The position numbers were made by a program, and so were the translations under genes. Below are positions 1 through 40,340 of a stretch of DNA of 40,340 bases, piece by piece. Origin of the DNA: an uncultured Pelagibacteraceae bacterium (GTDB taxonomy: Bacteria > Pseudomonadota > Alphaproteobacteria > Pelagibacterales > AG-422-B15); the NCBI GenBank assembly GCA_902590345.1, contig CACIWK010000001.1, positions 1 through 40,340 of the forward strand, written 5' to 3'. Each line of letters opens with the position of its first letter. The stretch's first letter is position 1. The notes under the pieces were generated by a model. It was not told the DNA's origin. It worked only from the letters and a program-made list of their open reading frames with translations, and ran no database searches.

Positions 1-1
1 G

Positions 2-481
<480 letters not shown>

Positions 482-490
482 TAAATTTTG

Positions 491-518
491 TTGACCTACA
501 TAAACTATTAAGTATTAT
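491..518 (+). promoter_or_regulatory. Candidate sigma-70 promoter for the rpsL operon
   Basis: In the 138-base gap between rpoC and rpsL there is TTGACC (491-496), a 16-base spacer, then TATTAT (513-518). This is close to the -35/-10 consensus (five of six at each). It would start a transcript near position 525, giving a leader of about 95 bases before rpsL. The call rests on pattern only, and the region is AT-rich, so chance matches are possible. Confidence 0.45.
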
Positions 519-533
519 TCGGCATTCTTAAAT

Positions 534-569
534 AGTAGGCGGTAGAGAAATCTAAACGCTACTTTTTAT
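534..569 (+). terminator. Hairpin plus T-run in the rpsL leader (terminator or attenuator)
   Basis: AGTAGGCG (534-541) can pair with CGCTACT (557-563) with one bulged G. This gives a seven-base-pair stem followed at once by a run of Ts. The shape is that of an intrinsic terminator. It lies downstream of the candidate promoter at 491-518 and upstream of rpsL. It could therefore end the rpoC transcript, or act as an attenuator within the rpsL leader. The stem is short and AT-containing, so it may be weak. Confidence 0.4.
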
Positions 570-619
570 TAATTTTTTAAAATAGTTAACCTTTTAGTTG
601 TAAAGACTGGAGATAATTT

Positions 620-991
620 ATGCCGACTATAAGTCAGCTTATAAGAAAACCTAGAACCAAAGTTCAAAAAAGAAATAAGGTTCCAGCATTAAAAGCAAAT
701 CCTCAAAAGCGAGGCGTCTGCACTAGAGTCTATACAACTACACCAAAAAAACCAAACTCAGCATTACGAAAAGTTGCGAGAGTTAGACTTACAAATGGAT
801 TTGAAGTTACAAGTTATATTGGTGGTGAGGGTCATAATTTGCAAGAACACTCAGTTATATTAATTCGAGGTGGCCGTGTTAAAGACTTACCAGGTGTTCG
901 TTATCATACTGTAAGAGGCGTTTTAGATACTCAAGGTGTCGGTGAGCGAAAGCAGCGTCGATCATTATACGGTACAAAGAAACCTAAATAA
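620..991 (+). CDS. rpsL: 30S ribosomal protein S12
   Basis: S12 sits at the decoding centre of the small ribosomal subunit and helps control translational accuracy. The 123-residue product has the usual length. It starts [12 protein letters not shown] and carries the conserved [22 protein letters not shown] block and the [28 protein letters not shown] region, the site of classical streptomycin-resistance changes. The lysines at the usual resistance positions (in PKKPNS and GRVKDLPG) look wild type. A GGAG ribosome-binding site lies 8 bases before the ATG. The stop codon abuts the start of rpsG, so the two are cotranscribed. Confidence 0.98.
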
Positions 992-1462
<471 letters not shown>

Positions 1463-1463
1463 T

Positions 1464-3539
1464 ATGACTAGAGAATATTCATTGCAGAAATATCGAAACA
1501 TAGGAATTATGGCTCATATTGATGCAGGCAAAACCACTACTACAGAGAGAATTCTTTATTACACAGGTAAAAGTCACAAAATAGGAGAAGTTCATGACGG
1601 CGCAGCCACAATGGACTGGATGGAACAAGAGCAAGAAAGAGGAATCACAATTACCTCTGCTGCAACTACATGTTTTTGGAATGACCATAGAATTAATATA
1701 ATTGATACTCCAGGCCACGTTGATTTTACTATTGAAGTTGAGAGATCACTCAGAGTTCTTGACGGTGCTGTTGCAGTATTTGATGGTGTTGCTGGCGTCG
1801 AACCGCAGACAGAAACTGTATGGAGACAGGCCAATAGATACAAAGTTCCAAGAATGTGCTTTGTTAATAAGATGGATCGTACTGGGGCCGATTTCTATAA
1901 GTGCCTTGATATGATTAAAGACAGACTTCAAGCAAATGCTTTAGTTTTACAAATTCCCTATGGAAGTGAGTCTGATCTTAAAGGTGTTATTGATCTTGTA
2001 AAAAATAAAGCAATTGTTTGGGCAAATGAAGACCTTGGAGCTAAATATGAGTACACAGAGATCCCCGAAGAATTAAAAGAGACTGCTGAAAAATATCGGT
2101 CTGAAATGGTTGAGATGGCAGTTGAGCAGGATGAAGAGGTTTTAGAAAAATATTTAGATGGGGAAGAGCCTAATGAGGAAACTCTCAATCGCTGTATTAG
2201 AAAAGGTACAATCAATTTTGAGTTCGTTCCAATTTTAACAGGCAGTGCATTTAAAAATAAAGGTGTACAACCACTTTTAGACGCAATTGTTAACTTTATG
2301 CCAGATCCTAGTGAGGTACAACAAGCTACAGGCAATATACCAGGCAAAGAAGAAGAAGAAATAAGAAAAGCATCAGATGATGAACCTTTTTCTGCATTAG
2401 CATTTAAAGTTGCTAACGATCCTTTTGTAGGCTCCCTTACCTTTACAAGAATCTACTCAGGAAAGTTAGAAGCTGGTTCAACAATCATGAATTCTGTTAA
2501 AGGCGATAAGGAAAGAATTGGAAGAATGCTGCTTATGCATGCAAATAACAGGGAAGATATTAAAACTGCATATGCTGGTGATATCGTTGCGATAGCAGGG
2601 TTGAAAGACACCATAACTGGTGAAACTTTATGTGACTCTCAAAAGCCAATCATATTAGAGTCAATGGATTTTCCTGATCCAGTGATTGAAATTGCTGTTG
2701 AGCCAAAAACGAAAGCTGACCAAGAAAAAATGGGTGAAGCGCTCGCTCGCCTTGCTAAAGAAGACCCTTCTTTTAGAGTAACTTCTGATGATGAGTCTGG
2801 GCAAACTGTTATTAAAGGAATGGGTGAGCTTCATTTGGATATTATTGTTGACCGAATGAAACGAGAGTTCAAGGTTGAAGCTAATGTAGGAGCTCCTCAG
2901 GTTGCTTACAGAGAAACAATATCCAAAGAAGTTGAAGTAACATATACACATAAAAAACAAAGTGGAGGAGCCGGTCAGTTCGCTGAAGTAAAAATTATTG
3001 CTGAGGGATGTGAACCGGGGACAGGAAGATTATTTGAAGACAAAATTAAGGGAGGTAACATACCTAAAGAGTATATTCCAGGAGTTGAAAAAGGAATTGA
3101 GAGTGTCGCTGATACGGGTGTCATAGCCGGTTTCCCAATAATTGATTACAAGGTAACATTAATCGATGGAAAATATCACGATGTAGACTCTAGTAGTTTA
3201 GCTTTTGAAATAGCTGGAAGAATGGCATTCAAAGATGCTTGTCAAAAAGCAGGCCCAAAACTTCTTGAGCCTATTATGAGAGTTGAGGTGGTTACGCCTG
3301 AAGAGTTTATGGGGGATGTTATAGGTGATTTAAGTAGTCGAAGGGGTCAAGTTAGTGGAAGTGAAGCTAGAGGCAATACAACAGCGATTAGTTCAATGGT
3401 GCCTCTTGCGAATATGTTTGGCTATGTTAACACATTACGTTCCATGACTCAGGGAAGAGCACAGTATTCAATGTTTTTTGATCATTATGAGCAAGTACCT
3501 CAAAATGTTCAAGATGAGGTAAAAGCAAAGTTTGCATAA
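1464..3539 (+). CDS. fusA: Elongation factor G
   Basis: EF-G is the GTPase that drives ribosomal translocation. The product has the G1 motif [10 protein letters not shown], the G2-region RGITITSAA, the G3 motif DTPGHVDF and the G4 motif NKMD. Domains II to V follow, ending at ...[11 protein letters not shown]; about 691 residues is the family's normal size. I start it at the ATG at 1464 ([10 protein letters not shown]), because the frame's earlier ATG at 1443 lies inside rpsG and would add seven unusual residues. An AGGTGG sequence inside the end of rpsG can serve as ribosome-binding site. The gene is followed after 9 bases by rpsJ, with no tuf between them. Confidence 0.97.
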
Positions 3540-3548
3540 GTATTAAAA

Positions 3549-3857
3549 ATGGAAAACCAAAATATCAAAATAAGATTAAAGGCTTTTGACCATGGTGTAC
3601 TCGATAAATCATCAGTTGAAATCGTTGATACAGCTAAAAGAACTGGGGCAATGGTGAAAGGTCCAATACCTTTACCGACAAATAATGAGAAATTTACAGT
3701 TCTTCGATCTCCACATGTTAACAAAAAAAGTAGGGAGCAGTTCGAGATCAGGACTCATAAGAGATTAATAGAGATAGTCGACCCGACGCCACAAACAGTC
3801 GATGCACTAATGAAATTAGATTTAGCTTCAGGAGTTGATGTAGAGATCAAATTATAA
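3549..3857 (+). CDS. rpsJ: 30S ribosomal protein S10
   Basis: S10 is a small-subunit head protein and also the NusE partner in antitermination complexes. The 102-residue product has the usual length and shows [26 protein letters not shown] near the start, [35 protein letters not shown] in the middle loop and the end [12 protein letters not shown]. It begins the S10 operon and lies only 3 bases before rplC. A tuf gene normally separates fusA from rpsJ in this group, but here the gap is 9 bases. Confidence 0.97.
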
Positions 3858-3860
3858 GAT

Positions 3861-4550
3861 ATGAGATCAGGTATTATAGCAAAAAAGATTGGAATGAGTA
3901 ATTTGTACACACAAAGCGGAACAAATATTCCTGTTACTGTACTTCATGTTGAAAATTGCAAAATTATCGATCGGATTACATCAGAAAATGAAAAATCAGA
4001 TAAGGTATTGGTTGGTGCCTGTAAGTTAAAAAAAATATCAAAATCACAGAAGGGCTTCTTTGATAAAAAAAAATCAGATGCTTATAAATTTCTTAGAGAG
4101 TTTGAAATTAGTAAAGATCAAGAGATTAAAAGTGGAGACGAATTGAAAGCAAGTCATTTTAAGGAAGGTCAATTTATTGATGTATCTGGTTTCACGAAAG
4201 GCAAAGGATTTGCTGGAGTAATGAAACGTCACAATTTCTCTGGCCTGAGAGCTTCTCATGGTGTTTCAGTTTCACATCGAAGCCATGGATCTACAGGCCA
4301 GTGTCAAGATCCCGGTAAAGTTTTCAAAGGAAAAAAGATGGCTGGACAGTACGGAGATGTTCATAAAACTCTTCAAAGCTTACAGGTTGTAAAGGTTGAT
4401 GAACAAAAGAATCTAATATGTGTAAAAGGAGCTACACCTGGCTCAAGCGGAACTTGGTTAGTTGTTGAGGACTCAATTAAAAAAGACGGCATCAAAGAAA
4501 TAGAAGTCACACCAGTAAAATCAGAAAAAGAAGTTAAGAAGGAAAAATAA
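3861..4550 (+). CDS. rplC: 50S ribosomal protein L3
   Basis: L3 is an early-assembly protein of the large subunit that reaches towards the peptidyl-transferase centre. The 229-residue product opens MRSGIIAKKIGMSNLY, typical of alphaproteobacterial L3. It includes the core GFTKGKGFAGVMKRHNF and the ASHGVSVSHRSHGSTGQCQDPGKVFKGKKMAGQYG loop. That loop holds the glutamine (GSTGQ) that is methylated by PrmB in relatives. A lysine- and glutamate-rich tail (KSEKEVKKEK) extends the C-terminus. Four bases after its stop the next S10-operon gene, rplD, begins but is broken after a few codons. Confidence 0.97.
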   Translation: MRSGIIAKKIGMSNLYTQSGTNIPVTVLHVENCKIIDRITSENEKSDKVLVGACKLKKISKSQKGFFDKKKSDAYKFLREFEISKDQEIKSGDELKASHFKEGQFIDVSGFTKGKGFAGVMKRHNFSGLRASHGVSVSHRSHGSTGQCQDPGKVFKGKKMAGQYGDVHKTLQSLQVVKVDEQKNLICVKGATPGSSGTWLVVEDSIKKDGIKEIEVTPVKSEKEVKKEK

Positions 4551-4554
4551 GTAA

Positions 4555-4608
4555 ATGCAAATTGACGTTCATAAAATAGATGGAAAGAATTTTAAACGAA
4601 CAATTTAA
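4555..4608 (+). pseudogene. rplD: Truncated start of 50S ribosomal protein L4
   Basis: Four bases after rplC an ATG opens a reading frame whose first ten residues, MQIDVHKIDG, look like the start of L4, the gene expected here in the S10 operon. The frame then runs into the 96-bp repeat (from 4583) and stops after 17 codons, where a full L4 has about 200. No other S10-operon gene (rplW, rplB, rpsS) follows. L4 is needed for ribosome assembly, so an intact copy must exist elsewhere, or this junction is artificial. The identification rests on position and a short match, so it is likely but not proven. Confidence 0.72.
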
Positions 4609-4678
4609 ATTTTAAAACTAATCAGTTGTTATAATTGCCTGAAAAGGTCCACTGCCAAAAGTTATCTGGTCTGAACCG
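4583..4678 (+). repeat. 96-bp perfect direct repeat, copy A (intruding copy)
   Basis: These 96 bases are identical to 8914-9009. By content they encode the last residues and stop of NAD kinase on the plus strand and the last 19 residues of a secreted protein on the minus strand, neither of which belongs here. The left edge falls inside rplD and the right edge inside the 3' end of the formate dehydrogenase gene. Bases flanking the repeat differ at both ends (G against T before it, C against T after it), so the limits are sharp. Confidence 0.97.
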
Positions 4679-5841
4679 CTTGTCGCAGAACCTTCACTAT
4701 AAGAGTGAGCGCCTGTTCCAGCAAGCGCGCCATCTTTAACAATTGTATATTCAGTTCTTTGATCTTCTCCAGCAAATAAACATTCAAGAATTTCCCTCAC
4801 CCCAGCTGCATATCTTGCTTGTGCTGATAGCGAAGTTCCTGAAGTATGTGGTGTCATTCCATGATTTGGCATGGTTCGCCATACATGATCGTTTGGAGCG
4901 GGCTGTGGGAACCATACGTCACCAGCATAACCACTTAATTGACCTGACTCTAAGGCACGGGCAATTGCATCACGATTACAAATTTTACCGCGTGCAGTAT
5001 TTACAATATATGCTCCTTTTTTCATTTTTCCGATCATCTCATCGTCAAAGAGATTTTCAGTTTCAGGGTGAAGTGGACAATTAATCGTTACAACGTCACA
5101 CACTGCAACCATTGACTCAACAGAATCATGAAAAGTCAAATTCAATTCTTTTTCTACTGACTCTGGTAATCTATGTCTGTCAAAATAATGCATGTGAACA
5201 TCAAAATGCTTAAGTTTTCTTAGTGCATCTAAACCTATCCTCCCAGCTGCAACAGTACCTACATGCATACCTTCAAGGTCGTATGATCTTTGTACTGCAT
5301 CAGCAATATTCCAACCACCTTCATTAATAATCCGGTATTGATTATGATAATCTCTTACCAGGGACAAAATCATCATCACAATATGCTCTGCCACAGATCT
5401 TGAATTACAGAAGGTAACTTCCATAACATCAATTTTATTGTCCATAGCTGCTTGTAAATCAACATGGTCTGAACCAATGCCAGCAGTTATTGCCATTTTT
5501 AAGTTTTTAGCCATAGCAATACGTTCTTTTGTTAAATAAAAGGGAAAGAAGGGTTGTGAGATAACTACATCAGCATCAACAAGTTCTTTTTCCGCTACGC
5601 ATCCAGGTGCATCCTTATCATTTGTAACTACCAATGTATGGCCAGCATCCTCAAGAAATTTTCTTAAGCCAAGCTCGCCGGAAACACACCCAAGCAATTC
5701 CCCTGGATTAAAATCTATCCCTTTTGGAGTTGGCAATGTTTGTCCATCCGGGTACTTTTCAATTTTTGGCAAATTTTCTACAGGATAACTTGACGGCATT
5801 CCCCCTTTTGGATCATCGTATAAAATACACAATACTTTCAT
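4618..5841 (-). CDS. fdh: NAD-dependent formate dehydrogenase with a replaced C-terminal tail
   Basis: This enzyme oxidises formate to CO2 with reduction of NAD+, a cytoplasmic, metal-free D-2-hydroxyacid-dehydrogenase-family protein. Key residues appear at the numbering known for the Pseudomonas sp. 101 enzyme: Asn146, the AGRIG dinucleotide loop near 199-203, Asp221 (NAD+ preference), Arg284, Gln313 and His332. Residues 1-388 align well with that family, up to GALAGTGAHSYSEGSATS. The last 19 residues (389-407) are encoded by the 96-bp repeat and match the C-terminus of the secreted protein at 8949-9818 instead of the family's EEAAKFKKAV-like end. A good ribosome-binding site (AAGGAGATATA) precedes the ATG. 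It is the last gene of the glpK-aldolase-fdh run. The core is intact, so activity is plausible if the junction is real. Confidence 0.95.
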   Translation of the reverse strand: MKVLCILYDDPKGGMPSSYPVENLPKIEKYPDGQTLPTPKGIDFNPGELLGCVSGELGLRKFLEDAGHTLVVTNDKDAPGCVAEKELVDADVVISQPFFPFYLTKERIAMAKNLKMAITAGIGSDHVDLQAAMDNKIDVMEVTFCNSRSVAEHIVMMILSLVRDYHNQYRIINEGGWNIADAVQRSYDLEGMHVGTVAAGRIGLDALRKLKHFDVHMHYFDRHRLPESVEKELNLTFHDSVESMVAVCDVVTINCPLHPETENLFDDEMIGKMKKGAYIVNTARGKICNRDAIARALESGQLSGYAGDVWFPQPAPNDHVWRTMPNHGMTPHTSGTSLSAQARYAAGVREILECLFAGEDQRTEYTIVKDGALAGTGAHSYSEGSATSGSDQITFGSGPFQAIITTD

Positions 5842-5865
5842 TTATATCTCCTTAATTTATTTTGA

Positions 5866-6612
5866 TTAATTTAGAAAAGATGAGTCTAGACGTTCCATCT
5901 TTCTCTTTACTGCAGGCCATAGTAATGCTGCAGCCATTTCTCTTCCCTCACCTTGTTGTCTTGTTGTTTCAATTGATTCCTCTGAGGGGTAGTTCAATTC
6001 AAGATTTCCAGAAAGAGCTCTTACTTGATAAGAGCATGCTTTTTCTAAGAAATATATATTAGTGAATGCTTCTGCAACATTTTTACCTAAAGCCAATGTT
6101 CCATGATTTCTAAGTATCATTAAACGCGCTTCACCTAGATCCTTTACCAATCTTTCTTTTTCTTCTTCAAAAAGAGCAACTCCTTCATAATCGTGATATG
6201 CGATTTGACTCCTAACTAACATTCCAGTTTGAGATAAAGGCAATAAACCATCTTTCAATGATGCGACTGCTACGCCATCATTTGAGTGAAGATGAACAAT
6301 ACAATGTGCATCCTCTCTTTTATCATGTATTGCACTATGAATGGTAAAACCTGCAGGATTTATAAAATTATTTGTGTCACTAAGTATTTTTCCCTTTAAG
6401 TTAACTTTCACCAAGTTTGAAGCAGTTATTTCATCAAATAAAAAACCATAAGGGTTAATTAAAAATTCATCATCAGTCCCAGGAACTTTAGCAGATATAT
6501 GTGTAAATATTAAATCATCCCAACCAAAATATGGAATTGTTCGATAGAATGCAGCCAAGTCTTGTCTTGTTTCCCATTCTTCTTTTGAAACACTATTTTT
6601 CACATCAACCAT
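5866..6612 (-). CDS. Class II aldolase/adducin-family protein
   Basis: Members of this family are zinc-dependent aldolases, epimerases or decarboxylases acting on sugar phosphates or related compounds; the substrate here cannot be read from the sequence. The 248-residue product has the family's metal-site histidines in HLHSNDG (middle) and RNHGTL (C-terminal half). It also has FTHISAKVPG and FLINPYGFLFDEI near the N-terminus, and no signal peptide. This short type with N-terminal WETRQDLAAFYR is common in marine bacteria as a stand-alone annotation. Its start overlaps the end of glpK by 8 bases and fdh follows after 24 bases, so the three are probably one operon. Confidence 0.88.
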   Translation of the reverse strand: MVDVKNSVSKEEWETRQDLAAFYRTIPYFGWDDLIFTHISAKVPGTDDEFLINPYGFLFDEITASNLVKVNLKGKILSDTNNFINPAGFTIHSAIHDKREDAHCIVHLHSNDGVAVASLKDGLLPLSQTGMLVRSQIAYHDYEGVALFEEEKERLVKDLGEARLMILRNHGTLALGKNVAEAFTNIYFLEKACSYQVRALSGNLELNYPSEESIETTRQQGEGREMAAALLWPAVKRKMERLDSSFLN

Positions 6613-8098
6613 TATTCATTAGTCCTTTTACAGTTTTTAACCATCTATTATATTGTTGATCTGCCTCGTCCAACGAAATAGCAGGCTCAAATTTGCGATC
6701 AGTCTTCCACAATTTCTCGACCTCTGCAACATCTTTGTATACACCAGATTTCATTCCAGCTAAGTAAGCTGCACCCATAGCAGTCGACTCTTGATTCAAA
6801 GGCCTTTCTATTCTTACTTGAGTGATATCTGATAATAATTGCATCATAAGATTATTTTTAGACATGCCTCCATCAACACGAATAGTAAAATCATTTCTCT
6901 TTAGTTTTGTATCGTTAAGCAGGCACTCAAGAAGATCTCTTGTTTGATAACATATTGATTTTAATGCAGCAATGGCAATATCAGCCTTTGAAGTATCTCG
7001 AGTAATTCCTGAAATTTGACCCCTTACATCAGAATTCCAATAAGGAGCACCCAAACCCGTAAAAGCAGGAATGAATTGTACTTCGTTAGTGCTGTTATTT
7101 GCGAGCTCTTCAACCTTGCTTGCATCGTTGATAAAATTCATTTTATCACGCATCCATTGAACAACAGTACCCGCATTGAAAATACTACCCTCTAAAGCAA
7201 AATCTTTTTTATCAAATATATTATAAGCTTTAGTAGACAATAATTTGGACTCTGACTCTATAAATTTATTTCCAGTATTCATTAATAAAAAACAACCCGT
7301 ACCATAAGTTGATTTAACCATTCCTTCCTTGAAACAAGCCTGTCCAATAGTAGCTGCCTGTTGATCACCGGCTACGCCGCCTATTGAAATTTTTTCTCCA
7401 AAGAAACTAGAATCTATTGCTCCAAAATCATCAGCACAATTTTTTACATCAGGCAAAATATTTTTGTTAATATTAAAAATATTTAATAATTCATCATCCC
7501 AACAATCTTCATTTATATTATAAAGCATTGTTCTTGATGCATTTGTAACATCAGTATAATGACATTCACCTTTTGTAAAATTCCAAATGAGCCAAGAATC
7601 AATAGTTCCAACTAATAAATTATTTTCATGAATTATTTTTTTTGCTTCTTCAATATTTTCAATGATCCATTTAATTTTTGTTGCTGAAAAGTAAGGATCA
7701 ATTATGAGACCAGTCTTTGATTGGATTAGTTTTGTTAAATTCTTTTCTCTTAATGTCTCACAAAAATTTTCTGTTCGCCTGTCCTGCCACACAATAGCAT
7801 TGTAGACTGGCTTCCCTGTTATTTTGTTCCATGCAACAACCGTCTCTCTTTGATTTGTTATACCTGCAATATTAATATCTTTTGGGCTAATGTTTGTTTC
7901 TTTAATTACAAAGTTAATAGCGTCTTGTGTTGTCTTTAAAATTTCTATTGGATCATGCTCAACCCAGCCATCATTTGGGAAATACTGTTTAAATTCGAAG
8001 TTTTTTTGACTAATAATATTTCCTTGAATATCTGAAATTAAGGCCCGTGAACTGGTTGTGCCTTGATCTATTGAGAGTAAATACCCATCTAAAGACAT
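6605..8098 (-). CDS. glpK: Glycerol kinase
   Basis: Glycerol kinase phosphorylates glycerol to sn-glycerol 3-phosphate with ATP in the cytoplasm. The 497-residue product is the normal length. It has the N-terminal phosphate-binding SIDQGTTSSRALI, the NQRETVVAWNK segment with glycerol-contacting residues, the IVWQDRRT motif, VAGDQQAATIGQ, TYGTGCFLLMNTG and the C-terminal FGGY-family signature around FTIRVDGGMSKNNLMMQLLSDI. No glpF transporter or glpD dehydrogenase is visible beside it; instead a class II aldolase overlaps its 3' end. It diverges from nadK across an 80-base AT-rich gap in which I cannot fix a promoter. Confidence 0.95.
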   Translation of the reverse strand: MSLDGYLLSIDQGTTSSRALISDIQGNIISQKNFEFKQYFPNDGWVEHDPIEILKTTQDAINFVIKETNISPKDINIAGITNQRETVVAWNKITGKPVYNAIVWQDRRTENFCETLREKNLTKLIQSKTGLIIDPYFSATKIKWIIENIEEAKKIIHENNLLVGTIDSWLIWNFTKGECHYTDVTNASRTMLYNINEDCWDDELLNIFNINKNILPDVKNCADDFGAIDSSFFGEKISIGGVAGDQQAATIGQACFKEGMVKSTYGTGCFLLMNTGNKFIESESKLLSTKAYNIFDKKDFALEGSIFNAGTVVQWMRDKMNFINDASKVEELANNSTNEVQFIPAFTGLGAPYWNSDVRGQISGITRDTSKADIAIAALKSICYQTRDLLECLLNDTKLKRNDFTIRVDGGMSKNNLMMQLLSDITQVRIERPLNQESTAMGAAYLAGMKSGVYKDVAEVEKLWKTDRKFEPAISLDEADQQYNRWLKTVKGLMNNG

Positions 8099-8178
8099 AA
8101 GATAAGAATAATTAATTAATTATGTTCAATTAGAGGGGATTTTAGGATAAAGGAATACTTTTTTGTAGGTAAAAAACC

Positions 8179-8946
8179 ATGAATTTGAATAAACCAGTTT
8201 TTTTGGCTTCCAGCAGTGATGAGGCAAGCTCTCAGAAAAAGATTTTAGAAGATAAGTTCGGTAAGAATGAATTTGATGAAGCTGATGTGATAGTAGTCCT
8301 GGGCGGTGATGGATTTATGCTTGAAGCTATAAAATCTCACATGGACAGACAATTGCCTATTTTTGGATTAAATTATGGTAGTGTTGGATTTCTGATGAAC
8401 TCCTCAAATCAAAATGATTTGGTAAATAGAATTAATCAATCTCAATCAATAAAAATATCTCCGTTGATTATGAAAGCTGTGAGTGTCGATGGTTCCATTC
8501 ATGAAGCAATTGCTATTAACGAAGTATCATTACTCAGAGAAACACATCAAGCGTCAAAAATAAAAATTTCAGTTGATGGCAAAGTTAGGTTAGATGAACT
8601 AATCTGTGATGGTGTATTAATTTCAACACCGTCTGGTAGCACAGCTTACAATTTATCTGCTCACGGTCCAATACTCCCAATAAATGCAGATGTTCTTGCA
8701 TTAACTCCTATAAGTGCTTTTAGACCTAGAAGATGGAAAGGTGCAATACTAAATAATGAGTCAAATGTGAAATTTGAAATTATTGAAAGTAAGAAAAGAC
8801 CCGTAAGTGTTGTCGCTGATAGTACTGAGTTTAGAGAAATTAGTTCAGTTGAAGTACATCAAAGTAAAGATCAAATTGTAGAGCTTTTATTCGATGAAGA
8901 CCACTCATTTGATGAAAGAATTTTAAACGAACAATTTAAATTTTAA
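8179..8946 (+). CDS. nadK: NAD kinase
   Basis: NAD kinase makes NADP+ from NAD+ and ATP (or polyphosphate). The 255-residue product is of the short alphaproteobacterial type. It carries the GGDG motif at residues 42-45 (VVLGGDGFMLEA), the conserved NE pair in AINEVSLLRE, the DGVLISTPSGSTAYNLSAHGPI block and a typical C-terminus ending DHSFDERILNEQF. The gene is complete and in its native context. Its last 33 bases and stop lie within the 96-bp repeat, whose other copy is 4.3 kb upstream. It converges on the secreted-protein gene with 2 bases between stops. Confidence 0.96.
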   Translation: MNLNKPVFLASSSDEASSQKKILEDKFGKNEFDEADVIVVLGGDGFMLEAIKSHMDRQLPIFGLNYGSVGFLMNSSNQNDLVNRINQSQSIKISPLIMKAVSVDGSIHEAIAINEVSLLRETHQASKIKISVDGKVRLDELICDGVLISTPSGSTAYNLSAHGPILPINADVLALTPISAFRPRRWKGAILNNESNVKFEIIESKKRPVSVVADSTEFREISSVEVHQSKDQIVELLFDEDHSFDERILNEQFKF

Positions 8947-9009
8947 AACTAATCAGTTGTTATAATTGCCTGAAAAGGTCCACTGCCAAAAGTTATCTGG
9001 TCTGAACCG
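8914..9009 (+). repeat. 96-bp perfect direct repeat, copy B (native copy)
   Basis: This copy is identical to 4583-4678. Here it fits its surroundings: it covers the last codons and stop of nadK and, on the other strand, the stop and last codons of the secreted-protein gene. The gene structure is intact on both sides, so this is taken as the source copy. Confidence 0.97.
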
Positions 9010-9818
9010 TCGTCGTAAAGTGACATTCCCTCACCAACATTGAATGACATCGTCAGAGTTGTTGTTGCTTCTGTAAAATTAACTGCATCAGCAAAGACTA
9101 GAGATCCAGTTAATTTGTCTACATCAGCATCGTTCACGGCTAAATTTCCATCTGTATCAACCAAGTAACCACTTATTGATGCAGAAGTGCCATTTAAATT
9201 ATCTGCTGTAGCAACACCTTGAAAAGACCCGCTGTCAAAACTTGTAAGGGTTTCAACAAATTTTCCAGGTGTAATTGCTGAAGATCCGCAAGTTGAACTA
9301 GCAGTAGGTATTGATGAAGATCCCATTGTTCCACTACCTGCTACTGAAGCGCAATAAACTCCTGAAGTACCATCTTGTCCTCCCATAGTCCCATCAAACT
9401 GCATAGCCATAGTAATTCCAAATGTATTATCAATTAACATTACACCATGAGTGTAAGTACCATTTGGTGGCCTAGACATAGTACCTGGAACATCTATTGT
9501 CTGATTTTGTTGAACAGAGAGCGTTGTCCCGGAGGAAGATTCCCAGTTTTTAAAGCAATTATCTAATCCCATCGAAGAAGATGTTGTGGGTGCTGTTGGA
9601 GCTGCTGTACAAAGATACATTTCATACACAATAACTTCATAAGACTCTGGCGCACTTGCACAATACTCACCCTGACCATCAGCTATTACCTCAGCTGCTG
9701 TAAATACTCCATTAGTGATAGTACAACTGTTGACATGGCTATCAGCAAACGAACTTGTGAAAGGAGCAAAAATCAAAAATAAAAATATATTAGTTCTTAT
9801 GATTATGTTGAGATACAT
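8949..9818 (-). CDS. Secreted protein of unknown function
   Basis: I do not recognise a family. The 289-residue product starts with a signal peptide (hydrophobic segment to about residue 25, likely cleaved after SSFADS or nearby). The rest is rich in Ser, Thr, Gly and Asp, with cysteines at intervals, suggesting an exported, disulfide-bearing, beta-rich protein. A stretch near residue 220, DTDGNLAVNDADVDKL, resembles a calcium-binding EF-hand or dockerin loop, but only one is seen. The gene starts 3 bases after the inverse-autotransporter-like barrel gene, so the two are cotranscribed and may act together at the surface. Its C-terminal 19 residues also appear, by the 96-bp repeat, at the end of formate dehydrogenase. 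Confidence 0.8.
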   Translation of the reverse strand: MYLNIIIRTNIFLFLIFAPFTSSFADSHVNSCTITNGVFTAAEVIADGQGEYCASAPESYEVIVYEMYLCTAAPTAPTTSSSMGLDNCFKNWESSSGTTLSVQQNQTIDVPGTMSRPPNGTYTHGVMLIDNTFGITMAMQFDGTMGGQDGTSGVYCASVAGSGTMGSSSIPTASSTCGSSAITPGKFVETLTSFDSGSFQGVATADNLNGTSASISGYLVDTDGNLAVNDADVDKLTGSLVFADAVNFTEATTTLTMSFNVGEGMSLYDDGSDQITFGSGPFQAIITTD

Positions 9819-9821
9819 ATT

Positions 9822-10709
9822 TTAAAACCCACTTGCTTTGATACTTAATGTTGTAGTGACAACTCTAATCTTATTTTCACGCTTTACTGGTTCATACAAT
9901 CTTTCAGCAACGGATGTATACTCAAAATAATTAGCGGAATTACTGTTGAAAGAACTATTACCACTAAGAGGCACAACATAACTTATGTTAGCAAATGAGC
10001 CATCGCCTGTTTTATTGTCATCGATATATCCAATTTCTAAATCGAGGTTGTTACCAATTACATTAAGACCGTACTTCTCTCCTTCTAATTCATAGGAACC
10101 AGCTGCATTTTCAAATTCAAATAAACCTGCAAATATTCTTGCATTTGCTTTTATTGGTAAATGATAATCAAGGCGCATATCCCATCCGTCCATTGCTTCT
10201 TCATCTCTACTAGTCGAAACTTCTTCGATACCTGATGTGGCATCATAAATATTAGATCTCAAATCAAAGACACTACTTACAACCTCAAGGCCTGCTCCAT
10301 TTCTCTGATGTGAGTCATCAAATGCATAATCAAAAAATAAATTTAATCCGAATATAACTTTGTCTTCATTTAGGAGAGTTCTATGTCCAATGCCAAGATT
10401 AATTATTTGGTCATTGTTGTGAAGGTTTAAAGAGTTTTGGTTAAATATTGCGCTTTTACCATACTCAGAAATCATATTTACATTTGTAAGCGAAATTGTT
10501 GGTTTAAAATGCTCTTGTACGCCTAAGTTTAAATCAAGATACTTTACTCTGCTATTTTCTCCTAATAGTGAAGAGACACTTGTACCTAAGCTATTAGCTA
10601 GGCCGTTAAAATATGAAGTAACTCTATTTTCTAAACTAGAGGCACTTGAAATACCTATTAGCAAAAAAATACTTAAGGTTGAATAAATATAAGCTCTAAA
10701 TTTGAACAT
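9822..10709 (-). CDS. Inverse-autotransporter-type outer-membrane beta-barrel protein
   Basis: The 295-residue product begins with a signal peptide (to about residue 24, LIGISSASS). Its body has alternating beta-strand patterns like the intimin/invasin beta-domain family (inverse autotransporters). The best match is the middle: INLGIGHRTLLNEDKVIFGL, then FFDYAFDDSHQRNGAGLEV and GWDMRLDYHLPIKANARIFAG, close to the family pattern of LGLGxR...GVNxFYDYD...RLGxGxE. Unlike intimins there is no long passenger after the barrel; the protein ends near it. The next gene, 3 bases downstream, encodes a separate secreted protein. The family assignment is from pattern, with moderate certainty. Insertion in the outer membrane is inferred. 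Confidence 0.7.
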   Translation of the reverse strand: MFKFRAYIYSTLSIFLLIGISSASSLENRVTSYFNGLANSLGTSVSSLLGENSRVKYLDLNLGVQEHFKPTISLTNVNMISEYGKSAIFNQNSLNLHNNDQIINLGIGHRTLLNEDKVIFGLNLFFDYAFDDSHQRNGAGLEVVSSVFDLRSNIYDATSGIEEVSTSRDEEAMDGWDMRLDYHLPIKANARIFAGLFEFENAAGSYELEGEKYGLNVIGNNLDLEIGYIDDNKTGDGSFANISYVVPLSGNSSFNSNSANYFEYTSVAERLYEPVKRENKIRVVTTTLSIKASGF

Positions 10710-10766
10710 TATTTAATTCTACCAAAAATAGACACACATTACATTAATAAAAATTATGTGATTATT

Positions 10767-10854
10767 TGGTGGCCTCACCCGGACTCGAACCGGGACGGGA
10801 ATAAATCCCAAAGGATTTTAAGTCCTTTGCGTCTACCAATTCCGCCATGAGGCC
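10767..10854 (-). tRNA. tRNA-Leu (anticodon UAA)
   Basis: On the minus strand the 88 bases form a class II tRNA with a long variable arm. The acceptor stem GGCCTCA pairs with TGAGGCC, followed by discriminator A and an encoded CCA. The anticodon loop CTTAAAA gives anticodon UAA, and the T arm GGTTCGAGTCC is present. The long variable arm and the UAA anticodon fix it as leucine. It lies between the proteorhodopsin terminator and the barrel gene. Confidence 0.97.
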
Positions 10855-10910
10855 AATACAATAATTTATAACTCTATGTGTAATTAAGTTCCAGAACTTT
10901 AACAATGGAT

Positions 10911-10936
10911 AAAAAAAAGGGGCCCGAAGGCCCCTT
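10911..10936 (-). terminator. Rho-independent terminator of the proteorhodopsin gene
   Basis: On the minus strand an eight-base-pair stem AAGGGGCC / GGCCCCTT closes a TTCG tetraloop (10925-10928) and runs into at least eight Ts. The UUCG loop and GC-rich stem stand out in this AT-rich window. It lies 24 bases after the proteorhodopsin stop and would end its transcript before tRNA-Leu. Confidence 0.93.
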
Positions 10937-10960
10937 CTTTATTATTTACTTTGCAGTTAA

Positions 10961-11653
10961 TTAATTGCTGTCTGATACTGCAGCTACATAAATAGCCATA
11001 CCAAATGCAATTTTATTAACAAAGTCTGCAAGGTTATAGATTAAGTTCAATGAACCAGCGTCAACGCCGCCACCGAAGTAACCTACAGCATAACCGATTG
11101 GATAAATTGCCCATCCGACTGTAACAATTAATCTCAATGCGTTAAATGCAGTCTGACCAGCAGCGTTTCCACTACCAGCACTTGCCTTGCTTGCTTCACC
11201 TGCAAAAACCTCGTAGATGATATATAACCATCCAGCCATACCTATTACGAAGGCTAGAGTTACATTCATCGCTCCAGTTTCACCCATGTAACCGAAGACA
11301 AGCATAATTATTGATGCTATTAATAGTCTCCAGAAAAGGCTTGAAGCAACAGCAGTCATTGCTGCAAGAATTACATAGAATTCTACGATTTGTAGAGGCA
11401 CAGTAATTAACCAGTCAATATAACGAAGGACTGTTGGTGAGTCACCAGTAGCAACCCATACACCTCTCATGTAGAAGTAGTGCCACGCCGCAATACCAGT
11501 AACCAAACCAGCTACTGTAAGGGACGTTTTCCATTTAGCTGCTACACGATCTCTTTCAAGAAAGAAGAAAGCAGTAGCGGCAACCATGGCCATAGAGATC
11601 AACCAAAACGAAATCGCAACGTGATCTCCGGGATTTAGCATTAATACTTTCAT
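10961..11653 (-). CDS. Proteorhodopsin, blue-light type, no signal peptide
   Basis: This is a seven-helix retinal protein that pumps protons outward across the inner membrane in light. Residues are given here, with standard green-proteorhodopsin numbers in parentheses: His58 (75), proton acceptor Asp80 (97), Gln88 at the spectral-tuning site (105), proton donor Glu91 (108) and retinal-binding Lys214 (231) in NLADFVNKI. Gln at the tuning site indicates blue absorption, as in open-ocean forms. At 230 residues it is shorter than typical proteorhodopsins because the cleavable signal peptide is missing. An in-frame TAA lies 10 codons upstream of the ATG, so no longer start exists. An AAGGGGA ribosome-binding site precedes the ATG. 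It is a single-gene unit with a strong terminator. No retinal-synthesis gene (blh, crt) is in the window. Confidence 0.97.
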   Translation of the reverse strand: MKVLMLNPGDHVAISFWLISMAMVAATAFFFLERDRVAAKWKTSLTVAGLVTGIAAWHYFYMRGVWVATGDSPTVLRYIDWLITVPLQIVEFYVILAAMTAVASSLFWRLLIASIIMLVFGYMGETGAMNVTLAFVIGMAGWLYIIYEVFAGEASKASAGSGNAAGQTAFNALRLIVTVGWAIYPIGYAVGYFGGGVDAGSLNLIYNLADFVNKIAFGMAIYVAAVSDSN

Positions 11654-11777
11654 GTTTATTTTCCCCTTAATTTTATAAAATTAGGCAATTATTATTGAGA
11701 ATCCTTCTTAAGTAAATATTAAAAAAATAATAATAATAAATAAAATCAATTACTTAGAGATTTGTGGATAAAAATTA

Positions 11778-12500
11778 TTAATACTTTGTATCATAATTTT
11801 TAACTAATTCCTTTAATTCTGTATCACATTTTGACAGCTGATCATCGCTCGTTGAACGCATAACAATTGATGTTCCAAATCTATTTTCTTTGCTAAATGG
11901 ATAACTGCCTATTTCAACAGAGCTATATTTTGCCTGAAGGTTAGTGAGTATCTCAGCGACATTGCTTTCAGGTGTAAAAATATCAACTGATTTAGATTTT
12001 ACTATATCCCCTTTCTTAAGGAATTGGCGAGCTCCTTCCAACATTCCTTGCATAATTCCTGGTATACCAGCCAAAACAAATACATTGTCCATTTTAAACC
12101 CTGGCGCTCTACTGACTGGATTTTCAATGAGCTCTGAGCCAACAGGCATCTTTGTCATCTTCATTCGAGCTTCTGTAAGCTCTCCATCTTTATAATACTC
12201 TTTTAATATTGAGAGTGCTCCCTGATTTATTTCCAAATCAACAGAAAATGCTTTAGCGATTGACTCTGATGTTATGTCGTCGTGCGTTGGTCCAATACCA
12301 CCAGTGGTAAACACATAGTCATAAGTTTTTCTTAAATAGTTAACTGTCTCAACAATCACATCCTCTTCGTCACGAATTACTCTGACTTCTGTTAATTGAA
12401 TACCTATTTCATTCAACCAATTTGCAAGATATGATAGATTCTTATCTTGTGTACGACCTGATAAAATTTCATTACCTATAATAATCAATGATGCTTTCAT
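11778..12500 (-). CDS. CinA-like molybdopterin-binding-domain protein
   Basis: The 240-residue product is the short, single-domain form of the CinA N-terminal (MoCF-biosynthesis-like) family. It has IIGNEILSGRTQDKN at the start, TGGIGPTHDDIT in the middle and FVLAGIPGIMQGML further on, as in alphaproteobacterial 'competence/damage-inducible protein A' homologues. Relatives have been linked to pyrophosphatase activity on nucleotide derivatives such as ADP-ribose or FAD. The C-terminal nicotinamide-nucleotide amidase domain of full CinA is absent, so the exact role is uncertain. Its start codon lies only 6 bases from that of the divergent sfsA gene. Confidence 0.9.
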   Translation of the reverse strand: MKASLIIIGNEILSGRTQDKNLSYLANWLNEIGIQLTEVRVIRDEEDVIVETVNYLRKTYDYVFTTGGIGPTHDDITSESIAKAFSVDLEINQGALSILKEYYKDGELTEARMKMTKMPVGSELIENPVSRAPGFKMDNVFVLAGIPGIMQGMLEGARQFLKKGDIVKSKSVDIFTPESNVAEILTNLQAKYSSVEIGSYPFSKENRFGTSIVMRSTSDDQLSKCDTELKELVKNYDTKY

Positions 12501-12506
12501 AAGCTT

Positions 12507-13208
12507 ATGTCAAAAAATTCGAAAAATTTCCTCACTGGTAAGTTCATAAAGAGATATAAGAGATTTTTTGTAGATGTTCAACTTGATAGTAAAAAAATTG
12601 TCACAGCTCATTGTCCTAATACAGGCTCTATGATGGGATTGCTTGAAAAAGATAATTTGGTCTATTTAACAGAAGCAGATGATCCTAACCGAAAACTAAA
12701 ATTTACTTTAGAAGCTATTCAATCAAACGGGGCAATGGTTGGAGTAAATACTCATCGAGCTAATCGAATTGTTGAGGAAGCAATAAGCAATGGCAAAATT
12801 TCAGAGCTAGGAAAAATTGTATCATTCAAAAGAGAAGTTAAATATGGACAAAATTCTAGAATTGACTTTTTAGTTCAAAAAAAAAATGAAGAAATATACG
12901 TTGAAGTTAAAAATGTTACTTTATCGAGAGACAAATCAATTGCAGAATTTCCTGATGCGGTCACTGAAAGAGGACTAAAGCATTTAAATGAGCTATCCAC
13001 TCTTCCAACCAAGTCTATTAGAGCGGTCATGCTTTTCTTAGTCCAAAGAGATGATTGCAGTAAGTTTAAGATCGCTGCAGATATTGATAGTAAATATGCA
13101 GATACTTTTAAAAAGGTTAAAAAAATGGGTGTTGAGCCTTTATGTTATGACTGTTCTTTTAATAGAAATGGTATAAGTGTTAATAAAAAAATAAAGATAT
13201 TAAATTGA
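12507..13208 (+). CDS. sfsA: SfsA family protein (sugar fermentation stimulation homologue)
   Basis: SfsA proteins bind DNA and have a nuclease-like core; the E. coli name comes from an effect on maltose metabolism and the cellular role is unsettled. The 233-residue product shows the family's RYKRFFVDVQL, TAHCPNTGSMMGL, RIDFLVQ and VEVKNVTL segments, with the acidic and lysine residues of the last two forming a restriction-nuclease-like active site. The only plausible start is the ATG at 12507, 6 bases from the divergent cinA-like start. Its stop overlaps the TTG start of map by 4 bases, the usual alphaproteobacterial sfsA-map order. Confidence 0.94.
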   Translation: MSKNSKNFLTGKFIKRYKRFFVDVQLDSKKIVTAHCPNTGSMMGLLEKDNLVYLTEADDPNRKLKFTLEAIQSNGAMVGVNTHRANRIVEEAISNGKISELGKIVSFKREVKYGQNSRIDFLVQKKNEEIYVEVKNVTLSRDKSIAEFPDAVTERGLKHLNELSTLPTKSIRAVMLFLVQRDDCSKFKIAADIDSKYADTFKKVKKMGVEPLCYDCSFNRNGISVNKKIKILN

Positions 13209-13975
13209 ATAACACTATTCATAGTTCTGATGATTTTGAAGGGATGCGAAAAGCAGGTAATCTTGCAGCATCTACATTGGATCTACTTGTTGAAAAAGTA
13301 AAACCAGGTGTTTCCACTGAAGATTTAGATAATATTGCATTTGATTATATAGTCCGTAATGGAGGTCTTATTGCCCCTTTATTTTATAAGGGCTATCCTA
13401 AGTCAGTTTGTACTTCAATTAATCACGTAATATGTCATGGAATTCCTTCATCAAGAATTTTAGAAAATGGAGATATTGTGAATATCGATGTAACAGTAAT
13501 TGTTGATGGTTGGCATGGCGATACTAGTCGCATGTTTCCTGTTGGAAAAATAAATGCCAAAGCACAAAAATTAATTGATTGCACTTTTCAAGCAATGCAT
13601 GAAGGCATTAATGCTGCTCAACCTGATGCAACATTAGGTGATATTGGTAATGCAATTCAAACGTATGCAGAAAAACAAAACTACAGTGTTGTTCGTGATT
13701 TTTGTGGTCATGGACTAGGAAAAGTTTTTCATGAGTTTCCAAACATTCTACACTACGGGGATAAAGGTAAAGGTGAAAGAATTGAACCAGGAATGTTTTT
13801 TACAGTAGAACCGATGATTAATTTTGGAAAATATGATGTTAGAATGTTAGGCGATGGTTGGACGGCTGTTACAAAAGATAAAAGTTTGTCAGCACAATTT
13901 GAGCATAGTATTGGCATTACCAACGATGGTGTAGAAATTTTTACAAAATCACCTGCTGGGCTTGATAAACCGTAA
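13205..13975 (+). CDS. map: Methionine aminopeptidase, type I
   Basis: This metalloenzyme removes the initiator methionine from new proteins. The 256-residue product has the five metal ligands in their usual contexts: Asp in VNIDVTVIVDGWHGDTSR (two), His in GHGLGKVFHEFPNI, Glu in FFTVEPMIN and Glu in AQFEHSIGI. The zinc-finger extension of some forms is absent. It starts with TTG at 13205, overlapping the sfsA stop (TTGA). The next ATG would remove conserved residues before EGMRKAG, so the TTG start is preferred. Overlap implies translational coupling with sfsA. Confidence 0.96.
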   Translation: MNNTIHSSDDFEGMRKAGNLAASTLDLLVEKVKPGVSTEDLDNIAFDYIVRNGGLIAPLFYKGYPKSVCTSINHVICHGIPSSRILENGDIVNIDVTVIVDGWHGDTSRMFPVGKINAKAQKLIDCTFQAMHEGINAAQPDATLGDIGNAIQTYAEKQNYSVVRDFCGHGLGKVFHEFPNILHYGDKGKGERIEPGMFFTVEPMINFGKYDVRMLGDGWTAVTKDKSLSAQFEHSIGITNDGVEIFTKSPAGLDKP

Positions 13976-13999
13976 ATTAAAGATTAAAAACATACTTAT

Positions 14000-15292
14000 A
14001 TGATCCCTCGTTATTCTAGAGCCGAGATGACTGACGTTTGGAGCTCTAACTCTAAATTTAAAATATGGCTTGATATTGAACTCTACGCTTGCGAAGCCAT
14101 GGAGAAATTAGGAACTGTTCCTAAGGGAACAAGTAAAAAAATTAGATCAAAAGCAAAGATTAATGAAAAGAGAATTGATCAAATTGAAAAAAAAGTGAAA
14201 CACGATGTAATTGCTTTTTTAACAACAATTTCTGAATACGCGGGTCCACCTGCAAGATTTCTTCACCAAGGTCTAACTTCTTCAGATATTTTAGATACAG
14301 CCTTTAATGTTCAACTAAAACAGTCCTCGGTCATCATTGAGAAGGAACTATTAAATTTACTAAAATCATTAAAAAAGATTGCAACAAAGCACAAGAACAC
14401 ACCTTGCATTGGAAGAAGTCATGGGATACATGCCGAACCCACAACCTTTGGAATTAAAATGGCATCTTTTTATGCAGAATTTCAAAGGAATCATAAGCGT
14501 TTTCTAAAAGCGATCGAAGAAATAAATATATGCGCGATTTCAGGAGCAGTCGGCAATTACGCAAATATTGATCCACGTGTTGAACAGCACGTTGCAAAAA
14601 AGTTGGGCATGAAAGCAGAAACGATTTCAACTCAAATAATTCCAAGAGATCGTCACGCAGTATATTTTAATACTCTTGCAGTAATTGCAAGTTCGATTGA
14701 ACGTTTAGCTACCGAGATAAGACATTTACAAAGAACCGAGGTTTTAGAAGTTGAAGAATTTTTTTCAAAAGGACAAAAAGGGTCATCAGCGATGCCTCAC
14801 AAAAGAAATCCAGTTCTGACTGAGAATTTAACTGGACTGGCTAGACTGATTAGAGGTTATACGGTTCCTGCTTTAGAAAATATTACTCTTTGGCATGAAA
14901 GAGACATATCGCATTCAAGTGTAGAGAGAATAATGGCGCCAGATGCAAATATTATAATCGACTTTGCACTTTCACGAATGAATAATGTGATATCAAATCT
15001 TGTTGTATATCCAAAAAATATGAAAACTAATTTAGATAGATTAAAAAAACTGCCAATGTCAGAAGGTTTAATGCTCGCAATGACTCAAAAAGGTTTATCG
15101 CGAGAAAATGCGTACAAGATAGTTCAACGTAATGCAATGGAGGTATGGAAAACGAATACAGATTTTGAGGTAATACTTAACAAAGATGAAGAATTAAAAA
15201 AATACCTAAGCAAAAAAGAGATATCAAAAATTTTAGATTTAAAACACGCCGCTCGCAGAACTGACTATATTTTCAAAAAAGTTTTTAAGTAA
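14000..15292 (+). CDS. purB: Adenylosuccinate lyase
   Basis: PurB catalyses two steps of purine synthesis: release of fumarate from SAICAR, and from adenylosuccinate to give AMP. The 430-residue product has the fumarase/aspartase-superfamily signature GSSAMPHKRNP with the mobile catalytic serine. It also has HQGLTSSDILDTA and GRSHGIHAEPTTFG with the catalytic-site histidines. It starts MIPRYSRAEMTDVW, the typical N-terminus. It lies 24 bases after map and about 650 bases before the purCSQL cluster, separated from it by two minus-strand genes. Confidence 0.97.
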   Translation: MIPRYSRAEMTDVWSSNSKFKIWLDIELYACEAMEKLGTVPKGTSKKIRSKAKINEKRIDQIEKKVKHDVIAFLTTISEYAGPPARFLHQGLTSSDILDTAFNVQLKQSSVIIEKELLNLLKSLKKIATKHKNTPCIGRSHGIHAEPTTFGIKMASFYAEFQRNHKRFLKAIEEINICAISGAVGNYANIDPRVEQHVAKKLGMKAETISTQIIPRDRHAVYFNTLAVIASSIERLATEIRHLQRTEVLEVEEFFSKGQKGSSAMPHKRNPVLTENLTGLARLIRGYTVPALENITLWHERDISHSSVERIMAPDANIIIDFALSRMNNVISNLVVYPKNMKTNLDRLKKLPMSEGLMLAMTQKGLSRENAYKIVQRNAMEVWKTNTDFEVILNKDEELKKYLSKKEISKILDLKHAARRTDYIFKKVFK

Positions 15293-15293
15293 T

Positions 15294-15533
15294 TTAATTT
15301 GAATAGTAAATTGCAACAGCAAATAAACCAAAAATCAGCGCATAAGCACCTGCATAGTAAAATACGACATAATTAGAACGATCAATCATATCCACTAAAG
15401 AAGCTTTCTTTTTATTAACTGATTTTTTCTTTGTTGATTTCTTAACAATCCTTTTTTTAGTAACTTGCTTCTTTTTTTTGGTTACTTTCTTTTTTACCGA
15501 CTTTTTCTTTTTTTGGGCAAACTGATACTTCAT
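15294..15533 (-). CDS. Lysine-rich single-pass membrane protein of unknown function
   Basis: I recognise no family. The 79-residue product has two parts. Residues 8-45 are almost entirely lysine with Ser, Thr, Val and Arg, like the tail of histone H1 or of alphaproteobacterial lysine-rich DNA-binding proteins. Residues about 50-77 (NYVVFYYAGAYALIFGLFAVAIYY) form one hydrophobic helix near the C-terminus. It may therefore be a tail-anchored protein with a cytoplasmic basic arm able to touch nucleic acid or acidic lipid; that is inference. It follows DUF1476 by 9 bases, so is probably in its operon, and its stop is 1 base from the purB stop. Low-complexity A-runs make frameshift errors possible. 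Confidence 0.65.
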   Translation of the reverse strand: MKYQFAQKKKKSVKKKVTKKKKQVTKKRIVKKSTKKKSVNKKKASLVDMIDRSNYVVFYYAGAYALIFGLFAVAIYYSN

Positions 15534-15542
15534 AAAAAACTC

Positions 15543-15872
15543 TTATATGTTGTCTTTACCAATAATTTCTTCTTTTGCTTGAAGTAAAAATTGATCCATA
15601 CTTTGTCTTAATTCGTCGTCTGAAATTGTAATACCTTTATCGTCAAAGTCCTTTCTAACCTTTCTGAAAACATCCATATCCCCATCTTCTTCAAGATCTG
15701 ATTTTACAACCTCTGCAAAATATTCTTCAACAGCCGGGCCTGATATACCTAATTTTTCAGCTGCCCACACACCTAAATACTTATTTCTACGGGCTAATAT
15801 TTTAAACTCTAGTTCCTGGTCACGAGCAAACTTACCCTCGAAACCTTTTTTTCTCTCATCAAGTTTTTTCAT
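15543..15872 (-). CDS. DUF1476 family protein (ATP synthase inhibitor zeta subunit-like)
   Basis: DUF1476 proteins are small alphaproteobacterial proteins; the Paracoccus member is the zeta inhibitor of the F1-ATPase, blocking ATP hydrolysis. The 109-residue product has the normal length and the family's features: KLDERKKGFEGKFARDQELEFKILARRNKYLGVWAAEKLG at the N-terminus, followed by an acidic middle and ISDDELRQSMDQFLLQAKEEI at the end. The N-terminal part is the inhibitory segment in the characterised protein. It diverges from purC across a 72-base gap, an arrangement seen in other alphaproteobacteria. This gene is one of the best taxonomic markers in the window. Confidence 0.94.
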   Translation of the reverse strand: MKKLDERKKGFEGKFARDQELEFKILARRNKYLGVWAAEKLGISGPAVEEYFAEVVKSDLEEDGDMDVFRKVRKDFDDKGITISDDELRQSMDQFLLQAKEEIIGKDNI

Positions 15873-15944
15873 GATTTTTTGTACTTTTGAATGAATTTAA
15901 TTTAATTTAAGCACTTATCTTAACAAATATTTTTATTACCTGCA

Positions 15945-16664
15945 ATGAGATCATCTAAAACTTTATATGAAGGTAAGGCTAAAAAAATTATTAAAGGGCC
16001 TAAAAAAAACACACTCATTCAAATTTTTAAAGACGATGCTACAGCCTATAATAAAAAGAAACATAAAATTTTTAAAGGCAAAGGCGTACTTAACAATCAT
16101 ATTTCTGCACACATAATGCAGTATCTTAAGTCAAAACGCATCCCAACACATTTTGAAGAAAAGCTGAATGACCGTGAGCAACTTATAAAAAAATGTGAAA
16201 TTATTCCGATTGAATTTGTTGTAAGAAATATAACAGCTGGTTCTATTGCAAAAAAATTAGGTATTAAAGAAGGATTAAAGCTTAAAAAACCTTTACTAGA
16301 ATATTATTACAAAGAAGACAGTTTGGATGACCCAATGATTTCAAGAGACCACCTTATCACTTTTGGCTGGGCAACAAACTCTGAGCTAAAAAAAATAGAT
16401 AAAATGTCTCTTCAAATTAATAAGCACTTAAGAAGTCTTTTTTTTAAAAAGAATATCATACTTGTAGATTTCAAAATTGAATTCGGTAGACTCTCATCGA
16501 ACCCCAAAAAAATTGTATTAGCTGATGAAATAAGTCCTGATTCTTGTCGATTATGGGATAAAAAAACTAATAAGAAACTTGATAAGGATGTGTTCAGAAG
16601 AAACCTCGGCAGTTTATTAAGTGCATATGAGGAGGTTGCCTCAAGATTAGGAATCGTGCATTAA
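15945..16664 (+). CDS. purC: SAICAR synthetase (phosphoribosylaminoimidazole-succinocarboxamide synthase)
   Basis: PurC joins CAIR and aspartate with ATP to give SAICAR in de novo purine synthesis. The 239-residue product is the standard length. It has LYEGKAKKI near the start, FKDDATAYN, IPIEFVVRNITAGS, DFKIEFGR and LADEISPDSCRLWDKKT, which together make the nucleotide and substrate sites. It is unusually lysine-rich, as expected for a low-GC genome. It starts the purC-purS-purQ-purL run, with purS 6 bases downstream. Confidence 0.97.
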   Translation: MRSSKTLYEGKAKKIIKGPKKNTLIQIFKDDATAYNKKKHKIFKGKGVLNNHISAHIMQYLKSKRIPTHFEEKLNDREQLIKKCEIIPIEFVVRNITAGSIAKKLGIKEGLKLKKPLLEYYYKEDSLDDPMISRDHLITFGWATNSELKKIDKMSLQINKHLRSLFFKKNIILVDFKIEFGRLSSNPKKIVLADEISPDSCRLWDKKTNKKLDKDVFRRNLGSLLSAYEEVASRLGIVH

Positions 16665-16670
16665 AGTCTA

Positions 16671-16913
16671 ATGCTAGCCAAAATTCATATCACATTAAAA
16701 AAAGATGTACTTGATCCTCAAGGCTCAGTTATTGCAAATTCACTGAAATCTCTTGGATTCGACAACGTTAATGATGTCAGACAGGGAAAATTCATAGAAC
16801 TTGAAATCAACAGTAACAATAAAGAGGAAGCTGAGAAGCAGTGTAATGATATGTGTGAGAAACTATTGGCTAACTTAGTTATTGAAGACTACTCAGTAGA
16901 AATTGAAAATTAA
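16671..16913 (+). CDS. purS: FGAM synthase subunit PurS
   Basis: PurS is the small structural subunit of the three-part formylglycinamidine ribonucleotide synthase; it links PurQ to the small PurL and helps pass ammonia. The 80-residue product has the typical ITLKKDVLDPQGSVIANSLKSLGF start and a conserved VRQGKFIELEI core. It abuts purQ with no spacer. The three-subunit form fits the 732-residue PurL encoded further on. Confidence 0.96.
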   Translation: MLAKIHITLKKDVLDPQGSVIANSLKSLGFDNVNDVRQGKFIELEINSNNKEEAEKQCNDMCEKLLANLVIEDYSVEIEN

Positions 16914-17585
16914 ATGAAGACACATGTAATTGTTTTCCCAGGTTCGAACTGCGACAGAGATGTAGCTGTTGCAATTCAAAATATTATTGGCTCTTCGCCT
17001 GAAATGGTTTGGCATAAAGACTCGACAATAAATCAATCAGATTTGATTGTTGTTCCAGGTGGGTTTTCTTATGGTGATTATTTACGATGTGGCGCGATGG
17101 CATCAACGTCACCTATCATGAAAAGTGTGATTGAAAATGCAAATAAAGGTGTGCCGGTAATGGGAATTTGTAATGGATTTCAAATTCTAATTGAAAGTGG
17201 TCTTCTTCAAGGTGCACTAATGAGAAATAGTAGTTTAAGTTTTATATGTCGCGACATAATAATTAAACCAACAAATACGAAAACCATATTTACTAATAAA
17301 TCCACTATTTCGAAAATGCCAATAGCTCACAACGAGGGAAATTATTTTGCTAACAGTAATCAGATAAAAGAAATAGAAGATAACGATCAAATTGCCTTCC
17401 AATACTGTGACGAAAATGGAGATATCAATGCCCATTCAAATCCAAATGGATCAATAAATAATATTGCCGGGGTGTTCAACAAAAGCAAAAATGTACTAGG
17501 TATGATGCCCCACCCCGAAAGAGCAGCTGAAAGCATTCATGGGTGTGATGATGGAAGAAATATTTTTGAAAGTCTTCTAAGTTAA
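16914..17585 (+). CDS. purQ: FGAM synthase glutaminase subunit PurQ
   Basis: PurQ is a class I glutamine amidotransferase that frees ammonia for the FGAM synthase reaction. The 223-residue product starts [12 protein letters not shown] and has the nucleophile cysteine in [11 protein letters not shown] and the histidine-glutamate pair in [23 protein letters not shown] is also characteristic. The stop codon shares one base with the purL start (TAATG), consistent with coupled synthesis of complex subunits. Confidence 0.97.
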
Positions 17586-19783
17586 TGACTTCATCCAATT
17601 GGCATTTTGATACAGAAAAATCACTTGTAGAAAGTCACGGTCTTAAACTTGACGAGTTTGAAAAAATTGTTGAGGGACTTGGGCGTGAACCCAATCTTAC
17701 TGAACTTGGAATATTTAGTGCAATGTGGAATGAACATTGTTCCTATAAATCGTCTAAATATTGGCTAAAAAAATTACCAACCTCAGGGGAACGAGTTATT
17801 CAAGGACCAGGTGAAAACGCGGGTGTTATTGATATCGACGATGGAGATGTTGCGGTTTTCAAAATGGAAAGTCATAATCATCCTTCATTTCTAGAGCCTT
17901 ACCAAGGAGCTGCGACTGGTGTAGGGGGTATTTTGAGAGATGTATTTACTATGGGCGCAAGACCTGTAGCAAACATGAATGCACTTCGATTTGGAGATCC
18001 CAATCATCCAAAAACAAAGCATTTAGTCTCAGGTGTTGTCGGTGGTATTGGTGGTTACGGAAATTGTATTGGAATTCCAACTGTTGGAGGTGAAGTAAAT
18101 TTTCATCCATCGTATAACGGCAATATATTGGTTAATGCTATGACAGTTGGTATCGCAAAAAAAGATAAAATTTTCTATTCAGCGGCTGCAGGAATAGGAA
18201 ATCCAGTAGTGTATGTTGGTTCAAAAACAGGTAGAGATGGTATTCATGGTGCAACAATGGCATCATCTGAATTTGATGATGACTCTGAAGAAAAAAAACC
18301 CACTGTCCAAGTAGGCGATCCTTTTACTGAAAAACTATTACTTGAGGCTTGTCTAGAACTCATGAAAGAGGACGCAATTATAGCAATTCAAGATATGGGA
18401 GCTGCAGGTTTAACTTCATCATCAATTGAGATGGCGTCCAAAGGAAATGTAGGGATTGATATAAATTTATCTAAGGTTCCTATGCGAGCGGCTAACATGA
18501 CCGCCTACGAGCTCATGCTTTCAGAAAGTCAGGAAAGAATGCTAATGGTTATTCAGCCCAAAAAAGAGGAACTTGCCCGAAGCATTTTTAAAAAATGGGA
18601 TCTTGAATTTGAAGTGATTGGTGAAGTTACAGATACAAAAAAATTAATATTGCATATGGATGGTGAAGAGCAGGCAAGTATACCAATTAATATTTTGGTA
18701 GAGGATGCGCCAGAGTATCAGCGAGATTATATTGTCAATGACCCTTCTCCCCTAATTAGTTTCGAAAGTAAGGATTTTGAAGATAAAGATATCATAAGCG
18801 ATTTATTAAAAATGATCAGTCATCCAAATTTATGCAGCAGAAAATGGATATGGGAACAATATGATCACATGGTTATGGCAGATACAGTTGTACGACCTGG
18901 TTCTGATGCTGCTGTTGTCAGAGTGCATGGAACCAACAAAGGAATAGCGATCAGTACAGACTGTTCACCCACCTACTGCAGACACAATTCCTATGAAGGA
19001 GGAAAGCATGCGGTTGTTGAAACTTGGCGTAATATTGTTGCATCCGGAGCTGAGCCAATTGCAATTACAGATTGTATGAATTTTGGAAATCCTGAAAAGC
19101 CAGAAATCATGGGACAATTTGTAGAATGCATTCGTGGCATGGGAGATGCTTGCAGTAAGCTTAATTATCCTGTCATTTCAGGAAATGTATCACTCTATAA
19201 TGAAACTAACGGTGAAGGGATTTATCCTACTCCTGCTATTGGTGGAGTTGGACTAATTAGAGATTTATCTAATACAATGACAATAGATCTTAAAAATGAG
19301 GGTAATGTTTTATACCTCATTGGGGAAAGCAACAATCATTTAGGCAATAGTCATTATCTCTCAATCATACAAAGTAGAGAGGACGGCGGTACCCCGTCAA
19401 TTAATTTGGATGATGAATTAAAAAATGGAAAATTCATTCTAGATTGCATTGCTAAGAAATTACTAAAATCTGTTCATGATGTTGGTGAAGGTGGTGTTCT
19501 TGTTGCAATTGCTGAAATGTGCATCTCAGGTAAGCAAGGTATAAAAATTGATATAACAAAAGATTTTCTTCACGGATTCTTTTTTGGAGAGGATCAAGCT
19601 AGGTACCTGGTTGAGGTCTCACAAAATAAACTTGAACAACTAGAAGTTGACGCAAGCAAGAGTGCTGTCAAAATAGAAAGAATTGGAGAAATTGGAGGAA
19701 CATCTATCTCAATCAATTCAATCGGAGAGGTTGAATTATCAAGCTTAATTGACCACCATACAAAATGGTTCAATGAATTTTGA
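17585..19783 (+). CDS. purL: FGAM synthase large subunit PurL
   Basis: This is the synthetase subunit that uses ATP and ammonia to convert FGAR to FGAM. The 732-residue product is the small form of PurL that needs PurS and PurQ. It shows [53 protein letters not shown] and [19 protein letters not shown], with the second half repeating the fold of the first ([17 protein letters not shown]). It starts on the last base of the purQ stop. The usual alphaproteobacterial neighbour bolA does not follow; a 57-base gap leads directly to the glutaredoxin gene. Confidence 0.97.
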
Positions 19784-19840
19784 CCTAAAGGGCTCAAAAT
19801 TATTATTGAATAATTATAAAAAGCAGTTAATTCTTCTATC

Positions 19841-20170
19841 ATGACTGATAATGTGCAAAATGAAATAAAAAACATTGTTGATCAAAACGATGTAGTTCTC
19901 TTTATGAAAGGGACAAAGGACCAGCCTCAATGCGGTTTTTCGAATGCTGTTGTAAATACTCTTTCTTTTATGAACGTAAATTATAAAGATGTGAATATTT
20001 TGGAAAGTGACGAACTAAGACAAGGCATTAAAGATTTCACTAACTGGCCTACAATTCCACAACTTTATATTAAGGGAGAGTTTATTGGAGGATGCGATAT
20101 TATTTTAGACATGCATAAAAGTGGGGAGTTAGCATCAGTTTTTGATACAAAAGGTATTACGCACGATTAG
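19841..20170 (+). CDS. grxD: Monothiol glutaredoxin, Grx4 type
   Basis: Grx4-type proteins bind and transfer [2Fe-2S] clusters rather than act mainly as disulfide reductases. The 109-residue product has the CGFS active site in DQPQCGFSNAVV, the GSH-binding WPTIPQLYIKGEFIGGCDI segment, and VVLFMKGTKDQP at the start of the fold. BolA is its normal partner and usually precedes it in alphaproteobacteria, but no bolA gene is seen between purL and this gene. Its stop overlaps the end of the convergent peptidase gene by 4 bases. Confidence 0.96.
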   Translation: MTDNVQNEIKNIVDQNDVVLFMKGTKDQPQCGFSNAVVNTLSFMNVNYKDVNILESDELRQGIKDFTNWPTIPQLYIKGEFIGGCDIILDMHKSGELASVFDTKGITHD

Positions 20171-21273
20171 TCTATTGAAATAAGATATTTGACTGCTCTA
20201 TTAAATACAATCTTTCCTCGCACAATTAAACTTTCATGCCATTTCCTACTGTCTGGATTAAATGTACGTAATAAATTATTTCTACTCCAATGTTTCATAA
20301 TATCCAGCGGATCATTGAGTTTATTATTTTGTGTCCATCTATTTTCAGCTCTTAAATTTTTAAAAACTGTTACAGGTCCATAAGTTCCAAATTCTTGTGT
20401 AATTGTAAGCCACTTAATAGATGGAAATTCAGCTGAAATTCCAGAGTGAATGTCGCCTGTTACGTGATAGCCCACCCCCTTATTTGGATCCAACGGTGCT
20501 ATATGACTTCCATATAAATTTTGCAGCAATTCATAATCAGCTTCACCAATTTGGTCTGAAATTAAAATAGTATCGTAACCAGACTTACCAAGACCAGTGT
20601 GTAAATCGATACCAAATATCATTTGAGTTTCTTTTAAGTTATTTCTTAACCAATCAATTAATAATTTAGGACCTTTTTGGAGTTTATCACCTCCATACTG
20701 CAGGCTGGATGGCCTTGTGTACTGACCTTGAGCAAACCATTGCTTGAAATTAGTGAATCCATATTTCAAAATTAATTTTATTCCATCTACATAAAAGGAT
20801 AATTCAAATTTTTTTGGTATTGTGTTTGGATTCAAAAATTTATCTATTTTTTTGTAGCCATCGGGCTCACCGCTATGCGTGTTAATAAAATTTCTATTCA
20901 TATCTACATTGTTTTCATTGACTCTTCGATGCCAAGCCATACCAAAAGGATTAATGATATGTACGAAGATTATGCAATAATCCTCAATTAGCTTTTGATT
21001 TTTTAACATATCAATGACTGAAAGTTGTATAGCTGAACCAGCAAAACCCTCAACGCCGTGTATACCAGAGGTATATAACAATAATTTATTACTTGTTAAA
21101 GATCCAAGAACTGCGATATCTATTGTGAGATCCTCTCCATCAGGACCTACTAAATCTAATGATAAGCTATCACGTTGAACTTGATGACCCAGTGACTCTA
21201 GTTGATTAACAGATTCGTGAAATCGTTTCTTAGCTTCAGTATAAGATTTGGAAAACCAGTGCGATGCACTCAT
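20167..21273 (-). CDS. DUF2817 family M14-like zinc peptidase
   Basis: The family is related to zinc carboxypeptidases; the natural substrate is unknown. The 368-residue product has the HxxE zinc pair at His72 and Glu75 (SGIHGVEGFAGS). It also has NVDMNRNF at about 122-129, with the substrate-binding Asn-Arg pair, and a later His225 in GIDLHTGLG as likely third ligand. A C-terminal TITQEFGTYGP segment may carry the catalytic glutamate. No signal peptide is seen, so it is probably cytoplasmic. It follows rpsD by 7 bases, but functional linkage is doubtful. Confidence 0.88.
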   Translation of the reverse strand: MSASHWFSKSYTEAKKRFHESVNQLESLGHQVQRDSLSLDLVGPDGEDLTIDIAVLGSLTSNKLLLYTSGIHGVEGFAGSAIQLSVIDMLKNQKLIEDYCIIFVHIINPFGMAWHRRVNENNVDMNRNFINTHSGEPDGYKKIDKFLNPNTIPKKFELSFYVDGIKLILKYGFTNFKQWFAQGQYTRPSSLQYGGDKLQKGPKLLIDWLRNNLKETQMIFGIDLHTGLGKSGYDTILISDQIGEADYELLQNLYGSHIAPLDPNKGVGYHVTGDIHSGISAEFPSIKWLTITQEFGTYGPVTVFKNLRAENRWTQNNKLNDPLDIMKHWSRNNLLRTFNPDSRKWHESLIVRGKIVFNRAVKYLISID

Positions 21274-21280
21274 TTTAATA

Positions 21281-21898
21281 TTATCGAGAATAATACTCGA
21301 TAACTAGTTTCGGATCCATTTGAGTTGCATATGGAACTTCAGCAAACTGAGGTGTCCTTACAAAAGTTGAAGAACATTTTTTTTCATCAACTGTAATGTA
21401 TCCTGGGATGTCTCTTTCCTGGCTTTTCATTGACTCAACTACTAATGCCATCTCTTTAGATTTATCTTTGACTTCGACAACATCACCTTCTTTTAGAAGA
21501 CAACTTGCAATATTAACTCTTTTTCCATTAACTTTGACATGCCCATGGTTAATAAATTGTCTAGCAGCAAATACAGTTGGTACAAACTTTGATCGATAAA
21601 CAATAGTATCAAGTCTGCGTTCTAAAATAGCAATTAAGTTTTCACCTGAGTCACCTTTTTGTCTAATAGCCTCTTTATAACAATTACGGAATTGTCTTTC
21701 GTTGAGGTTTCCATAATAACCTTTTAGCTTTTGTTTAGCATTTAGCTGAACACCATAATCAGACAATTTACCTGTATGCTTTTGTCCATGCTGTCCAGGT
21801 CTGTATTTTCTTAGGTTGAATGGGCTTTTTGGTCTGCCCCATAGGTTAACACTCAGACGTCTATCTATTTTATGTTTTTGTGCAACTCTTTTTGTCAT
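21281..21898 (-). CDS. rpsD: 30S ribosomal protein S4
   Basis: S4 binds 16S rRNA early in assembly and affects decoding fidelity. The 205-residue product has the alphaproteobacterial length and the S4 RNA-binding domain in the middle: [57 protein letters not shown] lies near the N-terminus and VIEYYSR is the usual end. No clear Shine-Dalgarno is visible before the ATG. Its placement away from the alpha (rpsM-rpsK-rpoA) cluster is normal for this class. Confidence 0.97.
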
Positions 21899-21951
21899 AT
21901 TTGATGATCCGTGGTTTATACTGGTTTCCTCGCCAATGTCAAACCTGAAAG

Positions 21952-22689
21952 CTAAATTTCCTTAGTTTTTCTATATTCTGTAAGCACTGTCACAACCCCT
22001 CTAAGTGTTGCTATCTCACGTTCACTAAGATCAGCACGATGAAAGATATTTCTTAGGTTTTGCTTCATTTTTAGCATTTTTTCTTCAGGTTGAAAAAAAC
22101 CTCTAGATTCAAGCTCTTCTTCTAGATGATCAAAAAAATACATCAGATCATTCTGACTTCCATGGGGCTCAGAATTCTTATCAACTAACTGCTCCGTTTT
22201 AAATACTTGAGAAAATAATGAATAACAAAACACATTGACTGCATGAGATAAATTAAGAGATGAAAAATTTTCATGCGTATCAATAGTCACACATTTGGTT
22301 ATAAGTGACAAATGGTCGTTTGTAAGTCCTGAAGCTTCGCCACCAAAAACAACACCGATACAATCATTAATTTTTTGTTCTTTTATTTCACTGATAATTT
22401 TAGAATTGTCACTAAATTGTTTACTCATATCTCTTAAACGTGCTGTGTAGCCAATTGAATAATTGGAGTCACTCAATGCATCTCGAAGAGAGCTATATAC
22501 TTTGATATTTTCAACTATGTTCTTAGCATCTACAGCTACGGCAAGTGCTTTTTCTGATGGCCATTCGAGTTTAGGTGATACCAATTTTAAATTAGTAAAA
22601 CCAAAATTGTACATAGAGCGTGCAACAAGACCAACATTTTCAGGTAATTGAGTATCAACAAGAATAATTGAAATTTTATCAAAATTCAT
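21952..22689 (-). CDS. trmJ: tRNA/rRNA methyltransferase of the TrmJ (SpoU) family
   Basis: TrmJ methylates the ribose 2'-OH at position 32 of certain tRNAs using S-adenosylmethionine. The 245-residue product has SPOUT-fold motifs: [21 protein letters not shown] at the start, [16 protein letters not shown] (motif 2) and [18 protein letters not shown] (motif 3, making the trefoil knot). A C-terminal helical tail resembles that of group 1 TrmH-family enzymes. The exact RNA target is taken from family membership. It follows cimA by 6 bases at the end of the nadE-gltX-cysS-cimA run. Confidence 0.9.
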
Positions 22690-22695
22690 TTGAAT

Positions 22696-24288
22696 TTAAA
22701 CTTTTACTTGTTCTTTCATTAATTTAAATTCAACACTATCAATTAATGCTCTAAAAGATGCTTCAATAATATTTTCTGAAACACCTATTGTGTACCAACT
22801 TTTCTTATTTGCATCAGAACTTTCAATTGAAACTCTAGTTATCGCATCGGTACCCGTATTGAGAATTCGAACCTTATAATCAATTAATGATAAATCGTTT
22901 ATGTACTCAGCATAACGGCTTGTCTTAAAATTATTTCGAAGAGCATTATCCAATGCATTGACTGGACCAACTCCTTTACCGGTACCAATAATTTCATAAT
23001 TATCAATTTTTAATTTCACAGAGGCTTCTGACATGGTCTGCCCCTCTTCACCTGAATTTTGTACATTCACATTAAAACTAATTACTTCAAAATACTCTGG
23101 CATTTTGCCAAGTACTTTATTAACAAGAATTTCAAAAGAAGCATCGGCACCATCGTAAGAGTATCCATTAAATTCTCTTTCTTTCACTCGATCTAAGATT
23201 TTTTGAATTGTCCTATCGTCTTCATTAACTTCTATTCCTGCTGATTTTAACTTTGATAAAATATTAGATTTTCCTGATTGTTCAGAGATGATAATTTGCC
23301 TTTGATTGCCCACAAGTTCAGGATTGATGTGTTCGTAAGTCTTTGGATCTTTATTGACCGCAGAAACATGTAATCCACCCTTATGTGCAAAAGCAGAAGA
23401 GCCAACGTAAGGTGCTGTTCGATTTGGGACTCTGTTTAAAATTTCATCAAGGAGCCTTGAAAGCTCAGTTAAAAGATTAAGTTGTTGTTTATTAATTGAT
23501 AAGTCAAATTTGTTTTCAAATTCATTTTTAAAAGCAAATGTTGGTAATAGTGAAATTAGATTAGCATTTCCACATCTTTCACCTAAACCATTAATCGTGC
23601 CTTGAACCTGTCTTGCACCTGCTCGTACAGCTGCAAGAGTATTGGCGACTGCATTACCTGTGTCATTATGTGCATGAATTCCAAGATGATCTCCTGAAAT
23701 TTCTTTAGAAACTTTTGATACGATATCTTCAACTTCATGCGGAAGAGTTCCTCCATTCGTATCACAAAGAACAAGCCACCGTGCACCATTTGACTTTGCA
23801 GCTTTAAGACATTCAATTGCATAATTTGGATTAGATTTGTAACCATCAAAAAAATGTTCAGCATCGAAATGTACTTCTTTTTTCGTTTTTGCTAAAAATT
23901 TTACTGACTCTCCAATATTTTCTAAATTTTCCTCATTAGTAATTCCAAGTGCAAGATCAACATGGAAATCCCAAGATTTTCCAACAACACATGCTGAAGG
24001 CGCATTAATATTTATCATTGCAGCCAAACCAGGATCATTTTCTGCGCTGCGACCAGATTTTTTAGTCATGCCAAACGCAGTAAACATTGAGTTTTTAAAT
24101 TTTAAATCTTCATTAAAAAACTTAGTATCAGTTGAGTTTGCACCTGGCCATCCACCCTCAATATAGTCAACGCCAAGTTCATCTAATTTTTGTGCGAGAA
24201 GTTTTTTTTCATCAACATTAAAATCAACACCGTAAGTTTGAGCTCCGTCTCTAAGAGTCGTATCAAATATGTATAACTTTTCTTTCAC
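22696..24288 (-). CDS. cimA: (R)-citramalate synthase
   Basis: CimA condenses pyruvate and acetyl-CoA to citramalate, the first step of a threonine-independent route to isoleucine. The 530-residue product matches the long citramalate-synthase type in the LeuA superfamily. FDTTLRDGAQTYGVDFNV gives the metal/catalytic region, DYIEGGWPGANSTDTKFF is typical of this subfamily, and GIHAHNDTGNAVANTLAAV holds metal-binding histidines. The C-terminal regulatory LeuA-dimer domain is present from about residue 370. It starts with GTG directly after the cysS stop. A homocitrate or isopropylmalate synthase is less likely given the GGWPGAN signature. Confidence 0.93.
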   Translation of the reverse strand: MKEKLYIFDTTLRDGAQTYGVDFNVDEKKLLAQKLDELGVDYIEGGWPGANSTDTKFFNEDLKFKNSMFTAFGMTKKSGRSAENDPGLAAMININAPSACVVGKSWDFHVDLALGITNEENLENIGESVKFLAKTKKEVHFDAEHFFDGYKSNPNYAIECLKAAKSNGARWLVLCDTNGGTLPHEVEDIVSKVSKEISGDHLGIHAHNDTGNAVANTLAAVRAGARQVQGTINGLGERCGNANLISLLPTFAFKNEFENKFDLSINKQQLNLLTELSRLLDEILNRVPNRTAPYVGSSAFAHKGGLHVSAVNKDPKTYEHINPELVGNQRQIIISEQSGKSNILSKLKSAGIEVNEDDRTIQKILDRVKEREFNGYSYDGADASFEILVNKVLGKMPEYFEVISFNVNVQNSGEEGQTMSEASVKLKIDNYEIIGTGKGVGPVNALDNALRNNFKTSRYAEYINDLSLIDYKVRILNTGTDAITRVSIESSDANKKSWYTIGVSENIIEASFRALIDSVEFKLMKEQVKV

Positions 24289-25653
24289 TTACTTAACTTT
24301 CCAAGTTGTTTCGCCACCTTGATCTTCAAGTATGACTCCCATTTTGTCTAATTCATCTCGGATCCTATCAGCATCATCAAAGTTCTTGTTTGATCGTGCC
24401 TCATTTCTTTGAGCAATAAGCAACTCAACTTGAGCGGTATTAATATTTAAATTTTCCTTTTCCCAGGAAAGCCATTCAGATGGTTTTTCATTTAAAAGTC
24501 CAAGCATATTTGCTGAATATAAAAAATTGCTTACTAAGCCTTTATCACCTGATTGGCAGTCTTTAAATTTTTGATGAAGCACGCTAATAGCTTTAGGTGT
24601 ATTCATATCATCCAATAATGATTCCATAATTTCATTATCATTATTTGCATCTTTTAATTCATGATCATTAAAATTGCTCAAAAATGTGTACCATTTATCT
24701 AATGTTTTTTTACTTTCATTGAGGTTATCCTTGGTCCAATTCAGAGGTTGTCTGTAGTGAGTTGATATCATGGTAAGCCTAATAACTTCCCCTTGAAAAC
24801 TGTCTTTTAACTCGTTTACAGTTACAAAATTACCATCAGACTTTGACATTTTATTACCTTCAACAGTGACAAAGCCATTGTGAACCCAATAATTTGCAAA
24901 TTTGTTATTATTTGCACACTCACTTTGGGCAATTTCATTCTCATGATGTGGAAATATTAAATCTTGACCTCCTCCATGAATATCAAAATTTTCTCCTAAA
25001 AGTTTTTCACTCATTGCAGAGCACTCAATGTGCCAGCCAGGTCTCCCATCTCCCCATGGACTTTTCCAACTGGGCTCATCTTCTTTTGAAGGTTTCCATA
25101 ATACAAAGTCAGACTCTTCTTTTTTATAACTTTCTACGCCTACACGCGAACCAGCGACCATTTCATCTAAATTCTTGCCAGAGAGTTTTCCATATTCTTT
25201 AAATTTATTTGAAGAAAAAAGAACATTGCCATCCGCTACATATGCAAACTCTTTTGATATGAGTTTTTCAATCAACTCGATCATCTCGGGTATATGTTCG
25301 GTTGCTCTTGGCTCAAATGTAGGTTTTAAAGCGCCAATATATTTCGCATCGTCATGAAAATAATTAATTGTCTTTTCTGTAAGTATTCCAATGTCTTCAT
25401 TTTGATCATTTGCTGCATGTATAATTTTATCATCAACGTCAGTGATGTTTCTTACATAAGTTACATTTTCACTGCCATAAATTTTTTGGAGTAATCGAAA
25501 TAAAATATCAAACACTATAACTGGTCGAGCATTGCCTACATGCGCATAATCGTAAACAGTTGGCCCACATACGTACATTCGCACATTATTTGGATCAATT
25601 GGTTCAAACTTCTTTTTTGAATTGGTAAATGTATCGTAAAGCATCAAGTCCAT
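24289..25653 (-). CDS. cysS: Cysteinyl-tRNA synthetase
   Basis: CysS charges tRNA-Cys. The 454-residue product has the class I signature region YVCGPTVYDYAHVGNARP (with the zinc-binding Cys and the HIGH-like HVGN), the zinc-binding WHIECSAM and HGGGQDLIFPHHENEIAQSE segments, and KMSKSDGNF. The C-terminal anticodon-binding part is compact. Its ATG directly follows the gltX stop; a second ATG three codons in (MLYDTF) is an alternative start that fits family N-termini slightly better. Confidence 0.97.
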   Translation of the reverse strand: MDLMLYDTFTNSKKKFEPIDPNNVRMYVCGPTVYDYAHVGNARPVIVFDILFRLLQKIYGSENVTYVRNITDVDDKIIHAANDQNEDIGILTEKTINYFHDDAKYIGALKPTFEPRATEHIPEMIELIEKLISKEFAYVADGNVLFSSNKFKEYGKLSGKNLDEMVAGSRVGVESYKKEESDFVLWKPSKEDEPSWKSPWGDGRPGWHIECSAMSEKLLGENFDIHGGGQDLIFPHHENEIAQSECANNNKFANYWVHNGFVTVEGNKMSKSDGNFVTVNELKDSFQGEVIRLTMISTHYRQPLNWTKDNLNESKKTLDKWYTFLSNFNDHELKDANNDNEIMESLLDDMNTPKAISVLHQKFKDCQSGDKGLVSNFLYSANMLGLLNEKPSEWLSWEKENLNINTAQVELLIAQRNEARSNKNFDDADRIRDELDKMGVILEDQGGETTWKVK

Positions 25654-26982
25654 TTAAGTCTGTATCCTCTCAACAATTTTGTCTCTACCAATTAGTTGTA
25701 TGAGAAGCTTCATTTCTGGACCATGTGTCAGTCCTGTGAATGCTACTCGCAATGGAAGAAACAATTCTTTGCCCTTGCGTCCTGTTTTTTCTTTTATGGC
25801 ATTCGTCCAAGTAGTCCAAGTATCATCATCCCAAGGTTCCTCAGGCATTAACTCTAATGCTAATTTTATATAATCTTTATCATCAGACTCAGCAGGCTTA
25901 CTGTTAAATACAATGTCAGTCCAAGAAGATATTTCTTCAACAGTTTCCAAATTGCCTTTTATAGTGTCCCAAAACTTTTTATCAACATTTTCATCAATCT
26001 CAGTAAGTCTTGATTGAATTTCCTCATAATCAAATTTTTGGACTTGTTTTTTGTTAAGCGCCTTTAGGACATCAATTTCGATACGTCCAGGCGATGTTGA
26101 GATTGTCTCAAGTTTAAATTCATCAATGATTTGTTTTATCCCACTTTTTAGTTCAATTGAATTTGAAGTTCCAATCGTTGCTAGTAAGCTGAGAATTGAG
26201 ATGGGCTCAATATTATCTTTTCTGAAACTATCGATTGATATTACATTATCTCTTTTTGATAGTTTATCTCCTGTTGATGCCTTTAAAAGGGCATGATGTG
26301 CAAATGAAATTTTATTTTCATCTAATGCATTTATGATTTCAATTTGTACAGCAGTATTGCTAGTGTGATCATCTCCTCTAATTACATTAGTAATGTTGTA
26401 ATCAAGATCATCTACAGCAGAACTGAATGTATAAAGTGGAACACCATCTTCTCGAAATAAAACTGGATCTGATAAGCTTGTCAAATCAATATCAATTTCA
26501 CCCTTTAATAAATCATTCCATTTCATGCGTTCAGTTTGAAGAAGAAATCGCCAATGGGGTTTTCTTCCATCATTCTCATAATCTTTTATTTGTTTCTCCG
26601 TTAATTTTAATGCAGAACGGTCATACACTTGCTTTCCACCGGCAGCCATCTGAAGCTTTCTTTTTCTCTCAAGTTCCTCTGGGGTTTCATAGCAAGCATA
26701 TATCCTGCCATCAGATTTTAATTTTTCGAATTGTTCTTTATATCTTTCAAATCTAGCAGATTGATTAAAAGTCTCGTCGTAGTCTATTCCCAGCCACTCC
26801 AAATCATATTTTATTTGAGAAATGTATTCATCTTTTGACCTCTCTTGATCGGTATCATCAATTCGAAGAATAAATTTTCCACCACTATTTTTAGCATACA
26901 ACCAATTTATGAGGGCTGTTCTGATATTACCCAAATGCAATAATCCTGTTGGACTAGGCGCAAATCTTGTTGTCGTTGTCAT
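25654..26982 (-). CDS. gltX: Glutamyl-tRNA synthetase
   Basis: GltX charges tRNA-Glu (and in organisms lacking GlnRS also tRNA-Gln). The 442-residue product has RFAPSPTGLLHLGNIRTAL with the HIGH-like HLGN motif, RIDDTDQERS, NVIRGDDHTSNT and DKLSKRDN as the KMSKS equivalent. It is shorter than the E. coli enzyme and lacks its zinc-binding insertion, as is usual for one of the two alphaproteobacterial GltX types. Whether it is discriminating cannot be told from sequence alone. It abuts nadE upstream and cysS downstream without spacer. Confidence 0.95.
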   Translation of the reverse strand: MTTTTRFAPSPTGLLHLGNIRTALINWLYAKNSGGKFILRIDDTDQERSKDEYISQIKYDLEWLGIDYDETFNQSARFERYKEQFEKLKSDGRIYACYETPEELERKRKLQMAAGGKQVYDRSALKLTEKQIKDYENDGRKPHWRFLLQTERMKWNDLLKGEIDIDLTSLSDPVLFREDGVPLYTFSSAVDDLDYNITNVIRGDDHTSNTAVQIEIINALDENKISFAHHALLKASTGDKLSKRDNVISIDSFRKDNIEPISILSLLATIGTSNSIELKSGIKQIIDEFKLETISTSPGRIEIDVLKALNKKQVQKFDYEEIQSRLTEIDENVDKKFWDTIKGNLETVEEISSWTDIVFNSKPAESDDKDYIKLALELMPEEPWDDDTWTTWTNAIKEKTGRKGKELFLPLRVAFTGLTHGPEMKLLIQLIGRDKIVERIQT

Positions 26983-28632
26983 CTATTTTTCCTTATCTCT
27001 GAATGCATTTGTTATTGGGTATCGTCTGTCATACCCAAAATTTCTCTCTGAAATTTTTACACCCGGAGCAGCTTGTCGTCTTTTATATTCAGAATTATAG
27101 AGCAAATTCTGAACTTTTGTAACCAAGCTTGGCTCATAACCTTTTGAAATAATCTCGTTAATTGAACTTTCTTTTTCAACAAGTAAGTACAAAATTTTAT
27201 CCAAGACATCATAGGGCGGAAGGGAATCGCTATCTTTCTGATCCTCTTTAAGTTCAGCAGTGGGTTCTTTTGTTATAATATTTTTAGGAATAACTTCCTT
27301 TGCTTTAATTACTGAAAATGATGGAAGGTTTTCGTTTCTCCATTCAGAAAGTTTATATAAATCAGATTTATAAATATCCTTAACTACTGAAAACCCCCCA
27401 CACATATCTCCGTATAAAGTTGAGTATCCAACTGAGACTTCTGATTTATTGCCATTAGTAACTACCATATGGCCAAACTTGTTTGAATAGGCCATCAATA
27501 TTGCACCTCTGGTTCTTGATTGAATATTTTCTTCAGTAATATCTTTTTCTTTACCCGCGAATAAATTTGAAAGAGTGCTATCGTATGAATTCACGATATC
27601 TTTTATAGAAACACTTATTAACTCGATACCTAATTTTTTGCCTAGCTGATTTGCATCCGCATTACTTTCCTCGCTTGTAAACTGAGATGGCATTAAAATG
27701 CCTTTTACTCTTTCAGGCCCTAGTGCATCGGTTGCGACAACCGCACTAAATGCACTATCTATGCCTCCTGAAATGCCAATAACAACTCCTGGAAATTTAT
27801 TTTTTTCAACATAGTCTTTTAGCCCAAGCATAAGATTGGAATAGACAATATCGTGCTTATCACTACCGAAAGGTGCCTCTTCTTCAATATCAAAAGTCTT
27901 AGTATTGATGTTGAATGTATATTCCCTACTTTCTTCAATGCAGTATTTAAATTTAGAAATTACCTTTTTTTGATCACACAAGAAGGAAGATCCGTCAAAA
28001 ACTATCTCATCTTGACCTCCAACTTGATTTACATAAATTAAAGGAGCATCAATAGAGTTTGCAAAACTAAGTGCCTTCTTTTCTCTTTCCTCAATTTTAT
28101 TTATATCAAATGGGGATGCATTTAATGATACCGCCAAATCAATTTCATTTTTATCAATCTCAACAATGGTATCGTTCACCCATATGTCCTCACAAATAAA
28201 TAGACCCAATTTAATTCCATTAAATTCGATTATGCTGACTTGCTCTCCATTTGAGAAAATTCTTTTTTCATCAAATACCCCATAGTTTGGCAAAGCCATT
28301 TTATGATGTTTATGTAAGATCTTACCCTTATTAATTACAAGAGCTGTATTGAACAGTTTGCTCTCTTCCAAAAAAGGAGTACCTATAATTATAGTTGATC
28401 TACTATTTTTAGAAGAATTCAAAATATCTGAAATTGCATTGTTAACTTTTTCCATAAAAGCTGGTTTTAAAACCAAATCTTCTGGTGGGTAACCTGTAAG
28501 CATTAATTCAGAGAAAATTATGAGATCAGATTTGTTGCTTTCAATATGATCAATCACAATTTGCTTATTTTTGTCAATATTTCCCACTTGTGGGTTGGAC
28601 TGAACAATTAATATGGAGGTTTTTTCTGTCAT
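26983..28632 (-). CDS. nadE: Glutamine-dependent NAD+ synthetase
   Basis: This two-domain enzyme completes NAD synthesis, amidating nicotinic acid adenine dinucleotide with ammonia from glutamine. The N-terminal nitrilase-type glutaminase domain (to about residue 260) has the Glu in FSELMLTGYPPEDL, a lysine in HHKMALPNYGVF and the catalytic Cys in LFICEDIWV. The C-terminal synthetase domain has the ATP-binding GISGGIDSAF and the YSTLYGDMCGGFSVVKD region. Length 549 is normal. It leads a gapless gltX-cysS-cimA series. Confidence 0.96.
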   Translation of the reverse strand: MTEKTSILIVQSNPQVGNIDKNKQIVIDHIESNKSDLIIFSELMLTGYPPEDLVLKPAFMEKVNNAISDILNSSKNSRSTIIIGTPFLEESKLFNTALVINKGKILHKHHKMALPNYGVFDEKRIFSNGEQVSIIEFNGIKLGLFICEDIWVNDTIVEIDKNEIDLAVSLNASPFDINKIEEREKKALSFANSIDAPLIYVNQVGGQDEIVFDGSSFLCDQKKVISKFKYCIEESREYTFNINTKTFDIEEEAPFGSDKHDIVYSNLMLGLKDYVEKNKFPGVVIGISGGIDSAFSAVVATDALGPERVKGILMPSQFTSEESNADANQLGKKLGIELISVSIKDIVNSYDSTLSNLFAGKEKDITEENIQSRTRGAILMAYSNKFGHMVVTNGNKSEVSVGYSTLYGDMCGGFSVVKDIYKSDLYKLSEWRNENLPSFSVIKAKEVIPKNIITKEPTAELKEDQKDSDSLPPYDVLDKILYLLVEKESSINEIISKGYEPSLVTKVQNLLYNSEYKRRQAAPGVKISERNFGYDRRYPITNAFRDKEK

Positions 28633-28667
28633 TTGACTGATCTTACAACTAAATAATTTAGTCGCAA

Positions 28668-30047
28668 TTACTTAGCAATCGTAATTTTTGAATTATGTGG
28701 TTCTTGGGACTCTCTGAGCTTGTCAGATATTAAAAATGCAAGTTCAAGTGCTTGATTTGCATTCAGCCTTGGGTCACAGTGGGTATGATATCTAGCTGAA
28801 AGATCTTCATCCTTAATGGCTTGAGCGCCACCAATACATTCAGTTACATTTTGACCTGTCATTTCTAAATGAACTCCACCTGGGTACGTTCCCATTTGAT
28901 GATGAATATCAAAAAATGTCTCAACTTCTTTAAGAACACTTTCAAATGGTCTCGTTTTAAAACCTGAATTAGCTTTCATGGTGTTGCCATGCATTGGATC
29001 ACAAGACCAAACTAAATTGTGATCTGAATTTAAAAAGGGTTGTATAAGCTTAGGTAACTTTTCATTAATAGTCTCAGAACCAAATCGACAAATTAATGTA
29101 ATTTTTCCAGCCTCATTCTCAGGGTTCAAAATATCAAGAAGCTTTTTCAATTCCTCAGGATCTAAAGATGGTCCACATTTAATTCCAATTGGATTTTTAA
29201 TCCCTCTGCAAAATTCTACATGTGCTCCGTCAGGCTGTCTGGTTCGATCACCAATCCAAACCATGTGGGCTGATGTGTCATAAACCTCACCTGATGTACT
29301 ATCTAGTCGCGTCAGACATTCTTCATAAGGAAGCAATAAAGCCTCGTGACTTGTAAAGAAGTCAACGCTTCTTAGACGTTTTGTGTTTCTTGAAGAAATT
29401 CCAATAGCTTCCATAAAAGATAGTGTGTCCGAGATTTTATTCGCTAGTTCTCTAAATTTCTTTCCTTGAGAACTTTCATCTACAAATCCCATATTCCATT
29501 GATGAACTTTATTTAAATCTGAGAATCCACCTTTAGCAAAAGCTCTCAATAAATTAAGTGTAGCAGCTGATTGAGTATATGCTCTGATCATGCGATCAGG
29601 ATCAGGAACTCTCGCATCTTCAGTAAAATCCATATCATTTATAATGTCGCCCTTATAACTATCTAACTCAACGCCATCTATTTCTTCTTTTGGTGCACTT
29701 CGCGGTTTTGCAAACTGACCTGCCATTCTTCCAACTTTTACGACAGGGCAATTACCTGCAGCAGTTAATGTTACTGACATTTGCAATAATACTTTAAATG
29801 TATCTCTTATATAATCTGCATTGAAATCATCAAAACTTTCTGCACAATCACCACCTTGCAGCAAAAATGCTTTACCCTCTGAAACATTAGCAAGATTTCT
29901 TTTTAAATCTCTTGCTTCACCTGCAAAAACAAGCGGCGGGTAAGATCTTAACTGATCTTCAGTTTTTTCTAATTTCTTCACATCTGGATACTCTGGCAAA
30001 TGCTTAGCCTCGTAATTTCTCCAACTGTTAACAGACCATTTCTTCAT
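28668..30047 (-). CDS. Type II DAHP synthase (3-deoxy-7-phosphoheptulonate synthase)
   Basis: This enzyme condenses phosphoenolpyruvate and erythrose 4-phosphate, the entry to the shikimate pathway. The 459-residue product is the plant/actinobacterial type II form also used by many alphaproteobacteria. Its N-terminus [19 protein letters not shown], the metal-binding Cys in [24 protein letters not shown], and the later [11 protein letters not shown] and [17 protein letters not shown] segments are all characteristic. It lies 36 bases ahead of nadE on the same strand. Symbols used for type II enzymes vary, so none is given. Confidence 0.96.
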
Positions 30048-30130
30048 ATTTTTTAAATATTCGTTTTGCGGGCTTTATAGTACTAAATAAAGTAAAATAC
30101 TAGAGTTTCAGTAAAATATATTGATTTTAC

Positions 30131-30811
30131 TTAGTTTATTGCTCCTAAGGTATCTATGCCAGCACTTATTTTTGCTGCTACATCTTCCTGGTCGAGTTTT
30201 TTGGTTTGCTGATATTGTGGATGAGCGAGTGTTGCCAAATCTTTTGCTTTAGACAATGCAAGCTCCATTAACTTTTCATGTTCAGTTACTTCATCTAAAT
30301 AACCTGGAGCAATAGCATCTTCTATTGAATACATTTCCGCATTCAATAGCGCTCTCTGCTTGTGCGGTTTTGTCAATTTAAACTTTGCAAGTTCAAGTAT
30401 TGGTGTTGGAATAATCATATTATTTCGTAATTCGTTGGCTCCGATTTTAAAGTCACCTTTAATTCCTATACGGTGATCACAACTACAAAGTAAAAAAGCA
30501 CCTAGCGCGATTGCATGTCCGCTGCAAGCCGCAACAATCGGTCTTGGAAAAGTAAAGATTTTTAATAATAAGTTAAAACCACTTTTAACCATATCAGCTG
30601 CATTTTCTGGACTTGACATCATAACTTTTAAATCAAATCCAGCAGAAAACATCCCTTCTCGACCCGCTATTAAAACAGACCCTTTATCAGATGGGACTTG
30701 ATCTAATATTTCACTAAAATTTTTTATCATGTCAGGAGAGAATACGTTAACTTTTCCATCATCCATTTGAATGATTGAGACATCTCCATCTGATCTTAAA
30801 GTTACTGTCAT
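30131..30811 (-). CDS. Enoyl-CoA hydratase/isomerase (crotonase) family protein
   Basis: Crotonase-fold proteins act on acyl-CoA thioesters. The 226-residue product has the oxyanion-hole segments in FSAGFDLKVM and ACSGHAIALGAFLLCSCDHRIG, with a short N-terminal part and a C-terminal helix set. It lacks a clear pair of catalytic glutamates of classical enoyl-CoA hydratase at the second position (GANELRNNM), so the reaction is uncertain and isomerase activity is possible. At 226 residues it is somewhat short. Neighbouring acyl-CoA dehydrogenases and an SDR 5-9 kb away hint at, but do not prove, a fatty-acid-type role. Confidence 0.87.
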   Translation of the reverse strand: MTVTLRSDGDVSIIQMDDGKVNVFSPDMIKNFSEILDQVPSDKGSVLIAGREGMFSAGFDLKVMMSSPENAADMVKSGFNLLLKIFTFPRPIVAACSGHAIALGAFLLCSCDHRIGIKGDFKIGANELRNNMIIPTPILELAKFKLTKPHKQRALLNAEMYSIEDAIAPGYLDEVTEHEKLMELALSKAKDLATLAHPQYQQTKKLDQEDVAAKISAGIDTLGAIN

Positions 30812-30865
30812 ACGTCTGATTTTAAATAAAAGTTTAGTTTATAATAGGTATAAATTTTATATTTT

Positions 30866-31936
30866 CTAGTTTTTTAGAATAAAATCATTTATCAAGTTTG
30901 CTAGTTCAGGACCAGCCTCTTCTTGGCAGAAATGTCCAACTCCTTCCAAAGTAACAACAGTCGGGTTTGGTATCCTAGTCAAAAAATCTTCCTTCATAGT
31001 TATTGTTATTCGTTCATTGCCTCCAAACGCCACAAGAAAAGGTTTATCCCATTTTTCATAAACATCTTTCCAGTATTTCTCATTTTCGGATAATTGTGTT
31101 GGTATAAAATAAGCCATGACATGAGCTCCTGCTTTGTATTTACCCGAAGGATACGGAGCTTCATAAGCTCTGATTTGCTCATCAGATAGCTCTAAACGCC
31201 CGAAGGTAGAAATAATTCCTGATACATCCATATCATCCGAGTAATACGAATGTGCAATCCATTTTGAAAACATTCTCATACCTTCAAGTGGTGATGGCTC
31301 TTCCAACATTAGTGCTTTATCGGCGGCTGTCTTAAGCTCTTCAAAAGTGACCTCTCCATTCCACCAGACCATAAATTTTACAAAATTCTCAAATAGCCAT
31401 GCAGTTATTCCATCTCTAGCAGCCATGCCTGTATTTGAAACAACAACTCTTGCAAAACGATCAGGCATCTCAGCTACAACCCGGAGTCCGATCATGCCTC
31501 CCCAATCTTGTCCAAAGAATGTAGCTTCTCTTAAATCAAGTTGCACCACCAAAGCCTTCATAGTGTTGATATGAAACTCATAACTATAGTCATATTTAGA
31601 TATAAATTTATCTGACTTTCCAAATCCTACTAAGTCAGGAATAATGACTCTATGACCTGCGTCAGTTAACACCGGTATCATTGTTCGAAATAGATAACTC
31701 CAAGTTGGTAAGCCATGAAGAAGAAAAATTGGATCACCATCTTTAGGTCCTTCATCGAGGTAGTGAATTCTTAGACCGTCAATTTCAATATAATTTGGCT
31801 CAAATGGATAATCTTCTAGATTTTCAAATTGTGTATCGGGCGTTCTCAAAACACCAGGTGAAACTTCATATGCATGAATGAAACTTATTGAATTGAAAAA
31901 AAATAAAAAAATAAGAATGCTTATTTTTGCCAACAT
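30866..31936 (-). CDS. Secreted haloalkane-dehalogenase-like alpha/beta hydrolase
   Basis: The 356-residue product begins with a signal peptide (hydrophobic to about residue 22, FIHA) and then an alpha/beta-hydrolase domain. It resembles haloalkane dehalogenase subfamily I: the oxyanion segment HGLPTWSYLFR at 74-84, the nucleophile motif GQDWGG with Asp144 and halide-binding Trp145, and His335 in GVGHFCQEE. The position of the third catalytic acid (an Asp in Xanthobacter DhlA) carries Glu308 in FGGNERI. A tryptophan pair at 191-192 in the cap may supply the second halide contact. The enzyme may dehalogenate alkyl halides in the periplasm, but epoxide hydrolase or other ester activity cannot be excluded. 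It lies 54 bases upstream of the crotonase gene. Confidence 0.85.
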   Translation of the reverse strand: MLAKISILIFLFFFNSISFIHAYEVSPGVLRTPDTQFENLEDYPFEPNYIEIDGLRIHYLDEGPKDGDPIFLLHGLPTWSYLFRTMIPVLTDAGHRVIIPDLVGFGKSDKFISKYDYSYEFHINTMKALVVQLDLREATFFGQDWGGMIGLRVVAEMPDRFARVVVSNTGMAARDGITAWLFENFVKFMVWWNGEVTFEELKTAADKALMLEEPSPLEGMRMFSKWIAHSYYSDDMDVSGIISTFGRLELSDEQIRAYEAPYPSGKYKAGAHVMAYFIPTQLSENEKYWKDVYEKWDKPFLVAFGGNERITITMKEDFLTRIPNPTVVTLEGVGHFCQEEAGPELANLINDFILKN

Positions 31937-31977
31937 TTAAACAAAGATAATATGTTGTCAGTTTTTGTGTCAATAAA

Positions 31978-33801
31978 TTATTCTACAGTAACAGACTTAG
32001 CAAGATTTCTTGGCTGATCGACATCATTACCAAGCTCAACCGCCGTATAATAGGCAAGCATATGAATTGGAACTGAATAAACGATTGCCTCAATTGATTT
32101 GGGGCATTTTGGTAAACGAAAAACTTCCCAAATATTTTCAGAATTTGACTCCAATGTTTCATCGTCTGTTATCATTAATATTTTACCTCCACGAGCAATA
32201 ACTTCTTGTATGTTTGAAATTGTTTTATGGAATAGCGGACCCGGTGGAACAATGCAGACAACTGGCAAATCTTTTTCTATTAAAGCAAGTGGACCATGTT
32301 TCATTTCACCTGCAGGATAACCCTCTGCATGGATATATGATATTTCTTTAAACTTTAGTGCTCCTTCCAATGCTAATGGAAACGCAGTACCACGGCCAAG
32401 ATACATTACACCCTTGGCATTTATGATTGCTTTTGCTGTGTCTTTTAGTGAATAAGATCTCTCAATTGCTTGTTCAAGCAATAGAGGCGCTTGCATAATT
32501 TCCTTGCATAATTTTGTATTTTCCTCAATAGACATGAATTTTTTTTCTGATGCTAAATGAATTGATAGAGATAGAAGTGCTGATAATTGAGCGGTAAACG
32601 CCTTCGTTGAAGCAACCCCTATTTCTGCTCCTGCCTTAGTATAAATACAGTGATCACTATCTCTTGCTATTGAGCTATTTTTAACGTTTACAATACTCAA
32701 CGTCTGAATTTTTTGCTTTCTACAATAATCTAATGCAGCTTTAGTATCGGCGGTTTCACCAGATTGAGAGACAAATATACATAATGCATTTGGATCAATT
32801 ACTGGATCACGATAACGAAATTCTGATGCCATATCGCATTCAACTGGTGTCCTTGCATATTGTTCAAAATAATATTTTCCCACCAAACATGAGTAATAAG
32901 CTGTTCCGCAAGCAATCAGATAAATCTTTGAAATTTTATCAAAATTTAAATTAATATTTGAAATTGCGATTGTACCCTTATCGTAATCTACAAATTGTCG
33001 AAATGTTTCACCTACTGCATGAGGGTGCTCATGTATTTCTTTCTCCATAAAATGTTTATAGGGACCTTTTGAAACTTCTGACTCGTTTATTCCTATTTCA
33101 ACAAATTCTCTATTCGCTCTTTCGCCCTCTAGGTTATAAATTTCTATACTTTCTTTGTTTAATACTGTTATATCCCCGTCTTCCAAGTAACACACTTTAT
33201 TGGCAACTGAGCTTAGTGCAATCGAGTCAGATCCTATTGAATTGCCAACTCCATTTGTACCTGCAACAAGTGGGCTTCCATTCTTAGCGCCATAAATAGT
33301 GTCTTCACTATCACTAAAAATAATTGCTAGTGCGTATGATCCCTCTAGAGAAGAAATTGTCTTTTGAACACTCTCAAGATGGCTCAGACCTTCCTTTAGA
33401 TAAAACGTTAATAATGCAGTAATTACTTCAGAGTCAGTGTCAGACTCAAAATGGTAATCTTTAACCTCCTCTGATTTTTTCAATTCTGCGGCATTTTCAA
33501 TTATTCCATTATGTACAAGCGATACCGAGGTTGATGAATGGGGGTGAGCATTTTTATCAGAAGGTTTCCCATGAGTAGCCCAACGAGTATGACCTATTCC
33601 CGTATTGCCATCAAATTGATCATTCTGAAGAGCGTAAATCAAATTATCAAGCTTGCCTTTTACTTTTCTTTGATTGATCTTATTAGCAGTGTTTATTGCA
33701 ATACCAGCAGAGTCGTAACCACGATATTCTAATTTCCTTAATGCATTTATAATGTTCGAAGACACATTCTCTTTAGAAGCTATACCAATGATACCGCACA
33801 T
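31978..33801 (-). CDS. glmS: Glucosamine-fructose-6-phosphate aminotransferase (isomerizing)
   Basis: GlmS makes glucosamine 6-phosphate from fructose 6-phosphate and glutamine, the first step of UDP-GlcNAc synthesis. The 607-residue product has the N-terminal nucleophile Cys (MCGIIGI), GHTRWATHG and SVSLVHNGIIENA in the glutaminase domain. Two SIS isomerase domains follow (VSQSGETADT, and GRGTAFPLALEGALKFKE near 470), ending RNLAKSVTVE. Its ATG shares one base with the glmU stop (TAATG). No leader ribozyme is present or expected here. The pair makes a two-gene cell-wall-precursor unit. Confidence 0.97.
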   Translation of the reverse strand: MCGIIGIASKENVSSNIINALRKLEYRGYDSAGIAINTANKINQRKVKGKLDNLIYALQNDQFDGNTGIGHTRWATHGKPSDKNAHPHSSTSVSLVHNGIIENAAELKKSEEVKDYHFESDTDSEVITALLTFYLKEGLSHLESVQKTISSLEGSYALAIIFSDSEDTIYGAKNGSPLVAGTNGVGNSIGSDSIALSSVANKVCYLEDGDITVLNKESIEIYNLEGERANREFVEIGINESEVSKGPYKHFMEKEIHEHPHAVGETFRQFVDYDKGTIAISNINLNFDKISKIYLIACGTAYYSCLVGKYYFEQYARTPVECDMASEFRYRDPVIDPNALCIFVSQSGETADTKAALDYCRKQKIQTLSIVNVKNSSIARDSDHCIYTKAGAEIGVASTKAFTAQLSALLSLSIHLASEKKFMSIEENTKLCKEIMQAPLLLEQAIERSYSLKDTAKAIINAKGVMYLGRGTAFPLALEGALKFKEISYIHAEGYPAGEMKHGPLALIEKDLPVVCIVPPGPLFHKTISNIQEVIARGGKILMITDDETLESNSENIWEVFRLPKCPKSIEAIVYSVPIHMLAYYTAVELGNDVDQPRNLAKSVTVE

Positions 33802-35102
33802 TACCTTTTCCCTTTTTTATTTGACCAATTTTTTACCATCTTTTGAGATGATCTTTCAACCGCAAGACTGTTCTCAACTACATGTTTAGTTATGGTTGAA
33901 CCAGAACCAATATACGCATTCTTACCTACAATTAATGGGGCTACTAAAGATGAGTTTGAGCCTATAAATGCTTTATCTTTGATAACTGTTTTAAATTTTG
34001 AGGCACCATCGTAATTGCAAGTAATAGTTCCAGCCCCCACGTTAACTTTTTTACCTATTTCTGTGTCACCTATATATGATAAGTGATTAACTTTTGAACC
34101 CTTATCTATTTTTGAATTTTTGATCTCTACAAAATTACCGACCTTAGCATTATCATTTATTTTTGTGCCTGGCCTTATTCTTGCATAAGGTCCAATACTG
34201 ACTTCTTTCCCAATTTTACAATCTTCTATATGACTGAATGCGTGTATCTCAGTATTGTTACCAATAACGACGTTTTTACCAATAATCACAAATGGATGAA
34301 TTGTAACGTCTTTTCCAATTTTAGTATCTTTCGATAAATAAATAGTATCAGGGTCTCTCATGGTCACGCCTGCAGTAAGATGCTTGGATCTCAATTCATT
34401 TTGGATTTCTTTTTCAGCCATCGCTAAATCATTTTTATCATTTACACCCATAACTTCTGTCTCTGCTGTTTGTATCGGATTGACTTTTACACCTTTTTTA
34501 AATGCCAAATTAAATATATCAGTTAAATAAAATTCTTTCTTCTTATTATTATTATTTAATTTAGGTAACAAAGAGCTTAATAGCTTTGTCTCGATAGCAA
34601 AGATTCCTGAATTACATAAGTAGTAATTTTCATTTTTCTTTAGCTCTTTTTGCTCAATCACCTGACTGATCAAACCGTCAGTACCTAATATGACTTTACC
34701 GTAATTATTTCTTTCTTCTTTATTGAAACATAATAAGTTAACTGTGTTTGTTTTAATTTTTGAAACGTTAAGAATACTTTTATATTTTATAAGAGGGACG
34801 TCACCGTAAAGAACTAGAGTGACTGAGTCTTTTTCAAGACTTTTTATAGCAGACTTTATTGCATCGCCAGTGCCATTCTGTTTTTTTTGAATAACAATAT
34901 TTAAATTGTTATAGTTTTTAAAATTGTCTTTAATTTGGTTGTTTACAACTAAATGAATTCTTTTTGGCTTCAATCTAAATGATGCATCAATCACATAATC
35001 AATTATTTGCTTACCACCCAAATCATGAAATATTTTGGGTTTGCTTGATTTCATTCTTGTGCCTTTACCAGCGGCAAGTATTATTATTTCTAAATTTTTC
35101 AT
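33801..35102 (-). CDS. glmU: Bifunctional UDP-GlcNAc pyrophosphorylase/glucosamine-1-phosphate acetyltransferase
   Basis: GlmU acetylates glucosamine 1-phosphate and then uridylylates it to UDP-GlcNAc. The N-terminal pyrophosphorylase domain begins LEIIILAAGKGTRMKS; LVLYGDVPLI holds the metal-binding Asp. From about residue 245 the left-handed beta-helix of hexapeptide repeats follows (IGKDVTIHPFVIIGKNVVIG and so on), with active-site residues in ARIRPGTKIND and GAGTITCNYDG. I start it at the ATG at 35102 (MKNLEI), because the frame's earlier ATG at 35135 would add 11 untypical residues. With this start the protein is 433 residues, near the family size. Confidence 0.95.
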   Translation of the reverse strand: MKNLEIIILAAGKGTRMKSSKPKIFHDLGGKQIIDYVIDASFRLKPKRIHLVVNNQIKDNFKNYNNLNIVIQKKQNGTGDAIKSAIKSLEKDSVTLVLYGDVPLIKYKSILNVSKIKTNTVNLLCFNKEERNNYGKVILGTDGLISQVIEQKELKKNENYYLCNSGIFAIETKLLSSLLPKLNNNNKKKEFYLTDIFNLAFKKGVKVNPIQTAETEVMGVNDKNDLAMAEKEIQNELRSKHLTAGVTMRDPDTIYLSKDTKIGKDVTIHPFVIIGKNVVIGNNTEIHAFSHIEDCKIGKEVSIGPYARIRPGTKINDNAKVGNFVEIKNSKIDKGSKVNHLSYIGDTEIGKKVNVGAGTITCNYDGASKFKTVIKDKAFIGSNSSLVAPLIVGKNAYIGSGSTITKHVVENSLAVERSSQKMVKNWSNKKGKR

Positions 35103-35177
35103 TGAATTTTTTTTGGAAAATAACCAATATGCCATTAATTGTATCGTAAAATTTTATTTCAGAGATTTACTCATAAA

Positions 35178-35843
35178 ATGAATTTAAAAAATAAGAAACT
35201 CTTCATATTTGACCTAGATGGAACACTAGTTGATACAGCTCCAGATTTTAAAAATTCACTGAATTATATGCTATCAGAGCTGAATGAACCGCTAGTCACA
35301 TTGGAGGAGATAAGAAACTTAGTTGGTTACGGAGCTCGCGAATTAATTCGAAGAACAGTGGTTACTAAAAATATTCCTCACGATGAAAATAAAATAAATG
35401 AGATGTTAAAGATATTTCTGCTTCACTACACCCATAACATTGACGACGATAGTGTATTATTTGAAAATGTTGAAACGGTATTAAAGCTCATAAAATCTAA
35501 AAAATTAAAGTTGGCAGTTTGTACGAATAAAATGGAAAAGCTCAGCAATATGTTATTAGAAAAACTTGGAGTCTTGCATTACTTTGACTATCTCGTTGGT
35601 GGAGATACGTTTACAAAAAGTAAGCCTGACCCATTTCCATTGATTGAAATATGTAAAAAATTAAGTGTAAGTGAAAATGAGTCAATAATGATTGGAGATA
35701 GTGCAACAGACTTAAATGCAGGTCATAATGCAAATATGCCAGTTGTTTTGGTGGGTTATGGATATACTGATAATAAAAATATTTACAATGATGCTGATTT
35801 AGTTATAAACAATTTTTCTCAATTAACGGAATTAATCGAATAG
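35178..35843 (+). CDS. gph: HAD-family phosphatase, phosphoglycolate phosphatase-like
   Basis: The product is a haloacid-dehalogenase-superfamily phosphatase with nucleophile motif FIFDLDGTLVDTAPD, motif II in LAVCTNK, motif III lysine in TKSKPDPFPL and motif IV in MIGDSATDLNAG. This set, with a helical cap after motif I, matches phosphoglycolate phosphatase, which clears 2-phosphoglycolate. Other small phosphates are possible substrates. I choose the ATG at 35178 (MNLKNKKLFIFDLDG) rather than 35139, since the 13 earlier residues look non-coding and lie in the gap with divergent glmU. The SDR gene follows after 9 bases. Confidence 0.88.
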   Translation: MNLKNKKLFIFDLDGTLVDTAPDFKNSLNYMLSELNEPLVTLEEIRNLVGYGARELIRRTVVTKNIPHDENKINEMLKIFLLHYTHNIDDDSVLFENVETVLKLIKSKKLKLAVCTNKMEKLSNMLLEKLGVLHYFDYLVGGDTFTKSKPDPFPLIEICKKLSVSENESIMIGDSATDLNAGHNANMPVVLVGYGYTDNKNIYNDADLVINNFSQLTELIE

Positions 35844-35852
35844 GAGTTATAC

Positions 35853-36755
35853 ATGACAATTAGTTTTAACGATAAAGTTGCAATAGTTACAGGCGCAGGT
35901 GGCGGTCTTGGAAGATGTCACGCATTAGAATTTGCAAAAAGAGGAGCTAAAGTTGTCGTAAATGACTTAGGTGGTTCTGTTGATGGTACTGGTGGATCAA
36001 GTGAAGCTGCTGATAAAGTAGTTGATGAAATAAAAGCCATGGGTGGTGAGGCAATCTCTAATGGATCAAGTGTAACTGACAAAGCAGGCGTGAAAAAACT
36101 AGTTGATGATACTATGGCTGCCTTTGGTCGTGTTGATATTTTAGTAAATAATGCAGGTGTTTTGAGAGACAAGTCGTTTGCAAAAGTAACACATGATGAT
36201 TTCGAATTTGTAGTAAACGTTCATATGATGGGTTCTGTTTATTGTACAAAAGCGGTTTGGCCAATTATGACAGAACAAAATTATGGAAGAATAATCATGA
36301 CATCTTCTTCATCTGGTGTATTTGGAAATTTTGGGCAATCAAATTACGGTGCAGCTAAAATGGGAGTTGTTGGACTAATGAATACTCTTAAAATTGAAGG
36401 TATGAAATATAATATTAAAGTAAATTCTTTAATTCCTGTTGCGGCAACACGAATGACAGAAAATCTAGGAATGCCTGATGCAGTTTTCGATAGTTTAAAA
36501 CCGGAAACTGTTTCACCTGCAGTCATGTTTATGGCATCAGAGGATGCGCCGAATGGTGCAATGATTTCAGCCGGTGCTGGTGTATTTGCTTCTGCAGAGA
36601 TAGTTCATTCACAAGGGGTTGCTCTAAAAGGCGATGAACTTAATGCGGATATGTTAGCTGAAAAGTGGGCTGAAGCATCGAATATGGATGGCGGTAAAGC
36701 TCTCAAAACAGGTGCAGAGCATACAGCTCACATATTTAAAAAACTGGCTGAATAA
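35853..36755 (+). CDS. Short-chain dehydrogenase, multifunctional-enzyme-2 (3-hydroxyacyl-CoA dehydrogenase) type
   Basis: The 300-residue product is a short-chain dehydrogenase with TGAGGGLGRCHA nucleotide-binding glycines at about 14-25, NNAG, the catalytic serines in MTSSSSGVFG and the YxxxK pair in SNYGAAKMG. The insert VVNDLGGSVDGTGGSS after strand 2 and the C-terminal extension are typical of the peroxisomal multifunctional enzyme type 2 dehydrogenase domain and its bacterial single-domain relatives. These oxidise 3-hydroxyacyl-CoAs. An AGGAG ribosome-binding site precedes the ATG. It faces a pair of acyl-CoA dehydrogenase genes, stop to stop 6 bases apart, which supports a role in acyl-CoA oxidation. 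Confidence 0.92.
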   Translation: MTISFNDKVAIVTGAGGGLGRCHALEFAKRGAKVVVNDLGGSVDGTGGSSEAADKVVDEIKAMGGEAISNGSSVTDKAGVKKLVDDTMAAFGRVDILVNNAGVLRDKSFAKVTHDDFEFVVNVHMMGSVYCTKAVWPIMTEQNYGRIIMTSSSSGVFGNFGQSNYGAAKMGVVGLMNTLKIEGMKYNIKVNSLIPVAATRMTENLGMPDAVFDSLKPETVSPAVMFMASEDAPNGAMISAGAGVFASAEIVHSQGVALKGDELNADMLAEKWAEASNMDGGKALKTGAEHTAHIFKKLAE

Positions 36756-36761
36756 ATTTAT

Positions 36762-37940
36762 TTAGGTAACACTGACTGAAATTGCTTCGTCAGAAGATTT
36801 AATACCTGATTGGGTAAGAGTCATATATCTTTTCATATGATAATCAGTATTGCCAAATAATACTCCAATCATTGTTGCCCTTTTAAAATAGTGACTTACC
36901 ATATATTCATCAACAACACCCATTCCGCCATGCAACTGAATAGCGCTTTCGCCTACAAATTTTATTGCTTTACCTATACGTGCTTTAGCAGCTGAAACTG
37001 CTCTTCTTCTTTCATCTGAATCACTCAAATCCGCTGTCACTGCCATGTAAAGAATTGACTTAGCCTGTTCATACTCAATCATCATATCCACTAAACGGTG
37101 CTGTATAACCTGATTTTTGGCAATTGATTGTCCGAATTGTTTTCGGTTTTTGCAGTATTCAGTTGTAGAGTCTTTTAAAACTTGCAGTATACCAACTGCT
37201 TCAGAGCATGCAGCAATAGTGCTTATATCTACAATTTCCTCAATGGCATCGTAAGCCATATTAACTTTTCCTAAAACATTATCTTTTGAAACTTTTAGAT
37301 TCTCAATAATAACTTCAGAGGCTCTGTATTCATCAATTGTTGGATAATTTTGGAGTGTAAGTCCCTCAGACTTTGTATCAACAATAAATAATGTAATTCC
37401 AGAATCAGATCTTTGCTCTCCTTCAGTTCTTGCAGAAATAATAAGGTGTGAAGCCATACCTGCTCCAAATACCACTGACTTAAAACCATTTAATACATAG
37501 TCATCTCCGTTAAGTACAGCTGACGTTTTTACATCATTTAAATCAAATCTACTTTGTGGCTCAGCATATGCAAACGCACATCTAATATTTCCTGAGATTA
37601 TTTGTGGTATAATCGAATTCTTTTGCTCCTCAGATCCAAGTTTTGATATCAATCCACCAGCTAATATTACAGTTGGTAAATATGGTTCAACAACGAGTCC
37701 TTTTCCAAACTGTTCCATCACAATCATTAAGTCAGCAGATTTTCCTCCAAGCCCTCCGTAAGCTTCTTCAAATGGAACTCCTAGAAGACCAAGTTCAGCA
37801 AATTGTTTCCAATTTTCTTCTTTCCATCCCTCTTCTGATTTAACTATATTGCAACGAGTGTCCCAATCATAATTATCTCTTACAAAAGAAGTAACCATGT
37901 TGTCCAGCAAGGTCTGTTCCTCGGTGTAATCAAAATTCAT
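36762..37940 (-). CDS. Acyl-CoA dehydrogenase, small-subunit (PimD-like) type
   Basis: The 392-residue product has the acyl-CoA dehydrogenase fold: an N-terminal helical domain (MNFDYTEEQTLLDNMVTSF), a FAD-contacting central domain (FAYAEPQSRFD) and a C-terminal helical domain with RKQFGQSIAKNQVIQHRLVDM and QLHGGMGVVDEY. It is closest in style to the small subunit of pimeloyl-CoA dehydrogenase-like pairs. The Glu of medium-chain enzymes (YEGT) is replaced near GVLFGNTDYH, so catalysis probably depends on another position or on the partner. It lies 43 bases after the gene for the large partner. Confidence 0.9.
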   Translation of the reverse strand: MNFDYTEEQTLLDNMVTSFVRDNYDWDTRCNIVKSEEGWKEENWKQFAELGLLGVPFEEAYGGLGGKSADLMIVMEQFGKGLVVEPYLPTVILAGGLISKLGSEEQKNSIIPQIISGNIRCAFAYAEPQSRFDLNDVKTSAVLNGDDYVLNGFKSVVFGAGMASHLIISARTEGEQRSDSGITLFIVDTKSEGLTLQNYPTIDEYRASEVIIENLKVSKDNVLGKVNMAYDAIEEIVDISTIAACSEAVGILQVLKDSTTEYCKNRKQFGQSIAKNQVIQHRLVDMMIEYEQAKSILYMAVTADLSDSDERRRAVSAAKARIGKAIKFVGESAIQLHGGMGVVDEYMVSHYFKRATMIGVLFGNTDYHMKRYMTLTQSGIKSSDEAISVSVT

Positions 37941-37983
37941 AAAAAAGCGTTATAAGTTATGACAGTAAATATGTCAAAAGGTA

Positions 37984-39186
37984 CTAAAGTCCTAAGACCA
38001 TTTTAGCTATGATATTTCTTTGAATTTCGTTAGATCCTCCATAAATGGATGCCTTACGAAAGTTAAAATACGTTCCTGATAGATTAGTAGCATAGTCTGG
38101 ACCGACATATTCATTACTTAAAGTCGTGCCAAGGTGAGGGTTTGCATAATATCCAACAGCTTCCATAGCCAACTCAGTAACAGCTTGCTGAATGTCTGTT
38201 CCCTTAATCTTCAAAAGAGAAGACTCTGGTCCAGGACCTTTACCTGCAGAGTCCTTTGCAAGCGTTCTTAATTCAGTGTATTCAAGTGCTGATAACTCTA
38301 ATTCTGCAGCTGCTATTTTTGCTTTAAATGCTGGATCTTGAATTAAAGGTTCGCCGTATGACATTTCAGAACTAGCAATCTGTTTTATTCTTTCTATTGC
38401 TTTCTTAGATCTCGCAACACCGGCAATACCTGATCTTTCATGAGCTAATAAAAATTTTGCATACGTCCAACCCATATTTTCTTGGCCAATTAAATTTTCT
38501 ACTGGAACCTTGACATTATCAAACCAAGTTTCATTCACCTCATGAGATCCATCCATAAGCTTGATGGGTCTAACTGTTACACCAGGAGTTTTCATGTCAA
38601 TCAAAAGAAACGAAATGCCTTGTTGAGGTTTCTCAGCATCTGGATTGGTTCTTACTAAACAAAAAATCCAATCTGCATACTGTGCCATCGTAGTCCAAGT
38701 TTTTTGTCCATTAACGATATAGTGGTCACCTTCTTTTACGGCACTTGTTTTTAATGAAGCAAGGTCTGAACCTGAGCCAGGCTCGGAGTAACCTTGACAC
38801 CAAAAAACTTCACCACTCAAAATTCCAGGTAAGTGTTGCGCTTTTTGCTCCTCATTTCCAAAAGTATAAATTACTGGACCAACCATATTTATTCCAAATG
38901 GCATAATATATTGACATTCAGCTTTCGCACATTCTTGTTCGAAGATATATTTTTGTGTAGGAGTAAATTCTGCGCCACCATATTGTTTAGGCCAACTTGG
39001 TGCTGACCAACCATTGTGCTTTCCTAAAATTTTATGCCAAGCTGTAAGATCTTCTCTAGAGAGTTCTTTACCTAGTTTTCTTTTAGAATTGATTGAGTCT
39101 CTTAGCTCTTGTGGATAATTTGTTTTAATAAAATCCCTTATTTCACTTTGAAACTTTAAATCTTCATTTGAAAACGCAGTGTCCAT
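37984..39186 (-). CDS. Acyl-CoA dehydrogenase, large-subunit (PimC-like) type
   Basis: The 400-residue product is an FAD-dependent acyl-CoA dehydrogenase with CQGYSEPGSGSDLASLKTSA (flavin-binding loop), VNGQKTWTTMAQYADWIFCLVRT, and a C-terminus YGGSNEIQRNIIAKMVLGL. N-terminal features (WSAPSWPKQYGGAEFTP, QECAKAECQYIMPFGINMVGP) are those of the large subunit of pimeloyl-CoA dehydrogenase-type heteromers. The MCAD-type Glu position is Gly (YGG). With the small-subunit gene directly downstream it probably forms a mixed oligomer oxidising dicarboxyl-, branched- or cyclic-acyl-CoAs. The true substrate is unknown. Confidence 0.92.
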   Translation of the reverse strand: MDTAFSNEDLKFQSEIRDFIKTNYPQELRDSINSKRKLGKELSREDLTAWHKILGKHNGWSAPSWPKQYGGAEFTPTQKYIFEQECAKAECQYIMPFGINMVGPVIYTFGNEEQKAQHLPGILSGEVFWCQGYSEPGSGSDLASLKTSAVKEGDHYIVNGQKTWTTMAQYADWIFCLVRTNPDAEKPQQGISFLLIDMKTPGVTVRPIKLMDGSHEVNETWFDNVKVPVENLIGQENMGWTYAKFLLAHERSGIAGVARSKKAIERIKQIASSEMSYGEPLIQDPAFKAKIAAAELELSALEYTELRTLAKDSAGKGPGPESSLLKIKGTDIQQAVTELAMEAVGYYANPHLGTTLSNEYVGPDYATNLSGTYFNFRKASIYGGSNEIQRNIIAKMVLGL

Positions 39187-39248
39187 AGAATCTCCTAAAA
39201 TTGTATTTGTATTATATAATGTTAAAAAAAAAGCTTTTCAATATTCTT

Positions 39249-39767
39249 TTAAGCCTGTTTTGCGCTAAATTTTAGATGTTTATCAGCCATTAAATATAAT
39301 ACACAAGCGGCCATACCATAGAAAATGCTTGATAAAAATGTATTTTGCAAAAATGGTAGGGCCATTATGTAGCAAGTGATTAGTCCATTCAAATCAGAAG
39401 CATACATTCCTGATCCATACCAAACAGCAAAATTTGATATTAAATAAAAAGATATTACACCTGCACTAATTCCTAAAAATGAAGTAGTTAGATTCAATTT
39501 TGAGTGAAAAAAAGTACCAATCAATATACACACGCAAATAGCAAAATAAATTATTGGCATACCAGCGTGAAAACCTAAATATAAATCACTTATCAACATA
39601 GCTAAGATTGGAATACAATATGAATAAATTTTTTTATCAAACACGGCTCCTGCAAAAAAAGCCATTCCTAATATTGGTGTGAAATTCGGTGGGTGAGGTA
39701 ATACTCTGCTTAATGCTAGTACGAATACTATTGTAATACCAAAAATAATCTTTTTATTAATCTGCAT
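39249..39767 (-). CDS. DUF6580-like integral membrane protein
   Basis: The 172-residue product has about five transmembrane helices. The segments LSRVLPHPPNFTPILGMAFFAGAVF and LAMLISDLYLGFHAGMPIIYFA match the conserved N-terminal part of the DUF6580 family, whose function is not established. The fold recalls substrate-binding membrane subunits of ECF-type vitamin transporters, but I see no ATPase or T-component gene. It is encoded 24 bases downstream of a TonB-dependent receptor and is probably cotranscribed, so a role in inner-membrane uptake of the receptor's substrate is a reasonable inference only. Confidence 0.75.
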   Translation of the reverse strand: MQINKKIIFGITIVFVLALSRVLPHPPNFTPILGMAFFAGAVFDKKIYSYCIPILAMLISDLYLGFHAGMPIIYFAICVCILIGTFFHSKLNLTTSFLGISAGVISFYLISNFAVWYGSGMYASDLNGLITCYIMALPFLQNTFLSSIFYGMAACVLYLMADKHLKFSAKQA

Positions 39768-39791
39768 TAGCTAATATATAACTCCTCTGCT

Positions 39792-40340
39792 TCAAAAAGT
39801 ATATCCAAAATTAAAGAATACATTTCTATCAGGTAATGGATATACATTAGATAACCCATAGTGAGCATCATCATGAAAAGTGCTTGAAACTGCAAAATCG
39901 TAGACTTGCTCATCAAAGACATTATTTATCCCAAATGATAAATTATAAGGTCCGTTTTTCGAACTTATTGAAGTATTGACAATATAATAATCAGGAATTT
40001 GGGGTTCAATATTTTCCTGATCATTAGAAACATATTTTTTATCTGTGTAATTAATTCCTAAGTTTAAATTAGTATTATTATCTATTTGTCGAATATAATT
40101 TAAATTATAAGTCAATGGAGAAACTAGAGGCACTTTCCGACCTGCTAAGTCGATTGATTGATTTGCAGTTCCATCTGATCCTAAAAAATTAATTGCAGTA
40201 TTTGTTAAATATCCATAAGTTTCATTATTGTTGTAATATCTTGTTCCAAGAAATTCGTAGGAACCTGTGCCCATAGATAAAGATCCTCCAGTAAATTCAG
40301 CGTTGACATATCCTATCGAACCCATAAATTTATTTTTATT
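39792..40340 (-). CDS. TonB-dependent outer-membrane receptor, C-terminal fragment (5' end outside window)
   Basis: The frame is open to the right window edge, and the ATG at 40325 is probably internal (the preceding in-frame codons read NKNKF). The visible 182 codons show repeated beta-strands with aromatic girdles. They have the TonB-receptor end pattern: LNYIRQIDNNTNLNLGINYTD, then VNTSISSKNGPYNLSFGINNVFDEQVYDF and a terminal FNFGYTF, with the C-terminal Phe recognised by the barrel-assembly machinery. The plug domain and TonB box are not in the window, so the substrate cannot be assigned. The DUF6580-like membrane protein gene follows it. Confidence 0.9.
   Translation of the reverse strand, partial: NKNKFMGSIGYVNAEFTGGSLSMGTGSYEFLGTRYYNNNETYGYLTNTAINFLGSDGTANQSIDLAGRKVPLVSPLTYNLNYIRQIDNNTNLNLGINYTDKKYVSNDQENIEPQIPDYYIVNTSISSKNGPYNLSFGINNVFDEQVYDFAVSSTFHDDAHYGLSNVYPLPDRNVFFNFGYTF

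Follow-up and report, generated by a model that had tools for sequence, protein, structure and literature searches.

A probable three-segment amplification chimera joins rplD to the formate dehydrogenase locus in a contig of an uncultured Pelagibacteraceae genome

The window, by which we mean the whole stretch of 40,340 nucleotides analysed here, starts at the first base of contig C1 (CACIWK010000001.1, 250,048 bp) of an uncultured Pelagibacteraceae genome (G000). The assembly of this genome comprises 1,011,185 bases in 28 contigs, is 76% complete and serves as a species representative. From its left edge the window carries the 3' end of rpoC and a run of genes that breaks off within the first codons of rplD, 4.6 kb from the contig start, and a block containing the formate dehydrogenase gene (fdh), glpK and nadK follows on the other side of a 96-bp stretch. 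An earlier note on this DNA had described that stretch as one copy of a perfect repeat and had called the join between the two blocks suspect. The segments, joins and affected reading frames are as follows.

1 to 4589 (+): segment 1, with the rpoC 3' end, rpsL, rpsG, fusA, rpsJ, rplC and the first rplD codons; matches the relative G001 on its contig C3, 72947-68358, at 94%
4555 to 4608 (+): truncated rplD frame of 17 codons, of which codons 1-11 are native
4583 to 4589 (+): first join, where rplD and the end of nadK overlap by 4-7 nt (GAAA to GAAAGAA)
4583 to 4678 (+): segment 2 (copy A), the apparent templated insert, identical to 8914-9009
4618 to 5841 (-): fdh frame with a probably false ending of 17 foreign residues
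4670 to 4678 (+): second join, a 9-nt overlap, TCTGAACCG, between the end of the secreted-protein gene and the end of fdh
4670 to 9009 (+): segment 3 (given here as far as copy B), with fdh, an aldolase-like gene, glpK and nadK; matches G001 contig C3 from 87302 onward at 94%, and G015 contig C2 in order and orientation
8914 to 9009 (+): copy B, the native nadK 3' end together with the 3' end of the convergent secreted-protein gene

Positions 4583-4678 and 8914-9009 agree base for base over 96 bp, as the note had stated, and the bases just outside the repeat differ at once between copies A and B. A search of G000 against itself matched the stretch at these two places only, and across the whole of contig C1 the pair is the sole exact direct repeat of at least 40 bp, with no exact inverted repeat of at least 40 bp found in the same contig. 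A mobile element or a repeat family was rejected on the grounds that the stretch occupies only two places in the genome. Among 11 relatives, nine match the insert above 60 bits (G007 and G023 fall below this threshold), and in G001 the match sits at the boundary between nadK and the secreted-protein gene. The relatives thereby bear out the note's assignment, confirming that copy B is the native one and that copy A lies within a false join.

Comparison with the relatives also revealed where the two flanking blocks belong. On contig C3 of G001, with gene names read from the ORF translations rather than from a family search, the order runs rplN, rplP, rpsC, rplV, rpsS, rplB, rplW, rplD, rplC, rpsJ, fusA, rpsG, rpsL, rpoC, rpoB, then rplL, rplJ, rplA, nusG, tuf, a trmH-like gene, a desaturase-like gene and fdh, and finally the aldolase-like gene, glpK, nadK and the secreted-protein gene. 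Segment 1, which also matches ten further relatives up to window position 4588 or 4589, has its native place elsewhere, in the opposite orientation relative to fdh. In all 17 genus genomes with both flanks on one contig (the 11 relatives, picked for this property, plus G052, G054, G056, G061, G062 and G064), the mutual orientation of the rplD start and the fdh end is the reverse of that in the window, and subtraction of coordinates puts them 18.6-32.4 kb apart. At base level, the native rplD sequence departs from the window beyond 4589, and the native 3' end of fdh departs from it beyond 4670, in 11 of 11 relatives, the flank comparison being based on matches above 60 bits. The suspicion voiced about the join was thus well placed: the window brings together two stretches of a single neighbourhood, one inverted relative to the other, and between them stand 96 bp from the boundary of nadK and the secreted-protein gene. 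As to the natural 3' neighbour of fdh, for which the note had proposed a search of related genomes, 15 of 80 named loci with fdh share the neighbourhood, and in 14 of these the native desaturase-like gene follows fdh, the contig of the remaining one (L067) ending at fdh. Beside fdh, the other 65 loci showed none of the remaining marker genes in the set, and not one of the 80 loci yielded rplD. To the right of the join, contig C1 keeps the order and orientation of G015 contig C2 from 4670 to 194054, where the latter ends, with some gaps and divergent patches; among matches above 150 bits, no inversion besides the join was seen over this range.

The orientation of the flanks bears directly on one of the two origins that the note had offered, namely loss of the DNA between rplD and fdh through a deletion that was then repaired with templated filler. 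A filler of 96 bp copied from 4.3 kb away is indeed present, but the flanks are oppositely oriented in 17 of 17 genus genomes, so that an inversion would be needed and a simple deletion does not fit. Matches to rpsJ and fdh in the relative orientation of the window do occur on one contig in two distant genomes of another family, G025 and G032, but about 194 and 183 kb apart. We consider the chance that such a deletion produced the window to be negligible.

We further delimited the two joins at base resolution. On the left side, rplD can be followed to 4589 and the nadK end begins at 4583. The six nearest of the 11 relatives read GGAAAAAA followed by G, and have GAAAAAA where the window has GAAAGAA; the overlap is therefore given as 4 to 7 nt, a range judged from the rplD of the relatives, the native rplD of G000 itself being absent from the assembly. 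Of the microhomology that the note had proposed at the edges, the short overlaps as such hold, whereas the left one, given as GAAAGAATTTTAAA, is replaced by GAAA to GAAAGAA, and the right one, given as 8 nt, is the 9-nt TCTGAACCG. When 2 million random joins were drawn between places within the window in either orientation, overlaps of at least 4, 7 and 9 bases arose in fractions of 0.024, 0.0009 and 0.0001, respectively. Given that overlaps of this length are rarely reached by chance, the joins look like the annealing of short matching ends rather than blunt joining. A strong hairpin at the breakpoint was considered separately and rejected, the best 80-base window in G001 86600-87600 ranking 41 (counted from 0) among 848.

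The same overlaps speak to the possibility of a pure assembly error, in which the assembler would have walked from rplD into the nadK end and on into fdh without a physical molecule that carried the joins. Short-read assemblers do stumble over repeats of about 100 bp, and only 4.6 kb lie between the contig start and the join. However, assemblers join reads on words longer than the 4-7 or 9 nt shared here, and the 96 bp would have to exist at both sites beforehand for a repeat to induce the misjoin. Since the overlaps are too short for an unaided assembler join, a physical molecule was probably read, and this molecule probably carried both joins; an error of the assembler by itself strikes us as extremely improbable.

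A molecule of this kind could also be the product of a real rearrangement in the cell. Microhomology-mediated template switching would then have formed either an inversion of roughly 19 kb or, with an intact rplD left elsewhere, an inverted duplication, and would have added the templated insert of 96 bp. Short overlaps together with a templated insert are also a signature of in-cell template switching, and the window resembles such events both in its short overlaps and in an insert copied from nearby. In contrast, the product would disrupt an essential ribosomal gene, and just one assembly shows it. As the note had claimed, copy A breaks genes on both sides. rplD, which encodes 206 aa in G001, stops after 17 codons, and the fdh ORF, with 407 aa compared to 399 in G001, ends in 17 residues from the secreted-protein gene where its final 9 native residues should stand. 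The rplD product, L4, is essential in well-studied bacteria, and an in-cell inversion should leave essential genes intact; here rplD is cut, and a search with the Pfam L4 model found no L4 gene in the 76% complete G000 assembly, although it was positive in 14 of 14 control genomes. Because the assembly is incomplete, we treat the absence of L4 as supporting evidence only, an intact copy possibly lying in the unrecovered quarter of the genome.

The distribution of the joins points in the same direction. The note had named the same junction in independent genomes as an observation that would speak against an artefact, and no such genome came to light: both joins, searched as patterns of 46 and 44 bases with up to 3 mismatches, had no match in 396 other genomes of the order, patterns of this strictness being mainly informative for close relatives and liable to miss a diverged join in distant genomes. 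Likewise, no match covering both flanks of the joins occurred in 52 other genomes of the family. Matches at the nadK ends of G060, G015 and G001 run 20 nt leftward past the first join, and those of G058 and G004 run 5 nt past the second, small overhangs that we take as local alignment ends. A gene order shared by the whole lineage was rejected, the joins being present in none of these relatives. Moreover, copies A and B show no difference over 96 bases while the relatives' versions diverge by about 9% (measured in G001), so any in-cell event must have been very recent. On this reading, a single cell would have been caught with the 96-bp insert and a rearrangement around the S10/str ribosomal operons, be it an inversion or an inverted duplication, before selection removed it, and we hold both the rearrangement and this particular course of it to be very unlikely.

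The native sequence around the breakpoints is itself poorly represented in G000. In G001 coordinates, contig C10 of G000 begins at 63249, no match to 63250-68357 was found in G000, 68358-72947 corresponds to window 1-4589, 73555-76614 corresponds to contig C24 over its entire length of 3,060 bp, and 76615-87301 had no match in G000 apart from a 285-bp match and shorter ones to copies elsewhere, the fdh block of the window starting at 87302. What natively lies beyond rplD is therefore missing, as is the native neighbour of fdh, and neither the native nor a reciprocal join is visible in the 76% complete assembly, where an intact rplD or a reciprocal join could go unseen. This gap between C10 and C1 suits poor local amplification, but it does not decide the matter, because the same stretch would equally be absent after a true inversion.

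DNA from single cells is amplified by phi29 MDA, and the source of G000 appears to be of this type. Codes of the single-cell type, for example AG-901-G03 and AH-287-F15, mark the close named loci, although 7 of the 15 have titles beginning with 'MAG:', which counts against a single-cell source. A full-text literature search found no mention of the codes of six close relatives. We presume that WGA-X was the method used for the GORG-Tropics collection. AG-901-N13 and AG-410-O08 are described as single amplified genomes of that collection (PMC11247762), WGA-X is described as an MDA method with a thermostable phi29 mutant (PMC5519541), and the workflow of the sequencing centre yielded 1.5 misassemblies per 100 kb on average in benchmark cultures (PMC11247762). 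From the codes of the relatives we infer that G000 stems from a single amplified genome.

MDA chimeras have been characterized in several studies. In one of them, 406 of 475 chimeras were inverted, with overlaps of 2-21 nt; inverted joins over more than 10 kb made up 69 of 475 and direct joins over less than 10 kb 11 of 475, and complementary bases were present in only 34.8% of the inverted joins over more than 10 kb (PMC1855051). The predominance of inverted chimeras is reported elsewhere as well (PMC6515389). Another study places the overlap peak at 7 nt, with more than 95% of overlaps at 3-13 nt and distances mainly below 5 kb (PMC5372508). Chimeras of three segments, termed '2-level', accounted for 564,397 and 445,861 of 24,595,400 and 15,664,038 chimeric read pairs in two samples, about 2-3% (PMC4595205). 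The window resembles this class closely: nearby segments lie out of their native order and inverted, as the 17 of 17 oppositely oriented genus genomes indicate, each join has a short overlap (4-7 and 9 nt, within the 3-13 nt of PMC5372508 and near the published peak of 6-7 nt), three segments are involved, and the source is apparently a single-cell genome. It differs from most MDA chimeras in its first, inverted hop, which at about 23 kb in G001 coordinates exceeds the 5-10 kb within which the segments usually lie, and in its second hop, which at 4.3 kb is direct and belongs to the rarer class. In contrast to published examples, it reached an assembled contig and not reads alone. The closeness of segments is a tendency in these papers and not a requirement, long hops being a known minority (69 of 475, PMC1855051).

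Taking the evidence together, the window is very probably a three-segment, '2-level' phi29 MDA chimera, a laboratory artefact rather than biology, and we infer that the event took place in the tube and not in the cell. Of the note's alternatives, the amplification chimera is thus the one best supported, with the orientation of the flanks speaking against the deletion and the shortness of the overlaps against an error of assembly. A displaced 3' end inside rplD would have paired, via 4-7 matching bases, with the opposite genomic strand where nadK ends, and would have been extended through the 96-bp stretch. The extended strand would then have annealed via 9 matching bases at the 3' end of fdh and continued across fdh, glpK and nadK. 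The same steps in mirror order on the complementary strand would account for the chimera just as well. With the native neighbours of both breakpoints unrecovered, the assembler would have followed the chimeric molecule. The window would accordingly provide a base-resolved case in which what is probably an amplification chimera of three segments has entered an assembled contig, here in a species-representative genome. In practical terms, window 1-4678 should be treated as separate from what follows it, the truncated rplD does not count as evidence of gene loss, the 407-aa fdh probably has a false ending, and gene-order studies should leave out the apparent inversion of the ribosomal operons.

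Several further observations concern the surroundings of fdh. For 4 of the 15 close named loci (L064, L065, L067 and L069), no more than 1.2 kb of contig remains past the fdh match (683, 342, 2 and 1167 bp), and the contig of L067 stops a few bases from the join site of the window; in a post hoc test such as this, the contig ends 3' of fdh may mark a recurrent weak spot in amplification or assembly. Beside the native fdh neighbour in G016 (contig C3, 88500-93500, reverse complement 1714-3704), there is a full tRNA-Thr(TGT) gene, after which its 3' half recurs four times as direct repeats of 47-52 nt, 94-100% identical and spaced 400-544 bp apart. One ORF lies in each interval (100, 143, 138 or 91 aa), and none of these was seen to be an integrase. 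Two repeats of the tRNA-Thr 3' half, 400 bp apart, lie at positions 1-452 of contig C16 of G047; G007 and G009 have one partial repeat each, and G001 has the tRNA alone. The array has the look of a tRNA-linked site at which one-gene cassettes accumulate. Directly after the tRNA-Thr gene, G001 carries, at positions 4275-4559 of locus L040, a 285-bp stretch encoding a 72-aa protein with a Cys-Gly-Cys-Cys end, which is found at another place in G000, G005, G012, G014 and G015 (85-88% identical); in G000 it lies on contig C2 at 68337-68623, between rpe-like and cupin-like ORFs, and is frameshifted in an A run relative to G001. Farther along the window, at 10961-11653 on the minus strand, a 230-aa ORF has the same neighbours as in G001 and, read by eye, resembles a proteorhodopsin.
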